A DNA stretch of 62,150 bases from Alphaproteobacteria bacterium (GTDB taxonomy: Bacteria; Pseudomonadota; Alphaproteobacteria; Caulobacterales; Aquidulcibacteraceae), in assembly GCA_027488965.1 (NCBI GenBank), contig JAIYAO010000075.1:1-62150 (forward strand). Reading direction: 5' to 3'. Shown piece by piece: positions 1 through 62,150 of the stretch. Position 1 is the stretch's first letter; each line of letters starts with the position of its first letter. Position numbers and translations under genes: made by a program. The notes beneath the pieces were generated by a model that saw only the letters and a program-made list of their open reading frames with translations, was not told the origin of the DNA and ran no database searches.

Positions 1-519
1 GAGGTGGAGGTGCTGGGCGAGCGGCTGGACAGGATGTCCAGCGCAGCACTCGTGAAGTTTCGCCGGCGCAAGATCGGTTTCATCTTCCAGCAGTACAATC
101 TCATCGGCACGCTGACCGCTGCGGAAAACGCCGCCATTCCGCTGATCGCCGATGGCGTGCCGATGGATCAGGCCACCGCGAAGGCTGCAGCGTTGCTAGC
201 CCAGCTCGGCCTCGCTGCGCACACCGCCAAGTATCCGCGCCAGCTTTCCGGCGGCCAGCAGCAGCGCGTCGCCATCGCGCGCGCGCTGGTGCACGAGCCG
301 GCGCTCATTGTCTGCGACGAGCCGACTGCCGCGCTCGACGCCGAAGCGGGCCGCGCGGTGATGAGCCTTCTGGAAACCGCTGCGCGCAGTCCCGACCGCG
401 CCGTCCTGGTCGTCACCCACGACGACCGAATCTATCCCTTCGCCGACCGCATCGTCCGCATCGAGGACGGCCGCATCGCCGGTGAGGGCGCACCTGTTCC
501 TGAGAGGGTTCACCCATGA
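1..519 (+). CDS. ABC transporter ATP-binding protein, LolD/MacB type (5' end cut off)
   Basis: ATPase subunit that would drive an inner-membrane exporter. The frame is open at the window edge, so the N-terminal part, including the Walker A loop, lies outside; about 172 residues remain against roughly 225-235 for the family. Visible are the Q-loop ([18 protein letters not shown]), the signature motif [15 protein letters not shown], Walker B with its catalytic Glu ([12 protein letters not shown]) and the switch His (VVTHDD). The stop overlaps the next start as ATGA, so the gene is translationally coupled to a HlyD adaptor and an outer-membrane factor downstream. A permease is expected just upstream, out of view. 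The substrate cannot be read from the sequence. Confidence 0.93.
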
Positions 520-1457
520 AACTCACGCCGCGCCTAGCAGGACGCATGGCCCTGCCCATCGCCGCCATCGGCGCCATCGGCTTCGCCGTGGTCACCATCC
601 AGCAGCCGGAGCCCGCCGTCGGGGCGCCCGCCATCGCGCCGCCCAGCCCCAGCGCCTCCATGACGTCATCGGTAGCGGCCGTGGGCCTTGTGGAGCCGTC
701 GAGCGAAGCCATCGACGTGGCTACCGAGCTGTCCGGCGTCGTGCGCGACGTGATGGTGAAGCCCGGCCAGCGCGTGCGGCGCGGCGACGCCATGTTCCGC
801 CTCGATGCGCGCGCCCTCGAAGCCCAGACCGCCAGCGCGCGGGCGTCGCTCAACGTGGCGCTGGTGGAGGCCCGCGATGCAGCGGCGCGCCTCAAGCTGT
901 TCGACAACATCACCGATCCGCGCGCCGTCAGCGCCGATGAACGCGATCGCGCCCGTTTCAACGCCGAGCGTGCGGAAGCCTCCGCCGCACTCGCCCGCGC
1001 ACAGCTGCGCCAGCTGGAGACCGATCTCGCGCGGCTCACCGTGCGCGCGCCGATCTCGGGTGAAGTGCTCAAGGTCAATGTGCGTCCCGGCGAGTTCGCG
1101 CAGGCAGGCCTCGCCACCGAAGCGCTCATCGTGATGGGGGCCACAGAGGCGCTGCACGTGCGCGTGCAGATCGACGAGGAGGACATGGCCCGCGTCGCGG
1201 AAGGCGCGGTGGCGGAAGGCGCGCTGCGCGGGGACGCCACGCGCAAGGTGGCGCTCACGTTTGTGCGGTTCGAGCCGCAGGCGCGGCCCAAGCAGAACCT
1301 CAACGGCGGCGCCGAGCGCGTGGACACCCGCGTGGTGGAGGCGATCTACGCCTTCGATCCCGCGGCGCTGCCTGCCTATGTTGGCCAGCAGATGGACGTG
1401 TTCGTCGCCGCGCGTCCGGTGATCGGCGCAGGCGCCGCCAAGAGCGCGCAACGATGA
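516..1457 (+). CDS. HlyD/MacA-family periplasmic adaptor protein
   Basis: Membrane-fusion (adaptor) subunit of a tripartite exporter, 313 residues. An N-terminal membrane anchor (about residues 11-27) is followed by a lipoyl/biotinyl-like half (VVRDVMVKPGQRVRRGDAMF), an Ala/Arg-rich helical hairpin of about 80 residues that would dock the outer-membrane channel, the second lipoyl half (LTVRAPISGEVLKVNVRPGE) and a beta-barrel domain. It starts in the ATGA overlap with the ATPase and its own end overlaps the next gene the same way. This packing of ATPase, adaptor and channel supports one export machine. Antibiotics, lipids or peptides are all possible substrates; none is indicated. Confidence 0.92.
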   Translation: MKLTPRLAGRMALPIAAIGAIGFAVVTIQQPEPAVGAPAIAPPSPSASMTSSVAAVGLVEPSSEAIDVATELSGVVRDVMVKPGQRVRRGDAMFRLDARALEAQTASARASLNVALVEARDAAARLKLFDNITDPRAVSADERDRARFNAERAEASAALARAQLRQLETDLARLTVRAPISGEVLKVNVRPGEFAQAGLATEALIVMGATEALHVRVQIDEEDMARVAEGAVAEGALRGDATRKVALTFVRFEPQARPKQNLNGGAERVDTRVVEAIYAFDPAALPAYVGQQMDVFVAARPVIGAGAAKSAQR

Positions 1458-2809
1458 ACGGCCGGGCTTCCTTCATTCTCGTGGCGCCGCTGCTTGCCTC
1501 GGCGTGCGTGACCGCGCCGGACATCGCTCCGCCGCCGGCCCCGCTTGCGGCGTGGACGGAGACAGCGGCGCAGCCCACGCTCGCGCGCACCGATGCCTGG
1601 TGGCGCGTGGCCAGCGACGATGCGCTGTTGCGGGATGTGCTCGATCGCGCCGGCGTGGTCGAAAGCGTCGCCGCCGCCCGCGCCCGCCAGGCGCAGGCGG
1701 TGCAACTCGCGCGCGCGGCGCGCGCCGGGCTCCTGCCGTCGTTGGGGGCAAGCGCCAGCACGACGGCTTCGGCGGAGCGCAGTGCGCGAGGCTCGGCGCA
1801 ATCGACCGGGACCCTGGGCCTCACCGTGCCTATCGATCTTTCCGGCGCGCTGCGCGGGCGCAGCGGCGCCGCAGCCGCACGCGCGGCCGCCAGCGCCGCC
1901 GAGGTGGCCGATGCACGGGTGCAGGCGCGCCGGCTTGCGGGCGAACTCTATGTCACGCTGCGCACCGCGCAGGCGCAGCGCATCGCGGCGGAGCGGGCCT
2001 TCGCTTCGGCGCAGGACAGCCTGTCGTTGGCGGAATCGCGCGCCGCCGCGGGTCTGGAAACGGGCCTCGGCGTCGCGCAGGCGCGCAGCGCGCGCGATGC
2101 GGCGCGGGCCCGCGTGCCCGCATTCGCGCAGGCGGAAACCGCTGCGCGGCTGGGGCTTGAAGCGTTGCTGGCGACGCCGCCCGGCGGGCTTGCAGCGCAG
2201 TTGGGACCGCCGACGGCGCCGCCCGTCCTGCGCGCAGCAGGCCTTCTGCAGTCGCCCGCCGCCACGCTCGCCGAACGGCCGGATCTGGTGGCGGCGGCGG
2301 CGCGTCTTTCTGCGGCGGGCCTGGATGCACGCGCCGCGCGCGGAGACCTCTGGCCCACCATCGATATCCAGGCGCTCGCCACCGGGTTCGACTCAACGCG
2401 CGAGCCGGTGGGCTCCACGCTCAGCGCGGTGGGCTCTGTCACGGCGCCGCTGTTCAACTTCGGCCGGCTCAACGCGCTGGCGAAAGCCGCGGGCGCAGGC
2501 GCCGAAGCGGAGGGCGCGCTCTACCGTCAGGCGGTGCGCGATGCCATCGCGGAGGTGGAGACCGCTGTCGCGCGCATCGCACGGGCCGAGGAAAGCGTCG
2601 CCGCGCAGACCGCAGCCCTTGCCTCCGCGCAGGATCAGGCCGCGCTCGCGCGGACGCGCTACACCTCCGGCCTCATCGGGTTTCTCGATGTGCTGACGGC
2701 GGAACGCGCCGCCTACGATGCTGAAAGCGCGCTGGCCGGCGCACAAGGCGAACTCGCGCTCGCCAACGTGGCGCTGGCGGCGGCCATGGGGCTGGGGCAG
2801 GCGGCGTAG
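1454..2809 (+). CDS. NodT/TolC-family outer-membrane efflux lipoprotein
   Basis: Outer-membrane channel of the same exporter, 451 residues, the normal length for the RND/ABC outer-membrane factor family. The N-terminus is a lipoprotein signal with a lipobox (LASAC, Cys about residue 18). Two long Ala-rich helical repeats follow, each about 200 residues, with the recurring pattern of family members such as RYTSGLIGFLDVLTAERA near the C-terminus. Its start overlaps the adaptor gene by four bases. It is the last gene of the operon; the next gene converges on it two bases later from the other strand. Confidence 0.93.
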   Translation: MNGRASFILVAPLLASACVTAPDIAPPPAPLAAWTETAAQPTLARTDAWWRVASDDALLRDVLDRAGVVESVAAARARQAQAVQLARAARAGLLPSLGASASTTASAERSARGSAQSTGTLGLTVPIDLSGALRGRSGAAAARAAASAAEVADARVQARRLAGELYVTLRTAQAQRIAAERAFASAQDSLSLAESRAAAGLETGLGVAQARSARDAARARVPAFAQAETAARLGLEALLATPPGGLAAQLGPPTAPPVLRAAGLLQSPAATLAERPDLVAAAARLSAAGLDARAARGDLWPTIDIQALATGFDSTREPVGSTLSAVGSVTAPLFNFGRLNALAKAAGAGAEAEGALYRQAVRDAIAEVETAVARIARAEESVAAQTAALASAQDQAALARTRYTSGLIGFLDVLTAERAAYDAESALAGAQGELALANVALAAAMGLGQAA

Positions 2810-2811
2810 GC

Positions 2812-3396
2812 TCAGCGCTGGGCGAGCGCGCGGTCGAGCGCTGCATCGAGCGCCGCCGAGTCCGGCGCCACGCCGGACGGGAAGGCGGCGACAAGGCGTC
2901 CGTCCCGGCCAATCAGCAGCTTGTGGAAGTTCCACTGCGGCACGGCGGCCTCGCCCAGCTGCGTCCGCGCCCAGCGATAGAACGGCGCCGCGTTGCGCCC
3001 GGTGACGACGGACTTCTCCGCGATGGGAAACGTCACGCCGTAGTTCATCTGGCAGAAGCGCGCGATCTCCTTCGCGCTGCCCGGCTCCTGTCCGCCGAAA
3101 TCGTTGGACGGCACGCCGACGATGACCAGGCCCTCGCGCGCCCGCGCGCGATAGAGCGCCTCAAGCCCCGCATACTGGCGTGTGAAGCCGCACTGCGAGG
3201 CGGTGTTCACCACCAGCACCACCTTGCCGGCGTACTGCCGCAGCGCGATATCGCCCTCGCCCATCAGCGGAGGGAAAGAGAACGCGTAAGCGCCCCCGGC
3301 CGGCGCTGTCGCAGCGACCTTCGGTTGCGCCTGCGATGCGGCCGGCGCCAGCGACATCGCCATGATCGCCGCCGCAGCGATCGCCCGGATCAACAT
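2812..3396 (-). CDS. Glutathione peroxidase family protein, exported
   Basis: Thiol peroxidase of the glutathione peroxidase fold that reduces peroxides using glutathione or thioredoxin. The peroxidatic Cys lies in NTASQCGFTRQYAGLEALY, followed by family blocks VPSNDFGGQEPGS and WNFHKLLIGRDG that carry the Gln and Trp of the active site. I chose the ATG giving MLIRAIAAAA because it yields a clean signal peptide ending near ASQAQP; the frame stays open further upstream without homology. At 194 residues it is somewhat longer than cytosolic homologues because of the leader. It should act in the periplasm. It lies 59 bp downstream of the CoA-transferase gene. Confidence 0.9.
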   Translation of the reverse strand: MLIRAIAAAAIMAMSLAPAASQAQPKVAATAPAGGAYAFSFPPLMGEGDIALRQYAGKVVLVVNTASQCGFTRQYAGLEALYRARAREGLVIVGVPSNDFGGQEPGSAKEIARFCQMNYGVTFPIAEKSVVTGRNAAPFYRWARTQLGEAAVPQWNFHKLLIGRDGRLVAAFPSGVAPDSAALDAALDRALAQR

Positions 3397-3455
3397 GTCT
3401 GCACCTCTCGCTCGCAGGCCACCAACACCACGAAAGCGCGATGTCTTCAACGGAG

Positions 3456-4628
3456 TCACGCCTTGTCGCGCAGGGCTGCCCGCACGGCGTCCGTATGCTG
3501 GCCCAGCGTCGGCGCCGGCGCGGGCGGCGGCGGTTCCCACGCGCCGAAGCGCACCGGCGGTTTCATGTCCACGTGGCCGCCCTCGGTGGGGTGTTCGCGC
3601 CGTCGGAAGAAATCCACGGCGGCGAGGTGCGGGTCGCTCCGGATATCGCCGATGTCGCGCACCGCCATGGCGGGGATCGAAGCGGCGTGGAACGCCGCGA
3701 CCCACGCCGCCGTAGTTCGCGCCGGGGTGAGCTTCGCCACGCCCTGGTACAGCAGGCTGCTGTGGCGCGCCCGCAGCTGCGGCGTGGCGAGGCGCTCATC
3801 GGCGAGCAGGGATGCGTCGCCCAGCACGTCGAACACCTTCGGCCACGACTCGTCGGTGTAGGGCACAAGGCTGATGTGACCATCCGCCGTGGGGAAGGGT
3901 TGCCGGTCGGGATCGATCTGGCGGCTGTAGCAGACGGGGCCCATGGGCGGGTCGAAGGTCTGGCCGGCGAGGTGCTCCTTCAGCAGGAAGCTGGCGAAGC
4001 TCTCGAACATCGGCGCTTCCACGAACTGCCCCTCGCCCGTGCGCAGGCGATGGATGATCGCCGCCAGCGTCGCGTAGGCGCCGTGCAGGCCCGCGATCTT
4101 GTCGGCGATCAGCGAAGGGATGTAGCGGGGCCGTGGATCGCCATCGACGCGCGGCGCGAGCGTCACGGCGCCGGTGGCGGCCTGGATCACGTCGTCGTAG
4201 GCCTGCAGTTCGCCGTATGGGCCGTCGGAACCGAAGCCCACGCAGTGGACGTAGATGATGCCCGGGCGCAGCGCCTTCACGGCATCGTAGCCGAAGCCCA
4301 GCCGCTCGATCGCCTTGCCGCGCACATTGTGGATGAAGACGTCGGCGTCCTTCAGCAGCGCGCGCAGGGTGTCGGCGTCGGCGGTGTCCTTGAGGTCGAG
4401 CGTCACCGATTGCTTGCCGCGATTGAGCGCGAGGTGGCCGGGGCTCATGCCCCGGGTTGCGGCCGGCTTGCCGGTGTACCGGAAGACGTCGCCCTCCAGC
4501 GGCTCGATCTTGATCACCTCGGCGCCCAGATCGACCAGCATCTGCGTGCAGTAGGGCCCGAACACCACGGTCGTGAGATCGATCACCCGGATGCCCTCAA
4601 GCATGGGCTGGCGGGAACTGGCGGTCAT
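3456..4628 (-). CDS. CaiB/BaiF family CoA-transferase (class III)
   Basis: Transfers CoA between carboxylic acids through an aspartyl-CoA intermediate. The 390-residue length fits the family. Seen are the N-terminal block LEGIRVIDLTTVVFGPYCTQ with LVDLGAEVIKIEPLEGD, the NRGKQSVTLDLK strand and the FIHNVRGKAIERLG block. The C-terminal interlocking domain includes RDIGDIRSDPHLAAVDFF. The catalytic Asp is expected near residues 170-180 (IPSLIADKIAGLHGAY). Substrate is unknown; many relatives act on carnitine, formate/oxalate, alpha-methylacyl or succinate derivatives. Neighbours (a peroxidase downstream, a tRNA upstream) give no pathway clue. Confidence 0.9.
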   Translation of the reverse strand: MTASSRQPMLEGIRVIDLTTVVFGPYCTQMLVDLGAEVIKIEPLEGDVFRYTGKPAATRGMSPGHLALNRGKQSVTLDLKDTADADTLRALLKDADVFIHNVRGKAIERLGFGYDAVKALRPGIIYVHCVGFGSDGPYGELQAYDDVIQAATGAVTLAPRVDGDPRPRYIPSLIADKIAGLHGAYATLAAIIHRLRTGEGQFVEAPMFESFASFLLKEHLAGQTFDPPMGPVCYSRQIDPDRQPFPTADGHISLVPYTDESWPKVFDVLGDASLLADERLATPQLRARHSSLLYQGVAKLTPARTTAAWVAAFHAASIPAMAVRDIGDIRSDPHLAAVDFFRRREHPTEGGHVDMKPPVRFGAWEPPPPAPAPTLGQHTDAVRAALRDKA

Positions 4629-4735
4629 GGGCGGTCTCGCGCGGGGATGGAGCGGGAGACTGATGCGGGCGCGAGCGAAGGCGTCAAGCCGCGCGAACGC
4701 GCGTCAGGCGATGGTTGGAGAAACGGTCGCGAAAA

Positions 4736-4811
4736 TGGTGCCGCTCAGGTGACTCGAACACCTGACCCCCGCATTACGAATGCGGTGCTCTACCGGCTGA
4801 GCTAGAGCGGC
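4736..4811 (-). tRNA. tRNA-Thr (anticodon CGT)
   Basis: Read on the minus strand, the 7-bp acceptor stem GCCGCTC/GAGCGGC closes a cloverleaf with D-arm GCTC...GAGC and anticodon stem-loop CCGCA-TTCGTAA-TGCGG. The anticodon CGT decodes ACG (Thr). The T-arm AGGTG-TTCGAGT-CACCT follows. The discriminator is A and the CCA tail is encoded. It lies between the HemY-like gene and the CoA-transferase gene, both on the same strand. Confidence 0.95.
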
Positions 4812-4879
4812 GCCGCCCTTTCGGGTGGGCGGGTTCTACCGGGCGTCGGGGCCGGCGGCAAGCGCCGTGGTGCGCGGCC

Positions 4880-6304
4880 CTACTCCGCTGCGGCCTCGCG
4901 GTAATCGCCGTCGGCGGCGGTCCATGCGCCGTGGTCGGAGGCGGCGGCGCCGCGCAGGGCCGGCGGCAGGGCGAGCACGGAGCCCTGGCCCACGTCGCGC
5001 CCGCCGCGTTCCATCCGCGGGTGGATCAGCTGGCCGGCGTCGCCATACATGTAGACGAGGCGCGCCCAGTCGCTGTCGTCGTAGAGGAAGGCGGGACCTT
5101 CCGGGTCGAGGTCGGTCCAGTCGGCCTCGCGGGGCGCCACGGACGCCTGCGCCATCCAGCGCCGCGCGCCTTCCTCGTCGCCGCGGCCTTTGCAGACGCC
5201 GGCGAAGAGGTTGCAGATCCGCGAAGAGGGGTTCTCGCGGTAGGCGTGTTCGAGATTGTCCCATGCGCCCTGCCAGTTGAGCTGCTGCATGGCGATCTCG
5301 GCGGCGATGATCTTGCTCTCGCGATGCTCGGGCTTCAGTTCCACGAGGCCCATCATCCGGCGCTGGCGGTCCACCGGCGCCTCGTCGGATTTGATGTCGC
5401 GGTAGGCGTGCGCGATGGCCGGGTGGGGGGCGGTTTCCCAGGCTTCCTCCAGCACCGCCTGCGCCTTCCAGGCCTTGCCTTCCACCACCAGCAGGCGGGC
5501 GGCGATCGCCGCGGCGGGTGCGAAGCCGGGGGCCAGGCGCACCGCGCGCTGGGCGAGATCGGTCGCCTGTTCGGGGCGACGCTCACGCTCGTGCCTGTGG
5601 GCGGCGGCGCACAGCAGCACGGCGCGGCGGCGGGTGGCGGCCTTGGCCTCGATCAGCTTGCGCTTCTCGCCCTCTTCCAGCGTCTCGATGGCGCCGTCCC
5701 AGCTGCCGGCCTGCACCTGCAGCTCGAACAGCGTGGTGAACGGCCACGAGGATGTCTTCGACAGTTTCAGCGCCGCTTCCGCGTGCGCCATGGCGCTGAT
5801 GCGGTCGCCGCGCTTCAGCGCCGCCTGGAGCAGGCCCTTGCGGCCGAGGATCTCGGTGTCCTCGTTCTGCAGCATGCCGGAATAGGCGCGCTCGGCGGCG
5901 GGAATGTCGCCGGCCACTTCCGCGGCGCGGGCTTCCAGCAGCTTCGCAAGGCGCGGCTCCTCCACCAGTTCGGCGGCCTTTTCGGCGTGACGGCGCGCTT
6001 CGTCGAATTCGCCCGCCTCGGCGGCGATGAGGCCCAGCGCGAGGGACTCCTGGCCCTTCAAGCGCTTGCGCCGCTCGTTGCCGCGGCCGATGCGGCCCGG
6101 CGCATCGATCAGCACCATGAGGAAGCGCAGCAGCGGCAACAGCACCGCCATTAGCAGCGTGATGGCGATGATGGCGAAGAGGGCGGTGGTCTCCACCGTG
6201 GTGCCGAACCATTCGATGGTCACGCTGCCGGGCGTGTTGGCCACCTGGAACGTCAGCAGCGCGGCGGCGACCGCGACGATGAGAAGGACTGCGACGCGGA
6301 TCAT
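4880..6304 (-). CDS. HemY-like inner-membrane TPR protein
   Basis: Protein of the HemY N-terminal-domain family: two membrane segments near the N-terminus (about residues 3-22 and 40-62, ALFAIIAITLLMAVLLPLLR) followed by tetratricopeptide-like helical repeats that face the periplasm or membrane surface. 474 residues. It is the last gene of hemC-hemD-mitofilin-HemY, and its ATG overlaps the stop of the mitofilin-like gene. Members were named after a haem-synthesis locus in enterobacteria, but no enzymatic activity is known and this is not protoporphyrinogen oxidase. A scaffolding role around late tetrapyrrole enzymes is inference from its position. Confidence 0.88.
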   Translation of the reverse strand: MIRVAVLLIVAVAAALLTFQVANTPGSVTIEWFGTTVETTALFAIIAITLLMAVLLPLLRFLMVLIDAPGRIGRGNERRKRLKGQESLALGLIAAEAGEFDEARRHAEKAAELVEEPRLAKLLEARAAEVAGDIPAAERAYSGMLQNEDTEILGRKGLLQAALKRGDRISAMAHAEAALKLSKTSSWPFTTLFELQVQAGSWDGAIETLEEGEKRKLIEAKAATRRRAVLLCAAAHRHERERRPEQATDLAQRAVRLAPGFAPAAAIAARLLVVEGKAWKAQAVLEEAWETAPHPAIAHAYRDIKSDEAPVDRQRRMMGLVELKPEHRESKIIAAEIAMQQLNWQGAWDNLEHAYRENPSSRICNLFAGVCKGRGDEEGARRWMAQASVAPREADWTDLDPEGPAFLYDDSDWARLVYMYGDAGQLIHPRMERGGRDVGQGSVLALPPALRGAAASDHGAWTAADGDYREAAAE

Positions 6305-7284
6305 GACGAGCGCCCCCGCGAAAGTTCGGCGCGGATCGCGGCGAGCCGTGCATCGATTTCAAGCCGCGCACGCGCGCGCTGGATCCATGGCCCCGCCACC
6401 TGCGCGGCGGGTCCGGTGAGGCGGGAGAGTTCGGCCACCGCGCCGGCCACATCGTCGTTCTGCAGCCGCGCGCTGGCGCGCTCCACCATGCCGGTAGGCG
6501 TGTCGCCCTCGCCCGTGCGGCGCACGGTGACGAACTGCGCCAGGAACGCCTGCAGGCGGCCCCAGAAGCCCGCGCCGGATGCGCTGATGCGCGCGGCGCG
6601 CACGATGTTGTCTTCGATGGAGGAGAACTGGTCCTTCAGCTCCTGGCGGGACGGGGCCCCGGACCGCGCCAGCGGCGCCAGCGCCACGATGTTGGGATCG
6701 CCCGGAAGGATCGTCTCCAGCGTGGCGTAGGCCTGTTCGAACGGGCCTGAGGCGCGCGCGGCCTCGGCGGCGGCGGCCACGGCGAACGCCGCGCGGGCGG
6801 CAAGCGCCGCGGATTCCGATTGCTTGCGGATGGTGTCGGTGTCCGCCTGCAGCTGCGCCACCTGCTGGGACATGGCGGCGAGATTGGCGTCCCCGATGCG
6901 GGACTGGAGGCCGTTCACGGCGCCTTGCAGCTCGATCATGCGGCCGGCGATGGCGGCGGCGTCGGTCCCGCCGGTGGCGGTCTCCACCTGCGTCCAGCGC
7001 GCCTCCAGCAGCTTCAGGCGCTGGTCGAGGGCGCCGCCGCCCGCCAGCGCCACAGCGCCCCCCGGCGCCGGACCGAACTGGTCGAGCGCGGGCGCCAGCG
7101 CGGGCGAGCGCGACGCCACCGCCCCCATGCCTGCCCCGCCAACGGCGGCCAGCACCGAACAGACCAGCACGGTCCCCATGCTCACGCCGCCCTCGGGCAG
7201 GCGCGGCATCCGGCGGCCCCGGCGGGCCTCCTCGAAGTCCACGTCGATCGGCTCGTCGCGACCGCGTTCTGCAGAATCGCTCAT
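6301..7284 (-). CDS. Mitofilin-like (COG4223) inner-membrane protein
   Basis: 327-residue protein with an acidic/basic cytoplasmic N-terminus, one membrane segment at about residues 34-55 (VLVCSVLAAVGGAGMG), a coiled-coil stretch (about residues 80-160, LKLLEARWTQVE... and QVAQLQADTDTI) and a C-terminal helical domain. This is the layout of the alphaproteobacterial mitofilin/Mic60 relatives encoded beside hemD/hemY. I chose the ATG at 7284 because AGGGG precedes it by a good distance; an in-frame GTG 33 bases upstream is possible. It is downstream of hemD by 42 bp and overlaps HemY by four bases. Mic60 homologues shape inner-membrane folds, which could matter in a phototroph, but that is inference. 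Confidence 0.85.
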   Translation of the reverse strand: MSDSAERGRDEPIDVDFEEARRGRRMPRLPEGGVSMGTVLVCSVLAAVGGAGMGAVASRSPALAPALDQFGPAPGGAVALAGGGALDQRLKLLEARWTQVETATGGTDAAAIAGRMIELQGAVNGLQSRIGDANLAAMSQQVAQLQADTDTIRKQSESAALAARAAFAVAAAAEAARASGPFEQAYATLETILPGDPNIVALAPLARSGAPSRQELKDQFSSIEDNIVRAARISASGAGFWGRLQAFLAQFVTVRRTGEGDTPTGMVERASARLQNDDVAGAVAELSRLTGPAAQVAGPWIQRARARLEIDARLAAIRAELSRGRSS

Positions 7285-7326
7285 GAACACCCCTGATTGG
7301 TCGCCCTGCGCGGACACCCTGCCCGA

Positions 7327-8052
7327 TCAGTGCGAACCTTCGCGCATGGCGACCGCGGGAAGCAGCGCCAACAACGCTGAATCAAGCGGTTCGGCAGCGA
7401 CCGCAACCCTGCGCCATGTTAACCCGCAGGCCGCCTGCGCCACCGCCGCACTCAGACAAAGAGCATCGATTCGGGCCAGCGGATCGTGGTGTTTCGCCAG
7501 CTTCACGAACGCCGCCGCCCCCCGCGCGCTGTGGAACAGGACGGCTTCCAGCGTCGGCGGCCCGGCGGCGAGCGCCGCCTCCACCGCTGCAGGAAAGCCT
7601 TCGGCCTCAAGGGCGCGATAGAAAGTGCGCACTGTGACGGAGAAGCCCTCGGCGCCGAGCAGCTGCGCCAGGTCTCCGGCCAGGTCGGCGCCGGCGGCTT
7701 GAAGAAGAGGGCCGGCGTCGGCGCGCGCGGCGGCGCCGATCAGCGCGGCCAGCCGGTGCAGATCGCCGCCGGCTACATGCACCTTGGGGAATCCGGCCGC
7801 CTGCGCCGCCTCGGCCGTGGCCTCCCCGACACACCAGGCGGGCAGGGACCGGACGGGCGACGCCGCCGCGAAGGCGGCCACGCCGTTTGAACTGGTGAAC
7901 ACCAGCCCCTGGAAGCCGGCGACGTCGGTATCCGCCGGCACGGCGTCGATGCGCAGCATGGGCGCCACGAGCGCGTCGTGGCCGAGGGCTTCGAGGCGGG
8001 CGGCGGTGGCGGCCGCGCCGGGCGCGGCGCGGGTGACGAGGACCCGGGCCAT
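7327..8052 (-). CDS. hemD: Uroporphyrinogen-III synthase
   Basis: Cyclises hydroxymethylbilane to uroporphyrinogen III with inversion of ring D, feeding haem, bacteriochlorophyll and cobalamin routes. 241 residues, normal for this poorly conserved family. Recognisable blocks are the N-terminal MARVLVTRAAPGAAATAARL, the LVFTSSNGVAAFA motif, WCVGEATAEAAQAAGF, and the second-domain LFHSARGAAAFVKL with CLSAAVAQAA. The ATG at 8052 is seven bases after the hemC stop and gives the standard N-terminus; the frame extends upstream without similarity. Co-directional with hemC and the mitofilin/HemY pair. Confidence 0.92.
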   Translation of the reverse strand: MARVLVTRAAPGAAATAARLEALGHDALVAPMLRIDAVPADTDVAGFQGLVFTSSNGVAAFAAASPVRSLPAWCVGEATAEAAQAAGFPKVHVAGGDLHRLAALIGAAARADAGPLLQAAGADLAGDLAQLLGAEGFSVTVRTFYRALEAEGFPAAVEAALAAGPPTLEAVLFHSARGAAAFVKLAKHHDPLARIDALCLSAAVAQAACGLTWRRVAVAAEPLDSALLALLPAVAMREGSH

Positions 8053-8059
8053 CGGCCCC

Positions 8060-9010
8060 TCAGGAGTCCCAGATGAGCTGGTCGCCCGCTTCCGCCCGGA
8101 TCGACCGGCCCAGTCTGTCACCGAGCGTTGCGGCGGCGGCGGCGAAGTTGGGCGTCACGGCGATCCGTTCCTCGCGCCGCCACCGGGTCTTGCCGTCCGG
8201 GGTCAGTGTCTCGCCGATGAACGACAGCCCCGCATCGTCCAGGCGCGCGACGGCGGCGATGGGCGTGCGGCAGGAGCCGTCGAGCGCGGCGAGAAAGGCC
8301 CGCTCGGCCGAGATCTCGATCAGCGCGCGCTCGTCTTCGAGGCTCGCCAGCAGGGAGCGGACTTCCGCGTCGTCGCGCCGGGCGGTCACGCACAGGGCGC
8401 CCTGGCCCGCGGCGGGCGGCATGGCGATGGGGTCGATGAGGCTGCGAACGTTCTCGGTCAGCCCAAGGCGCTCCAGGCCCGCCATGGCCAGGAAGGTGGC
8501 GTCGAACACGCCCTCGGCGATACGGGCCAGACGGGTGCCCACGTTGCCGCGCAGCATCTCCACTTTCAGGTCCGGCCGGGCATAGAGCACCTGGGCCTGC
8601 CGGCGCAGGCTCGCCGTGCCGATCACGGCGCCGGCTGGCAGGTCGGCCAGGGCCGCCGCGGACTTGCTGATGAAGGCGTCGCGCGGGTCCACGCGCTCGG
8701 GGATGCAGGCCAGCACGATGCCGTTGGGCAGGCGGGTGGGCAGGTCCTTCAAGGAATGCACCGCCAGGTCGATGTGGTTGGCGAGCAGCGCCTCATCGAG
8801 CTCCTTGGTGAACAGGCCCTTCCCGCCGGACTCGATGAGGCGGCGGTCGGTGACCTTGTCGCCGGTCGTCATGGTGGGGAACAGCGGGACCCGGTGGTCC
8901 TGGTCGGCGGGCTCCACCTTGAGCGCTTCGGCGATGCGCGCCTGAATGCGGCGCGACTGCGTCATCGAAAGCGGCGAGGCGCGGGCGCCGATGCGGATGA
9001 TCCTGGTCAT
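8060..9010 (-). CDS. hemC: Porphobilinogen deaminase (hydroxymethylbilane synthase)
   Basis: Polymerises four porphobilinogens to hydroxymethylbilane in the cytosol. 316 residues, full length. N-terminal IRIGARASPLSMTQ, the arginine-rich substrate block GTASLRRQAQVLYARPDL and EMLRGNVGTRL, the catalytic Asp in HSLKDLPT, and the dipyrromethane-cofactor Cys in LDGSCRTPIAA are all present. First gene of the minus-strand hemC-hemD-mitofilin-HemY operon. The 174 bp upstream contains a terminator belonging to the small gene behind it, so hemC probably has its own promoter between about 9011 and 9124. Confidence 0.96.
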   Translation of the reverse strand: MTRIIRIGARASPLSMTQSRRIQARIAEALKVEPADQDHRVPLFPTMTTGDKVTDRRLIESGGKGLFTKELDEALLANHIDLAVHSLKDLPTRLPNGIVLACIPERVDPRDAFISKSAAALADLPAGAVIGTASLRRQAQVLYARPDLKVEMLRGNVGTRLARIAEGVFDATFLAMAGLERLGLTENVRSLIDPIAMPPAAGQGALCVTARRDDAEVRSLLASLEDERALIEISAERAFLAALDGSCRTPIAAVARLDDAGLSFIGETLTPDGKTRWRREERIAVTPNFAAAAATLGDRLGRSIRAEAGDQLIWDS

Positions 9011-9124
9011 GGAGATCTGGGGGCGGGAAGCTGAAAGGCGTGTGGTTCAGCTATCGGCGGGGGCGCCGGCCAGCGCAAGCCCCGTGCAGCGCTCCGCGCA
9101 TCGCGCCCCAGGTCTGCGGCCAAG

Positions 9125-9160
9125 AAAAAAGGGGCGGACGGCCCGTCGGCCATCCGCCCC
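9125..9160 (-). terminator. Intrinsic terminator after the 38-aa small gene
   Basis: A 13-bp stem with one mismatch (9131-9143 against 9148-9160, loop CGTC) is followed on the minus strand by a run of six T. It would end transcripts of the small gene at 9185-9301 and insulate hemC. Confidence 0.85.
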
Positions 9161-9184
9161 TTCAGGGCCTCAGACAAGGTCATG

Positions 9185-9301
9185 TCAGCCCATCACAACC
9201 GCGGCCATGTTGAGCAGCGGTGCGAAACCGCCGGCGAACAGCACGACCGCCACGATCACCGCCAGGGGGCGGAGAGCGAGAGGCTGGGAGTTGGTACGCA
9301 T
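9185..9301 (-). CDS. Small hydrophobic protein A (38 aa), single membrane segment
   Basis: Not recognised. Minus-strand ORF of 38 residues beginning MRTNSQPLALRPLAV and ending NMAAVVMG. A short polar N-terminus leads into one hydrophobic helix (about residues 12-30, AVIVAVVLFAGGFAPLL). A near-perfect ribosome binding site (AAGGAGG, six bases before the ATG) and a strong intrinsic terminator 25 bp after the stop argue that it is expressed. A small GC hairpin (GCGCTT/AAGCGC, about 9322-9337) sits just before the ribosome binding site. Two similar-sized hydrophobic ORFs follow the same design upstream (9537-9656, 9686-9805). Function unknown; a membrane-embedded regulator or small subunit is possible. 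Confidence 0.7.
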   Translation of the reverse strand: MRTNSQPLALRPLAVIVAVVLFAGGFAPLLNMAAVVMG

Positions 9302-9455
9302 GATGTCCTCCTTTTGTTGCTGCGCTTGCGAAGCGCCCGGACGGCCAATGAATGACGGATCGTCAGGATTCGTGGAAGGGTCGCTGCGTTGAAACAGCCA
9401 TGCGTAGTTTCATGCCTTGCCGACAAGAAACCTTCGCATTGCGGAAAATCGGGCA

Positions 9456-9487
9456 AGAAAAAGGCGCGAAGCAAGCCTCGCGCCTTT
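9456..9487 (-). terminator. Intrinsic terminator after small gene B
   Basis: Perfect 10-bp stem AAAGGCGCGA (9460-9469) with TCGCGCCTTT (9478-9487), 8-base loop; on the minus strand the stem is followed by TTTTTC. It lies about 50 bp after the stop of the ORF at 9537-9656. Confidence 0.85.
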
Positions 9488-9536
9488 CAGTGTACCCGGC
9501 CTGCGGGAGGAGATGCAGCCGGGGCTGGTCCGGAAC

Positions 9537-9656
9537 TCAGCCGACGAGCGTGTCGAAGAGGCTGGCGAGGGGCAGCGCAACGAAGCTCATTGCTGCAATT
9601 GCGAGAAGAATGTTGCCGAACTGGTGGAAGGCGGCGGCGGCGCGACGCGGGGTCAT
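9537..9656 (-). CDS. Small hydrophobic protein B (39 aa), single membrane segment
   Basis: Not recognised. 39 residues with a basic start (MTPRRAAAAFHQFG) and one hydrophobic helix (about residues 15-34, NILLAIAAMSFVALPLASLF). AGGAG lies eight bases before the ATG. The gene ends about 50 bp before an intrinsic terminator, so it and protein C (9686-9805, 29 bp upstream) can form one transcript. Size, topology and a PL-(A/L) motif at the end of the helix recall proteins A and C, but overall identity is low, so common descent is only a suggestion. Confidence 0.68.
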   Translation of the reverse strand: MTPRRAAAAFHQFGNILLAIAAMSFVALPLASLFDTLVG

Positions 9657-9685
9657 GGGAAGGCTCCTGGAGCAAGGCGAGGGGA

Positions 9686-9805
9686 TCAGAGGATGATGCG
9701 CCCGGCGGCGTTCGCCAGCGGCAGGAAGGCGCCGGCCACGACGATCAGGCCGAACAGCAGGCCGCCGACGCGGCCGATGACGTGGGGGGCGAAGGTGCTG
9801 GTCAT
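9686..9805 (-). CDS. Small hydrophobic protein C (39 aa), single membrane segment
   Basis: Not recognised. 39 residues, MTSTFAPHVIGRVGG at the start, then a glycine-spaced hydrophobic helix (about residues 13-31, GGLLFGLIVVAGAFLPLA) and a short polar end NAAGRIIL. GGAG precedes the ATG by eight bases. It is the first gene after a 22-bp palindrome (9871-9892) and lies 98 bp downstream of the TetR gene on the same strand, so it may be part of, or controlled by, that regulator's transcription unit. Gly-rich helices of this type often pack against other membrane proteins; the partner is unknown. Confidence 0.68.
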   Translation of the reverse strand: MTSTFAPHVIGRVGGLLFGLIVVAGAFLPLANAAGRIIL

Positions 9806-9870
9806 GTCGTGTCTCCGGTCTGGCGGCATCGCCATGACCTCCTTATGACACGAACCCGCTCGCTGATCAA

Positions 9871-9892
9871 TGAATAAAATCGATTTGATTCA
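9871..9892. promoter_or_regulatory. 22-bp near-perfect palindrome, candidate operator
   Basis: TGAAT-A-AAATCGATTT-G-ATTCA: ten of eleven base pairs are symmetrical around an AAATCGATTT core. It is AT-rich in a very GC-rich background and sits between the TetR stop and the first small hydrophobic gene. The most likely reading is an operator, possibly for the adjacent TetR protein; a short GATCAATGAA string just before it recurs upstream of tetR. Confidence 0.5.
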
Positions 9893-9903
9893 GAAATTCT
9901 GGA

Positions 9904-10539
9904 TCAACTCACCCTTAAGTGTTCCTTGCCTGTCGCTGCGGCCCCGGCGTCGGGCCGGGCGAAGATGCCGTTGAGGAGCAGGTCGAGTACGCCATTGAGC
10001 TCCCGCTCCAGCTTGGGCAGGGTCAGGCTCGAGAACAGCTGGGGGAAGCTGAACTTGGCGGTGGCCGACTGCAGCATTTCGGCGATGAATTCGTAGTCGC
10101 CCTTGATGAAGACGCCCTTCTCGGCGCCTTCCTGGAGGAGGGCCGCGAGGAACACCCGCTCATGGGCCAGCTGCTCGTTGGAGAAGATCGGGCGCTCCTT
10201 GGTGAGCACTTCGGCCACCTCCAGAATCTTGGCGTTCTCCTCCACCAGGAGGTAATTGTCGCGCATCCGCTGCGTAAAAATCTCCCGGAGCCGCTGATCG
10301 ACGGTCAGGTCCCGGCGGCGCGCGATGGCGGCGCTTTCCAGCTGCTGTTCGGAGTAATGGCGCCGGGCCATCGCCTCGGCGATGTCGATCTTCGCCTCGA
10401 AGAAGCGGTAGATGTTGCCGGGCGACATCCCGCAATCGGCGGCGATCTCGGCCATCGTCGTCTTGCCGTAGCCGTAGTGCTTGATCCGGGTCATCGCGGC
10501 GTGAAGGATGCGCTCGCGGGTTTGTGCCTTTTCATCCAT
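9904..10539 (-). CDS. TetR/AcrR-family transcriptional regulator
   Basis: DNA-binding repressor, 211 residues, normal length. The helix-turn-helix is at about residues 23-50: TTMAEIAADCGMSPGNIYRF followed by FEAKIDIAEAMARRHY. The C-terminal ligand domain has no family-specific signature I recognise. Start: the ATG at 10539 (an in-frame GTG lies one codon upstream). Divergent from gpsA and upstream of three small hydrophobic genes on the same strand. TetR proteins commonly bind palindromes near their own gene; candidates lie at 9871-9892 and 10562-10575. Confidence 0.88.
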   Translation of the reverse strand: MDEKAQTRERILHAAMTRIKHYGYGKTTMAEIAADCGMSPGNIYRFFEAKIDIAEAMARRHYSEQQLESAAIARRRDLTVDQRLREIFTQRMRDNYLLVEENAKILEVAEVLTKERPIFSNEQLAHERVFLAALLQEGAEKGVFIKGDYEFIAEMLQSATAKFSFPQLFSSLTLPKLERELNGVLDLLLNGIFARPDAGAAATGKEHLRVS

Positions 10540-10561
10540 CACCAGACCTTACGCTTTGTGA

Positions 10562-10575
10562 ATTGAACGATCAAT
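10562..10575. promoter_or_regulatory. ATTGA-N4-TCAAT inverted repeat between tetR and gpsA
   Basis: A 5-4-5 inverted repeat lies in the 34-bp divergent gap and touches the proposed gpsA ATG. The size and location suit a TetR-type operator that could control tetR and affect gpsA. The flanking GATCAATGAA is repeated near 9866-9875. Confidence 0.4.
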
Positions 10576-11605
10576 GAAGAGTTCAGCCGAATCAAGCCCT
10601 CCCGGTCGGAGCCTCCAAAGGTTGGGGGTTCTGGGCGCCGGAGCCTGGGGCACCGCTCTCGCGCAGGTGGCCGCCGCCGCCGGCCGGGAGGTGACGCTCT
10701 GGGCGTTCGAGCCTGACGTCGCCGCCGCCATCGAAGCGACGCGGGAGAACGCGGTGTTCCTTCCGGGCTGCCCCCTGCACCCCGGCATCGCGCCCGCCAC
10801 TGACCTTGCGGCCCTTGCAGGGCTCGACGCCATCCTCGCCGTCGTTCCCGCACAGCATTTGCGCCAGACATTGCGGCGGCTCGCCCCGCAACTCGCGCCT
10901 AGCATGCCCGTGGTGCTGTGCGCCAAGGGCGTTGAGCAGGGAACGCTCGCGCTGATGACCGATGTCCTCGCCGCCGAAGCGCCCCTCGCCCGGGCGGCGG
11001 TGCTGTCGGGGCCCGGGTTCGCGCGGGACGTCGCCCGCGGCCTGCCCACCGCCACCACCATCGCCTGCGCGGACCAGGGCCTCGGCCGGGCGCTGGTGGC
11101 CGCTTTGGGGCTGCCGACGTTCCGCCCCTATCTCACGGACGATCTCGTCGGCGCCGAGATCGGCGGGGCGGTGAAGAACGTGATCGCCATCGCCTGCAGC
11201 GTGGCCGAGGGCCGAAAGCTGGGCGACGGGGCGCGGGCGGCGCTGATCACCCGAGGGTTCGCCGAACTCTCCCGGCTCGGGCTCGCCATGGGCGCCCGGC
11301 AGGAGACCCTGAGCGGCCTGTGCGGGCTCGGCGACCTTGTGCTCACCTGCGCCAGCCTGACCTCGCGCAACACCTCGCTGGGCGCGGCGCTCGGCGAGGG
11401 GCGGGCCATAGGCGAGGTGCTCGCGGGGCGCGTGTCCGTCGCCGAGGGTGTGGCCTCAGCCCCCGCGGTGGTCGCGCTGGCCGCGCGGCACGGCGTGGAG
11501 ATGCCGATCTGCACGGCGGTGGACGACCTGCTGGCGGGCCGGCTCGATGTGGACGCCGCCATCGCCGCCCTGCTTTCACGGCCGTTCCGGGCGGAGGGCG
11601 TGTGA
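10574..11605 (+). CDS. gpsA: NAD(P)H-dependent glycerol-3-phosphate dehydrogenase
   Basis: Reduces dihydroxyacetone phosphate to sn-glycerol 3-phosphate for phospholipid synthesis. 343 residues. The Rossmann motif [17 protein letters not shown] is at about residues 18-34. The catalytic Lys lies in [13 protein letters not shown], and the substrate block [18 protein letters not shown] and [12 protein letters not shown] are family hallmarks. The ATG at 10574 has no clear ribosome binding site and gives a slightly long N-terminus; a TTG at about 10621 would start nearer the Rossmann strand, so the start is uncertain. The stop overlaps a Rieske protein gene by four bases (GTGA). Confidence 0.95.
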
Positions 11606-11949
11606 ACCCGGCGCGCCCGCCGCCGGGGGCTGCGCTGATCGCGGTGGCCGACCTCGCCGATCCGGAAGCCCGCGCCCTCGATTTCCGCGCCGGCGAGATG
11701 CTGTTCTCGCTCATCGTCGTCCGTCACGGCGACACGATCGCCGCCTACCGCAACTGGTGCCCCCATGCGGGCGCGCCGCTGGAGCGGCCCGATGGCCGGG
11801 TGGTGATCGAGGACGGCCGCTACCTTGTGTGCTCCCTCCACGGCGCAAGCTTTGCGCTGGAGGACGGCGCGTGCGCCGGCGGCCCGGCGAACCGGGGGCT
11901 TTTGCCCTTTCCCGTGGCGGTCCGCGACGGGATCGTGGTGGCCGCCTAG
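11602..11949 (+). CDS. Rieske [2Fe-2S] ferredoxin-like protein
   Basis: 115-residue soluble Rieske-fold protein, starting with GTG inside the gpsA stop. The two cluster-binding boxes are intact: [10 protein letters not shown] (C-x-H) and [14 protein letters not shown] (C-x2-H), giving the two Cys and two His ligands. It resembles the small ferredoxin components linked to ring-hydroxylating or nitrite-reductase-like systems, but no oxygenase is nearby. Coupling to gpsA suggests co-translation rather than a shared pathway. It converges with the next gene, whose stop overlaps its own. Confidence 0.9.
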
Positions 11950-13034
11950 GTATTGTCCGACGGGGTCAGGTTCGGGTCCTGGCGTGGCGGCGCGTCGCCG
12001 CGGCGATCACGGACGATCCGCGCGCCGCCGGGACGGCGGGCAAGGCCCACCAGCCACGGAATGACCGCCAGCGCCACGAGGCCGCCTGCGATCCACGGCA
12101 GCCAGCGCTGCACGTCCGCCATCGAGAACGCGCCCGCGGGCGTCGTGCCGGCGGCGTCGCCGACGGGCTGGAGGCCGCTCGATTGTGCGGGAATGCCGGC
12201 CGCCGGCGTGCCGGAGGACGGCGTCGCCGGCGCGACGGGGCCCGCGGCCACGGTGGCCACGGGCTTCGACTTCAGCGTGAGCAGGCTCGGCAGGTCGTAC
12301 AGGGGCGCGGGATCGGGGCCGGCGCGGAAGTCCGCGTAAGCCTGGCCGGGCGTGAACGTCACCATCCGCGCAATTTCCGGCGCCGCGGCGGCCACGGTGG
12401 CGAGCTGGTCGCCGCGGGCGTCGATGGTCACGCCGGCCACGAGGTTGCGGCCCAGCAGGCGTTGTTCGTTGCGCAGGGTGCGGGTGGCGGCGGCGCCGGC
12501 GGTGCGTTCGGTCCAGGCGGTGAGGTGGCGGGCGCCGTCGTGGACGGGCGGGGAGGCGAAGGCTTCCAGGCGCGGCGAGGACGCGGGCCGCGCGGCGCGG
12601 ACCTCCTCGATGAAATCGGCGGCGGCGAGGCGGTCGGCCCGCTCCTCGGCCACGTGCCCCAGCGGGTTGGTGCTGATCACGGCGCCCCAGAACCCGGCGT
12701 CGATGGGCCGTGCGCCCGACGGCGCGATCAGCCCCAGCACCTCGCCCGCGGGCGCCGGCGCGCCGATCCGCTGGAGGTGGGCGCGGGCTTCGGGGGCGGG
12801 CAGGAAGTAGTAGGTGGCGGGCACCCAGAGCTTGATCGCCCCGTTGGCCAGGGTGATCTCGCCGGTCTGCCCGTACCGTTGCTCGACGGCTTTCTGTTCG
12901 GCCTTCTGCACGGCGGCCGTCTTCTTCTGCGGGCGGGGGCCGCCGTCGGCGAAGGCGAGGCCGGCGAAGCCGGCGGCAAGGACGGCGGCGAGGCCCACCT
13001 GGCCCAGGCGCGCCGCCAGGAAGGTCCGTATCAT
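11946..13034 (-). CDS. DUF2167 membrane protein
   Basis: 362-residue protein of the DUF2167 family. A signal peptide (about residues 1-29, ending GLAFADGG) is followed by the extracytoplasmic family domain with blocks GEITLANGAIKLWVPATYYF, the FWGAVISTNPLGHV stretch, LRNEQRLLGRNLV and VTFTPGQAYADFRAG. A Pro/Ala/Thr-rich linker then leads to a membrane helix near the C-terminus (about residues 313-330, WLPWIAGGLVALAVIPWLVG) and a basic cytoplasmic tail. Function of the family is unknown. Monocistronic, convergent with the Rieske gene, 79 bp from the pyrF stop on the same strand. Confidence 0.82.
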   Translation of the reverse strand: MIRTFLAARLGQVGLAAVLAAGFAGLAFADGGPRPQKKTAAVQKAEQKAVEQRYGQTGEITLANGAIKLWVPATYYFLPAPEARAHLQRIGAPAPAGEVLGLIAPSGARPIDAGFWGAVISTNPLGHVAEERADRLAAADFIEEVRAARPASSPRLEAFASPPVHDGARHLTAWTERTAGAAATRTLRNEQRLLGRNLVAGVTIDARGDQLATVAAAAPEIARMVTFTPGQAYADFRAGPDPAPLYDLPSLLTLKSKPVATVAAGPVAPATPSSGTPAAGIPAQSSGLQPVGDAAGTTPAGAFSMADVQRWLPWIAGGLVALAVIPWLVGLARRPGGARIVRDRRGDAPPRQDPNLTPSDNT

Positions 13035-13112
13035 GCCTAACTCCGCATTCTGCCGATGGTGGACATGGTCGATATTAACGCGCGACGCACCAAGGGTCGC
13101 CCCTCAAGCGAG

Positions 13113-13991
13113 TTAGGAAGCCGAAAGTTCCGCCCGGGCGGCCTCGATCGCGGCATCGATGGCGGTGCGCCAGTCAGCCATGGTCCGCGCCTGGGCGGCC
13201 GCAGGCGGATAAAGGATCGAGCGCGAGGCGCTCACCACGCCCCCCAGACCGCCCACCAGCCCGGCCTTTGCGTCAGCCGCAGTGGCGCCTTGGGCGCCGT
13301 AGCCGGGGGCCAGGAAAAGCGCCTTCGGCAGCAGGGCCCGCAGCCGGCGGGACTCTTCGGGCCAGGTGGCGCCGGCCACGATCATGAGGTCCGACCAGTC
13401 GCGGCCCCGCGCCAGCCGCTCCATGGCAGGGGCCAGCATTTCCGCCACCCGCACCCACAGCGGCGCACCGTCCACCGGCAGGTCCTGCAGGTCTGCCGCG
13501 CCGGGGTTCGAGGTGCGCACGAGTACGGCCACGCCCTTTTGATGGGCTTCGGCGAACGCGAAGAACGGCTCCAGGGAATCGAGGCCGAGATAGGGGTTCA
13601 CGGTGACGCAGTCGGCCTCGAAGCCCGGATCGGGGCCCAGCGTGGCGCGCACGTAGCCATCGGCGGTGGAGCCCACGTCGCCGCGCTTGGCGTCGAGGAT
13701 CACCGGCAGGCCCAGCGCCCGCGCGGTCGTCGTCGCATCCCGCGCCACCGCCACGCCCACAGGGCCGTAGGGCTCGAAGAAGCCCAGCTGCGGCTTCAGC
13801 GCCGCGCACTTGCCGGCGATGGCCTCCAGGATGGCGTCGCAGAAATTGGCCACGGCGGCCACGTCCTCGCGCGCATCGCCGAACAGGGCGGGGATGCGCT
13901 CGGGCATGGGATCGAGGCCCACGCACAACGGTGCGCCGCACCGGCGGATCGCGTCGTGCAGCCGGTCCGCGAAGGGACTAGGGGCCGCCAT
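13113..13991 (-). CDS. pyrF: Orotidine-5'-phosphate decarboxylase, type 2
   Basis: Last step of UMP synthesis: decarboxylates OMP. 292 residues, the longer type-2 form. The catalytic block ILDAKRGDVGSTA (with the Lys-Asp dyad) is clear, along with LCVGLDPMPERIPALF near the start, the CVTVNPYLGLDSLEPF block and the phosphate loop ILYPP. Its first 14 bases overlap the 3' end of the serine protease gene upstream, so the two are translated together with the DUF350 gene before them. Confidence 0.94.
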   Translation of the reverse strand: MAAPSPFADRLHDAIRRCGAPLCVGLDPMPERIPALFGDAREDVAAVANFCDAILEAIAGKCAALKPQLGFFEPYGPVGVAVARDATTTARALGLPVILDAKRGDVGSTADGYVRATLGPDPGFEADCVTVNPYLGLDSLEPFFAFAEAHQKGVAVLVRTSNPGAADLQDLPVDGAPLWVRVAEMLAPAMERLARGRDWSDLMIVAGATWPEESRRLRALLPKALFLAPGYGAQGATAADAKAGLVGGLGGVVSASRSILYPPAAAQARTMADWRTAIDAAIEAARAELSAS

Positions 13992-14826
13992 CGATGAAAT
14001 CCGTGCCGTCGGCCACGCACACCACCTGCGCCACCGCCAGCGACCGGCGCAGCATGTCGGACTTGGGGCCGTAGTTCGCGCGGGTCATGGGGGAGGCGGG
14101 CTCGCCCACGGGCTCCACGTTGGCGAGGCCGAGCAGCCGGGCGATGGAGGAGGGCGAGGCGGTGTAGATCCGGCCGCGGCGGGCGGATTCCGCGATGGTG
14201 ATGCCGATGACGTTGCCCTTCTCGTCGAAGACGGGCCCGCCGCTCATGCCCGCAAGGCTCCCGTTCAGGCCCCGCGTCCGGCCAAGCTCCGCCCAGGCCA
14301 GCACCGGCTCCTCGTTGTCGTAGCGGCCCCGGGCCACGAGTTTCTCGCGGCGGTAGAGGCGGGAGACGGCCTCGCCCTGACGGCCCTGCGGGAAGCCCAC
14401 ATGATAGGCCAGCTGGCCGAAGCGTAGCTTGTCTTCCGCGGTGTCGAGGGCCAGCGCCTCCGGCGCGCGTTCGGTCTTGAGCAAGGCGATGTCGGCGAAG
14501 GGGGCGGGACGGACGGTGGTCACCCGGGCCGCCGCGCGGCGGCCGACGATGATGCCCACGTCCTTGCAGTCGGCCACCACGTGGCGGGCGGTGAGCCACC
14601 AGCCGGTCTCGTCGATGGCGAAGGCGGTGCCGACACCCGATTGCTGCGGGCCCACCTCCACCAGCACTTCGGGATCGAACACGGAGGCCGGCGGCAGCAC
14701 CGGCCCGATGGCTTCGGATCCCGGCATCGCCGGGGGGGCCTGGTCGGCGGGGTCATCGAGCCGGAACAGGACCCATACGATCGCCCCGATGACCGCAATG
14801 TAGATCAGCCAGTCGGGAATGCGCAT
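13978..14826 (-). CDS. Membrane-anchored trypsin-like serine protease
   Basis: 282-residue S1-type protease with an N-terminal membrane anchor (about residues 6-22, WLIYIAVIGAIVWVLFRL) that places the catalytic domain in the periplasm. The triad is readable: His in WWLTARHVVADC, Asp in PFADIALLK and Ser in LAGMSGGPVFDEKGNVIG. No PDZ domain follows, unlike DegP, which makes it a short HtrA-like or regulatory protease. The ATG at 14826 was chosen over an in-frame TTG one codon upstream; it follows the DUF350 stop by four bases. Confidence 0.88.
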   Translation of the reverse strand: MRIPDWLIYIAVIGAIVWVLFRLDDPADQAPPAMPGSEAIGPVLPPASVFDPEVLVEVGPQQSGVGTAFAIDETGWWLTARHVVADCKDVGIIVGRRAAARVTTVRPAPFADIALLKTERAPEALALDTAEDKLRFGQLAYHVGFPQGRQGEAVSRLYRREKLVARGRYDNEEPVLAWAELGRTRGLNGSLAGMSGGPVFDEKGNVIGITIAESARRGRIYTASPSSIARLLGLANVEPVGEPASPMTRANYGPKSDMLRRSLAVAQVVCVADGTDFIDGGP

Positions 14827-14830
14827 CAAC

Positions 14831-15298
14831 TCATCCGAAGCTTTGCGCGCCCAGGGAGGCCGCGCGGAACATGCTCAGCGAGGGGTCGCTGAGCGCGCCG
14901 GCAAGAATGATCCCCACGCCCAGTTTCACGGACATGAGAAAGATCGCCGCCGCCACATCCCCTTCCGCGATCCGTCGCGGCAGACCGCGGAGGAATATGT
15001 CCGTGACGCGGAAGACCACAAGCTGCACGAGCAGCGTGACCACGCCCCAGACCAGCAGGTCGATCAACGAAAGACTGTGGGCGAGACACGCGCCCAGCGG
15101 GATCGCAAGGCCCACCACCACCGCGCCGAACGCCAGCGCCGCCGAGGCGTTGCCGTCGCGGATGAGCGCGAGCTCCTTGTGCGGGGTCAGCAGGACGTAG
15201 GTCGTCAGCCCGAAAACGAACAGCCCGAGCGCCACGCCCAGCTGCATCATGAATTGCGGGAAGCCCGAAATGAAGGCTTGAATCTCTGCGAAATACAT
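14831..15298 (-). CDS. DUF350 (UPF0719) inner-membrane protein
   Basis: 155-residue membrane protein with four predicted helices (about residues 18-38, 52-73, 80-100, 117-137). The family pattern LGVALGLFVFGLTTYVLL, ELALIRDGNASAALAFGA and LIDLLVWGVVTLLVQLVVFR is present. Function is unknown, although family members often sit beside envelope-stress or phospholipid genes. First gene of a minus-strand operon with the periplasmic protease and pyrF, divergent from bdhA. Confidence 0.85.
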   Translation of the reverse strand: MYFAEIQAFISGFPQFMMQLGVALGLFVFGLTTYVLLTPHKELALIRDGNASAALAFGAVVVGLAIPLGACLAHSLSLIDLLVWGVVTLLVQLVVFRVTDIFLRGLPRRIAEGDVAAAIFLMSVKLGVGIILAGALSDPSLSMFRAASLGAQSFG

Positions 15299-15380
15299 GG
15301 CGCCAACCTTTCGGGTCGCGCGGGGTTATCCCCCCGGGCGCATGGGCGTCAAGTGACGCAGTTCGGACGAGGAGGCTCCC

Positions 15381-16163
15381 ATGGGGGCGCGCAAGGCGGC
15401 GGTCGTGACGGGATCGACCAGCGGGATCGGGCTCGGCATTGCGCAGGCGCTGGCCCGGGCGGGCATGGACGTGACGCTCAACGGCTTCGGCGACGCGGCC
15501 GCCATCGAGAAGATCCGCAGCGACCTGGCCGCAGAGACGGGCGTGGAGGTCCGCTACGACGGGGCGAACCTCATGAAGGCGGAGGACGCCATGGGCCTCG
15601 TGACCCGCGCGGAGGCGGCGTTCGGTCAGGTGGATGTCCTCGTCAACAACGCCGGCATCCAGCACGTGTCGCCCATCGAGGATTTCCCGCTGGAGAAGTG
15701 GGACCAGATCATCGCGCTGAACCTGTCGTCGTCCTTCTGGACGATCCGGGCCGCCTTTGCCGGCATGAAGGCCCGCAAGTGGGGGCGCATCGTCAACATC
15801 GCATCCGCGCACGGCCTCGTCGCCTCGCCGTTCAAGGGCGCATACGTGGCGGCCAAGCACGGCGTGCTGGGCCTCACCAAGACGGTGGCGCTCGAAGGCG
15901 CAAAGGACGGCGTGCGCTGCAACGCCATCTGCCCGGGATACGTGCTGACGCCGCTCGTGGAGGGCCAGATCCCCGACACGATGAAAGCGCGCGGCATGAC
16001 GCGCGAGCAGGTCATCAACGACGTGCTGCTCGCGGCCCAGCCCACGAAGGAGTTCGTCAAGGTCGAGGACATCGCGGCGCTGACGGTGTTCCTCACAAGC
16101 GAGGCCGCCAACCAGTTCAACGGCGCCGCCATCTCGCTGGACGGCGGCTGGACCGTACAGTGA
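15381..16163 (+). CDS. bdhA: 3-hydroxybutyrate dehydrogenase
   Basis: Short-chain dehydrogenase that oxidises D-3-hydroxybutyrate to acetoacetate with NAD+, linking polyhydroxybutyrate breakdown to central metabolism. 260 residues. The cofactor motif TGSTSGIGLGIAQAL, NNAGIQ, catalytic Ser in NIASAHG, and YVAAKHG are present, as are the BdhA-type stretches VLLAAQPTKEFV and AISLDGGWTVQ. The ATG is preceded by GAGGAGG at good spacing. A patatin-type lipase gene overlaps the stop by four bases, which supports a role in storage-polymer or lipid turnover. Confidence 0.92.
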   Translation: MGARKAAVVTGSTSGIGLGIAQALARAGMDVTLNGFGDAAAIEKIRSDLAAETGVEVRYDGANLMKAEDAMGLVTRAEAAFGQVDVLVNNAGIQHVSPIEDFPLEKWDQIIALNLSSSFWTIRAAFAGMKARKWGRIVNIASAHGLVASPFKGAYVAAKHGVLGLTKTVALEGAKDGVRCNAICPGYVLTPLVEGQIPDTMKARGMTREQVINDVLLAAQPTKEFVKVEDIAALTVFLTSEAANQFNGAAISLDGGWTVQ

Positions 16164-17242
16164 CGCAGAAGAAGGCGATTCATCTCGCCTTGCAGGGCGG
16201 GGGCGCGCTGGGCGCCTACACCTGGGGCGTGCTGGACCGGATTCTCGAAGACGGACGTCTCGACATAGGCGCGGTCTCCGGCGCGTCCGCCGGCGCTATG
16301 AACGCAGTGGTGCTGTGCGACGGGTTTGCGGCCGGCGGCGCCGACGGCGCGCGCGCAGCGCTGCGCACATTCTGGGCGGGCATCGCGAAGGCCGGCGAGA
16401 GCAATCCCTACCGGCGCACGCCGCTGCAGGCGATGATGCTGGCGTCGATGGGGCCGTGGGGCGAGGCGCTGTCGGGCCAGTGGACCGCCTGGTGGAGCGC
16501 GCTCGCCGGCGCCACCAGCCCCTACGATTCCAACCCGCTCAATCTCAATCCCGTGGGCGACGTGCTGGAAGAGCTGGTCGATTTCGATCGCGTGCAAGCG
16601 TGCACCGCGATCCAGCTCTACGTGGCCGCCACGAAAGTGGAGACCGGGCGCGTGCGGGTGTTCACCAACGCGGAGCTGACCGCCCGGCATGTGCTGGCGT
16701 CGGCGTGCCTGCCGCAGGTGTTCCAGGCGGTGGAGATCGACGGGGCGCATTACTGGGACGGCGGCTTCATGGGCAATCCGCCGCTGTTTCCGCTGTTCGG
16801 CCATCCCAGCTCGCGCGACATCGTGATCGTGCAGATCAATCCCATCGAGCGGCCCGGCGCGCCGCGGACCGCCACCGATATTGCGGCCCGGGTGAACGAG
16901 ATCACCTTCAACGCCAGCCTCCTGCGGGAGCTGCGGGCGATCGAGTTCGTGACGCGCCTGCTCGACGAGGGCCGCCTCGAAGAGGATCGGTACGGGCGGA
17001 TGCTCGTGCACGTGGTCTCGGACGACGAAGCGCTCCTGCCGCTCGGGGCAGGGGCGAAGCTGAACACCGATCTCGCGTTCTTCGAGAGCCTGTTCGAGAT
17101 CGGACGCACGTCGTGCGCGGCCTGGCTGGAGATGCACTTCGACGATCTCGGCGTGCGCGCCACCGTCGACCTGCGCGCCATGTTCGACGGCGAGGTGGGC
17201 CCGCTCGGCCCGGCCGGCAAGGCGCGCAAGCGGCGTTCATGA
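16160..17242 (+). CDS. Patatin-like phospholipase/esterase
   Basis: Acyl hydrolase with a Ser-Asp dyad, 360 residues. Oxyanion block ALQGGGALGAYTWGVLD and nucleophile elbow AVSGASAGAMNA (GASAG, Ser about residue 43) lie near the N-terminus; the dyad Asp is in YWDGGFMGNPPL. It starts at a GTG overlapping the bdhA stop. Patatins paired with bdhA recur in alphaproteobacteria. A role in hydroxybutyrate-ester or membrane-lipid hydrolysis is an inference from this pairing. Confidence 0.9.
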   Translation: MTQKKAIHLALQGGGALGAYTWGVLDRILEDGRLDIGAVSGASAGAMNAVVLCDGFAAGGADGARAALRTFWAGIAKAGESNPYRRTPLQAMMLASMGPWGEALSGQWTAWWSALAGATSPYDSNPLNLNPVGDVLEELVDFDRVQACTAIQLYVAATKVETGRVRVFTNAELTARHVLASACLPQVFQAVEIDGAHYWDGGFMGNPPLFPLFGHPSSRDIVIVQINPIERPGAPRTATDIAARVNEITFNASLLRELRAIEFVTRLLDEGRLEEDRYGRMLVHVVSDDEALLPLGAGAKLNTDLAFFESLFEIGRTSCAAWLEMHFDDLGVRATVDLRAMFDGEVGPLGPAGKARKRRS

Positions 17243-17275
17243 AGCGTTAGCCGGGCGCGTGGAGAACGCCGGTCC

Positions 17276-17725
17276 ATGACCGCTCTCCGTTTCGCCGCCG
17301 CCGCGTGCGCGCTTCTGGCCAGCCCTCTCGTGTGCGGCCCCGTCGCATTCGCGGAGGGGGCGGCACCCCAGACGGACGCCGGCAAAGGCTCGACGCGGTT
17401 GTCGAGCGCGCCGTCGTACGTTCCTTTACCCTCGATCACCTCGGCGACGTCCTCGGGGCGGGGCATCGGCGGGATGATGGCGGTGGAGTTCGGCCTCGAC
17501 ATTCCCGACGCCCGGCTGCGGACCCGCGCCATCGCCATGCGGCCCCGCCTGATGGACGCGATGCGCGCCACCGTGGCGGATTTCGCGCTGACCCGCGTGC
17601 GCCCCGGCAGCCCCCCCGATCCCGACCAGCTCTCCGCCCTCGCCCAGACCGCCATGGACCGGACCATGGGGCAAGGCGGGGTGCGGGTGCTGATCACCAA
17701 CGTGATGATCACCGAGCGCCGCTAA
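17276..17725 (+). CDS. Secreted small protein, FliL-like fold possible
   Basis: 149 residues with a signal peptide (about 1-26, ending VAFAEG). The mature part reads PSYVPLPSITSAT then a short strand-rich segment, an Arg-rich RTRAIAMRPRLMDAMRATVADF helix and VRVLITNVMITERR at the end. The order (a V-x-L-P strand, a helix with RPRLMDA, a closing strand) recalls the periplasmic domain of FliL, but no flagellar genes are near and the membrane anchor is replaced by a signal peptide. I regard the function as unknown. It converges with and overlaps the stop of the next gene. Confidence 0.7.
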   Translation: MTALRFAAAACALLASPLVCGPVAFAEGAAPQTDAGKGSTRLSSAPSYVPLPSITSATSSGRGIGGMMAVEFGLDIPDARLRTRAIAMRPRLMDAMRATVADFALTRVRPGSPPDPDQLSALAQTAMDRTMGQGGVRVLITNVMITERR

Positions 17726-18288
17726 AGTTTTCCCGTGCTGCAGGCCGGGCCGATGAGCGCATCGACGATGCCGCCGGCCTCGATGGGGCGCAGCCCGGTC
17801 GCGGCGGTCTCCGTCACTTCCCGGTGCGCCACCTGGTCGGCGCCGTCGCCCATCCACTGGCGCTCCAGCAGCGCGAACTGCCGGTTCACGCAGTCGATCC
17901 GGTAGAGGAAACGTTCGCGGGTGAAGGTGATGGTCTGGATCGTGGTGGCGTCCTCCACGACCTTCTGGTCCGCGCGCAGGTGCGTGATCTGGATGGGGAT
18001 GTCGCGTTCGCCGGTCTGCGGATTGCAGTCGATGACGAAAGGATTGAACTCCACCTTGCCGCCGTCGTTGGTGGCGCGCAGGAACTGCCAGTCGGAGCCG
18101 AGGCCGCGCGCCTTCTCGAAGTAGGGGTTGGGCGTGCAGTCGATCACCTTGGCGGCGAGCTTCTGCTGTGCGGCGCGCCGCTCTGCGGTGGCGGCGCCCG
18201 GCATGGTCTGCGGCGCCACCAGCGCCAGGAACCCCACCACGATCAGCGCCACCACGCCGAAGGCGATCCAGCGAACATTGCCTTGCAT
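17722..18288 (-). CDS. Hypothetical membrane-anchored protein with paired cysteines
   Basis: Not recognised. 188 residues: one N-terminal membrane helix (about 8-27, IAFGVVALIVVGFLALVAP), then an extracytoplasmic domain with four Cys in the contexts VIDCTPNPYFEKAR, VIDCNPQTGERD, RIDCVNRQFALLERQWMG and GPACSTGKL. The spacing suggests two disulfides. The IDC...FALLERQWMG stretch resembles short adhesin-E-type domains found in many Gram-negative periplasmic proteins, but this is weak. Monocistronic; 57 bp downstream of the SDR gene's stop on the same strand. Confidence 0.72.
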   Translation of the reverse strand: MQGNVRWIAFGVVALIVVGFLALVAPQTMPGAATAERRAAQQKLAAKVIDCTPNPYFEKARGLGSDWQFLRATNDGGKVEFNPFVIDCNPQTGERDIPIQITHLRADQKVVEDATTIQTITFTRERFLYRIDCVNRQFALLERQWMGDGADQVAHREVTETAATGLRPIEAGGIVDALIGPACSTGKL

Positions 18289-18345
18289 CGGTCTGGTCCT
18301 CTCTCGCGTCTCATGAAGACCGCGGCGTCGCGGTCTCCGATACCC

Positions 18346-19113
18346 TCACATCGCCGAAATGCCGCCGTCGACCTTGAACTCCGCGCCGGTGACGAAGTTC
18401 GCCTCGTCGCTGGCGAGGAACAGCACCATGTAGGCCACGTCCTCCGGGCGGCCGAGCCGGCCCAGCGGCACCTGCTTCGACAGTTTGCGCCGCGCCTCGT
18501 CCTCGCCGAACCGCGCCTTCAGCGGATCGAGGATCGGGGTGTCGATGAAGGTGGGATGCACGGAGTTGCAGCGGATCTGCGGCGTCATCCGCGCGCCGTG
18601 CAGCGCCACCGATTTCGACAGGAGCCACACGCCCGCCTTCGCTGCGTTGTAGGCGGCATAGTTGTGCGAGGCGATGAGCCCCGCGATGGAGCTGATGTTG
18701 ACGATGGCGCCGGGGGCGCCGCTTGCGCGCATCAGCGGCATCGCGTGCTTGCAGCCGAGGAAGACGCTATCGAGATCGATCTCCATCACGCGCTTCCAGT
18801 TCTCGAACGTCTCCTCCTCCACGCTGCCGTTGCCGCCGACGCCGGCGTTATTGACGAGGATGTTGAGCCCGCCCATGGCCTCCGCGGCCTCTGCCAGCAC
18901 CTGCGGCCAGCGCGCGGGATCGCGCACGTCGTGTTCGTAGGCGAAGGCCCGTCCGCCTTCCGCCGCGGCCGCCGCCGCGGCGCGCGCCTTGTCGATCTGC
19001 ACGTCCGACAGCGCCACCGCCGCACCCTCGCGGGCGAACATCCGCGCCGTCGCTTCGCCGAGGCCCTGCGCCGCGCCGGTGATGAAGGCGGTCTTGCCGT
19101 GAAGCCGTCCCAT
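18346..19113 (-). CDS. Short-chain dehydrogenase/reductase
   Basis: 255-residue classical SDR: cofactor motif TGAAQGLGEATARMF, NNAGVGGNG, catalytic Ser in NISSIAGL and YNAAKAG (Tyr-x3-Lys). The C-terminal block FVTGAEFKVDGGISAM is typical. It resembles cyclopentanol or 3-alpha-hydroxysteroid dehydrogenase-type members, but substrate cannot be assigned. The ATG at 19113 gives the expected MGRLHGKTAFITG start; the frame is open further upstream through a repeat element, which is not coding. Confidence 0.88.
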   Translation of the reverse strand: MGRLHGKTAFITGAAQGLGEATARMFAREGAAVALSDVQIDKARAAAAAAAEGGRAFAYEHDVRDPARWPQVLAEAAEAMGGLNILVNNAGVGGNGSVEEETFENWKRVMEIDLDSVFLGCKHAMPLMRASGAPGAIVNISSIAGLIASHNYAAYNAAKAGVWLLSKSVALHGARMTPQIRCNSVHPTFIDTPILDPLKARFGEDEARRKLSKQVPLGRLGRPEDVAYMVLFLASDEANFVTGAEFKVDGGISAM

Positions 19114-19168
19114 GGGGTCCTCCTGTTTTCTGGTGGTGTAGCAGGCGGGGGCGAAATCGCGAACGCCT

Positions 19169-19288
19169 GGCCCCCATCCCCCGCGTGCCGCGGGGACTTC
19201 CCCCGTTTCACGGGGGAAGAAACAGGCGCTGGTGCTTTTCTTCCCCCGTGCAACGGGGGAAGTCCCGCCGCAGGCGGGGATGGGGGCC
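19169..19288. repeat. Long imperfect palindrome (intergenic repeat element)
   Basis: Two arms of about 52 bases (about 19169-19222 and 19237-19288) are near-perfect reverse complements around a 15-base centre. Each arm holds smaller hairpins of the form CCCCCGT...ACGGGGG. The ends are GGCCCCCATCCCC and GGGGATGGGGGCC. It lies upstream of the SDR gene and codes for nothing. It looks like a REP/BIME- or MITE-like unit; copies elsewhere in the genome would confirm this. Confidence 0.75.
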
Positions 19289-19355
19289 CTGCAGGCGTGC
19301 GTCGGCGCCCGCCGCGAAGCGCGTCGGCGAAGATACGGGCGTGCAGCGGGCGCCA

Positions 19356-20018
19356 TCAGCTCGAATCCGGAAACGCGATCGCCCACGCCACGTGGTGGAT
19401 GTGCAGCGTCACGCGGGCGCACGGCGTATGTCCGGTGAGCCGGGCGGGGGCGAGGAGACGGCGCGTCGCCGCCGGCGACAACCGCCGCGCAATGCGCCGC
19501 GCCAGGCGCTCCGGCGCGGCCAGCACGCGCGCCAGCGCCGCGAGGCGTTCGCGGAGCGGACGCGGCGGAAATGGCGGGCGCGGCGGCGGAAGCGCCGGCC
19601 GCTGCGTACGCGCGGTCGCGGCCCGCGCGCGGCGTTCCTCGGCGAGGCGCCGTTCCGTCTCGCGGTCGCGGAAGCACGCGGCGAACGCGTCGATCACGCG
19701 GAGCGGACGCACGCGCGCACTGCGGCGCAGGCGCCATTCTCTGCGCGATCCGCGCGACGCCGAAAGGGCGAAGCGGAAGCCGCAGGTGGACATGCGCGTC
19801 GAGCTGCGCGGCTTCGGTCGGCGCCGCAGCGGCGGCAGGGTCAGCGCGCGCGCCATCACGAACAGCAGCAGCCGCGCCAGATGCTCCGCCGGGCGCAGCC
19901 AGGACAGCAGCCAGAAGCGCCCGGCCTCGCCGAACTGCGCGAAGCTGTCTTCGATCCGCGCCCGCATGTCGCGCAGCGCGGTGAAGCCGTCCTCAAGAGT
20001 GATGCCTGCGTGTGTCAT
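19356..20018 (-). CDS. Hypothetical arginine-rich protein
   Basis: Not recognised. 220 residues with ATG at 20018 (a second in-frame ATG at 20030 is possible; neither has a good ribosome binding site). The first 70 residues are ordinary and amphipathic (GFTALRDMRARIEDSFAQFG, then HLARLLLFVMARALTL). The rest is very rich in Arg and Pro, including ALPPPRPPFPPRPLRERLAA, and ends HIHHVAWAIAFPDSS. Bordered by palindromic repeats on both sides. Low complexity makes homology guesses unsafe, but the N-terminal part looks like a real protein. Confidence 0.55.
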   Translation of the reverse strand: MTHAGITLEDGFTALRDMRARIEDSFAQFGEAGRFWLLSWLRPAEHLARLLLFVMARALTLPPLRRRPKPRSSTRMSTCGFRFALSASRGSRREWRLRRSARVRPLRVIDAFAACFRDRETERRLAEERRARAATARTQRPALPPPRPPFPPRPLRERLAALARVLAAPERLARRIARRLSPAATRRLLAPARLTGHTPCARVTLHIHHVAWAIAFPDSS

Positions 20019-20082
20019 GGGCCGGAGCATGACACGGGGGGTTCACCCCCCGGATTGGGGACAAGCATTTTGGGGCGAAGGG

Positions 20083-20157
20083 GCGCGCAGGCCTCCGGCC
20101 CGCATGGGGCGTTTCTGCAGCAACGACGGGCGAAAGATGCGGGCCGGAGGCCCGCGC
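20083..20157. repeat. Inverted repeat with 23-/21-base arms
   Basis: The arm GCGCAGGCCTCCGGCCCGCAT (within 20083-20105) is mirrored by ATGCGGGCCGGAGGCCCGCGC (20137-20157) around a spacer of about 31 bases. The GGCC-TCC-GGCC core resembles REP-type elements. It lies between the hypothetical gene and engB. Confidence 0.65.
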
Positions 20158-20185
20158 TCCTTGCAGCGAATCTTTGGCGATCCGT

Positions 20186-20216
20186 GGATAGCGGCCCCCG
20201 CTATCCCCCCATTTTT
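20186..20216 (+). terminator. Hairpin at the engB 3' end
   Basis: Perfect 9-bp stem GGATAGCGG (20186-20194) with CCGCTATCC (20198-20206) and a CCC loop; CCCCATTTTT follows on the plus strand. It overlaps the engB stop codon. The T-run is on the plus side, so as an intrinsic terminator it would act on plus-strand transcription; for engB it would be only a 3'-end stem. Confidence 0.45.
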
Positions 20217-20848
20217 CCCGCCAGCAGGGCGATTTCGGCGCGCAGTTCCGGGATGCCGGTGAGGTCCTGCGCGGAGACGGGCAGCACGCGGGGGTGCGCG
20301 GCGGGGCGCTTCACCAGTTCCTTCTCCGCCGCGCCCACAAGCCCCGCGCGCTCGGCGCGGGTGAGCTTGTCGGTCTTCGTCAGCGCCACCTGATAGACCA
20401 CCGCGGAGGTGTCCAGCATGTCCATCACGGCGCGGTCGTTGTCCTTCAGGCCGTGGCGCGCATCCACCAGCAGGAACACGCGGGTGAGGCCGGGCCGGCC
20501 GCGCAGATAGTCGCGCACCAGCTTGCTCCAGCGCTCGATGTCGGCCTTGCCGGCCTTCGCGTAGCCGTAGCCCGGCATGTCCACCAGCCGCGCGCGGTCG
20601 CCCAGCAGGAAGAAGTTGAGTTCGCGCGTGCGCCCGGGCTCGCCTGAGGCGCGCGCGAGGCCATGGCGGTTGGTCAGCGCGTTGATGAGGGAGGACTTGC
20701 CCACGTTGGAGCGGCCCGCGAACGCCACTTCCGGCAACGTGGCGTCGGGCAGGGAGCCCATCGCCACCACGCCGAGCTCGAACGTCACTGGCCCCGCGAA
20801 CAGCAGGCGGCCGGCTTCGAGGTCGTCGGCGGTGAAGTCTTCAGTCAT
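20201..20848 (-). CDS. engB: Ribosome-biogenesis GTPase EngB/YsxC
   Basis: Essential GTPase for 50S subunit assembly, 215 residues. G1 GRSNVGKS (about residues 46-53), G3 DMPGYG, G4 TKTD and the G5-like SAQ are present, with the TREL switch I segment (PGRTRELNFF). Last gene of the minus-strand rpmH-rnpA-yidC-engB series, a standard alphaproteobacterial arrangement; 91 bp separate it from the yidC stop. Confidence 0.95.
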   Translation of the reverse strand: MTEDFTADDLEAGRLLFAGPVTFELGVVAMGSLPDATLPEVAFAGRSNVGKSSLINALTNRHGLARASGEPGRTRELNFFLLGDRARLVDMPGYGYAKAGKADIERWSKLVRDYLRGRPGLTRVFLLVDARHGLKDNDRAVMDMLDTSAVVYQVALTKTDKLTRAERAGLVGAAEKELVKRPAAHPRVLPVSAQDLTGIPELRAEIALLAGKMGG

Positions 20849-20939
20849 GGCCCCGCCCTCGCCGCGTGGTCCTGCATCGCAGGCGCGCCTGGTCTCCGGG
20901 TTCGTCGCGCCCCGCGACGCCCCGGAGGAAGGACGATCC

Positions 20940-22766
20940 TCACTCCGCCGCCGCGGGCGCGTCCTTCTTCATGATTTTCGCCAGCCATTTGTCGAGGCCC
21001 GTCTCCACCCCTTGCGAGCGCATGATCGCGTACTGCTGGGCGAAGGTCAGCACGTTGGACCACACCCAGTAGATCACCATGCCCACGGCGAAGCCCGCGA
21101 ACATGAAGGTGAACAGGATGGGCATCAGCTGGAAGATGCGCTTCTGGATCGGGTCGGTCATCTGCTGCGGGCTGATGGCCGTCACCGCCCACATGGAGGC
21201 GCCGTAGAGCACGGGCATGAGGCCCACCGCGATGAGGAAGCCCAGCACGGGGATCTGCGTGGGCGCATCGAACGGCAGGATGCCGAACAGGTTGATCCAC
21301 GACGTGGGATCGGGTGCGGCGAGATCCTTGATGTAGCCGAGGAACGGCTGGTGGCGCATCTCGATGGTGACGAGCAGCACCTTGTAGAGCGCGTAGAACA
21401 CCGGGATCTGCAGCAGGATCGGCAGACAGCCGGTGACGGGGTTCACCTTCTCGGCCGCGTAGAGCTTGATCATCTCCTGCTGCAGCTTCTGCTGGTCGGC
21501 GCCCATGCGCGCCTGCAGCTCCTTCAGCTTCGGCTGCAGCTTCTGCATCTTCGACATCGTCTTGTACGAGTTGTACGCGATGGGGAACAGAAGCGCCTTC
21601 ACCGCCACCGTCGTCAGCATGATCGCGATGCCGAAGTTGCCGACCAGCTTGTAGAAGAAGTTCATCACGTCGAAGAACGGCCGAGTGAAGAACCAGAAGT
21701 TGCCCCAGTCCACCGCCTTGTCGAGGTCCTGGGCCCCGATCTGGGTCTGGTAGGCCTTCAACAGCTCCACGCGCTTGGCGCCGGCGAAGAAGTGCTGCGT
21801 CACCTGCGCCTGGCCGTTGGCGGGGATCGTCACCGGCGCGCCGATGTAGCCGGCCTCGTAGAGCGTGCGCCCGTCGGGGCCGGGACGCGCGGTGTAGCGG
21901 GCCGTCACCTGGGCGGCGCGGTCGGGGATGACGGCGGCGAGCCAGTACTTGTCGGTGATGCCCAGCCAGCCGCCGGTGCTGGGCACGCCCGCCAGCAGCT
22001 TCTCGGCGTCCTGGCCGCGGCCCTTCTCGGCGGGCTTGTAGTCCAGTTCGTAGAGTTGCCCGCCGATGACGCCGGTGAAGCCCTCGTGCAGCGTCTGGTA
22101 GTTCACCAGATCGGCCGGCAGGCCGTGGCGGCGCACCGCGCCGTAGTTGCGCAGCATGCGCGGGGTGTCGCTGCTGTTGGCGACCGCGTCGGTCACCGTG
22201 AAGAGGTAGTTGTCGTCCACCGTCACCGTGCGGGTGAACACCAGACCGTCGCCGGTGTCGTAGGTGAGCGTGAGCGGCGTAGCCTGCGTGAGCACCGCGC
22301 CGTCGGCCGCGCTCCAGCGCGGGATGATGTCGACGGCGCCGGCGTCGTCGGTCCAGCCGAACACGCCGTAGGTGGCGCCCTGGGCGGCCTCCGGGTTGAG
22401 GAACACCACCTCGGGGCTGCCCGGCTCCACGGTCTGGCGGTAGCGCTTGAGGGAGAGATCGTCGATGCGCCCGCCGTCGAGCGCGATGGACCCGTCCACG
22501 CCCGGCGCGTCGAAGCGCACGCGGGGGCTCACGCTCACGGCTGCGGCGCGCGGCACGGGGCCTGCGGCGGCGCCCACCGGGCCCCCGGGCGTCGTGGCCA
22601 CGCCCGCGGCTTTCGCCTTCGCCGCGCGCTCGGCCAGGATCGCGGCCTTCTGCTCGCGCTGCATCGGGTCGAGCACGAAGAACTGGTAGGGGAGGAAGAT
22701 CGCCATCGAAATCACGATCGCCAAGATCATGTTCCGGTTGGAGGTATCCTCCGGGCCGCGGGTCAT
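20940..22766 (-). CDS. yidC: Membrane protein insertase YidC
   Basis: Inserts and folds inner-membrane proteins; here it would also serve the light-harvesting and reaction-centre subunits. 608 residues, full length. N-terminal helix (about 12-30, NMILAIVISMAIFLPYQFF), a large periplasmic P1 domain (about 60-370), then the conserved five-helix insertase core beginning WFFTRPFFDVMNFFYKLVG, with FPIAYNSYKTMSKMQKLQPK and ILLQIPVFYALYKVL. The hydrophilic-groove Arg is expected in the core. The ATG at 22766 is preceded by AAGGA and gives a normal N-terminus. Confidence 0.97.
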   Translation of the reverse strand: MTRGPEDTSNRNMILAIVISMAIFLPYQFFVLDPMQREQKAAILAERAAKAKAAGVATTPGGPVGAAAGPVPRAAAVSVSPRVRFDAPGVDGSIALDGGRIDDLSLKRYRQTVEPGSPEVVFLNPEAAQGATYGVFGWTDDAGAVDIIPRWSAADGAVLTQATPLTLTYDTGDGLVFTRTVTVDDNYLFTVTDAVANSSDTPRMLRNYGAVRRHGLPADLVNYQTLHEGFTGVIGGQLYELDYKPAEKGRGQDAEKLLAGVPSTGGWLGITDKYWLAAVIPDRAAQVTARYTARPGPDGRTLYEAGYIGAPVTIPANGQAQVTQHFFAGAKRVELLKAYQTQIGAQDLDKAVDWGNFWFFTRPFFDVMNFFYKLVGNFGIAIMLTTVAVKALLFPIAYNSYKTMSKMQKLQPKLKELQARMGADQQKLQQEMIKLYAAEKVNPVTGCLPILLQIPVFYALYKVLLVTIEMRHQPFLGYIKDLAAPDPTSWINLFGILPFDAPTQIPVLGFLIAVGLMPVLYGASMWAVTAISPQQMTDPIQKRIFQLMPILFTFMFAGFAVGMVIYWVWSNVLTFAQQYAIMRSQGVETGLDKWLAKIMKKDAPAAAE

Positions 22767-22805
22767 GGTGGGGGTCCTTGGGAGATGGTGCGCGGAACGC
22801 ACGCG

Positions 22806-23180
22806 TCAGGGCGGCGGCTGCAGGGCGGCGGCGAGCCTTAACAATGCGTCTTTCATATCGTCAAGCAGCGCCGCCCACGGGGCCGTGCCGGTGGTCTCGC
22901 GCGCCAGGAACACATAGTCCACCCCCGCCAGCCCATGGATCGGGACCAATCGCCGCGCCGCCTCGCGCAGCCGGCGCTTGGCGCGGTTGCGGGCGACCGC
23001 GTTGCCCATCTTCTTGGTGGCGGTGAAGCCCACGCGGGGCGGGCCCGCGGGATCGTCCTCGGGCGCACGCCGGCGCGCCTGCGCGGCGAGCGTGGGCCGC
23101 CCGCGGCGTTCACCTTTCTGGACGTACTGGAACTGCGCGCGCTTGGTGAGCCGGGCGAGCGGCGGAAGCGGAGCCGTCAG
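22806..23180 (-). CDS. rnpA: Ribonuclease P protein component (non-ATG start)
   Basis: Protein subunit of RNase P, which trims the 5' leaders of tRNA precursors. The family signature is clear: LARLTKRAQFQYVQKGERR at the start, RVGFTATKKMGNAVARNRAK and RRLREAARRL (the RNR motif that binds RNA). About 124 residues. There is no ATG, GTG or TTG between the rpmH stop and the conserved N-terminus. The CTG at 23180, eight bases after the rpmH stop, would give LTAPLPPLARLTK, the expected start of the protein, and is my choice. The frame is open through rpmH to TTG/GTG codons upstream, an alternative like the Thermus overlap. Confidence 0.85.
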   Translation of the reverse strand: MTAPLPPLARLTKRAQFQYVQKGERRGRPTLAAQARRRAPEDDPAGPPRVGFTATKKMGNAVARNRAKRRLREAARRLVPIHGLAGVDYVFLARETTGTAPWAALLDDMKDALLRLAAALQPPP

Positions 23181-23188
23181 CGGGCCGA

Positions 23189-23329
23189 CTAGGCCGACAG
23201 CCGCTTGCGGCCCTTGGCGCGCCGACGCGCCAGCACCTTCTGGCCGCCGGCCGTGGCCATGCGCGAGCGGAAGCCGTGGCGGCGTTTGCGCACAAGCCGG
23301 CTGGGCTGATAGGTCCGTTTGGTGGCCAC
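23189..23329 (-). CDS. rpmH: 50S ribosomal protein L34
   Basis: 46-residue, extremely basic ribosomal protein, too short to appear in simple ORF lists. It starts at GTG ([20 protein letters not shown]) and ends [11 protein letters not shown], with the invariant [16 protein letters not shown] core. First gene of rpmH-rnpA-yidC-engB. Its stop is eight bases from the best rnpA start candidate, implying translational coupling. The GTG start is unusual for so highly expressed a gene. Confidence 0.95.
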
Positions 23330-23462
23330 GGGGCGCGTCCTTCAGAAACAAGAGCGGCGGCGGATACACGAGGGAGGGGGCGCGCGTCAAGTTTGGGGGG
23401 ATCGACGACGATGTTCTACTTTTTCGAGGTGCGCCGATCTGTTAGTCATTTCGCGCCGGTCG

Positions 23463-24470
23463 ATGGAGGGGATTGTGCGGTCACTCATGTATCTGGCGCT
23501 GCCGGTGGCAGTGTGGCTGGGGACCCCGACTGCATCGGCGCAGGCAGCCGGCGATCCAGCTCCTCAAGGTGGCGAAGAGCAGGTCGATACAGGCGAGTGC
23601 ACGGATCCGGCCTCAGGCTTCGGCGTTTGCGCACGCGAACGCCAACTCGTCGAAGCGGCCCTTCGCATCAGTTCGCTCTCCGCTGGCCTTATTCCATCCC
23701 TTCGGCCGCGCTCAGGTAGCCCTGACCCATTGGGTTCCGACCTTCTATTGGGCCAGCTCGCGTTGGCGTCCGCCTCGAGCAACGCGAATGATGAGATTTA
23801 CCGGCAGTACTTGCTGTCTAGGTGGAGGTCGCAGGCGGCTTCCACTTTGCAGAGCGCATCGGGTGTATCGGTTGCATCGCAAAACGTGGCGACAGCGACT
23901 CCGGTTGTTCAACAGACCGGAAACACTGACGTTGCAGAAATCGCGGCAAGCTCAGCAGCGCTGCAAGCGGCGCAACAGGCCGAACTAAAGCGTCTTTGCC
24001 CGGACGCGTCCGATACCGGATTGGAAATCTGCATAAAGAACGGAAGGCAATACCTGCAAGCCATGCGCGCCGCTGTCAGGGTAGCGGAAAGAGACCTTAG
24101 CGGATTTGCAGAAGTTGAGCCTGCCCGACTCGACGCGCGCACGCGCGCGCGCTTGCGAACGACAGTGGAATGGGTCGCGGAGTCGTTGCGGCGCGTGGTT
24201 GAACTGGAGCAAAACATCGAGTTTCTTGAAGCCGAACGCGCGCGCCGTCAGCGCGCGCGCGTTCAGCCGATGGGTGTATCCGCCGACTCGTCCGAAGCGT
24301 CTGGCTCGCCGGGTGCACAAGCAGCCCCGCTACAGTCGAATCCGTCACAGCCGGCCCAGCCGTTCGCCATGGCGGCTCTCAACGCGGCCAATGCGTTCCT
24401 GCTGCGCCTGTCAGGAGTGGTTGTAGGCCGCGCAAACGCATCGACGCCGCAAAATCCACCCAAGCAGTGA
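23463..24470 (+). CDS. Hypothetical exported protein, compositionally atypical
   Basis: Not recognised. 335 residues from the ATG at 23463, which gives a good signal peptide (about 1-29, YLALPVAVWLGTPTASAQA). The mature part has a CTDPASGFGVCARERQL segment with two Cys, a second Cys pair (LCPDASDTGLEICIKNG), a long Arg/Ala-rich helical stretch likely to form a coiled coil (about 195-265), and an Ala/Pro/Ser-rich C-terminus. Its GC content and codon use look lower than the neighbours', suggesting recent acquisition. It is alone on its strand between rpmH (divergent) and a small membrane protein gene (convergent). Confidence 0.72.
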   Translation: MEGIVRSLMYLALPVAVWLGTPTASAQAAGDPAPQGGEEQVDTGECTDPASGFGVCARERQLVEAALRISSLSAGLIPSLRPRSGSPDPLGSDLLLGQLALASASSNANDEIYRQYLLSRWRSQAASTLQSASGVSVASQNVATATPVVQQTGNTDVAEIAASSAALQAAQQAELKRLCPDASDTGLEICIKNGRQYLQAMRAAVRVAERDLSGFAEVEPARLDARTRARLRTTVEWVAESLRRVVELEQNIEFLEAERARRQRARVQPMGVSADSSEASGSPGAQAAPLQSNPSQPAQPFAMAALNAANAFLLRLSGVVVGRANASTPQNPPKQ

Positions 24471-24473
24471 GGG

Positions 24474-24779
24474 CTATTTCGGCCGCAGCAGTCCAATGGC
24501 GAACGCGATCAAACCCGCGACGGGCAGGACAATGCCTACAAACGCAAGCACGTCTGCCTGAATCTTCTGGCGGTCGAGGAACGCCCACGCCCAGAGGGCG
24601 AGCGTACCCGCGATGTGGGCGAGCACGCCGATCGATAACAGCAGCCGTGTGGTGTAGGTGACTTTGTCGTATACCTGCCCAAGGAAGCCCAGCGAGATCG
24701 CCGCCCACGCTCCGAGCGCCACGAGCAGGAAGGGTTCCGTGAATATGTCGGCCTGCGCAACCGTCTGAAGCCCTTCCAT
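24474..24779 (-). CDS. Small three-helix membrane protein
   Basis: Not recognised. 101 residues with three predicted membrane helices (about 18-36, 44-66, 78-97): FLLVALGAWAAISLGFLG, LLLSIGVLAHIAGTLALWAW and VLAFVGIVLPVAGLIAFAIG. A short acidic N-terminus precedes them. Convergent with the exported protein gene three bases away. Composition resembles that gene more than the GC-rich surroundings, so both may have arrived together. Confidence 0.68.
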   Translation of the reverse strand: MEGLQTVAQADIFTEPFLLVALGAWAAISLGFLGQVYDKVTYTTRLLLSIGVLAHIAGTLALWAWAFLDRQKIQADVLAFVGIVLPVAGLIAFAIGLLRPK

Positions 24780-24862
24780 CGCCTACCCCCGATCTGCCCC
24801 GCCAGCCTGAAATCATACTGCAAACATGGCATCCGGGGAACATGATGCGCGCAAGGCCACCC

Positions 24863-25342
24863 TCACACCGGATACTGCGGAAACCTTGGCCGCCACACGC
24901 CCAGCGCGATGTTCGCCACGGACACCGCCAGCAGCAGCCACAGCGTGTTCACCTCCGCCTCGTACAGCCGCGCTGCGTTCGCGGCGTCGGCGCCGTCACT
25001 GGCCAGCGCGGCGGCGGCGCGTTTGGCTTCCTGCTGCAGCGGGCCCAGCACATGCAGGCCGCCTTCGAGGATGAGGATGCCGGTGGCCGCCTTGGCCCAC
25101 ACCCAGCCGGCGTCCTGGTAGGCGGGCGTCGCCACCATCGCCAGCAGGCCCGTGGCCACCGTCAGCGCCATGGAGGGGCCGATGATCCAAGCGGCGATCT
25201 TGGATGCGGCCACCAGCATCGGCGCGTACCCCGGCGCCTCGGCCGATGCCGGCGCCAGCAACAGCACCACCGCCAGCGCCGCGGCCCCGCCCGTCAGCCC
25301 CACCGCCGCCAGGGTGTGGAGAAACTTCAGAAGCCGTCGCAT
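24863..25342 (-). CDS. DUF2269-like integral membrane protein
   Basis: 159 residues, four predicted helices. The N-terminus RRLLKFLHTLAAVGLTGGAA, with its conserved His, matches the pattern of the DUF2269 family; SKIAAWIIGPSMALTVATGL and AGWVWAKAATGILILEGGLH follow. No function is established for the family. The ATG at 25342 was chosen from this alignment; the open frame upstream is antisense to the DUF547 gene. Divergent from the DUF547 operon. Confidence 0.75.
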   Translation of the reverse strand: MRRLLKFLHTLAAVGLTGGAAALAVVLLLAPASAEAPGYAPMLVAASKIAAWIIGPSMALTVATGLLAMVATPAYQDAGWVWAKAATGILILEGGLHVLGPLQQEAKRAAAALASDGADAANAARLYEAEVNTLWLLLAVSVANIALGVWRPRFPQYPV

Positions 25343-25414
25343 GATCTCCCTCCCGGCAGGCTGCGGACCCGCAACTAACGGCGCCCCCGCGCCGTATAGG
25401 GTGACGGAGGTCCC

Positions 25415-26194
25415 ATGCGCATCCTGTTCGCCATTCTCGCCTGTGTCGCCGGTCTCACGGTCGCACACCCCGCCGCCGCGGCCGACCACGCGCCGTGGGA
25501 CACATTGCTCTCCCGCTACGTCCGCGAGAGCGCCGACGGGGTCAACCGGGTGGACTACGCCGCCTGGAAGGCCAGCGCGCCCGACCGCGCGGCGCTCACC
25601 GCCTACGTCGCCGCGCTGCAGGGCGAGCGCCCGTCCGCGCTGCCGCGGGCCGATGCGTTCGCCTACTGGGCCAACCTCTACAATGCGGTCACGGTGGAGG
25701 TGATCCTCGCCCGCTACCCCGTGCGCTCCATCCGCGACATCCGCAGCGAGGGCGGGGGGCTGAAGGGCTTGATCGGCCCTTGGCAGACGAAACGGGTGAC
25801 GGTGGAGGGCAAAAGGCTTTCGCTCGACGAGATCGAGAACGCCGTGATGCGCCCCACCTTCGCCGATCCGCGCGTGCACTATGCGCTCAACTGCGCCTCC
25901 ATCGGTTGCCCCAACCTGCGCACCCGCGCCTTCCGCGGCGCCACGCTGGAGGCGGACCTTGACGCAGCGGCGCGCGCCTACATCGGCCACCCGCGCGGGG
26001 TGCAGGTCACGCCGCAGGGCCTGCGCCTGTCGACGATCTACAAGTGGTACGCGGGCGACTTCGGCGATGCAGCGGCCCTGCGCGCCCACCTCGCCCGCTA
26101 CGCGCCGCCCGCGCTCGCCGCGCAAATCCGTGCATCGACGCGCGTGGCAGGCTACGGCTACGACTGGAGCCTCAACGGAACGGAGCGGCAATGA
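25415..26194 (+). CDS. DUF547 domain protein, exported
   Basis: 259 residues with a signal peptide (about 1-22, ending HPAAAADH) and the DUF547 domain: WDTLLSRYVRE, VDYAAWKASAPDRAALTAYV, FAYWANLYNAVTVEVILARY, HYALNCASIGCPNLRTRAF and STIYKWYAGDFG. The conserved Asn-Cys and second Cys suggest a redox or metal site. Function is unknown, but DUF547 genes commonly sit with VTT membrane proteins and flavin disulfide reductases, as here. The stop overlaps the VTT gene by four bases. Confidence 0.88.
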   Translation: MRILFAILACVAGLTVAHPAAAADHAPWDTLLSRYVRESADGVNRVDYAAWKASAPDRAALTAYVAALQGERPSALPRADAFAYWANLYNAVTVEVILARYPVRSIRDIRSEGGGLKGLIGPWQTKRVTVEGKRLSLDEIENAVMRPTFADPRVHYALNCASIGCPNLRTRAFRGATLEADLDAAARAYIGHPRGVQVTPQGLRLSTIYKWYAGDFGDAAALRAHLARYAPPALAAQIRASTRVAGYGYDWSLNGTERQ

Positions 26195-26916
26195 CCGTGG
26201 AACAGACGGCCCCGCGGAAAGGCGGCCTCGCGCGCTTCCTGCCGCTGGCGCTGATCGCGCTGGGGATCGCGGCGGTGTTTGCGTCGGGCGTGTACAGGTA
26301 CCTGTCGTTTGAGCAACTGCGGGCGCAGCGGGAGACGCTGTCGTCGTTCGTCGCCGGCCAACCCGTGATCGCCGCACTGGCGTACGTGGGCGTCTACATG
26401 CTGTTCACGATGCTCATGGTCCCCGGCGCGCTGTGGGTGACCATCGCGGGGGGCTTTCTCTTCGGCCTCGCAGGCGGCGCGGCGCTCACCGTGGTGGGCG
26501 CCACGGCAGGGGCCACGTGCCTCTTCCTCGCGGCGCGCACGGCGCTGGGGGAGCCGCTGCGCCGGCGCGCGGGCCCGTTCCTCAAGAAGCTTGAGGCGGG
26601 CTTCCAGGAAAATCCCTTCAGCTACATGCTGACCATGCGGTTCCTGCCGGTCGTGCCGTATCCTGTGTCCAACATTGCGCCCGCGCTGCTGGGCGCGAAC
26701 CTGCGGGACTTCGTCATCGCCACGTGCCTCGGCATCATCCCCGGCGTGATCGCCTACACGCTGATCGGATCGGGCCTCGGCGCTGCGTTCGACAGCGGCC
26801 GCGAACCCGACATCGCCGGCTTCGTGCAGCCGCTGCTGCCGGCCTTCTTTGCGCTCGCGGCGGTGTCGCTGGCGCCTGCGCTCATCAAGCGCCTGCGCAC
26901 CCGGAAGCCCGCATGA
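26191..26916 (+). CDS. TVP38/TMEM64 (VTT-domain) membrane protein
   Basis: 241 residues of the SNARE-associated Golgi/VTT family, related to DedA. N-terminal helix (LPLALIALGIAAVFASGVY), then the core with LVPGALWVTIAGGFLFGLAGG, the re-entrant Gly-rich segment, FSYMLTMRFLPVVPYPVSNI and LRDFVIATCLGIIPGVIAYT. Bacterial members are linked to lipid flipping or proton-coupled transport. It starts and ends in ATGA overlaps, so it is co-translated with DUF547 and the flavoprotein reductase. Confidence 0.9.
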   Translation: MTVEQTAPRKGGLARFLPLALIALGIAAVFASGVYRYLSFEQLRAQRETLSSFVAGQPVIAALAYVGVYMLFTMLMVPGALWVTIAGGFLFGLAGGAALTVVGATAGATCLFLAARTALGEPLRRRAGPFLKKLEAGFQENPFSYMLTMRFLPVVPYPVSNIAPALLGANLRDFVIATCLGIIPGVIAYTLIGSGLGAAFDSGREPDIAGFVQPLLPAFFALAAVSLAPALIKRLRTRKPA

Positions 26917-28337
26917 CGAAGCGCGATCTCACCGCCGACATCGCCGTGATCGGTGCGGGCTCCGGCGGACTGTCGGTGGCGGCGGGCGCGGCGCAGCTTG
27001 GCCTCAAGGTCGTGCTGTTCGAGCGCGGCGAGATGGGCGGGGACTGCCTCAACTACGGCTGCGTGCCGTCCAAGGCGCTGCTGGCGGCGGGCGGGCGCGC
27101 GCAGGCGTTCCGCACGGCGTCGAAGTTCGGCGTGGCCAGCGCGGAGCCCGTCATCGACTGGGCCGCCGTGAAGGCCCACATCGCCGGCGTCATCGAAACC
27201 ATCGCCCCCATCGACAGCCAGGAGCGGTTCGAAGGCCTCGGCTGCACCGTGGTGCGCGAACACGCGCGCTTCACGGCCCCCCGCGTGCTGGAGAGCGACT
27301 CCGTGCGCGTGCGCGCGCGCCGCATCGTCATCGCCGCCGGCGCCCGCGCCGCCGTGCCGCCGATCCCGGGCCTCGCCGAGACGCCCTTCTTCACCAACGA
27401 GACCATCTTCACCGCGCCGGAATTTCCGAAGCGCCTCGTGATCCTCGGCGCCGGCGCCATCGGCATCGAGATGGCGCAGGCCTTCCGCCGGCTCGGCGCC
27501 GAGGTGGAGGTGATCGAGGCGGCGGCGCCCCTCGCCGGCTTCGACCGCGAGGCCGCCGATCTCGTGGTCGCTGCGCTGAAAGGCGAAGGCGTGGCGTTCC
27601 GCATCGGCGCGAAGGCCGCGCGGGTGTCCGGCAGCCCCGGCGCCATCGTGGTGACGCTGGAGTCCGGCGACACCGTCACCGGCTCGCACCTTCTGGTCGC
27701 CGTCGGGCGCACGGTGAACACCGACGGCCTCGACCCGGAGAAGGGCAACGTCGCCTACGACCGCAAGGGCGTCAGCATCGATGCGTTCCTGCGCTCCACC
27801 TCCAATCCCCGCGTGTGGGCCGTGGGCGACATCGCGGGCCGCGAGCAGCTCACGCACGTGGCCGGCTGGCACGCCAGCGCCTTCGTGCGCTCGGTCTTGT
27901 TCAAGGCCGCCACCCGCGCGGATGCGCCGCCGATCCCGGCATGCGTGTACGCGGCCCCCGAACTCGCGCGCATCGGCATGACGGAGGAGGCCGCGCGCGC
28001 CGCGCACGGCGACAAGGTGAAGATCACCACCAGCCATTTCCACGAGAACGACCGCGCCCAGGCCGAGCGCGACACGGCAGGCTTTGCCCGCTACATGATC
28101 GGCCCGGGCGCGAAGATCCTCGGCGCCACCATCGTGGGAACCGGCGCCGGCGATCTCATCCAGATCGTGGCGCTCGCCATGGCCAACGGCCTCAAGCTGC
28201 GCGCGCTCACCAATGTGGTCGCCCCGTATCCCACGCGGGGCGAGATCGCCAAGCGCACCGCAAGCGCCTTCTACACGCCCATCCTGTTCAGCGCGGGTAC
28301 GCGCCGGCTGGTGGGCCTGCTTAACCTTCTGCCCTAA
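26913..28337 (+). CDS. MerA/dihydrolipoamide dehydrogenase-like flavoprotein disulfide reductase
   Basis: 474-residue FAD-dependent pyridine-nucleotide disulfide oxidoreductase. FAD motif VIGAGSGGLSVAAGAAQLG (about residues 11-29), redox-active pair GGDCLNYGCVPSKALL, NAD(P) motif ILGAGAIGIEMAQAFRRLG, second FAD block VWAVGDIAG and the interface domain with the C-terminal TNVVAPYPTRGE are present. It has no N-terminal metal-binding domain and lacks the C-terminal Cys pair of mercuric reductase, so mercury is unlikely. Third gene of the DUF547-VTT-reductase operon, a recurring trio of unknown joint function, possibly thiol redox at the membrane. Confidence 0.9.
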   Translation: MTKRDLTADIAVIGAGSGGLSVAAGAAQLGLKVVLFERGEMGGDCLNYGCVPSKALLAAGGRAQAFRTASKFGVASAEPVIDWAAVKAHIAGVIETIAPIDSQERFEGLGCTVVREHARFTAPRVLESDSVRVRARRIVIAAGARAAVPPIPGLAETPFFTNETIFTAPEFPKRLVILGAGAIGIEMAQAFRRLGAEVEVIEAAAPLAGFDREAADLVVAALKGEGVAFRIGAKAARVSGSPGAIVVTLESGDTVTGSHLLVAVGRTVNTDGLDPEKGNVAYDRKGVSIDAFLRSTSNPRVWAVGDIAGREQLTHVAGWHASAFVRSVLFKAATRADAPPIPACVYAAPELARIGMTEEAARAAHGDKVKITTSHFHENDRAQAERDTAGFARYMIGPGAKILGATIVGTGAGDLIQIVALAMANGLKLRALTNVVAPYPTRGEIAKRTASAFYTPILFSAGTRRLVGLLNLLP

Positions 28338-28395
28338 CCATCCGCCCTAACCATCCGCCTTGAGATCGCGGCCCCCATCGGCGACAAGACCTGCG

Positions 28396-29814
28396 ATGGA
28401 GCTGGCCGGCCTGTTCACCCACATGCGCGCGCGTGCGGGCCGCTTCTTCGGCGGCCTTGCGGGGCAGATGCTCGCCCTCTCCATCGCGGTGGTGATCGCC
28501 GCGGACGTGCTGCTGCTCGGTCCCTCGCTCGGCGCGTTCCACGATTCCTGGCTCGCCCGTCGCGTCGGCGCCGCGCAGACTGCCGCGCTGGCCTCCGAGG
28601 CCGCAGGCCAGGCGCGCGTATCTGCATCGCTGGAGCAGGAACTCCTCGCCAACGCCCGGATCGTGGCGGTGACGCTCTACCGCGCCGATGCGCGCGTGCT
28701 GGCGCTGGCCGCCGACGTGCCGCCCGACGCCGACATCCGCACCGTGGACCTGCGCCAGCCGCGTGCGGTGGCGGCGATGGTGGACGGCGTGCGCGCGCTG
28801 GCGGCCCCGCGCGAGCGTTTCGTGCGCGTGCTCGCCAACCCCACGCTGGGCGGCGGCCGCTTCATCGACGTGATCGCCAGCGAGGCGGAGCTGCAGACGG
28901 AGATCACCGCCTTCGCCAAGCGTGCGTTCCTGGAGACGCTGGTGGTCTCGGCGCTGGTGGGCGTGATCCTCTATGGCGCGCTGCTTGTGTTCGTGGTCCG
29001 CCGCATCCGCCGGCTCACCGGGGCCATCGTGGCGTTCGGCAAGCGCCCGCAGGACGTCTCCGTCGCGATCCCGGAATCGCATGGCGACGATGAACTCGCG
29101 CGCGCCGGCCAGGCGCTGACGCTGATGGGGGAGGAGGTGCGCACGGCGCTGCGCCAGCGGGAGCGGCTTGCGGGCCTCGGCGCTGCAGTGGCGAAGATCG
29201 CGCACGACCTGCGCAACAGCCTCGCCGCCGCGCAACTGGTGAGCGACCGCCTCGCCGGCAGCGACGATCCGATGGTGCGGCAGTCTGCGCCGCGGCTGGA
29301 GCGCGCCATCGCGCGCGCCGCCGCGCTGGCGGAGGCGGCGCTGCGCTTCGGGAAGGCCGATGAGCCCAGGCCCGTACTGCAGACGGTGGATGTGCGCGAG
29401 GCGCTGGAGGAGGCGGCGGCCGATGCGCTCGCGCGCCATCCGTCGGTGGCGTGGACGAACGGCGCCGACGCCTTCCCCGTGCGCGCCGATCCCGACGCGC
29501 TGCATCGCATCCTCGTCAATCTCCTGCGCAACGCCGCTGAGGCGCAGCGCGGCCGCGACGGCGCCGCCATCGCCGCTGCGGCGCGCGTGGCGGACGGCAT
29601 GGTCCTGCTCGACATCGCGGACAAGGGCCCCGGCATCTCCGCGGACGTGCGCGAGAGACTGTTTCAGCCCTTCGCCACCGCCCAGCGCGACAGCGGGGTC
29701 GGATTGGGCCTCGCCATCTCCCGCGAACTCGCCCGTGCGCAGGGCGGGGACGTGACGCTGGAGGCGGGCGGGCCGGAGGGCTCGGTGTTCAGGGTCGTGC
29801 TGCGAGGGGCGTGA
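28396..29814 (+). CDS. Sensor histidine kinase, orphan
   Basis: 472-residue membrane kinase. First membrane helix about 22-43 (GQMLALSIAVVIAADVLLLG), periplasmic sensor of about 140 residues, second helix about 180-203 (LETLVVSALVGVILYGALLV), HAMP-like linker, H-box KIAHDLRNSLAAAQLVSDRL, and an HATPase domain with N-box NLLRNAAEAQ, DKGPGIS and GVGLGLAISREL. No response regulator gene is adjacent. The start is the ATG at 28396; the frame opens at a TTG 12 codons upstream. Located 58 bp after the reductase gene, so it may be read from the same transcript. Confidence 0.88.
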   Translation: MELAGLFTHMRARAGRFFGGLAGQMLALSIAVVIAADVLLLGPSLGAFHDSWLARRVGAAQTAALASEAAGQARVSASLEQELLANARIVAVTLYRADARVLALAADVPPDADIRTVDLRQPRAVAAMVDGVRALAAPRERFVRVLANPTLGGGRFIDVIASEAELQTEITAFAKRAFLETLVVSALVGVILYGALLVFVVRRIRRLTGAIVAFGKRPQDVSVAIPESHGDDELARAGQALTLMGEEVRTALRQRERLAGLGAAVAKIAHDLRNSLAAAQLVSDRLAGSDDPMVRQSAPRLERAIARAAALAEAALRFGKADEPRPVLQTVDVREALEEAAADALARHPSVAWTNGADAFPVRADPDALHRILVNLLRNAAEAQRGRDGAAIAAAARVADGMVLLDIADKGPGISADVRERLFQPFATAQRDSGVGLGLAISRELARAQGGDVTLEAGGPEGSVFRVVLRGA

Positions 29815-29816
29815 GA

Positions 29817-29834
29817 TGCACACCTGGGTGTGCA
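29817..29834. repeat. Perfect 7-bp hairpin with a CTGG tetraloop
   Basis: TGCACAC-CTGG-GTGTGCA lies directly after the histidine kinase stop in a 110-bp gap between convergent genes. No U-tract follows on either strand, so it is at most a weak or Rho-assisted end. Confidence 0.4.
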
Positions 29835-29924
29835 CGCCCCAGGCCCCGTTTCGGCAGCGGCGCGGTGGTGCGCCGAAGAGCAGAGCCGGCCTGTACCGCC
29901 GGCGGTCGGGGCGAACGGCGCGCC

Positions 29925-31664
29925 TTACCGCCCCGTCCCCCGCGCCACGCCTTCACGCCGCGGATCTGCACCGCCGTCGAGGCCCTGCGGCGTCACGCGG
30001 AAGCCGTGCAGGCCGCTGGCTTCCGTGGCGCCGGTGGGCGCGATCTTCCAGCCGCGCGCGGTGAGTGCGGCCTCAACGCCCGGCGCCATGCGCGTGGTCT
30101 CGGCGCGTACGGTGTCGCTGCGCGCGGTGAGGTTGGGCAGGTCGATGGCCTGCTGCATGGTGAGGTTCCAGTCGATCACGCCGATGATGGTCTTGGCCAC
30201 GTAGCCGATGATCGCCGAGCCGCCGGGCGAGCCGATGACGGCCGCGAGATCGCCCTTGGCGTCGAGGATGATCGTCGGCGCCATGGAGGAGCGCGGCCGT
30301 TTGCGGGGGCCCGGCGCATTGGCCACGGGCTTGCCGTTCTTCTCCGGCGCGAAGGAGAAATCCGTCAGCTGGTTGTTGAGCATGAAGCCGCCCGCCATGC
30401 GGTGCGACCCGAACGGCCCTTCCACGGTGGCGGTGAGCGCCACCGCGTTGCCGTCGCCGTCGATCACCGAGAGGTGCGTGGTGCCGGGCGTGTCTCCGGG
30501 CGTGTCGCGGCCCCAGCGGTCGAGCAGGGACGGGCCGCCCACGGTGATGGACGGATCGCCCGGCTGTACGCGCAGCGGCGCCTTGGAAAGATCGATCTCG
30601 CTCGCGCGCGCCGTGAGGTAGCGCGGATCGGTGAGGCCCGCGGTGGGCACGGGCACGACCTGATCGTCGGCCACATAGTGGTCGCGGTCGGCGTAGGCGA
30701 GGCGGCTTGCCCAGAGGTAGGCGCTCCAGTCGTCGGCGTCGGCGGCGCCCACAGGCGCGGGGCGCGCGCGCTCGTAGAGGCCGAGGATGGAGAGTACCGC
30801 GACGCCGCCCGAACTGGGCGGGCCCATCCCGCATACGGTGTAGGCGCGATAGGCGCCGCACACGGGTTCAAGCTTGCGCGGCTTGACGGCGCGCAGGTCC
30901 GCCAGGGACAGCGTGCCGCCGCGCGGCGCGCGCTGCACGGTCTCGACGATGTCGTCGGCGATGGGGCCTTGCGTCAGCGCGCGCGCGCCGCTGCGGGCGA
31001 TCGCGCGCAAGGTGGCGGCGTAGGCGGGATTGGTGCGCAGCGTGCCCGCGGTCAGCGGCGCGCCGGCGGCGTCGAAGAAGTAGGCGCGCGCTTCAGGATC
31101 GTCCTTCAGCGCGCCGAGCCGTGCGGCGCCCGCCACCAGCGCCGCCATGCGCGGCGAGATCACGAAGCCTTCGTCGGCCAGCCGGAGGGCGGGCGCAAAG
31201 AGATCGGCCCAGGGCAGGCGGCCGTTTTCGCGGTGCGCCATCTCCAGCATCGCCACCAGCGATGGCGCGCCGGTGGAGAGCCCGCCCAGCACCGCGTCGC
31301 GATAACCCAGCGGCTTGCCGTCGGCCCCGAGGAAGAGGGCGGGCGTGGCGCCCGCCGGCGCCTGTTCGCGGCCGTCGTAGGCGGCGAGATCGCGGGTGCG
31401 CTTGTCGTAGGCCACGAGAAAGCCGCCGCCGCCCACGCCCGCCGATTGCGGCTCCACCAGCCCCAGCACCAGCATCGTGGCGATGGCCGCGTCCGTCGCC
31501 GTACCGCCGCGGCGCAGCATCTCAAGGCCCGCCTCCACCGCACGCGGATCGGCCGCCGCCACCATGCCTTCCCCTTTAGGCGCAGGCGCGGAGCTGAGGC
31601 TGCCCGACGCGCAGGCCGCGAGCGCGACGGACAGGATGACGCCAAGGAGCGAACGACGGTGCAT
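29925..31664 (-). CDS. ggt: Gamma-glutamyltransferase, lipoprotein-type
   Basis: Periplasmic enzyme that removes or transfers the gamma-glutamyl group of glutathione. 579 residues. The N-terminus has a lipobox (LAACASG). The proenzyme processes itself before the catalytic Thr of GTTHLSVIDGDGNAVA. The N-terminal FVISPRMAAL and the GG-rich SAGVGGGGFLVAYD block, plus the C-terminal MAPTIILDAKGDLAAVIGSP and GGSAIIGYVAKTI, are family marks. Divergent from a P1-family aminopeptidase gene 71 bp away; together they suggest peptide or glutathione salvage. Confidence 0.94.
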   Translation of the reverse strand: MHRRSLLGVILSVALAACASGSLSSAPAPKGEGMVAAADPRAVEAGLEMLRRGGTATDAAIATMLVLGLVEPQSAGVGGGGFLVAYDKRTRDLAAYDGREQAPAGATPALFLGADGKPLGYRDAVLGGLSTGAPSLVAMLEMAHRENGRLPWADLFAPALRLADEGFVISPRMAALVAGAARLGALKDDPEARAYFFDAAGAPLTAGTLRTNPAYAATLRAIARSGARALTQGPIADDIVETVQRAPRGGTLSLADLRAVKPRKLEPVCGAYRAYTVCGMGPPSSGGVAVLSILGLYERARPAPVGAADADDWSAYLWASRLAYADRDHYVADDQVVPVPTAGLTDPRYLTARASEIDLSKAPLRVQPGDPSITVGGPSLLDRWGRDTPGDTPGTTHLSVIDGDGNAVALTATVEGPFGSHRMAGGFMLNNQLTDFSFAPEKNGKPVANAPGPRKRPRSSMAPTIILDAKGDLAAVIGSPGGSAIIGYVAKTIIGVIDWNLTMQQAIDLPNLTARSDTVRAETTRMAPGVEAALTARGWKIAPTGATEASGLHGFRVTPQGLDGGADPRREGVARGTGR

Positions 31665-31735
31665 GCGGGGCGACTTTCGGGATCATTGCGGCGGGGAAGG
31701 GGGTCAAGCATACACGGGCGCCACGGAAAGTGACC

Positions 31736-32812
31736 ATGACCCAGCCACCCGCCCCGGACGCGTCCCGCTCCACCCCCCTAGGTCCTGGGCCGGGTCCCGG
31801 CCTGGGTCCCGGCCCCCGCAACACCATCGCCGACGTGCCGGGCCTTCTCGTGGGGTGTGCGGAGGACCTTGCCGTGCGCACCGGCGTCACCGTCATCCTG
31901 CCGCCCGGTCGCGCCGTGGCGGCGGTGGATGTGCGCGGCGGCGGGCCGGGCACCCGGGAGACGGACGCGCTCGCCCCCGACACGCTGGTGGACGCCATCG
32001 ACGCCATCGTGCTCGCCGGCGGGTCCGTTTACGGCCTCGGCGCCGCCGACGCCGTGACCGCGGCGTTGGGCGCAGCAGGCAAGGGGTACGTGGTGGGGCC
32101 GGGGCTCAAGCCCGCACCCATCGTGCCGGCGGCCATCCTCTTCGATCTCGCCAACGGCGGCGACAAGGACTGGGGCGAGACCCCGCCCTACGCCCGGCTC
32201 GCCAAAGCCGCACTGGCGGCGGTTTCGGCGGAGGTGGTGCAGGGGTCCGTGGGCGCAGGCACAGGCGCCCGCGCCGGCGCGCTCAAGGGCGGCCAGGGCT
32301 CGGCATCGCTGGTGCTGGAGGACGGCGCGGTGGTGGGCGCGCTGGCGGCGGTGAACAGTTTCGGGTCGGTGGTGATGCCGGGATCGCGGGCGTTCTGGGC
32401 CTGGCCGTTCGAGATCGGGGACGAGTTCGGCGCCGCGCCGCCCCCGCGGGCGCGCGTGGCGGCCATGGACTGGGGCCTCGCCAAGGTGAATCCCGCGCCA
32501 CGCGCCAACACCACGCTCGCCGTGGTCGCCACGGACGTGGCGCTCACCCCCGCGCAGGCGCGCCGGGTGGCCGTGATGGCGCAGGACGGCCTCGCCCGCG
32601 CGATCCGCCCGGCCCACGCCCCGTTCGACGGGGACGTGGTGTTCGTCCTCTCCACCGGCGCCCGTGCGCTCACGGAGCCCGCCGCGGCCCACATCGCCCA
32701 GCTGGGCGCGGCCGCCGCGGACGTGCTGGCCCGCGCCGTGGCGCGCGGCGTGTTCGCCGCAACCCCCGTGGGGGACTGGCCCTGCTGGCGGGATCTTGCG
32801 CCGGACGCCTGA
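31736..32812 (+). CDS. P1 family (DmpA/BapA-type, S58) peptidase
   Basis: 358-residue self-processing aminopeptidase family member. The block NTIADVPGLLVGCAEDL, the VDVRGGGPGTRETDAL strand, LAGGSVYGLGAADAV and, before the second subunit, VGALAAVNSFGSVVMPG (the expected autocleavage point before the nucleophilic Ser) are visible. C-terminal block VFVLSTGARAL. The ATG at 31736 follows GGAAAG at good spacing; an in-frame GTG lies two codons earlier. The first 30 residues contain a Gly-Pro repeat (LGPGPGPGLGPGPR) encoded by near-identical GC-rich units, likely a recent slippage expansion. Confidence 0.9.
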   Translation: MTQPPAPDASRSTPLGPGPGPGLGPGPRNTIADVPGLLVGCAEDLAVRTGVTVILPPGRAVAAVDVRGGGPGTRETDALAPDTLVDAIDAIVLAGGSVYGLGAADAVTAALGAAGKGYVVGPGLKPAPIVPAAILFDLANGGDKDWGETPPYARLAKAALAAVSAEVVQGSVGAGTGARAGALKGGQGSASLVLEDGAVVGALAAVNSFGSVVMPGSRAFWAWPFEIGDEFGAAPPPRARVAAMDWGLAKVNPAPRANTTLAVVATDVALTPAQARRVAVMAQDGLARAIRPAHAPFDGDVVFVLSTGARALTEPAAAHIAQLGAAAADVLARAVARGVFAATPVGDWPCWRDLAPDA

Positions 32813-32879
32813 TCGCATCCCGGGCGAAACCATCGCTTGATACGCCCGCCCCCCGACGTTATGTACGCCCCTCCTAAAC

Positions 32880-32956
32880 GCGCCCATAGCTCAGCTGGAT
32901 AGAGCACCAGACTACGAATCTGGGGGTCAGGAGTTCGAATCTCTTTGGGCGCGCCA
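32880..32956 (+). tRNA. tRNA-Arg (anticodon ACG)
   Basis: Cloverleaf with acceptor stem GCGCCCA/TGGGCGC, D-arm GCTC...GAGC, anticodon stem-loop CCAGA-CTACGAA-TCTGG (anticodon ACG, to be edited to ICG for CGN codons) and T-arm AGGAG-TTCGAAT-CTCTT. Discriminator G and CCA are encoded. An antisense reading frame covering it is an artefact. Confidence 0.95.
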
Positions 32957-33025
32957 TGGGAGACAAGGGTTGCCAGCACCCCTCAATCCGAAGAACTGAC
33001 CGCCGCAAGCATGGCGGAAGCAATC

Positions 33026-33054
33026 TGACCCGGTTCGTGCGCGCCAGCGTAAAG
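33026..33054 (+). promoter_or_regulatory. Candidate sigma-E (ECF/RpoE-ChrR type) promoter
   Basis: TGACCC, 18 bases, then TAAAG ends six bases before the ATG of the photolyase-like gene. This resembles the singlet-oxygen sigma-E promoters of Rhodobacter (TGATCC and TAAGA-type elements at the same spacing). The distance implies transcription starting at or just before the ATG, that is, an almost leaderless message. The match is by eye and short. Confidence 0.4.
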
Positions 33055-33059
33055 CGGCC

Positions 33060-34283
33060 ATGAGCCTATTCGATACGATCGACGAACCCTCGGCCCCGCT
33101 CGCAACGGTGGACTGGACGCCGACCCGGGCGGCCGGCCTTGCCCGGCTTGCGGCGTTTCTGCCGCACGCAGGGCGCGCCTATGCGCGGAATCGCAACGTG
33201 GACCGCGGGCCGGGGGATCGTTCCAACGTCTCGGCGCTGTCGCCATGGATACGCCGGCGGCTGATCACGGAGGAGGAGGTGATCGGCGCTGTGCTGGCGC
33301 GTCACGATTTCGCCGCGGCGGAAAAGTTCGTGCAGGAAGTGTACTGGCGCGGCTACTGGAAGGGCTGGCTGGAAATGCGGCCCGGCGTGCTCGCGCGCTT
33401 CGACGATGCGCTGCGGGCGCTGGAGCGTGCCGAGGCCAACAGTGACGCTGTGCGCCGGGCCATCGAGGGGCGGACGGGCATCGCGTGCTTCGACGCCTGG
33501 GCGGCCGAACTCGTCGGGACGGGCTGGCTGCACAACCACACACGGATGTGGTTCGCCTCGATCTGGATTTTCACCTTGCGTCTGCCGTGGCAGCTGGGCG
33601 CGGCCTTTTTCTACCGCCATCTCCTCGACGCCGATCCCGCGTCGAACACGTTGTCGTGGCGCTGGGTTGCGGGCCTCCACACCGTGGGCAAGCACTACGT
33701 GGCGCGGGCCGCCAACATCCACCAGAACACCCTCGGACGCTTCAATCCCGAAGGACAGCTGAACGAGAGCGCAGGACCGCTAACCGCGGACGAGCCGACG
33801 CCGCGGCCGATGCCGCCGCCGCCGGGCGGGAGCGTGTCGGCGCCGCGGGTGGCGCTGCTGCTCACCGAGGAGGATCTTCACGCGGAAAGCTGGGCCGTCC
33901 GCGCCGATGTCGCCGCGTGCGCCGCGTTGAACCTCCCCGGCGTCGCGGGAGAAGGAATCGCCGCGGCCCGCTTCAGTGCAGGCGCCCTCGCGGACGGCCT
34001 TGCGCGCGCGCAGGCCCACTTCGGCGCCACAGCATCCACACTGGGCCGCGACGACATCGTCGCGTGGGCCGGCGGGCTCGGTGTGGAGGAGGTGGTCACC
34101 GCGTACGCGCCGGTCGGTCCCGTGGCCCGGGAGCTCGATGCGCTGGAGGCCCGCCTGGCGGCGTCGCGCGTGCGCCTCGTCCGCCTTCAGCGTCCCTTCG
34201 ACACCCGCGTCTGGCCGCACGCCACCGCGGGTTTCTTCAAGCTCAGGGAGAAGATCCCCCAGCTCATTGCAGGCCGGGCGTGA
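33060..34283 (+). CDS. Photolyase-family FAD-binding protein with swapped domain order
   Basis: 407 residues. Residues about 15-235 are the helical FAD-binding half of photolyase/cryptochrome: SNVSALSPWIRRRLITEEEV, EKFVQEVYWRGYWKGWLEMR, GIACFDAWAAELVGTGWLHN and the HNHTRMWFASIWIF, WVAGLHTVGKHYVARAANIH blocks. After a Pro-rich linker (about 244-262) comes an alpha/beta region (RVALLLTEEDLHAESW..., LGVEEVVTAYAPVGPVAREL, AGFFKLREKIPQLI) that resembles the antenna domain normally found at the N-terminus. The order is thus reversed. Its stop overlaps the GTG of a conventional photolyase gene, so the two are co-translated. A light-sensing or repair role is inferred. Confidence 0.82.
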   Translation: MSLFDTIDEPSAPLATVDWTPTRAAGLARLAAFLPHAGRAYARNRNVDRGPGDRSNVSALSPWIRRRLITEEEVIGAVLARHDFAAAEKFVQEVYWRGYWKGWLEMRPGVLARFDDALRALERAEANSDAVRRAIEGRTGIACFDAWAAELVGTGWLHNHTRMWFASIWIFTLRLPWQLGAAFFYRHLLDADPASNTLSWRWVAGLHTVGKHYVARAANIHQNTLGRFNPEGQLNESAGPLTADEPTPRPMPPPPGGSVSAPRVALLLTEEDLHAESWAVRADVAACAALNLPGVAGEGIAAARFSAGALADGLARAQAHFGATASTLGRDDIVAWAGGLGVEEVVTAYAPVGPVARELDALEARLAASRVRLVRLQRPFDTRVWPHATAGFFKLREKIPQLIAGRA

Positions 34284-35815
34284 TCCACGTCGTATGGTTC
34301 AAGCGTGACCTGCGGGTGCACGATCATGCAGCGCTCGAGGCGGCGGCGTCGAGCGGTGCGCCGGTGCTCGCGCTCTACATCCTGGAGCCCGAGCTTTGGC
34401 GCCAGCCTGAAATGTCCGGTCGTCACCATGCCTTTCTGGCGGAGTGCCTGGCCGATCTCGACACAGCCTTGAAGGCGCGTGGCGCGCGTCTCGTGGTGCG
34501 GGTGGGGGAGGCCGTGTCGGTGCTGCACGATCTCAATGCCGCGCACGGGATCGCGGCCCTCCACGCGCACGAGGAGACGGGACTGCTGTGGACGTACGCG
34601 CGCGATCGTGCGGTCCGCCGCTGGGCGAGGAAGGCCGGCGTGCCGTTTCTCGAGTATCGGCAGCACGGCGTGCTTCGCGCGCACGGCGACCGCGATGGCT
34701 GGGCGAAAACATGGGAGCGGACGATGCGGGCCCCGACGCAGGCTGCGCCGTCGCACCTGCGCGCCGCATCGCTGGTGTCGCACGATCTGCCGGATGCGGG
34801 CGGTCTGGGGTTGGAAGACGATCCATGCCCGGACCGCCAGCGGGGCGGCCGCGCGGAGGGCGTGACCCTGCTCCGGAGTTTTCTCGCCACGCGCGGCCGG
34901 CACTACCGCAAGGCTATGTCGACGCCGCTCGATGGAGCCGCCGCGTGCTCGCGCGTGTCGGCGCATCTCGCGCTCGGCTGCCTTTCCATGCGCGAGACCT
35001 ATCAGGCGGCGCTGCGCGCGCAGGCGCGCTGGCGACAGGCCGAGGACGCAGCGTTCGCCCAGTCGGTCGGGTCGTTCGTGTCGCGCCTGCACTGGCATTG
35101 CCATTTCATCCAGAAACTGGAGGACGAACCGGAGATCGAGCGGCGGGATCTCCATCAGGCCTATGCCGGGTTGCGCCCCATCGGCCCTGACCATGAAGCG
35201 CTGGTGGCGGCGTGGATTGAGGGGCGCACGGGCTTTCCCTTCGTCGATGCGTGCATGCGCAGTCTGCGCAGCACCGGCTGGCTCAACTTCCGCATGCGAT
35301 CGATGGTGATGGCGTTCTCCAGCTATCATCTCTGGCAGGACTGGCGCCGCCCGGCGCAGGCGCTCGCGCGCCAGTTCACGGACTTTGAGCCGGGCATCCA
35401 CTATCCGCAGGCGCAGATGCAATCGGGCGTGACGGGCGTGAACGTGGTGCGCATCTACAATCCCGTGAAGCAGTCCCGCGATCAGGATCCCGGCGGCGTC
35501 TTCATCCGTCGCTGGGCGCCGGAGCTGTCGGCGCTTCCCGACGATTTCATCCACGAGCCGTGGAGCGCGCCCGCCGATCTCCTCGCGGCGCGCGGCGTCC
35601 GTCTCGGCGACAGTTACCCCGTTCGGCTGGTCGATCACGAGGCCGCCGCCCGCGTCGCGCGGGAAAAGGCCTATGGCGTGCGTACGGGCCCCGCGTTCCG
35701 CGCCGCCGCCCGCGCCATCCAGCAAAAGCACGGCAGCCGGAAGTCCGGCCTGCCTCCGACCGAGCGCCGCGCCCGATCAGCCCGGAAGCCTTCGCAATCC
35801 GAGTTCGACTTCTGA
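34280..35815 (+). CDS. Cryptochrome/deoxyribodipyrimidine photolyase family protein
   Basis: 511 residues in normal domain order: antenna-binding domain starting IHVVWFKRDLRVHDHAALEA, then the FAD domain with SRVSAHLALGCLSMRETYQA, FVSRLHWHCHFIQKLEDEP, RTGFPFVDACMRSLRSTGWL, NFRMRSMVMAF and YNPVKQSRDQDPGGVFIRRW. The NxR...D/N context at the flavin is present. It begins with GTG in a four-base overlap with the domain-swapped relative. Whether it repairs DNA or senses light is undetermined; members of this branch often lie in light- or singlet-oxygen-induced operons. Confidence 0.9.
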   Translation: MIHVVWFKRDLRVHDHAALEAAASSGAPVLALYILEPELWRQPEMSGRHHAFLAECLADLDTALKARGARLVVRVGEAVSVLHDLNAAHGIAALHAHEETGLLWTYARDRAVRRWARKAGVPFLEYRQHGVLRAHGDRDGWAKTWERTMRAPTQAAPSHLRAASLVSHDLPDAGGLGLEDDPCPDRQRGGRAEGVTLLRSFLATRGRHYRKAMSTPLDGAAACSRVSAHLALGCLSMRETYQAALRAQARWRQAEDAAFAQSVGSFVSRLHWHCHFIQKLEDEPEIERRDLHQAYAGLRPIGPDHEALVAAWIEGRTGFPFVDACMRSLRSTGWLNFRMRSMVMAFSSYHLWQDWRRPAQALARQFTDFEPGIHYPQAQMQSGVTGVNVVRIYNPVKQSRDQDPGGVFIRRWAPELSALPDDFIHEPWSAPADLLAARGVRLGDSYPVRLVDHEAAARVAREKAYGVRTGPAFRAAARAIQQKHGSRKSGLPPTERRARSARKPSQSEFDF

Positions 35816-35939
35816 ACGTCGCCACGCACACAGGCCTCAACACCCGCATCCATGCGTCAGTGGCGCCGGGGCCGGCGGGCGGTGCTGCTGCGTCAGTGCG
35901 TCCCTGTGCAGGGTGGGGCGCGCGGCCTATGCCGGCGGC

Positions 35940-36950
35940 ATGAAACAGCGGTCGGTGGCTATCATTGGTGCGGGGGTTGCGGGCCTTGCCTGCGCGCGTC
36001 GTCTTGCATCGTCTTCGGTGGCGGTGCGTCTCTTCGATAAGGGACGGGCGCCGGGCGGGCGTCTCGCGACCCGCCGGATCGTATCGCCCAGCGGCGAGAT
36101 CCGGTTCGACCACGGCGCGCAGTACATCACGGCGCGCGATCCAGCCTTCGCTGCGGTGCTGGACGCGCTCGGCGCGCAGGGCGCGGCGCAGAGGTGGGCC
36201 GCCGATATCGCGGAGCTGGATGGGTCTTGTCGTCCCGTAAGCGGGGCGCGCGACGCAACGCCGCCGCGCTGGATCGGCATGCCGGGCATGAGCGGGCTCG
36301 CCCGCGGCCTCGCATCGGGGCTGGACGTGGCGGTCTCTTCGCGCGTCTCGGGGATCACCAGGTCCGCCGCCGGGTGGCGGATCGCTGTGGCGCGGGACGA
36401 TGGGGTGGAGGAAGCCGGGCCGTTCGATGCGGTGGTGGTGGCGGCGCCGGCGGAGCAGGCGGTCGGGCTGCTTGAACCGGTGGCGGCAGACATGGCGGCA
36501 GAGGCGCGCGCGGCCGTGACAGCGCCCTGCTGGGCCGGCCTGTTTGCGTTTGAGACCTCCATCGAGGCGCCCTTCGGCGCCGCTCGGTTTGCGGATCACG
36601 ACGTGCTGGCCTGGGTCGCCTGCGAGCAGGCCAAGCGCGACCGGCCAGGGCCGGAAGCCTGGGTTGTGCACGCCACGCCTGAGTGGTCGCGCCGGCATCT
36701 CGAAGCGGCGCCGGAGGACGTGGCCGCGGTGTTGCTGTCGGCGTTTCGCGCAACGTGTCCCGTAGCCCCTGCGCCCCTATTCAGCCAGACACATCGCTGG
36801 CGCTACTCGCAGGTGGCGCGCGCCGCGGGAACGCCGTTTGCGTGGGATGCAGCGCGCGGACTTGGCGCCTGCGGCGACTGGCGTCTGGGGCCAAGGGTCG
36901 AGGCGGCGTGGCTGTCGGGCGATGGTCTCGCCGCCGCCATGCTCGCTTGA
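35940..36950 (+). CDS. Renalase-like FAD-dependent oxidoreductase
   Basis: 336-residue flavoprotein of the amine-oxidase/renalase type. FAD motif VAIIGAGVAGLACARRLAS at about residues 6-24, followed by LFDKGRAPGGRLATRR and FDHGAQYITARDPAF (the typical GARY-like block). The C-terminus has the second FAD contact GLGACGDWRLGPRVEAAWLSG. The substrate is unknown. It follows the photolyase gene by 124 bp on the same strand, and such flavoproteins accompany photolyase genes in photooxidative-stress operons. The ATG at 35940 gives a standard N-terminus; the frame is open upstream only by chance. Confidence 0.85.
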   Translation: MKQRSVAIIGAGVAGLACARRLASSSVAVRLFDKGRAPGGRLATRRIVSPSGEIRFDHGAQYITARDPAFAAVLDALGAQGAAQRWAADIAELDGSCRPVSGARDATPPRWIGMPGMSGLARGLASGLDVAVSSRVSGITRSAAGWRIAVARDDGVEEAGPFDAVVVAAPAEQAVGLLEPVAADMAAEARAAVTAPCWAGLFAFETSIEAPFGAARFADHDVLAWVACEQAKRDRPGPEAWVVHATPEWSRRHLEAAPEDVAAVLLSAFRATCPVAPAPLFSQTHRWRYSQVARAAGTPFAWDAARGLGACGDWRLGPRVEAAWLSGDGLAAAMLA

Positions 36951-36953
36951 AGA

Positions 36954-38237
36954 TCAGGGCGGCGTCTTGTCCTCGGCGAGGTGCGCGCGCACGCGCTTGA
37001 GCACGTACCAGACGCCGACGATCACCAGCGGCGCGGCGAGGCCTGTCGCCACCGTCGCGTTGAGGCCAGGCAGGACTTCCGCCAGCGCCTCGATGCCGAA
37101 CTTCAGAAGGCCCAGCGCGTAGTAGGCGATGGCCGCCACCGACAGGCCTTCCACCGTCTGCTGCAGGCGTAACTGTTGCTGCGCGCGCCGGTCCATGGAG
37201 GCCAGGAGTCCGACGTTCGTCGCCTCGGCGGCCACTTCCACGCGGGTGTTGAGCATCTGCGTGGTGCGCGCGATCCGCTCGATCACGTCGCGCTGGCGTT
37301 CGGCCACCGCGTTGCAGGTGCGCATGGCGGGCGCAAGCCGGCGTTCCATGAACTCGGCGATGGTGGGGCGGCCTTCGATGGCGCGCTCATGCAACTGGCC
37401 GATCCGCTCCTGCACGAGGCCATGGTACGCGCGGGCGGCGGCGAACCGGAAGCTCGTGCCCCCGGCCAGCGCTTCCGCTTCGCCCGCCAGCGCCGCGAGC
37501 CTGGACAGAAGGGTGCGGTCCGCGTCCACGCCGCCTTCTTCGGCCACCTGCTCGGCGGCGGCCGCGGCATCCGCTTCAAGCTTCGCCAGCGGCACGGACG
37601 CCGCGCCGGCGAGGGGAAAGGCCAGCAGCGCGAGCAAGCGATAGGTCTCGATCTCGAACAGCTGCTGCAGCAGGCGACCGGCGTTCGCTGCGCCTTCGCC
37701 CCGCTGGACCACTATGAAACGCGTGAACGCGTCAGGCCCGGGGCGGAAGTCGGTGAAGACGTCGATGTCGCCCGCGCCCACCGTCGCTGCGATGATCTCG
37801 GCGTCTGCGAACGGCAGCTCGGCCGGGGGCGACCGCACGATGGCCACATGGGCTGCAGCAAGCACCTCCCCGGGCAGCGCCGAGAGCCAGTCCTGCGCCA
37901 CCACGCCCAGCGCGGTGGTGGTGAAGGTCTCGGGGTTCGCGTCGGTGACGGGGTAGAACACGGTCCAGGTGGAGACTTCGGTGTGGCGCTCCCACCGGAG
38001 CGTCCACCGGCCGCCGTCCACCACGCACCAGCGGGCGCCCGGGCCAGGCTCGGTCGCGCCGATCTTGCGGCACAGGAGGGCCATATGGGCGAGGTCCGCC
38101 TCGCCGCCGCCCTCGCCGGACATGGTCGCGATCCGGCTGGCCAGCAGGGGCGCCTCCACCGGGGTGGAGGGGCGGGCATGGGCCTCGGCCAGCAAGCGGT
38201 CACGCTCCGAGTGAAACCGCCAGGAAACCTGCTGCAT
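36954..38237 (-). CDS. DUF3422 family membrane protein
   Basis: 427-residue member of the alphaproteobacterial/betaproteobacterial DUF3422 family. N-terminal FHSERDRLLAEAHARPSTPV, then WTVFYPVTDANPET and the RFIVVQRGEGAANAGRLLQQ block. A coiled-coil region with MDRRAQQQLRLQQTVEGLSV precedes two C-terminal membrane helices (about 367-387 and 395-415), as in CorA-like or chemoreceptor-like proteins. Function is unknown. The start is the ATG at 38237; an in-frame TTG upstream would run into the bchI control region. Divergent from bchI across a 113-bp gap that contains symmetrical sequences. Confidence 0.85.
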   Translation of the reverse strand: MQQVSWRFHSERDRLLAEAHARPSTPVEAPLLASRIATMSGEGGGEADLAHMALLCRKIGATEPGPGARWCVVDGGRWTLRWERHTEVSTWTVFYPVTDANPETFTTTALGVVAQDWLSALPGEVLAAAHVAIVRSPPAELPFADAEIIAATVGAGDIDVFTDFRPGPDAFTRFIVVQRGEGAANAGRLLQQLFEIETYRLLALLAFPLAGAASVPLAKLEADAAAAAEQVAEEGGVDADRTLLSRLAALAGEAEALAGGTSFRFAAARAYHGLVQERIGQLHERAIEGRPTIAEFMERRLAPAMRTCNAVAERQRDVIERIARTTQMLNTRVEVAAEATNVGLLASMDRRAQQQLRLQQTVEGLSVAAIAYYALGLLKFGIEALAEVLPGLNATVATGLAAPLVIVGVWYVLKRVRAHLAEDKTPP

Positions 38238-38298
38238 AGGGCCGTCCGCTCGTCCGTCACGGGAAATCGCCGCGGCACAGGTGTGGCCCTCCCGCGGG

Positions 38299-38333
38299 TG
38301 TTCGTCTAGCTTGACGTCCAAAGTTTGGGTCAA
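38299..38333. promoter_or_regulatory. Candidate bchI control region: degenerate PpsR-type box and nested palindrome
   Basis: TGT-N12-ACG at 38299-38316 is one base from the CrtJ/PpsR consensus TGT-N12-ACA. It runs into TTGAC...GTCAA (38311-38333), which encloses the 11-bp palindrome CCAAAGTTTGG (38318-38328). The site is 17-50 bp upstream of the bchI ATG, between divergent genes. Assignment is tentative. Confidence 0.4.
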
Positions 38334-38350
38334 CCCGGAGCCCCGGCCAC

Positions 38351-39370
38351 ATGCGCAGCGTCTTTCCCTTCTCCGCCATCGTCGGGCAGGAGGACATGAA
38401 GCTCGCTTTGCTGATGGCGGCGACAGACCCCGGCATCGGCGGCGTCATGGTGTTCGGCGACCGGGGTACGGGCAAGTCCACGGCGGTGCGCGGTCTCGCC
38501 GCCCTGTTGCCGCCCATCGAGGCGGTAGTCGGCTGCGCCTATCACGGGGATCCCCAAGCCCCGCCCGGCGCGTGCTCGCCGGAGTGCCGCGCCTGCGCGG
38601 GCCCACGGCCGCTCCGGTCTGAACCCATGCGCACGCCGGTGGTGGATCTTCCGCTGGGCGCGACCGAGGATCGCGTGGTGGGTGCGCTTGATCTGGAGCA
38701 GGCGCTGGCCAAGGGTGAACGTCGTTTCGAACCTGGATTGCTGGCGCGCGCCCACAGAGGCTTCCTCTACATCGACGAGGTCAACCTGCTGGAGGATCAC
38801 CTCGTCGATCTCCTGCTGGATGTGGCGGCTTCGGGCGAGAACGTCGTCGAACGTGAAGGCCTCAGCGTGCAGCACCCGGCGCGGTTCGTCCTGATCGGCA
38901 GCGGCAATCCGGAGGAGGGCGAGCTGCGCCCGCAACTGCTCGACCGGTTCGGCCTGTCCGTCGACGTCAAGACGCCGGAGACATTGAAGGAGCGCGTCGA
39001 GGTGGTGCGCCGCCGCGATGCGTTCGACCGTGACCCGCAGGCCTATCTCGCCCAGCAGGCCCGGGACGAAGCGGCCGTATGCGCCCGCATCGTGTCGGCG
39101 CGCGCACGACTTGCTTCCGTCGAGACGCCCGATGCAGCGCTGGAGTGGGCGTCAAGGCTGTGCATGGCGATCGGATCGGACGGCCTGCGTGGCGAACTGA
39201 CGGTGATCCGCAGCGCCCGCGCCGTGGCCGCGCTCGACGGCGAGACCGTCGTCTCCGAAAAGCATCTGCGACGGGTGGCCCCCATGGCGCTGCGCCATCG
39301 CCTGCGCCGCAATCCGCTGGACGAGTCCGGCAGCACCACGCGGATCGAACGCGCCATGGCGGAGCTGTGA
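38351..39370 (+). CDS. bchI: Magnesium chelatase ATPase subunit I
   Basis: AAA+ ATPase that, with BchD and BchH, inserts Mg2+ into protoporphyrin IX, the first step towards bacteriochlorophyll. 339 residues. N-terminal FPFSAIVGQEDMKLALLMA, Walker A GDRGTGKS (about residues 36-43), the Cys-containing insert YHGDPQAPPGACSPECRACA, Walker B GFLYIDEVNLLEDHLVDLLL, sensor block FVLIGSGNPEEGELRPQLLD and RFGLSVDVKTPE are intact. First gene of a bchI-bchD-bchO-crtI-crtB run; its stop overlaps the bchD GTG by four bases. Confidence 0.97.
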   Translation: MRSVFPFSAIVGQEDMKLALLMAATDPGIGGVMVFGDRGTGKSTAVRGLAALLPPIEAVVGCAYHGDPQAPPGACSPECRACAGPRPLRSEPMRTPVVDLPLGATEDRVVGALDLEQALAKGERRFEPGLLARAHRGFLYIDEVNLLEDHLVDLLLDVAASGENVVEREGLSVQHPARFVLIGSGNPEEGELRPQLLDRFGLSVDVKTPETLKERVEVVRRRDAFDRDPQAYLAQQARDEAAVCARIVSARARLASVETPDAALEWASRLCMAIGSDGLRGELTVIRSARAVAALDGETVVSEKHLRRVAPMALRHRLRRNPLDESGSTTRIERAMAEL

Positions 39371-41133
39371 CGGACTCAGCCGGATCGGCGGCCTGGTCCG
39401 ACGCGGCCTTCGCCGCCGCGTTGCTGGCGGTGGATCCCGGCGGCCTCGGCGGTCTTGTGCTGCGCGGCGGGGCAGGGCCCGTGCGCGATACATGGCTTGA
39501 ACTGTTGCGGGACCTGCTGCCAGCAGGGACGCCCGTGCGCCGCTGCCCGCTGAACATCGCCGATGATCGCCTGCTTGGCGGGCTGGACCTGACGCTGAGT
39601 CTCGCATCCGGTCGCCCCGTCGCGCAGCGCGGCGTGCTGGCCGATGCACACGGCGGCATCGTGGTGCTGCCGATGGCGGAGCGCATATCCGACGCCACCG
39701 GCGCGCGCATCGCAGCGGTGCTGGACGATGGGCGCGTCGCCATCGAGCGTGACGGTCTGGCGGCCACGCTGCCCGCAGACATCGCCATCGTCCTGCTGGA
39801 TGAGAGCGCGGGGCCCGATGAGCGGCCGCCGTCGGCTCTGGTGGAACGCTGCGCTTTACAGATCGATATCGGGGACGCGCGCGTTCAGGATCTCTCCCTC
39901 GGGAACGTCGATGAAGAACAGGTGGCCGCAGCACGCGCGTCGCTTGCGCAGGTTCGTCCCGTCGACGACGCCCTGATCGACAGCCTCTGCGAGGCGACGC
40001 TGGCGTTGGGCGTCGGGTCGGCGCGTGCGCCAGTGTTCGCCCTGCGCGCCGCGCGCGCCGCCGCCGCTCTCGAGGGGCGCGATCGCGTCACGCTTGAAGA
40101 CATGGCCTGCGCCGCGCGGTTGGTGCTGGCGCCCCGCGCAACGCACGCGCCGCCGCCCGATCAGGATGCGCAGGACCGCGAAGGCGAGGCAGAGACGCCG
40201 CCGGAGGAGCCCGCATCGCGTGACGATCGAGAGGAGGGCGGCGAGTCGAAAGATTCCGGATCTCCGCCCACAGACGTGGTGATCGCCGCCGTGGAGGCAG
40301 CCCTTCCAGCCGAGATCTTGTCCGCGTCGTTCGCGAGGGAACGCACGCGCGCTGCGCGTGCGCATGCCGGCGGCGCAGGCGCCAGGGTGTTCTCGCCGCT
40401 TCGCGGACGCCCTGTCGCTTCGCGGAGCGGCGCCTTGCGGGCCGGTGAACGGCTGAACGTGGTGGAGACGCTGCGCGCCGCAGCGCCCTGGCAGAAACTG
40501 CGCGGCGCCAGCGGTCGCATAGAAGTGCGCCGGGACGATTTCCGCATTCGCCGGTTTGTGGAGCGCCGCGAGTCCACCACGATTTTCGTCGTGGATGCAT
40601 CGGGATCGGCCGCCTTCCAGCGCCTCGCGGAGGCCAAGGGCGCCGTCGAACTGCTGTTGGCCGATGCCTACGTGTCGCGGGCGCGCGTGGCGCTGGTATC
40701 ATTCCGGAATGTCGCCGCTGAGGTGCTGTTGCCGCCGACGCGGTCGCTGGCGCGGGCGCGCCGACGCCTCGCCGATCTGCCTGGCGGCGGCGGCACGCCG
40801 TTGGCGAACGGCCTGCAGGCGGCGCTGGTGCTGGCGCTTGCGGAGAAGGCGCGCGGGCGCTCGCCGCGCCTTCTGTTGCTGACAGACGGTCGCGCCAACA
40901 TCACGGCGGCGGGCAAGCCGGGGCGCGCGCAGGCCGAGGAGGATGCACTCGCGGCTGCCCGGCTGGTGCGCGGTGCGGCGCTCTCTGCAATCCATGTGGA
41001 CACGTCGCCGCGTCCGCGGCCGGGCGCAGGCAAACTCGCCGAGGCCATGGGCGCGCGCTATGCGCCGCTGCCCTATCTCGATGCCCGGTCGGTGCGGGGA
41101 TTGCTCGGGCCGTCCGCTGTGCGGCAGACGTGA
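39367..41133 (+). CDS. bchD: Magnesium chelatase subunit D
   Basis: Partner AAA+ subunit of Mg-chelatase, 588 residues. The N-terminal AAA+-like half has lost a good Walker A, as usual for BchD (GGLGGLVLRGGAGPVRDTW). A Pro/Glu/Asp-rich acidic linker lies at about 258-300. The C-terminal integrin-I/vWA domain has the metal site DASGS (FVVDASGSAAFQRL) with LLLLTDGRANIT. The GTG start sits inside the bchI stop. Seven bases separate it from bchO. Confidence 0.95.
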   Translation: MTDSAGSAAWSDAAFAAALLAVDPGGLGGLVLRGGAGPVRDTWLELLRDLLPAGTPVRRCPLNIADDRLLGGLDLTLSLASGRPVAQRGVLADAHGGIVVLPMAERISDATGARIAAVLDDGRVAIERDGLAATLPADIAIVLLDESAGPDERPPSALVERCALQIDIGDARVQDLSLGNVDEEQVAAARASLAQVRPVDDALIDSLCEATLALGVGSARAPVFALRAARAAAALEGRDRVTLEDMACAARLVLAPRATHAPPPDQDAQDREGEAETPPEEPASRDDREEGGESKDSGSPPTDVVIAAVEAALPAEILSASFARERTRAARAHAGGAGARVFSPLRGRPVASRSGALRAGERLNVVETLRAAAPWQKLRGASGRIEVRRDDFRIRRFVERRESTTIFVVDASGSAAFQRLAEAKGAVELLLADAYVSRARVALVSFRNVAAEVLLPPTRSLARARRRLADLPGGGGTPLANGLQAALVLALAEKARGRSPRLLLLTDGRANITAAGKPGRAQAEEDALAAARLVRGAALSAIHVDTSPRPRPGAGKLAEAMGARYAPLPYLDARSVRGLLGPSAVRQT

Positions 41134-41139
41134 TCGCAC

Positions 41140-42015
41140 ATGTACCGCAAGCCGGACTGGGCCGTAGAGGGCCGTGATTGGCCCAACCGGGATGCGAGCC
41201 GGTTCGTGCGCGCGGCCGGCATCGAATGGCACGTGCAGAGCATGGGTGCGGGGCCCACGGTGCTCCTCCTGCACGGCACGGGCGCGGCCACGCACTCCTG
41301 GCGCGCCCTCGCACCGCTGCTGGCCAGCGAGTTTCATGTCGTGTCGCCGGACTTGCCCGGGCACGGCTTTACCCAGACGCCTCCTGCACACGGCCTCTCC
41401 CTGCCGGGCATGGCGCGATCCATCGCCGCCTTGCTGACGGCGCTCGATGTTGCGCCACGCTTTCTCATCGGACATTCCGCCGGCGCCGCCATCGCGCTGC
41501 GGATGACGCTCGATGGCCTCGTCGCGCCGGAACGCATCGTGAGCCTCAACGGCGCACTGATGCCTTTTCCGGGGATCGCCGGTCACATCTTTCCGCCGGC
41601 GGCGCGGCTCCTGTTTCTCAACCCGGTGGCGGTGCGACTGTTCGCCCATCGCGCGGCGGATCGCAGCCGCGTGGAGCGGCTCATGCGCAGCACCGGCTCC
41701 CGCATCGATGCCGATGGGCTTGACCAGTACGGGCGGCTGTTTCGCACGCCGGGCCACGTGGCGGGCGTCCTGGGGATGATGGCGCACTGGGACTTGCAGG
41801 CCCTGCAACGCGATCTTCCGGCGCTCCGCACCCCGTTGACGCTGATCGCGGCGGGCAACGACCGCGCCATCCCGCCCGAGACCGCCGACGCCGTGAAGCG
41901 ACTGGCGCCGCATGCGGATGTCGCGCCGTTGTCCGGTCTGGGCCATCTGGCCCATGAGGAAAGCCCCCAGCGCGTGGCGGCGCTCATCCGGACCGTGCTC
42001 AAGGAGGCCTGCTGA
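41140..42015 (+). CDS. bchO: BchO alpha/beta hydrolase (Mg-chelatase-associated)
   Basis: 291-residue alpha/beta-fold protein found next to bchI and bchD in phototrophic proteobacteria; its reaction is not established. N-terminal DWPNRDASRFVRAAGIEWHV is typical of BchO. The oxyanion block LLLHGTGAATHSWR, nucleophile elbow FLIGHSAGAAIALR (Ser) and late His in LSGLGHLAHEE complete a hydrolase triad. It ends 40 bp before the crtI ATG, and PpsR-type sequences lie in that gap, so crtI may have its own promoter despite being in line with the bch genes. Confidence 0.94.
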   Translation: MYRKPDWAVEGRDWPNRDASRFVRAAGIEWHVQSMGAGPTVLLLHGTGAATHSWRALAPLLASEFHVVSPDLPGHGFTQTPPAHGLSLPGMARSIAALLTALDVAPRFLIGHSAGAAIALRMTLDGLVAPERIVSLNGALMPFPGIAGHIFPPAARLLFLNPVAVRLFAHRAADRSRVERLMRSTGSRIDADGLDQYGRLFRTPGHVAGVLGMMAHWDLQALQRDLPALRTPLTLIAAGNDRAIPPETADAVKRLAPHADVAPLSGLGHLAHEESPQRVAALIRTVLKEAC

Positions 42016-42020
42016 GGGTT

Positions 42021-42064
42021 GCGCAAGTCATTCGGACACGTTTACATGTCCAACGATGTTGACA
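42021..42064 (+). promoter_or_regulatory. CrtJ/PpsR-type operator overlapping the crtI start
   Basis: TGTCCA-N7-TGACA (42047-42064) is a full TGT-N12-ACA palindrome. An ACA half-site (42036-42038) lies exactly 8 bp upstream; its own partner (GCG at 42021) is degenerate. The ACA-N8-TGT spacing equals that of the crtD/crtE and bchC operators. The full palindrome covers the proposed crtI ATG at 42056. Confidence 0.75.
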
Positions 42065-43594
42065 GCCGCCGAGCGCCCGCGAACTTCCAGCACGGCGGCC
42101 GACCCCCGGCCCCACGCTGTGGTCATCGGCAGCGGCTTCGGCGGCCTCGCGGCCGCAGTGCGCCTTGGCGCGCGCGGTTACCGCGTCACGGTGCTTGAGC
42201 GCCTCGATGCGCCCGGCGGTCGGGCCTATGTGCACCGGCAGGATGGCTTCACCTTCGACGCCGGCCCCACCATCATCACCGCGCCGTTCCTGTTCGAGGA
42301 TCTGTGGGCGCTGTGCGGACGCAAGCTGTCCGACGATGTGACGCTCACGTCGATCGATCCTTTTTACAAGCTCGTGTTCGACGACGGCGAAAGCATCAGC
42401 TGCTGCGCGGACGCCGATGCGATGAGCGCCGAGATCGCGCGCATTTCGCCCGGAGATGTGGCCGGCTACCGGCGGTTCATGGCGCACAGCGAAGCGATCT
42501 ATCGCGTGGGCTTCGAGCAGTTGGGGCATGTGCCGTTCGGCTCCATCGGCGACATGCTGCGCATCGCGCCCGATCTGGTGAAGCTTGGCGGGCATCGCAG
42601 CGTTTACGGTCTGGTGTCGAAGTACATCAAGGACCCGCGCCTGCGCATCGCGCTCAGCTTTCATCCGCTGTTCGTGGGCGGCAATCCCTTCAACACCACC
42701 GCCGTCTACTGCCTGATCTCCTACCTGGAGCGACGCTGGGGCGTGCATTTCGCCATGGGCGGCACCGGTGCGCTGGTCAGCGGCCTTGTCGGCCTGATCG
42801 AGGGTCAGGGCGGTCGCTTGCGCTGCAACGCCGAAGTGACGGAGATCACCGTGGCGTCGGGCGAGGCGACCGGCGTGCGGCTGCAGGGCGGTGAGGTTCT
42901 TCCCGCGGACATCGTCGTGTCCAATGCGGATGCGGCCTTCACTTACGGCAAACTGCTGCCTGCGGCGACGCGCCGGCGCTGGACGGACGGGCGGCTGAAA
43001 AGCGCCCGCTACTCCATGAGCCTTTTCGTCTGGTATTTCGGCACAACGGGCACGTATCCGGGCGTGGAGCACCACACCATCCTGCTCGGTCCCCGGTATC
43101 GCGGACTCATCGAGGACATCTTCAAGCGCAAGGTGCTTGCGCAGGACATGAGCCTCTACCTGCACCGCCCCACCGCCACCGATCCCTCGCTGGCGCCCGC
43201 CGGATGCGATGCCTTTTACGTGCTCTCCCCGGTGCCGCACCTCGATGCCGATGTGGACTGGCGCACAATGGCCGAGCCGTACCGTCAGGCCATCGAGCGT
43301 CGCCTCTCCGAAACGCTGATGCCCGGCCTTCAGGGGAGGATCGCCACCTCGATGGTGACGACGCCGCAGGATTTCCAGGACCGCCTGCTGTCCATCAAGG
43401 GCGCGGCCTTCGGGCTTGAGCCGATGCTGACGCAGAGCGCATGGTTTCGCCCGCACAACGCGAGCGAGGAAATCCGGCATCTCTATCTTGTAGGGGCGGG
43501 CACACATCCCGGCGCGGGCGTGCCCGGCGTCCTTTCCTCTGCGCGCGTTCTCGACACGGTGGTTCCCGATGCATCCGTCTTCGCGCGCGCCTGA
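42056..43594 (+). CDS. crtI: Phytoene desaturase
   Basis: FAD-dependent desaturase introducing double bonds into phytoene; in purple bacteria this gives neurosporene or lycopene. 512 residues. Rossmann motif VVIGSGFGGLAAAVRLGARG (about 22-41), then LERLDAPGGRAYVHRQDGF and FDAGPTIITAPFLFEDLW. The C-terminal LYLVGAGTHPGAGVPGVLSS is the bacterial-type carotenoid desaturase signature. The ATG at 42056 lacks a ribosome binding site and lies inside a PpsR box; a GTG near 42118 would start closer to the FAD motif, so the start is uncertain. crtB overlaps its end by 26 bases. Confidence 0.96.
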   Translation: MLTAAERPRTSSTAADPRPHAVVIGSGFGGLAAAVRLGARGYRVTVLERLDAPGGRAYVHRQDGFTFDAGPTIITAPFLFEDLWALCGRKLSDDVTLTSIDPFYKLVFDDGESISCCADADAMSAEIARISPGDVAGYRRFMAHSEAIYRVGFEQLGHVPFGSIGDMLRIAPDLVKLGGHRSVYGLVSKYIKDPRLRIALSFHPLFVGGNPFNTTAVYCLISYLERRWGVHFAMGGTGALVSGLVGLIEGQGGRLRCNAEVTEITVASGEATGVRLQGGEVLPADIVVSNADAAFTYGKLLPAATRRRWTDGRLKSARYSMSLFVWYFGTTGTYPGVEHHTILLGPRYRGLIEDIFKRKVLAQDMSLYLHRPTATDPSLAPAGCDAFYVLSPVPHLDADVDWRTMAEPYRQAIERRLSETLMPGLQGRIATSMVTTPQDFQDRLLSIKGAAFGLEPMLTQSAWFRPHNASEEIRHLYLVGAGTHPGAGVPGVLSSARVLDTVVPDASVFARA

Positions 43595-44633
43595 GCCGCT
43601 CCAGTTCGCCACGCCGGCGCACAGCGCCGCGTGCCGGGAGATGATCCGCACCGGCTCGCGGTCCTTTCACGCGGCGTCGCTGCTGCTGCCGGACGAGATG
43701 CGCGAAGGCGCCTACGCCCTCTACGGGTTCTGCCGCCTCTCCGACGACGCCGTCGATGCTCTCGGCGCCGCGCCCGACGCGATTCCGCGTCTGCGCGAGC
43801 GGCTGGACCGCGTCTTCGCCGGCAATCCCGTGTCCGGCGCGGTCGATCCCCCGCTGGCCGACGCCGTGCGCCGCTTCGGCATTCCGCGCGCGCCGTTCGA
43901 TGCGCTGATCGAAGGTCTGCAGTGGGATGTGGAGGGGCGTGTCTATGAAACCGAAGCCGACCTCGACGCCTACGCGGCGCGCGTGGCGGGGTCGGTGGGC
44001 GCCATGATGGCGGCGCTGATGGGCGCCCGGGCAGGGCCGCTTGCAGCGCGCGCCTGCGATCTCGGCGTCGCCATGCAGTACACCAACATCGCGCGCGATG
44101 TGGGCGAGGACGCGCGGCTTGGGCGGCTGTATCTGCCCCGCGCATGGATGCGCGATGCGGGGCTCGATCCCGACGCCTGGCTTGAGGCGCCGGTCTTTAC
44201 GCCGGCGCTCGGCGCGGTCGTGGCGCGCATGCTGATGCGCGCGGACCAGCTCTACCGGCGCGCAGACCGCGGCATCGCCCAGTTGCCTGCCGCGTTCCGT
44301 CCGGCGATCTACGCCGCCCGTCTGCTCTACGCCGAAATCGGGGCCCAGGTTGCCCGCCAGGGGTTCGACTCCGTGTCCGGCCGCGCGCGGGTGCCGGCGG
44401 TGCGCAAGGCCTGGCTGATGGCGCAGGCATGGCGCCTGTCGTCGCGGCCTGCGCTTTCGGGTGCGGCGCATGGCGCCTTGCCTGCGACGCGGTTCCTCGT
44501 GGATGCGCTTGTGGCGCAGCCGGCGCCTGCCATGCGCTCGCCGCGACGCCACCCCGATGGCGACGTCACATGGGTGCTTGATCTCTTCGCCACGCTGGAG
44601 CGCCGCAAGAGCGGGGGCACGCCGGTGGTCTAG
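43569..44633 (+). CDS. crtB: Phytoene synthase
   Basis: Condenses two geranylgeranyl diphosphates to phytoene. 354 residues. N-terminal MIRTGSRSFHAASLLLPDEM, YALYGFCRLSDDAVD (first Asp-rich motif) and MQYTNIARDVGEDARLGRLYLP (second Asp-rich motif) are diagnostic. It overlaps the crtI end by 26 bases in another frame, so translation is coupled. Downstream, after 32 bp, comes a 52-residue membrane protein gene. Confidence 0.96.
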   Translation: MHPSSRAPEPLQFATPAHSAACREMIRTGSRSFHAASLLLPDEMREGAYALYGFCRLSDDAVDALGAAPDAIPRLRERLDRVFAGNPVSGAVDPPLADAVRRFGIPRAPFDALIEGLQWDVEGRVYETEADLDAYAARVAGSVGAMMAALMGARAGPLAARACDLGVAMQYTNIARDVGEDARLGRLYLPRAWMRDAGLDPDAWLEAPVFTPALGAVVARMLMRADQLYRRADRGIAQLPAAFRPAIYAARLLYAEIGAQVARQGFDSVSGRARVPAVRKAWLMAQAWRLSSRPALSGAAHGALPATRFLVDALVAQPAPAMRSPRRHPDGDVTWVLDLFATLERRKSGGTPVV

Positions 44634-44665
44634 AGGCGCAGATCGCCTGCACGGAGGCAGCGTCG

Positions 44666-44824
44666 ATGGGCGCCAACACGCTGATCATTCTGGAGCTGAT
44701 CATCTTCAACGGCATCATTCTGGTATGGGCCGTGCGCGAGTTTCTCTCGGTGCAGCCGGAGAAGAAGGCTCCTGAAGAGAAATCGGCAGGCTCAGCCGAC
44801 GAGGCGGGGCATCCGGAAGGGTAG
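44666..44824 (+). CDS. 52-aa single-pass membrane protein next to crtB
   Basis: Not recognised. Begins MGANTLIILELIIFNGIILV, a hydrophobic helix at about residues 5-24, then WAVREFLSVQPEKK and a charged, acidic C-terminal tail. GGAGG is nine bases before the ATG, and the position directly after crtB suggests co-transcription with crtI-crtB. Its last 33 bases overlap the 3' end of crtC on the other strand. A type with this helix-then-basic-junction layout could anchor to or regulate carotenoid or light-harvesting proteins; that is inference only. Confidence 0.7.
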   Translation: MGANTLIILELIIFNGIILVWAVREFLSVQPEKKAPEEKSAGSADEAGHPEG

Positions 44825-45715
44825 CATCGCCCGCACGACGGGCGTACGCAGCCGGTCGAGAGATAAGCTCTCGTGCATGATCGCAGCGGGTTGACCCAGG
44901 AAGCGGCCCTGCAGCGCGGTGCGTGCATAGAAGGGCGTATCTTCAAGCGTTTTCTGCACCACAGGCGCGTGTGCCCCGTCGCGCCATGCGTTGCGGGCAA
45001 GGCCCCAGCCGGTGCGGGGCAGAGCCGATTGTGCCGGCGAGTCCAGGGTGTGGACGCCGCCGTTGCGGTCCACGCGCAGGGACAGGCGGCTGTGCACGCC
45101 GTCGCGGCGCTCCACGTCGTAATTGAGGCCGATGTCCGTCGCCGTGTGGGCGCGCGCCCAGTCCCATGTGCGGAACGCGCGTTCAAGAGGCTCTGCGCCG
45201 CTGTTGGAATCGAGGTAGCCGTCGCCGCTCCAGCGCAGGCTTGGCGCATCGAACGCCACCTCGACGCGCGCCCGCGGGGCTATGGGCCGCCAGACATGGT
45301 CGCCACGCGCCGCCAGGGGAATTCGCGCCTGCGTTTGTGTGACGGGTGAGAGGCGTATCGTCCCGCGCACGCGCGTGGGCAGAGGCGCCGTGACTTCATC
45401 GAGCTGCGCCGTGAGCACGCCGTTCGTCCACGACAGGCTGCTGCGCCCGATGGAGAGACGCGTCGCGTCCCGGTCCAGGCTGCGCCGGCCGCGCTCGGTC
45501 ATCGCCCAGTGGCCGCCGCCGCCATCGAGCCGATAGAGGGCGATGTTCATGGCGCAATGGTCCAGCGGATCGCGCCAGCCGCTCCACGCATAGTAGGGAG
45601 AGAAAACGCTGCCGATGAAGGCGATGAGCGTCAGCCCGTACCGGCCGTCGTCGCTGAAGGCGTCGACGTACCACCAGGCGTAGCCGCCTGGAGGAACGTG
45701 CGCCGCAAAGCCCAG
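44792..45715 (-). CDS. crtC: Hydroxyneurosporene synthase (carotenoid 1,2-hydratase), start unclear
   Basis: Adds water to the psi end group of neurosporene or lycopene, on the route to spheroidene or spirilloxanthin. The domain starts at VPPGGYAWWYVDAFSDDGRY and continues with LIAFIGSVFSPYYAW and DPLDHCAMNIALYRL, ending IMHESLSLDRLR. No ATG, GTG or TTG precedes this N-terminus in frame; the CTG at 45715 (LGFAAHVPPGG) is the best candidate and gives 307 residues, a little over the family's 280-300. It overlaps crtD by 85 bases. A frameshift or an unusual start must be involved if the sequence is right. Confidence 0.88.
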   Translation of the reverse strand: MGFAAHVPPGGYAWWYVDAFSDDGRYGLTLIAFIGSVFSPYYAWSGWRDPLDHCAMNIALYRLDGGGGHWAMTERGRRSLDRDATRLSIGRSSLSWTNGVLTAQLDEVTAPLPTRVRGTIRLSPVTQTQARIPLAARGDHVWRPIAPRARVEVAFDAPSLRWSGDGYLDSNSGAEPLERAFRTWDWARAHTATDIGLNYDVERRDGVHSRLSLRVDRNGGVHTLDSPAQSALPRTGWGLARNAWRDGAHAPVVQKTLEDTPFYARTALQGRFLGQPAAIMHESLSLDRLRTPVVRAMLPFRMPRLVG

Positions 45716-47196
45716 TCCGCCATCAAGGTCCGCGCCGCCGTGCGGCCCGACAGCGCCGCCATCGGCACCCCCGCGCCCGGATGGGCGCCGCCCCCCGCCA
45801 GATACAGTCCCCGAATCGGCGTCCGTGCGCCCGGACGTTGAAACGCCGCCACCCAGCCGTGCGTTGCGCGCCCATAGATCGCCCCGCCCGTCCCCGGGTA
45901 GAGCGCATGGAAGTCCTGCGGCGTCATCGTCGCCGTGCGCGCCTTCTCCAGGCGCACATTCAGGCCGCTGCGCTTGAGGCGGTCGAAAACCCTTGTCTGG
46001 CATGCAGTGCGCTCCTCGGGGGACATGGTGTTGAGATCGCCGTCCGCCGGTGCGTTGACAAGCACGAGCAGGCGTTCGTGCGCGCCGGGCAAGACGCTCT
46101 GCCCGCCGCCACGGTCCTGCGCGCAGACATAGATCGTCGGATCGCCCGCCACGCGTCTGTCCTGCAGGATGTCCCTGAACTCCGCGCGATAGTCTGCGGA
46201 GAAGAACACGTTGTGGCGATCGAGCGGAAAGCCGTCGGTGGGCGCCGAAAGCGACCAAGTCATCGCGGAAAGGGAGCGCGCATGGCGTGCGGGGGCTGCG
46301 GTCGCGCGCCGTGCCGCCGCACCGAAGGCGCCCAGCGCCAGGGCGGATGGATCGGCATTCACCACCACGGCATCGGCGCCGATGCGTTCACCGGTATCGA
46401 GCGCGACGCCCGCAGCGGCCCCCCGATCCGTCTCGATCCGCGCCACGTGCGCGCCGTATCGGACGTGCACGCCTTGCGCCCTCGCCAACGATTCCAGCGC
46501 CTGTGCGAGTCGTCGCATGCCGCCGGTGACAGACCACACGCCGTCCTGCTCCACATGCGCGATCAGCATGAGGGTGGCCGGCGCCTGGAACGGCGAAGAG
46601 CCGCAGTAGGTGGCGTAGCGGCCAAAAAGCTGACGCAGGCGCAGATCGCGAAAGTGCCGGCCGAGTGCATGCCAGAGGGTTTCGAACGGCCGTATGGCCC
46701 AAAGATCATCCAGGCGATGGAGACCGATGCGGCCTGCAAGGCTGATCGGGTTGGGCCTCGTCGCGTCCAGGTAAGGCTCGCGCAGCACGTCGTACATGCG
46801 CCGCGCTTCGGCGGCGAAGGCGAGATAGCCGCGCGCGTCGGCCGCGCCGCTGAAGGCGCCGATGGCGTCGGCGGATCGGTCCGCGGAGGCATGAAGGTCA
46901 AGCTCCGCACCGGCCTGCCAGCCATGCCGTGCAAGAATGTCGAGCGGGGTCAGCGCGAGATGATCGTCCAGCGAAGACCCTGCGGCGGCAAAGATCTCGT
47001 CAAATACCCAGCGCATGGTGAACACGGTAGGGCCGCAGTCCACTGCGGCATCGCCCACCACGGCCTGGCGCACCTTGCCCCCGGGCCCGGCCGCTCGCTC
47101 CAGCAAGGTGACCTCCGCCCCGCCCCGCGCGAGTTCGATGGCCGCCACAAGCCCGCCGATGCCGGCCCCCACGACGGTGACGCGCTGCGCGGGCAT
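45631..47196 (-). CDS. crtD: Methoxyneurosporene dehydrogenase (carotenoid 3,4-desaturase)
   Basis: CrtI-related flavoprotein introducing the 3,4 double bond after CrtC action. 521 residues. FAD motif VTVVGAGIGGLVAAIELARG (about 6-25), VDCGPTVFTMRWVFDEIFAA, TYCGSSPFQAPATLMLIAHV and the C-terminal LYLAGGGAHPGAGVPMAALS. The natural end is probably near LMADWALRR; the frame then runs 20-odd residues (TFLQAATPGG...) inside crtC, so the C-terminus looks extended. The ATG at 47196 was chosen; one at 47235 lies within the operator. Divergent from crtE. Confidence 0.94.
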   Translation of the reverse strand: MPAQRVTVVGAGIGGLVAAIELARGGAEVTLLERAAGPGGKVRQAVVGDAAVDCGPTVFTMRWVFDEIFAAAGSSLDDHLALTPLDILARHGWQAGAELDLHASADRSADAIGAFSGAADARGYLAFAAEARRMYDVLREPYLDATRPNPISLAGRIGLHRLDDLWAIRPFETLWHALGRHFRDLRLRQLFGRYATYCGSSPFQAPATLMLIAHVEQDGVWSVTGGMRRLAQALESLARAQGVHVRYGAHVARIETDRGAAAGVALDTGERIGADAVVVNADPSALALGAFGAAARRATAAPARHARSLSAMTWSLSAPTDGFPLDRHNVFFSADYRAEFRDILQDRRVAGDPTIYVCAQDRGGGQSVLPGAHERLLVLVNAPADGDLNTMSPEERTACQTRVFDRLKRSGLNVRLEKARTATMTPQDFHALYPGTGGAIYGRATHGWVAAFQRPGARTPIRGLYLAGGGAHPGAGVPMAALSGRTAARTLMADWALRRTFLQAATPGGTSTPSATTAGTG

Positions 47197-47211
47197 CTCA
47201 GATCCGACGAA

Positions 47212-47254
47212 TGTCCATTGACTGGACAGTAACATGTGTCCAGTTTGAATGACA
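47212..47254. promoter_or_regulatory. Double CrtJ/PpsR operator between crtD and crtE
   Basis: Palindrome 1: TGTCCATTGACTGGACA (47212-47228, TGT-N11-ACA, perfect 6-5-6). Then 8 bp, then palindrome 2: TGTCCAGTTTGAATGACA (47237-47254, TGT-N12-ACA). The site is 16 bp from the crtD ATG and 22 bp from the crtE ATG, so it can control both directions. Two CrtJ boxes 8 bp apart is the arrangement described for bchC of Rhodobacter capsulatus. Confidence 0.85.
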
Positions 47255-47275
47255 CTTGGTTGTCGGAGACGATGC

Positions 47276-48145
47276 ATGCCTCTCGCAGCGCGGGTCGAAC
47301 AGGCCCTTGAAGCAGCGGTGTCGCTCGCCGCAGCGCCCGGCGCGCCTCCGGGCCTTTCCGCCGCCATCCGGTACGCAGTGTTCCCCGGGGGCGCGCGGGT
47401 GCGTCCGCAGTTGTGCCTTGCCGTAGCGTCCGCTTGCGGCGACGACAATCCGGACCTCGCGGACGCCGCCGCCGCGGCCATTGAGTTTCTTCACTGCGCC
47501 TCTCTCGTGCACGACGATCTGCCGTGTTTCGACAACGCCGACCTGCGGCGCGGGAAGTTGTCCGTGCACGCGAAGTACAACGAGCCGCTGGCGCTGCTTG
47601 CGGGCGACGCCCTGATCGTGATGGCGTTTGAGACGCTGGCCCGCGCCGGCGTCGCGTCGCCGCTGCGCCTTGCGCCGCTGATCGCGACCATCGCGCGTGG
47701 CGTCGGCGCGCCGCACGGCATCGTGGCCGGCCAGGCGTGGGAAAGCGAACCGAACCCGCCCGTGGAGACCTACCACGCCGCCAAGACCGGCGCGCTTTTC
47801 GTGGCCGCATGCATGTCGGGCGCGGTGGCGGCCGGCGCCGATGCCGGCCCATGGCGGGCGCTGGGCGAGCACCTGGGCGCGGCCTACCAGGTGGCGGACG
47901 ATCTGCTGGATGCGGTCTCCTCGGCAGAGGACTGCGGCAAACCCACGGGACGCGATGCGGCGCTCCAGCGTCCGAGCGCAGTGGCCGAACTCGGCATGAA
48001 GGGCGCCCTTGCACGCCTGCAAAGCCATGTGCTCGGCGCAGTGGAGTCGATTCCGCCTTGCGCCGGCGCCAAGTCCCTGCGGGATCTCGTCCGGATGCAG
48101 GCCGTCCGGCTTGCGCCGAAGCAACTGGCCCGCAGCGTCGCCTGA
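47276..48145 (+). CDS. crtE: Geranylgeranyl diphosphate synthase
   Basis: Polyprenyl synthase making the C20 precursor for carotenoids and the bacteriochlorophyll tail. 289 residues. First Asp-rich motif in LVHDDLPCFDNADLRRGKLS, second in YQVADDLLDAVSSAEDCGK; GGARVRPQL and VVAGQAWESE-type blocks are present. The ATG at 47276 has GGAG eight bases upstream; an in-frame ATG at 47249 lies within the operator. Six bases separate it from crtF. Confidence 0.95.
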   Translation: MPLAARVEQALEAAVSLAAAPGAPPGLSAAIRYAVFPGGARVRPQLCLAVASACGDDNPDLADAAAAAIEFLHCASLVHDDLPCFDNADLRRGKLSVHAKYNEPLALLAGDALIVMAFETLARAGVASPLRLAPLIATIARGVGAPHGIVAGQAWESEPNPPVETYHAAKTGALFVAACMSGAVAAGADAGPWRALGEHLGAAYQVADDLLDAVSSAEDCGKPTGRDAALQRPSAVAELGMKGALARLQSHVLGAVESIPPCAGAKSLRDLVRMQAVRLAPKQLARSVA

Positions 48146-48151
48146 TCGCGC

Positions 48152-49270
48152 ATGCCGCACACGCCCTGGCGAGAACGTTGGGTCGCGTGGCGCAACGAAC
48201 GCCTTTCAGATCCGCGTTTTCAGCGCTGGGCGGCTGCCTTTCCGCTGACACGACCCGTGGCGCACCGGCGCGCTGAGCGGCTGTTCGATCTCGTCGCGGG
48301 GTTCGTCTACTCTCAGGTCCTTGCTGCTTGTGTGACCTTGCGGCTGTTCGATCACCTCGCGGACGGACCGCGCACGAGCGAAGCGCTCGCCGTGTTGATG
48401 GACCTGCCCGGCCCCAGCGCATCGCGCCTGCTTGCCGCCGCGGCGGCGCTTGATCTGGTGGAGCGCCTTGGGCCCGACAGGTACAGCGTTGGGCAGGCGG
48501 GTGCGGCCCTCAGGGGCAATGCCGGTCTGTCGGACATGATCGCCCATCACGCCCTGCTGTACGCCGATCTCGCCGATCCCGTGGCGCTGCTCCGGCGCGG
48601 CGGCGGCGATGGGGCGTTGGCGGCGTTCTGGCCCTACGCGCGCGCCAGCGATCCGGACGCGGCGCCCGTTGAGGCGGTATCGCCGTACTCCGCCCTCATG
48701 GCGGCTTCGCAGCCGATGATCGCGGCAGACATCCTTGCGGCCTATCCGATGCGCAGACATCGACGGTTGCTGGACGTGGGCGGCGGGGAGGGCGCGTTTG
48801 TGGAGGCCGCCGCTCGACATGCGCCGCGCCTTCAGCTCATGCTCTTTGACCTGCCCGCCGTGGCCGCGCGGGCGGACGCACGGCTGACCGCGGCCGGCCT
48901 TTCGGACCGGACAACGACATTCGGCGGCGACTTCCTCGCCGATCCGCTACCCGGCGGGGCGGATGTGATCTCCTTTGTCCGAATCCTTCATGACCATGAC
49001 GATTCCGGCGTCCGCACGATGCTGCGGGCCGCCCGGCGTGCGCTGCCCCCGGGGGGCGTGGTCCTCGTCGCCGAGCCCATGAGCCGCGCGCCGGCGGCGG
49101 ACCCCATGGCGGATGCGTATTTCGGCCTCTACCTGCTCGCCATGGGCCGCGGACGCGCGCGCCAACCATCGGAAATAAAAGACTTTATCTTGGGGGCCGG
49201 CTTCCGGTCGGCGCGCCTCGTCCCGACCCGCACCCCGATGCTCGTCCGGGCCGTGGTCGGTCGCGTGTAA
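48152..49270 (+). CDS. crtF: Hydroxyneurosporene O-methyltransferase
   Basis: Methylates the tertiary hydroxyl made by CrtC, using S-adenosylmethionine. 372 residues. N-terminal helical dimerisation domain (ERWVAWRNERLSDPRFQRWA), SAM motif RRLLDVGGGEGAFVEAAARH, then LMLFDLPAVAARA and FVRILHDHDDSGVRTMLRAA, ending DFILGAGFRSARLVPTRTPM. With CrtC and CrtD and no CrtA in view, the pathway points to spirilloxanthin-series carotenoids. The bchC operator lies immediately downstream. Confidence 0.95.
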   Translation: MPHTPWRERWVAWRNERLSDPRFQRWAAAFPLTRPVAHRRAERLFDLVAGFVYSQVLAACVTLRLFDHLADGPRTSEALAVLMDLPGPSASRLLAAAAALDLVERLGPDRYSVGQAGAALRGNAGLSDMIAHHALLYADLADPVALLRRGGGDGALAAFWPYARASDPDAAPVEAVSPYSALMAASQPMIAADILAAYPMRRHRRLLDVGGGEGAFVEAAARHAPRLQLMLFDLPAVAARADARLTAAGLSDRTTTFGGDFLADPLPGGADVISFVRILHDHDDSGVRTMLRAARRALPPGGVVLVAEPMSRAPAADPMADAYFGLYLLAMGRGRARQPSEIKDFILGAGFRSARLVPTRTPMLVRAVVGRV

Positions 49271-49290
49271 CGAGAAATCTCGGATCAGGG

Positions 49291-49334
49291 CGTACAGATC
49301 AATTGACACTGAGAAGTGTCCATTTAGACTGACA
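49291..49334 (+). promoter_or_regulatory. Double CrtJ/PpsR operator upstream of bchC
   Basis: Degenerate box CGT-N12-ACA (49291-49308), 8 bp, then TGTCCATTTAGACTGACA (49317-49334, TGT-N12-ACA). It lies 50 bp before the bchC ATG. The core TGTCCA-N7-TGACA and the 8-bp spacing repeat those at crtI and crtD/crtE. Confidence 0.82.
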
Positions 49335-49384
49335 CTTCGATCAAGAAGTATGGCGTCAAGCCAACCGCTCAGGGAGCCCCCTCA

Positions 49385-50323
49385 ATGGATACCGTCGCCG
49401 TCGTGCTGGAAGGGCCGGAGCGCTTGTCGCTCCGCACCCTCGACCTGCACCCGGCGACGCCGGACGATGTCGTCGTCGACATCGCCTGGAGCGGCATTAG
49501 CGCCGGCACGGAGCGCCTGCTCTGGTTTGGCCGCATGCCGCCGTTTCCCGGCATGGGATACCCGCTGGTGCCGGGCTACGAGTCCGTCGGGCGCATCGTC
49601 GATGCCGGCGCGAATGCGCGCGGTCGCATCGGGGAGGCGGTGTTCGTGCCGGGCTCTGCAGGCTTCAAGGATGCGCGCGGCCTGTTCGGCGGCGCGGCGC
49701 GGCGCCTTGTAGCCCCCGGTGTGCGCGTGGCGCCGATCTCGGAAACCCTCGGAGAACGCGGCGTCCTGATCGCGCTCGCCGCCACCGCCCGCCATGCCAT
49801 CGCCGGTGGGCGCGACGCGCCGGATCTCATTATCGGCCACGGCGTGCTCGGGCGGCTGCTTGCGCGGATCGCCATAGCGGAAGGCGGCGCGCCGCCCACG
49901 GTGTGGGAAACCAACATCGCCCGTCGGGACGGCGCTGCAGGATACACCGTTGTCCATCCCGACGAAGATGCCCGGCGCGACTATCGCGCCATCTATGACG
50001 CCAGCGGCGACAGCAAACTTCTCGACACGCTTATCGCGCGCCTCGCCAAGGGCGGCGAGGTCGTGCTCGCGGGCTTCTACGACCAGCCGCTGTCCTTCGC
50101 GTTCCCTTCGGCCTTCATGCGCGAAGCGCGCCTGCGCGTTGCCGCCGAGTGGGCGCCGGAAGATCTCGCGGCGACGACGGATCTCATCGCCTCGGGCCGT
50201 CTGTCGCTGGACGACCTCATCACACACCGCATGGACGCCATGCATGCCGACGACGCCTACCGCACGGCGTTCACCGATGTCGGCTGCCTCAAGATGGTGC
50301 TGGACTGGAGAAACTGCGCATGA
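49385..50323 (+). CDS. bchC: 3-hydroxyethyl (bacterio)chlorophyllide a dehydrogenase
   Basis: Oxidises the 3-hydroxyethyl group to the 3-acetyl group of bacteriochlorophyll a. 312 residues, medium-chain dehydrogenase fold without zinc ligands: [55 protein letters not shown] and the short Rossmann segment [20 protein letters not shown]. First gene of the bchCXYZ-puf superoperon. GGGAG precedes the ATG. It overlaps bchX by four bases. Confidence 0.95.
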
Positions 50324-51309
50324 GCGTCACGCTGCTGGACAAGCGCACCCTTCGCGATGAGGCCGCCATCGAGCCTGATCCCGTGCATACGGGAGAGGTC
50401 ACCAAGGAAACGCAGGTCATCGCGATCTACGGCAAGGGGGGCAGCGGCAAAAGCTTCGCGCTGTCGAACCTCAGCTACATGATGGCCCAGCAGGGCAAGC
50501 GTGTGCTCCTGATCGGCTGCGATCCGAAGTCAGACACCACATCGCTGCTGTTCGGCGGCAAGTCGTGCCCAACGATCATCGAGACCTCGTCCAAGAAGAA
50601 ACTCGCCGGCGAAGAAGTGCGCATCGAAGATGTATGCTTCACGCGCGACGGCGTGTTCGCCATGGAGTTGGGCGGCCCGGAAGTGGGCCGCGGCTGCGGC
50701 GGGCGCGGCATCATCCACGGCTTCGAATTGCTCGAGAAGCTCGGGTTCCACGACTGGGGCTTCGACTATGTGTTGCTGGACTTCCTGGGCGACGTGGTGT
50801 GCGGCGGCTTCGGCCTGCCGATCGCCCGCGACATGTGCCAGAAGGTGATCGTCGTCGGCTCGAACGACCTGCAATCGCTTTACGTGGCCAACAACGTGTG
50901 TTCGGCGGTGGAGTACTTCCGCAAGCTGGGCGGCAACGTCGGCGTCGCGGGCATGCTCATCAACAAGGACGACGGTACGGGCGAGGCGCAGGCCTTCGCC
51001 GCAGCGGTCGGCATCCCCGTGCTTTCGGCCATTCCGGCGGACGAGGACATCCGTCGCAAGTCCGCCAACTACCAGATCATCGGTACGCCTGGCGATCGCT
51101 GGGGCCCGCTGTTTGAGGAGCTGGCGCAGAACGTGGCCGATGCGCCGCCCGTGCGTCCCAAGCCCCTCACCCAGGACGGCCTTCTCGGCCTGTTTGCGCC
51201 GGACCAGACGGGCGGCAGCGTGGTGCTGAAGCCTGCGACCCAGGCCGACATGCGCGGCGGCGTCTTCGCCGAAAAGCGCACCCTTGAAGTGGTCTACGAC
51301 GCAGTTTGA
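50320..51309 (+). CDS. bchX: Chlorophyllide a reductase iron protein BchX
   Basis: NifH-like ATPase that passes electrons to BchYZ for reduction of ring B. 329 residues. P-loop [20 protein letters not shown] (about 36-55), switch [12 protein letters not shown], and the two [4Fe-4S]-ligand Cys in [12 protein letters not shown] and [15 protein letters not shown]. The N-terminal 30 residues are an extension relative to BchL, as is usual for BchX. It shares one base with bchY (TGATG). Confidence 0.97.
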
Positions 51310-52856
51310 TGAGCGACCGCCTCTCCCCCGACACCAGCGCCGATCGCCTCGCCGAGGCCGACTCCATCGTAGCGCCGCCCGTCGCCGAAGGCGCGGGTTG
51401 CCACGCGGGCGCGCAGACGATGCACGCGGCGGCCAGTGCTGCGGGGAAGACCGCACTGCTGGAGCAGTACGCGAAGGATTATCCCAAGGGTCCGCACGAC
51501 CAGCCGCAGAGCATGTGCCCCGCGTTCGGTTCGCTGCGTGTCGGTCTGCGGATGCGGCGCACGGCGACCATACTTTCTGGGTCGGCCTGCTGCGTCTACG
51601 GGCTCACGTTTACCTCGCACTTCTACGGCGCGCGCCGCACCGTGGGATACGTGCCGTTCAACTCGGAATCTCTCGTGACAGGAAAGCTGTTCGAGGACAT
51701 CCGGGAGGCGGTGTTCAAGCTCGCCGATCCGGATCTCTACGACACCATCGTCATCACGAATCTCTGCGTGCCGACAGCCTCGGGTGTCCCGTTGCAGCTG
51801 CTCCCGAAGGAGATCAACGGCGTCCGCATCATCGGCATCGATGTGCCCGGTTTCGGCGTGCCGACTCATGCGGAGGCCAAGGACGTTCTGGCCGGTGCAA
51901 TGTTGCGGTACGCGCGCACGGAAGCGGAGCGGGGGCCGGTGGCCGCGCTGCAGCAGCGCCCGGACAAGCCGACGGTCACGCTGCTGGGCGAGATGTTCCC
52001 GGCCGACCCCGTCGGCATCGGCATGATGTTGGCGCCGCTCGGGCTCGCGGCCGGCCCCGTGGTGCCCACGCGGGAATGGCGTGAGCTCTATGCTGCGCTC
52101 GATTGCGCTGTGGTCGGGGCCATCCATCCCTTCTACACGGCATCGGTGCGGGAATTCACCGCCGCAGGACGGACGGTCGTCGGCTCCGCGCCAGTGGGGC
52201 GCGATGGCACGGCGGCCTGGCTCGACGCCATCGGCGCCGCGTGCGGCGTGGCGCAGGCGCGCGTCGACGCCGCCAAGAACTTGATTCTCCCCGCCATCGC
52301 CGGCGCACTTGCGGCGTCGCCCATCAAGGGCCGCATCACGCTCTCTGGCTACGAAGGCTCCGAGCTTCTTGTGGCCCGTCTGCTGGTGGAGAGCGGCGCC
52401 GACGTGCCGTACGTCGGCACCGCGTGCCCCCGCACGCAGTGGTCCGATCCGGATCGCGAGTGGCTCGAGGCCCGCGGTGTAAAAGTCCAGTTCCGCGCCT
52501 CGCTGGAGCAGGACATCGCCGCAGTGGAGACGTTCGGGCCCGATCTTGCCATCGGCACGACGCCGGTGGTGCAGCACGCAAAGGAGCGCGCGATACCGGC
52601 GCTCTACTTTACCAACCTCATTTCCGCACGTCCGTTGATGGGCCCCGCCGGTGCCGGCTCGCTCGCGCAGGTGATCAATGCAGCGCTTGCCAACAGGGAC
52701 CGCTTCAACCGCATGACCGCGTTCTTCGAGGGCGTCGGGACCGGTCACGCAGCAGGGCAGTGGGAAGACACGCCGCAGGACCGTCCGGAGTTCAAGGCCC
52801 GTTACGCCAAGACTCAGGCGGCTGCCCGCGCGAAAGAGGAGGCGATCGGCACATGA
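51309..52856 (+). CDS. bchY: Chlorophyllide a reductase subunit BchY
   Basis: NifD-like subunit of the dark-operative ring-B reductase, 515 residues. Cluster-ligand Cys lie in [30 protein letters not shown] and [19 protein letters not shown]. The remaining nitrogenase-like fold is recognisable by [20 protein letters not shown] and [20 protein letters not shown]. It overlaps bchZ by four bases, keeping the heterotetramer subunits co-translated. Confidence 0.96.
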
Positions 52857-54292
52857 CGCTCATCCTCGATCACGACCGCGCCGGCGGATACTGGGGCGCG
52901 GTCTACGCATTCACCGCCATCAAGGGCTTGCAGGTCATCATCGACGGTCCTGTGGGCTGCGAGAACCTGCCGGTCACGTCGGTGCTGCACTACACGGATG
53001 GCCTGCCCCCGCACGAACTGCCGATCGTCGTCACGGGTCTCGGCGAGGAAGAGCTCGGCCAGACGGGGACGGAGGGCGCCATGAAGCGCGCCTGGAAGAC
53101 GCTTGATCGCGACCTGCCGGCGGTCGTCGTCACCGGCTCGATCGCCGAGATGATCGGCGGCGGTGTGACGCCGGAAGGCACCAACATCCAGCGCTTCCTG
53201 CCCCGCACCATCGACGAAGATCAGTGGCAGAGCGCCGACCGTGCGCTGACCTGGCTGTGGACGCAGTTCGGCCCAAAGAAGGTTCCGAAGCTGCGCCCGC
53301 GCAAGGACGGTGAAAAGCCGAAGGTGAACATCATCGGGCCGATGTACGGCACGTTCAACATGCCATCGGACCTCGCGGAAATTCGCCGCCTGGTGGAAGG
53401 CATCGGCGCCGAAGTGGGTATGGTGTTTCCGTTGGGCAGCCATCTTGCCGACGTGCGCCAGCTCGCCGATGCGGAAGTCAACGTCTGCATGTACCGCGAG
53501 TTCGGCCGCAACCTGTGCGAGACGCTGGAGCGGCCCTACCTGCAGGCGCCCATCGGGCTGGAGTCGACGACGCTATTCCTGCGCAAGCTGGGCGAGATTA
53601 CGGGGCTCGATCCCGAGCCGTTCATCCAGCGTGAGAAGCACACCACCATCAAGCCGGTGTGGGATCTGTGGCGCTCTGTCACGCAGGACTTCTTCGGCAC
53701 CGCGAGCTTCGCCATTGTTGCCAACGAGACGTACACCCGCGGCATTCGCAACTTCCTCGAAACCGACATGGGCTTGCCGTGCACCTTCGCCGTGTCGCGC
53801 TGCGCGGGCGCCAAGACGGACAACGAGGCCGTGCGCCGCTCTCTCAAGGAAAAGCCGCCGCTCGTGGTGTTCGGCAGTTTCAACGAGCGGATGTACATGG
53901 CCGAGCTGAACGCCCGCGCCGCCTACATTCCCGCCTCGTTTCCCGGCGCCATCATTCGGCGCCACACCGGCACGCCGTTCATGGGCTATGCCGGCGCCAC
54001 ATATCTCGTCCAGGAAGTGTGCAACGCGTTGTTCGATGCGCTGTTTCACATCCTTCCGCTCGCCACCCAGATGGACAAGGCTGAAGCCACGCCCGCGCGT
54101 CGCCATGCCGAACTCGCGTGGGACGACGACGCCAAGGCCGCGCTGGATGCGCTGGTCGATGCCCAGCCCGTGGTGATCCGCATTTCGGCGGCAAAGCGTC
54201 TCCGGGACGCGGCCGAGCGGGAAGCGCGGATCGCGGGAGAAACACGTGTCACGCACGATCGCTTCGAGATCGCGCAAAAGTACCTGATGTAG
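52853..54292 (+). CDS. bchZ: Chlorophyllide a reductase subunit BchZ
   Basis: NifK-like partner of BchY, 479 residues. Starts [20 protein letters not shown]; the cluster Cys is in [60 protein letters not shown] and [20 protein letters not shown] are characteristic, as is the C-terminal tail with a PCP-like red segment ([20 protein letters not shown]). Ten bases after its stop a 59-residue ORF begins, ahead of pufB. Confidence 0.96.
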
Positions 54293-54302
54293 GGAGGCAA
54301 CG

Positions 54303-54482
54303 ATGCACGCCCTCGCCGGATACGCCTGCGCCGCGGGACACAGCACCAGGAGCCGCAACGGCTCTGAAGAGATGGTCCGTTTTGATCGGATCATGCGCCC
54401 TGTTGCGACGACTGTCGTCGTAGCCGGCCCAGCTGCGGGGGGTCCGCCGCAGCGACGCCCACCGAGCATGAATGGAGGGTAA
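54303..54482 (+). CDS. 59-aa ORF between bchZ and pufB, not PufQ-like
   Basis: Not recognised. Starts MHALAGYACAAGHSTRSRNG, continues EEMVRFDRIMRPVATTVVVA, and ends in a Gly/Pro/Arg-rich tail; no convincing membrane helix. GGGAGG lies five bases before the ATG, and the stop is three bases before the pufB ATG, whose ribosome binding site (GGAGGG) falls inside this ORF. In Rhodobacter this place is held by pufQ, a 74-residue membrane protein, to which this shows no resemblance. Two hairpins lie in the DNA (CGACGAC-T-GTCGTCG; GCTGCGG/CCGCAGC). It may be a leader peptide or a translated spacer. Confidence 0.5.
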   Translation: MHALAGYACAAGHSTRSRNGSEEMVRFDRIMRPVATTVVVAGPAAGGPPQRRPPSMNGG

Positions 54483-54485
54483 GTA

Positions 54486-54713
54486 ATGGAAAGAGACGCA
54501 CGCACAGGTTCCCTGTCCGGCCTCACCGAGGCCGAGGCAAAGGAATTCCATCGCATCTTCATGGGGAGTTTTATTCTCTTCACGCTGATCGCGATCGCGG
54601 CCCACTTCCTCGTTTGGATGTGGCGCCCGTGGCTGCCCGGACCCGGCGGATACGCCGAGATCCAGGATGCCGTAACCATGGCCAGTCAAATGGCCGCAAC
54701 GCTGCTCGGATAG
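54486..54713 (+). CDS. pufB: LH1 antenna beta subunit
   Basis: Light-harvesting 1 beta polypeptide that binds bacteriochlorophyll and carotenoid in the ring around the reaction centre. 75 residues. Core [20 protein letters not shown], the membrane helix with the bacteriochlorophyll-ligand His40 ([18 protein letters not shown]). After the usual end at WLPG a tail of about 23 residues continues ([20 protein letters not shown]), unusual for LH1 beta. Strong ribosome binding site GGAGGG. Followed by pufA after ten bases. Confidence 0.96.
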
Positions 54714-54723
54714 GAGAGATCTC

Positions 54724-54930
54724 ATGTGGAGAGTCTGGCTTTTGTTCGATCCGCGGCGCGTGCTCGTCGGATTGTTCGTTTTCCTGTTCACGCTGGCTGT
54801 GTTGATTCACTTCATCCTGCTCAGCACCGACCGCTTCAACTGGATCGAAGGTCCAGGTGCGCGGACGGCGCCAGCGGCGTCGCAGATGTTGGATGTCAAT
54901 CCAGCGTCGGCGCCGGTCGAACGTTCCTGA
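54724..54930 (+). CDS. pufA: LH1 antenna alpha subunit
   Basis: Light-harvesting 1 alpha polypeptide, 68 residues. N-terminal [20 protein letters not shown] is classic; the helix ends with [20 protein letters not shown], His being the bacteriochlorophyll ligand. The tail (about residues 45-68) is Ala/Pro-rich and protrudes on the periplasmic side. A strong stem-loop lies 35 bp after the stop. Confidence 0.96.
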
Positions 54931-54964
54931 GCGCACGCGATCTCTGATCGAGTGCATCAATGGC

Positions 54965-55001
54965 GGCGGGCGAATCCTGACAGCAGTCGGGTTCGTCCGT
55001 C
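54965..55001 (+). ncRNA. pufA-pufL intercistronic stem-loop
   Basis: GGCGGGCGAA-(T)-CCTGAC, AGCA loop, GTCGGG-TTCGTCCGTC: a 16-bp stem with G-U pairs and one bulged U. It occupies the place of the Rhodobacter capsulatus pufA-pufL hairpin, which stabilises upstream pufBA mRNA after decay of pufLM and so sets the excess of antenna over reaction centre. A pyrimidine-rich stretch follows. It is a processing/stability element rather than an independent RNA. Confidence 0.75.
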
Positions 55002-55067
55002 ACCGAACTTCTCTTTCCTCGCAACCTTCCGGTGTGAGTTTCTGCCGGACAGGCGGAGGCGTGTGCG

Positions 55068-55892
55068 ATGGCCTTGCTTAGTTTTGAGCGCAAGTACCGG
55101 GTGCGTGGCGGCACCCTGATCGGCGGCGACTTGTTCGACTTCTGGGTCGGGCCATTCTACGTCGGCTTCTTCGGGGTCACGTCGCTCTTCTTTGCGACCC
55201 TCGGAACCGCCATGATACTTTACGGCGCAGCGATCGGCCCGACGTGGAACGTCTGGCTCATCAGCATCGTGCCGCCCGATCTCGCCTATGGCCTGTCAGT
55301 GGCGCCGCTCAAGGAGGGCGGTATCTGGCAGGTGGTCACGATCTGCGCCATCGGCGCTTTCGTCTCCTGGGCGCTCCGCGAGGTGGAAATCGCGCGGAAG
55401 CTGGGGATCGGACTGCACGTCCCGGTCGCGTTCGGCATGGCGATCTTCGCGTACGTGACGCTGGTCGTGTTTCGACCGCTCCTCATGGGCGCCTGGGGTC
55501 ACGGATTCCCGTACGGCATCTTCAGCCACCTCGATTGGGTGTCGAACGTCGGGTATACGTACATCAACTTCCACTACAATCCGGCGCACATGATCGCCGT
55601 GTCGTTCTTCTTCGTGAACGCCTTCGCGCTCGCGTTGCACGGCTCGCTGATCCTTTCGGCGACGAACCCGGGCAAGGGGGAAGTCGTCAAGACGCCGGAG
55701 CACGAAGACACCTTCTTCCGCGATGTCCTCGGCTACTCCGTCGGCACGCTGGGCATCCACCGGGTCGGCCTGTTCCTCGCGCTTTCGGCAGGGTTCTGGA
55801 GCGCGGTGTGCATCATCATCAGCGGACCCGTCTGGTCGCTCGGCTGGCCCGAGTGGTGGGACTGGTGGCTTAATCTTCCGATCTGGGGCTAG
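55068..55892 (+). CDS. pufL: Photosynthetic reaction centre L subunit
   Basis: Core membrane subunit with five helices binding the special pair, accessory pigments, quinone and iron. 274 residues. [20 protein letters not shown] is the standard N-terminus. The His in [20 protein letters not shown] and ALALHG (special pair and iron ligands) and the iron-ligand His in [16 protein letters not shown] are present. It ends [12 protein letters not shown]. PufM begins 17 bp later. Confidence 0.98.
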
Positions 55893-55909
55893 CGCAGGAG
55901 CACACGGCC

Positions 55910-56995
55910 ATGGCTGGCTATCAAAACATCTTTACGCAGGTCCAGGTTCGCGGACCGGTCGAGTTCGGCGTCGCACTTCCCGTGGGCAACATGCCCCGCG
56001 ACGGAAGCGCCCAGTTCTGGCACTTCCTCGGGCGCATCGGCAACGCACAGCTGGGACCCATCTATCTCGGCTGGACGGGTGTGGCGTCCCTCGTCTGCGG
56101 GTTCATCGCGTTCGAGATCATCGGTCTCAACATGCTCGCCTCCGTGGGCTGGGATCCGGTGGAGTTCGTCCGTCGTCTGCCCTGGCTGACGCTCAACCCG
56201 CCGCCGCCGGAGCGCGGCCTCCAGTTCTTCCCGCCGCTGGCGGAAGGCGGCTGGTGGCTGATGGCGGGCTTCTTCCTCACCACGTCCATCATCCTGTGGT
56301 GGGTGCGCACCTACACACGGGCCCGTGCGCTTGGCCTCGGCACCCATGTCGCCTGGGCCTTCGCGTCGGCGATCTGGCTCTACCTCGTGCTCGGCTTCAT
56401 CCGCCCGATCTTCATGGGCAGCTGGAGCGAAGCGGTGCCGTTCGGCATCTTCTCGCACCTTGACTGGACGGGCGCCTTCTCGATCACCTACGGCAACCTC
56501 TTCTACAATCCGTTCCACGCGCTCTCGATCGCGTTCCTCTACGGCTCTGCGTTGCTGTTCGCCATGCACGGGGCGACGATCCTCGCCGTGAGCCGCTACG
56601 GCGGCGAGCGCGAGATCGAACAGATCACCGACCGGGGCACCGCTTCGGAACGCGCGGCGCTTTTCTGGCGCTGGACGATGGGCTTCAACGCGTCGATGGA
56701 ATCCATCCACCGCTGGGCCTGGTGGTTTGCGGTGCTGACCACGCTCACCGGCGGCATCGGCATCCTGCTGACCGGAACGGTTGTCGACGACTGGTACGGC
56801 TGGGCCCAGCAACACGGCTATGCGCCGGTGGAGCAGCCCGTGGTTTCGGCGCCTGCGCCGAACCCAACGGAAGCGCCTGTCGACACCATGGGCGCCGCCC
56901 AGGCGCCCGCAGCACCGGCCGCGGGGGACTCTCCCGTGCCCGTCACCACCCCGACGCCGCTGCCGGACGGCTCCGGCACGACGCCGCCGCAATAG
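55910..56995 (+). CDS. pufM: Photosynthetic reaction centre M subunit with C-terminal extension
   Basis: Partner of PufL, 361 residues against about 300-325 in most species. The core is complete: [59 protein letters not shown] (special-pair and iron His), the iron-ligand Glu in [13 protein letters not shown] and His in [17 protein letters not shown]. After about residue 306 a tail of about 55 residues rich in Pro, Ala and Thr follows ([20 protein letters not shown]). No pufC or pufX follows; dxs does, after 17 bp. The tail may take part in electron-donor docking or LH1 contact. Confidence 0.97.
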
Positions 56996-57012
56996 ACCGA
57001 GGACAATCCACC

Positions 57013-58941
57013 ATGCCGCACACACCGCTCCTCGACACCGTGCACTGGCCCGCAGATCTGCGCAGCCTGGACGAGGAGCGGTTGCGGCAGCTGGCCGATG
57101 AATTGCGCAGCGAAACGATCGATGCGGTGTCCGTGACAGGCGGGCATCTCGGGGCAGGGCTCGGCGTCGTGGAACTCACCGTGGCGCTGCACTACGTGTT
57201 CGACACCCCGGATGACGTGCTCATCTGGGATGTCGGCCACCAGGCTTATCCCCACAAGATCCTCACCGGTCGCCGCGATCGCATCCGCACGCTGCGCCAG
57301 GAAGATGGGCTCTCCGGCTTCACCCGGCGCGCCGAAAGCGCCTACGATCCCTTCGGCGCGGCGCATGCCGCCACGTCGATCTCCGCGGCGCTCGGCTTCG
57401 CCGTGGCCCGCGACCGTGAGGGGCGCAGCAACCATGTCATCGCCGTTATCGGCGATGGCTCCATGTCCGCCGGCATGGCGTACGAGGCGATGAACAACGC
57501 CGCGCATGCCACCAAGCGTCTCATCGTCATTCTGAACGACAACGACATGTCCATCGCGCCTCCCGTGGGCGCCATGAGCAACTACCTGGCGAAGCGGCTG
57601 TCGGGGGAAACGTACCGCAGCATCCGCAACGCCGCCCGCAAGGTCGCCGATGTCCTGCCGCGTCCGGTGGCGGAGGCGGCGAAGAAGGCCGAGGGCTTCG
57701 CCCGCGGCATGGTGCAGGGCGGCACGCTCTTCGAGGAGCTGGGTTTCCACTACATCGGCATCGTCGATGGCCATGATCTCGACGTGCTCGTGCCCATCCT
57801 GCGCAACGCGAGCCAGATCGATCACAAGCCTGTGCTGGTGCATGTGCGCACCAAGAAGGGCCACGGCTACGCGCCGGCGGAAAACGCCGCCGACAAGTAT
57901 CATGGTGTCGCGCGGTTCAATGTGATCACTGGCGAGCAGCAGAAGGGCAAGGCTGGACCGCCCACATACACCCAGGTGTTCGGTGACAGCCTCGTCCGCG
58001 AGGCGGCGAAGGACGACCGCATCGTCGCCATTACCGCCGCGATGCCGGCCGGCACCGGGCTCGATATCTTTGGCGCCCGCTATCCGGACCGCATGTACGA
58101 CGTCGGCATCGCCGAGCAGCATGCCGTGACCTTCGCCGCGGGCCTGGCGGCCGACGGCATGAAGCCCTTCGCGGCGATCTACTCGACCTTCCTGCAGCGC
58201 GGCTATGACCAGGTCGTCCACGATGTGGCGATCCAGCGCCTGCCCGTCCGTTTCGGGCTTGATCGCGCGGGTCTTGTGGGCGCCGACGGGGCGACGCACG
58301 CCGGCAGCTTCGACATCGGCTTCATGGGCGCCCTGCCGGGATTCATCGTGATGGGCGCCGCCGACGAGGTGGAGCTGGCGCGCATGGTGGCCACCTGTGC
58401 CGCCATCGACGACCGGCCGAGCGCGGTCCGCTATCCCCGCGGCGAGGCGACGGGCCTGCCCATGCCTGACGACATTGCGCCGCTCGAGATTGGCGTCGGG
58501 CGTATCCTGCGGGAGGGCACGCGCGTGGCCCTTCTGTCCTTCGGGACGCGGCTCGCCGATGCAGCGAAGGCTGCCGACAAACTTGCGGTGCTGGGATTTT
58601 CCACCACGCTCGCCGATGCGCGCTTCGCCAAGCCGCTCGATGAAGCCCTCATACGCCGGCTGGCGCGTGGGCACGAAGTGCTCATCACCATCGAGGAGGG
58701 CGCCGAGGGCGGCTTCGGCGCATTCGTGCTGCAGTTCATGGCGCGCGATGGTTTGCTGGACCGTGGTGTGAAGGTGCGCACGCTGACCTTGCCGGATGTT
58801 TTCCAGGACCAGGCCAGCCCCGCGGCGATGATCGCCGCCGCCGGGCTCGACGCGAACGGGATCGTCAACGCCACACTGGCGGCGCTCGGACGCGGCGCGC
58901 TGCAACCGGCCGAGTTGAAGCCGCGCCGCCAGCTCGCCTGA
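57013..58941 (+). CDS. dxs: 1-deoxy-D-xylulose-5-phosphate synthase
   Basis: First, rate-limiting enzyme of the MEP isoprenoid pathway: pyruvate plus glyceraldehyde 3-phosphate to DXP, using thiamine diphosphate. 642 residues. Blocks [20 protein letters not shown], thiamine motif [40 protein letters not shown], and the catalytic Glu in [16 protein letters not shown] are intact. It follows pufM by 17 bp, so isoprenoid supply is transcribed with the reaction centre. It converges with idi. Confidence 0.97.
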
Positions 58942-58973
58942 GCGGCGGCTTCGGCGCTACGGACAAGGGGCCT

Positions 58974-59483
58974 TCAGAAGCCGAGTTCGTCCCACCGCGC
59001 CAGGTAGATCCTGAACCAGGGTGCATAGCGCTCGGGCGTGCGTAGCGCGTTGGCGCGCAGTGTGTCGACGCTCGCCCAGCGGGTCTCGCTCACTTCGAGC
59101 GGCGCAGGCGCGATTACGAGGTCATCGTGGTCCACGTCCGCCCGGTACACGTGAACGCGCTCATATTCCCGCATGTCGTCGGAGACGTCGGCGGCATATT
59201 CGATGATCGTGGTGGGCGTCAGCGTCAGCGAAAGCCCAAGCTCCTCGCGCAGGCGGCGCGCTGCACTCTGTGCTGGCGCCTCGTTCCAGTGCGGGTGGGT
59301 GCAGCAGGTGTTTGCCCACAGGCCCGCGCAGTGATACTTGCCCGCCGCCCGCCGCTGTATGAGCAGGCAATCCGCCGAAAAAACGAATACGGACACGGCG
59401 AGGTGGAGCGCACCGGCGCGATGCGCCGCCATCTTCTCTACGGGATAGAGCGTCCCGTCCGCGGCGATGCCTGGGATGATCAT
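58974..59483 (-). CDS. idi: Isopentenyl-diphosphate delta-isomerase, type 1
   Basis: Nudix-fold enzyme interconverting IPP and DMAPP, 169 residues from the ATG at 59483 (start MIIPGIAADGTLYPVEKMAA, matching family N-termini). An open frame runs upstream to a GTG at 59591 inside hemA. The active-site block GLWANTCCTHPHWNEAPAQS with catalytic Cys, the Nudix-like AARRLREELGL and the Glu in REYERVHVYRADVD are present. Last gene of the minus-strand acsF-puhE-hemA-idi group; 74 bp after hemA. Confidence 0.92.
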   Translation of the reverse strand: MIIPGIAADGTLYPVEKMAAHRAGALHLAVSVFVFSADCLLIQRRAAGKYHCAGLWANTCCTHPHWNEAPAQSAARRLREELGLSLTLTPTTIIEYAADVSDDMREYERVHVYRADVDHDDLVIAPAPLEVSETRWASVDTLRANALRTPERYAPWFRIYLARWDELGF

Positions 59484-59557
59484 CGCGTCGTGGGTATCGT
59501 CGGCCGGTCGGCCCGCAGACCTTGCCTCAAGGGTTGCGGGGGGCGCCGGCACGGGCG

Positions 59558-60778
59558 TCAGGCCGCCACCGCAGACCGGTTCAGCGCGCACTGCATCCAG
59601 AGGTCCGACAGGGCATCCACCAGGTGGTCGATGTCTTCGTCGGTGTGCAGGGGAGAGGGGGTGATCCGCAACCGCTCAGTGCCGCGCGGCACCGTGGGGT
59701 AATTGATGGGCTGAATGTAGATGTTGTACCGCTCAAGCAGCCAGTCGCTGATCATCTTGCATTTCACCGGATCGCCCACCATCACGGGTATGATGTGGCT
59801 CGGGTTCTCCATGCAGGGGATGCCGGTAGCCTGAAGCTTGCGGCGCACCCGCGCGACACGGTCCTGGTGGCGATCGCGCTCGACTTGGCTGGATTTCAGA
59901 TGCCGGATGCTGGCGCATGCGCCCGCGGCGACCGCCGGAGGCAGGGCCGTCGTGAAAATGAACCCGGATGAAAAGCTGCGAATGAAGTCGCACATGGCAG
60001 AGGACCCGGCGACGTAGCCGCCGAACACGCCGAACGCCTTGCCCAGCGTGCCTTCGATCACCGTCAGGCGGTCCATCAGGCCCTCGCGCTCGGCCACGCC
60101 GCCCCCGCGCGGGCCGTAAAGGCCGACGCCGTGCACTTCGTCGAGATACGTCATGGCACCGTGCTTTTCCGCCACGTCGCACAGCTCCGCGATCGGGGCG
60201 ATGTCGCCATCCATGGAATACACGGATTCAAACGCCACAAGCTTCGGGCGCCCCGGGGCAATCTCCGAAAGGAGACGGTCGAGATCGGCGGGGTCGTTGT
60301 GCTTGAAGATACGGCGTTCGGCGCCGCTGTGGCGGATGCCTTCGATCATCGATGCGTGATTGCCGGCGTCCGACAGAACCATGCAGTCCGGCAGCATGCT
60401 CGCAAGCGTGCCGAGCGCCGCCCAGTTGGACACATAGCCCGACGTGAACAGCAGCGCGGCTTCCTTGCCGTGAAGATCGGCTAGCTCCCGCTCGAGCAGC
60501 ACGTGGTTGTGGTTCGTGCCGGAGATGTTGCGCGTGCCGCCCGCGCCGGCGCCGCAGCGGTCCAGCGCATCGTGCATGGCCGCGAGGACCTTGGGGTGCT
60601 GGCCCATGCCCAGGTAGTCGTTGGAACACCACACGGTGACCCGCTCGACCTTGCCGTCCACGTGGTACGCCGCCTTCGGAAACTGCCCTGCCTGACGCTC
60701 AAGATCGGCGAAAACGCGGTAGCGACCCTCTTGCCGCAAGCCGGAGAGCGCATCCTGAAAGAAGGTTTCATAATCCAC
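59558..60778 (-). CDS. hemA: 5-aminolevulinate synthase
   Basis: PLP enzyme condensing succinyl-CoA and glycine to ALA, the committed step of tetrapyrrole synthesis in alphaproteobacteria. 406 residues. [20 protein letters not shown] starts it (GTG codon, GGGAGAG upstream). [20 protein letters not shown], the [20 protein letters not shown] stretch, [20 protein letters not shown] and the PLP-Lys in [18 protein letters not shown] are hallmark. It sits 12 bp downstream of puhE, so the precursor gene is tied to pigment genes. Confidence 0.97.
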
Positions 60779-60790
60779 GCGCGTCTCTCC

Positions 60791-61690
60791 CTAGTCTTTT
60801 GCCGCCGTCGTTGCAGGACGGTCCTTGTGCGCCGGCGCCTCGGTGGGCCGGCACAGGATGGCTGGCGGTGCATTCGCCGGCACTGGGTCTCCAAGAGTGG
60901 ATCCCAGCGGCGGGGCTTTGCCGACAGGACGCTCAGGCACTGCCCACCGCCACAGGGCGGCATCGGGCAACGGTAGAATCATAAAGGCGTGCTCGATGAG
61001 CGCAAGCGCCGTGAGAGTGAAGAGAAGAATAAATCCAACAGACTCGCCGCTTCCCGCCGGCGCCTGGATTGCGCGTTCAAGCAGCAACGCGCCGAGTGCG
61101 ACGGATCCTGCAACGGAGAAGGGAAACAGCGCATTCATGGGCCGTTTGGGCAGGTAGCTCTTCAGGTGCGCGAGGTGATCGGGGAAGAACTCGTCGGTGA
61201 GGTTCGGCACACCGAGAAAGATGTTGAACTTCGCGCTCAGCCGCATCGCGAGAAGGATCAGGAATGTCCACGATGCGATCTGGTTCGGCTGGCCCCATGT
61301 GAGCCCGACGACGGCCGCGGCCGTGACCACAAGCGCGATTTCGTGGTGCAGCACCGTGAGTGTGGCGTAGCGGAAGCGGCTCCAGCCGCGGGCGCCGGGC
61401 GGGCAGGGCTCCGGTCGCGGGCCGGTGACGAGGCCCATGAGGAAGCTCGCCTCATGCCAGCCCCACACCACGAGCGCCGCTGCGAAGCCGACGTAGGCGG
61501 CGGCGACGCTGTCGTCACGCGCGCCGACGACGATCACGGCGGTGGCGACCGCCGCAAGGCCCCCGCCGATGGCGAGCGTCCTGCGGAAACCCGCCTCCGG
61601 TCGACGTACCAGCCACAGGATCGCGCCCGTGCTGAACCACCACACGAACATCGTGAAGAGGGCAGGAGGCGCGAGGTCGGAGAGCGTCAA
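60791..61690 (-). CDS. puhE: Photosynthetic complex assembly protein PuhE (DUF3623)
   Basis: Multi-helix inner-membrane protein required for proper assembly of the photosynthetic apparatus; its biochemical role is poorly known. 299 residues, about seven helices: LFTMFVWWFSTGAILWLVRR, VVWGWHEASFLMGLVTGPRP, YATLTVLHHEIALVVTAAAV, and FNIFLGVPNLTDEFFPDHLA with HLKSYLPKRPMNALFPFSV are the signature parts. The only suitable start is TTG at 61690 (or internal ATG in LFTMFVWW). Between acsF and hemA, 12 bp from each. Confidence 0.93.
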   Translation of the reverse strand: MTLSDLAPPALFTMFVWWFSTGAILWLVRRPEAGFRRTLAIGGGLAAVATAVIVVGARDDSVAAAYVGFAAALVVWGWHEASFLMGLVTGPRPEPCPPGARGWSRFRYATLTVLHHEIALVVTAAAVVGLTWGQPNQIASWTFLILLAMRLSAKFNIFLGVPNLTDEFFPDHLAHLKSYLPKRPMNALFPFSVAGSVALGALLLERAIQAPAGSGESVGFILLFTLTALALIEHAFMILPLPDAALWRWAVPERPVGKAPPLGSTLGDPVPANAPPAILCRPTEAPAHKDRPATTAAKD

Positions 61691-61702
61691 GTACGTGCGC
61701 CC

Positions 61703-62150
61703 CTACCAGGCCGGTGCGAGGCGGACGGTGGACGGCATGGCGTTATCGACGGTCGGCACGAAGTAGAGGCCGATGAACGCCGCGGCGATGGACAGGGCTA
61801 GACCTGCGCGCTTTAGACCCGAGAGGATGCCGCCGCGGGCGGATTCGCGGCTCAGCGCCTCGGCCCGCAGCCGCAGCCGCTCCAGGCCGGCGCGGAAGGC
61901 CGGATTGTCGATGTCGAGCATCAGCGGAAACACCTGCTTGGAGATGTCGTTGCAGATCCGGAAGACGCGATAGTCATAATCCGTCGGATCGAGACCAAGC
62001 GCCTTGTGGAAGGCGGGCCTCGCGTGGTCGCGCACGTACATCGTGGCGTACACCGAAAGCAGGAAGAACCGGATCCAGAGCTTGTTGGCCCCGCGCAGCA
62101 GCTTGGGGTCCGCGCGCATGATCAGCGCAAACGCCTCGCCGTGGCGGAAC
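61703..62150 (-). CDS. acsF: Mg-protoporphyrin IX monomethyl ester oxidative cyclase (partial)
   Basis: C-terminal part of the oxygen-dependent cyclase that forms ring E. The frame is open at the window edge, so about 149 residues of roughly 350 are seen. [20 protein letters not shown] contains the di-iron His/Glu ligands, and [40 protein letters not shown] and [20 protein letters not shown] are diagnostic. It ends with a hydrophobic helix near [15 protein letters not shown]. Its presence, without bchE in view, indicates pigment synthesis using O2. The rest and probably puhABC lie beyond the window. Confidence 0.95.

Follow-up and report, generated by a model that had tools for sequence, protein, structure and literature searches.

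Regulated small membrane proteins are a known kind of gene product, and several described systems can be set beside the locus studied here. AcrZ, a single-pass E. coli protein of 49 aa which binds AcrB, is reported to need the bend at its proline for partner binding, the bent shape and not specific contacts being recognised (PMC7267776). The microproteins of the window (the whole stretch of 62,150 nucleotides analysed) differ from AcrZ in being TetR-associated, multi-paralogue and 30-40 aa long, with no Pfam AcrZ match (E <= 0.1) and no identified RND partner. CydX and KdpF are single-helix proteins of 30-40 aa; unlike them, the window family is unlinked to an enzyme operon, has dispersed paralogues and lacks a Pfam match. 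Membrane-associated type I toxins often occur in several copies per genome. TisB, LdrD, IbsC and AapA1 are hydrophobic, shorter than 60 aa and of one helix (PMC8309996), and the window peptides are built likewise, their helix being predicted. In contrast to these toxins, the family has a putative TetR operator or a CRP-like box at the promoter. Repressors of the FadR/QacR type share their fold and autoregulatory operator arrangement with the window TetR, whereas the only candidate targets found for the latter are tetR, gpsA and the micro-operon. To our knowledge, regulated single-helix microproteins stand alone or have few relatives, and we know of no combination of a dedicated TetR with a many-copy expansion under one promoter type.

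Two of the three small genes at the locus, sA and sC, are members of a hitherto undescribed family of predicted membrane proteins of 30-40 residues, of which no description was found in the open-access literature among the matches listed. We put the probability at about 0.5 that the locus is a regulated module making inner-membrane microproteins, which would act as bent, AcrZ-like modulators of a protein or of the bilayer.

Layout of the locus

The first-pass annotation had described three micro-ORFs on the minus strand beside a TetR gene, each with a ribosome binding site and one membrane helix, and two terminators separating them into two transcripts. All three ORFs are present with this anatomy, each with an ATG start and a GGAG-type ribosome site, with tetR upstream and hemC downstream (Table 1). 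The ORF finder lists sA as a 49-aa frame from an upstream ATG at 9835; the putative 39-aa start is preferred, since length and Shine-Dalgarno sequence are kept in relatives. Both terminators were recovered, that of sC by the terminator scan and that of sA-sB by folding; the latter was overlooked by the scan, yet folds stably. Between sA and sC, 19 of 27 relatives also have a GC stem with a T run, and sC is predicted to be a transcription unit separate from sA-sB.

Table 1. Coordinates of the features at the TetR locus of the window
Feature	Position	Strand	Remarks
sA	9686..9805	minus	39-aa single-helix microprotein; 27/27 relatives; dN/dS 0.45-0.66 by set
sB	9537..9656	minus	39-aa microprotein, follows sA as second gene; 56-63% identical relatives, L003 and L005 only
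sC	9185..9301	minus	38-aa single-helix microprotein, own unit; 27/27 relatives; dN/dS 0.36
TetR-family regulator, 211 aa	9904..10539	minus	Pfam TetR_N 1.5e-11, TetR_C_27 6.8e-9
gpsA	10574..11605	plus	Pfam/NCBIfam; divergent from tetR; adjoins tetR in 28/28 loci
Terminator of sA-sB unit	9459..9488	minus	fold -21.5 kcal/mol, z -4.1
sC terminator	9128..9163	minus	terminator scan and folding
Operator 1 (candidate), TGAACTCTTCATTGATCGTTCA	10564..10585	minus	over putative tetR -35 and gpsA 5' end
Operator 2 (candidate)	9864..9892	minus	22-bp palindrome 9871-9892 and TTGATCA; overlaps putative sA -35
Putative sigma-70-like sA promoter	9842..9870	minus	TTGATC, 17 nt, CATAAG; by eye

Conservation and coding selection

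The scan for TetR relatives gave 28 loci, the 28th of which (L030) ends inside TetR. gpsA lies beside tetR throughout and hemC downstream in 27, and sA and sC follow TetR in all 27 related loci with DNA past TetR, a recurrence which argues that the ORFs are not due to chance. With the window included, sA measures 35-42 aa (38 in 18 of 28) and sC 37-38 aa, and the gap between them is 227-234 nt in 16 of 27 relatives. Under one rule, a Shine-Dalgarno sequence precedes sA in 27/27 and sC in 16/27 relatives, several other sC having only GGGGA. sB was recognised only in the window, L003 and L005.

Conserved synteny with TetR, which the first-pass annotation had proposed to look for, is borne out. 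Loss of the frames in relatives, or a dN/dS near 1, had been named as grounds against the three genes; the frames are conserved and dN/dS is below 1, the true frame being lowest in 5 of 5 sets. Table 1 gives the Nei-Gojobori values of sA and sC, the higher sA value coming from a fuller sA set. For sB the value is 0.48, from 3 sequences, and for the 30-aa paralogues described below 0.23-0.55 (within three genomes). Other sense frames gave 0.85-3.0 over the sets (0.94 and 3.02 for sC), and one antisense frame, which partly mirrors the true codons, 0.45-0.89. By these comparisons sA, sB and sC are conserved coding genes. Their short length alone would speak for spurious ORFs in GC-rich intergenic DNA, a reading refuted by frame-specific conservation (synteny, dN/dS, family copies and CRP-like boxes), and we regard its probability as negligible.

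The spacing between sC and hemC is 1.1-1.4 kb in 24 of 27 relatives, the interval holding a gene which we take to be tsaD; it is below 0.2 kb in the window (9010-9185), L006, L016 and L017.

The TetR regulator and its candidate operators

A TetR relative was found at E <= 1e-15 in 52 of the 60 genomes of the bacterial family. The window protein has the TetR_N HTH and an all-helical C-domain that mark a TetR member, and its AlphaFold model has a pLDDT of 89.5. A Foldseek search with this model gave a best E of 5.7e-7, the first matches being FadR proteins with acyl-CoA (TM-scores 0.66-0.68); higher scores are reached by some QacR and EthR2 entries, and the likeness to FadR is therefore not decisive for the ligand class.

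The 22-bp palindrome noticed earlier between the TetR gene and the micro-ORFs was located at 9871-9892 (TGAATAAAATCGATTTGATTCA; 10 of 11 pairs match), and is likely to be part of a TetR operator on the -35 of the sA(-sB) promoter. Before sA, a TTCATTG core is found in 25 of 27 relatives (absent in L011 and L027), mostly within a TGAAC/T-N-TTTTATTCATTGATCA-like site as read from printed sequences with no motif-tool score. Upstream of tetR the relatives have TGAATCCTTCATTGAACGTTCA-like DNA in common, whose usual distance to the start codon is 24-39 nt (L010, 46-61 nt), and the operator 1 regex matches 28 of 29 sequences, the exception being L024. Read by eye, TTGATC is the -35 candidate at both operators, 17 nt from a -10-like element, and some relatives have a better -10 (TATATA type) at sA; the automatic promoter scan found no promoter for sA. 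Several gpsA start candidates lie within or near operator 1. From this arrangement TetR is probably autoregulated and gpsA perhaps co-regulated via operator 1, while regulation of the microprotein locus by TetR appears highly likely.

The 15-base core TTCATTGAWCRTTCA was searched in ten genomes; exact sites occur only at tetR in nine of them, G015 having one mismatch there, and therefore TetR appears to be a local regulator. Allowing at most one mismatch gave 6 further one-mismatch matches, and zero for the reversed-pattern control. A TetR regulon that reaches a transporter was considered and rejected on the exact sites, which in the ten genomes were found only at tetR. Five of the six one-mismatch sites (L255-L260, in G015, G031, G033 and G052) have the TTGATTGAWCRTTCA form, and these sites may mark another TetR's targets.

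At 13 more distant TetR loci (TetR 33-64% identical), a microprotein with the same tail type lies within 900 nt in 7. Four more have a profile match farther away, at 1.3 kb in G004, 1.4 kb in G022 (E 1.3e-5), 13 kb in G007 and on a different contig from tetR in G017 (E 1.8e-6); no microprotein was found for the remaining two, G019 and G029. The operator regex lies at most 170 nt from the ATG in 11 of 14 distant-genus ORFs, G004 and G007 included, and it is also present in loci L214 (G017) and L215 (G022). Two of the three ORFs that it missed were read: in G020 the site is farther up, and the g10 form has a variant site. An operator of the same type thus precedes the microprotein in distant genera, even where tetR is 13 kb away. 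At L185 (G004), a two-gene insert, presumably resembling HigB/HigA, lies between tetR and the microprotein gene, whose operator is retained.

The sA-sC gap of loci L006-L029 contains recurring blocks before sC, TTTGCATAACTGG-like and then a GATGTTCGCAnnTGCAACATC-like hairpin, which suggests a second regulator, of sC. The window sC leader is no more folded than shuffles (z +0.89).

Family membership and distribution

Profile-profile comparison gave homology probabilities of 96% for sA-sC, 95% for sC and the 30-aa copies, 94% for sA and the 30-aa copies, and 93% for sC and the distant forms. These profiles place sA and sC in one family as paralogues; as a point against, short hydrophobic helices may inflate profile scores through composition. 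Paralogy of sB with sA and sC was rejected (probability 1-2%, from three sB sequences), the proteins being alike in build only. The first-pass reading, made from sequence alone, had missed that sA and sC are paralogous and that their family has many dispersed 30-aa copies in sister genera.

At E <= 0.01 the sC profile (A1) matched 37 of the 60 genomes in the bacterial family, the match in G026 being weak. Matches to the 30-aa profile (A4) at E <= 0.5 were present in 43 of the 60; they number 388 in sum and reach 26 in a single genome. In sister genera these are for the most part 30-residue paralogues, but the counts include TetR-locus members and weak matches, some in long frames. No clear 30-aa copy is present in the window's own genus (G000, a single match, E 0.39; G001, none; G002, two, best E 0.08). 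The 21 matches at E <= 0.001 among 200 genomes of the order all fell within the same bacterial family, and the microprotein family is, as found, restricted to it. Searching 385 genomes of the class with A1 gave, besides the own genome, 8 weak matches (E 5.7e-4 to 0.01), all in open frames of 101-774 aa. With profile A5, 40 of the 385 had a match at E <= 0.05, the strongest being in G082 (5.3e-7); the eight top matches cover only positions 3-26, some with stops. In 299 genomes of the order, 5 A5 matches lay outside the bacterial family, at E 0.004-0.044. At L230-L237 and L241-L243, A5 matches over positions 3-26 in other families lie in frames mostly of 21-66 aa, several with an internal TGA. 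No plasmid-borne copy was found for the one g14 peptide searched.

When the window peptides and all A1, A2, A4 and A5 members were compared with Pfam-A, no match reached a cutoff where checked. The rejected candidates were DUF1375 (E 0.089; 13.5 bits, cutoff 20.3), DUF7333 (best E 0.0086; rescanned members 14.4-16.4 bits, cutoff 27), Gram_pos_anchor (E 0.037; 14.4 bits, cutoff 20), DUF7155 (best E 0.012; one member rescanned, 14.3 bits, cutoff 27) and PsbX (E 0.061; 13.8 bits, cutoff 25; also 0.059 for one sA). In NCBIfam, searched with the window peptides and A4, there was nothing for the window peptides, and VraH_fam (0.057 for one A4 member) was likewise discarded. Against Rfam, positions 8000-11000 matched twice, each time under the gathering score, and no antisense RNA of an antitoxin was seen.

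The window also carries two photosynthetic reaction-centre subunit genes (Photo_RC) at 55068-56821, with DXP synthase adjoining, and an amine-oxidase-type gene at 45631-47481, presumably carotenoid-like; these genes are part of a photosynthesis cluster. The first-pass suggestion of a role in the photosynthetic membrane was not upheld, since 20 of the 50 genomes with the module, and 4 of the 10 others, have reaction-centre genes. Here "with module" means A1 at E <= 1e-5 (36 genomes) or A5 at E <= 1e-10 (14 genomes), of 60; G017 and G022, with weaker A5 matches, were counted as without, absence was read from A1 alone for G019, G027, G028, G037 and G054, and G037 and G019 are 57% and 63% complete. 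G001, of the same genus, with the full trio and 100% complete, has no reaction-centre genes. For the other target suggested at first, an inner-membrane transporter, the analysis gave evidence neither for nor against.

The 30-residue units of sister genera

Of 86 A4 matches in four genomes, 69 were analysed, after exclusion of 6 TetR-locus members, 7 in long frames and 4 that were partial, weak or unfetched; with 7 copies added from G012, G013 and G026, 76 copies in 7 genomes were read. Mean pairwise identity within the four genomes compared is 0.60-0.78. Of 60 solo or first copies, 55 are preceded by a CRP-like box, GTGnC-N4-GnCAC (55 of 59 when only copies with at least 120 nt upstream are counted). 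None of the 16 second copies has the box, and mononucleotide shuffles give about 0.005 per unit. The centre of the box is 71-95 nt from the ATG (median 82). The five solo or first copies without a box are two at L152, two at L172 and one at L170; the last of these begins at the end of a contig, directly after another, partial copy, and so may be a second copy. Class II CRP-dependent promoters have the same box, whose centre is estimated here at about -41.5 from the inferred start site; in contrast to those promoters, the factor is a candidate CRP-type one only, and the box, found at the sister-genus micro-genes, is absent from the window.

Many inferred 30-aa leaders contain a short stem-loop, and leader folding is modestly stronger than in mononucleotide shuffles (24 of 55 with z < -1). 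Neighbours were listed for 48 loci, of which 44 have one or more, and among the loci read by eye, about 15, no partner gene recurs. Single loci have an MFS-like transporter (L151), a sensor-kinase-like gene (L160) and, 2 kb off, an ABC-transporter-like gene (L167). In another reading the peptides are small subunits or assembly factors of one particular respiratory or transport complex, of the CydX/KdpF type. Size, the single helix and vertical inheritance at a fixed locus would fit such a role; the TetR locus has gpsA and hemC as neighbours and no complex gene, up to 26 profile matches occur per genome with neighbours differing where read, and the Pfam match is lacking, and we find this role very improbable.

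At L157 (2762-4872, G025:C55), three direct unit copies, 90-100% identical over 184 nt, flank two inserts which to us look like VapBC and ParDE toxin-antitoxin pairs. At L158 (2466-3928, G025:C19), two copies, 96-97% identical, flank a 260-aa membrane-protein-like ORF.

Peptide anatomy and possible functions

In the window the conserved proline is residue 28 of sC and residue 29 of both sB and sA, 11 residues from the C-terminus. The last proline has the same distance from the end in 28/28 sC, 26/28 sA, 2/3 sB and 32/33 of the 30-aa copies of g3, g9 and g10; in the g14 copies it is 15 from the end (42 of 43). The AlphaFold model of sC (mean pLDDT 82) has helices at 10-25 and 27-37, with a break at residue 26, two before the proline. 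Insertion of the peptides in the membrane is very probable, and the chance that they modulate a protein or lipid partner may be about even.

The tail of the peptides bears on two other functions. The peptides could be exported, with an N-terminal signal peptide cut by SPase I and an active, pheromone- or bacteriocin-like C-terminal tail, for example the terminal ten residues in g14 copies. An SPase-I-like pattern, by a home-made rule and not SignalP, is present in 43/43 g14 and 28/33 other 30-aa copies (g3/g9/g10); the resemblance of the g14 copies to cleavable signal peptides is a poor fit to a stable membrane helix, and thereby also counts against the AcrZ-like reading. The C-terminal ten residues are strongly conserved, and one promoter type serves nearly all solo or first copies, in line with export. 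Against it, the pattern occurs in just 8/28 sA, 6/28 sC and 1/3 sB, several TetR-locus forms have bulky or charged residues at -3, and the roughly 15 loci read by eye share no recurring neighbour gene, so that we consider export rather unlikely. A related possibility, which seems more doubtful still, is that the up to about 20 similar 30-codon units of Terricaulis-like genomes, which have a CRP-type box at a constant distance before nearly all solo or first copies, form a dispersed exported-peptide system, each unit consisting of a short leader, a signal peptide and an exported ten-residue tail; the TetR-locus forms, those of the window included, would then be an older membrane-bound branch and might serve this system in sensing or immunity.

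The peptides could instead depolarise the membrane like type I toxins once released from repression, being kept off by TetR in the window or by the CRP-like site and leader hairpins in sister genera. Their size and single helix, the dispersed multicopy arrangement with tandem pairs, and the stem-loops that many inferred mRNAs have close to their start are compatible with this. However, type I membrane toxins are described as generally having cationic residues at the C-terminal end (PMC8309996), and such an end is absent here, where the last 12 residues have a mean net charge of -0.3 to +0.8 across five sets. There is also no match to a Pfam toxin family, and a toxin function seems unlikely, if only slightly more so than export.

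This brings us back to the AcrZ-like modulators, for which binding by TetR, its repression and the promoter are predictions from the DNA sequence. In such a scheme TetR would repress tetR, sA-sB and perhaps the divergent gpsA until a small ligand binds, possibly an acyl or other lipid-like molecule. The gpsA product makes glycerol 3-phosphate for phospholipids, hence the guess of a lipid link, with which the FadR matches are compatible. Once released, the peptides would insert N-in/C-out, and a bend of the helix near the conserved proline would place the last 11 residues at the periplasmic face, where lateral contacts of the helix with a membrane protein or the bilayer may be the mode of action, comparable to that of AcrZ on AcrB. 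The expanded 30-aa paralogues of sister genera would be switched on by a CRP-type activator, an arrangement suggestive of dose-dependent peptides made under specific conditions.

Significance

The family joins a dedicated TetR with candidate operators and inheritance at one locus to a stand-alone expansion with one promoter type, and its many natural variants provide material for structure-function work. Deletion of tetR would offer a ready switch, and the family lends itself to a clear test of whether these peptides are membrane modulators, toxins or exported peptides.
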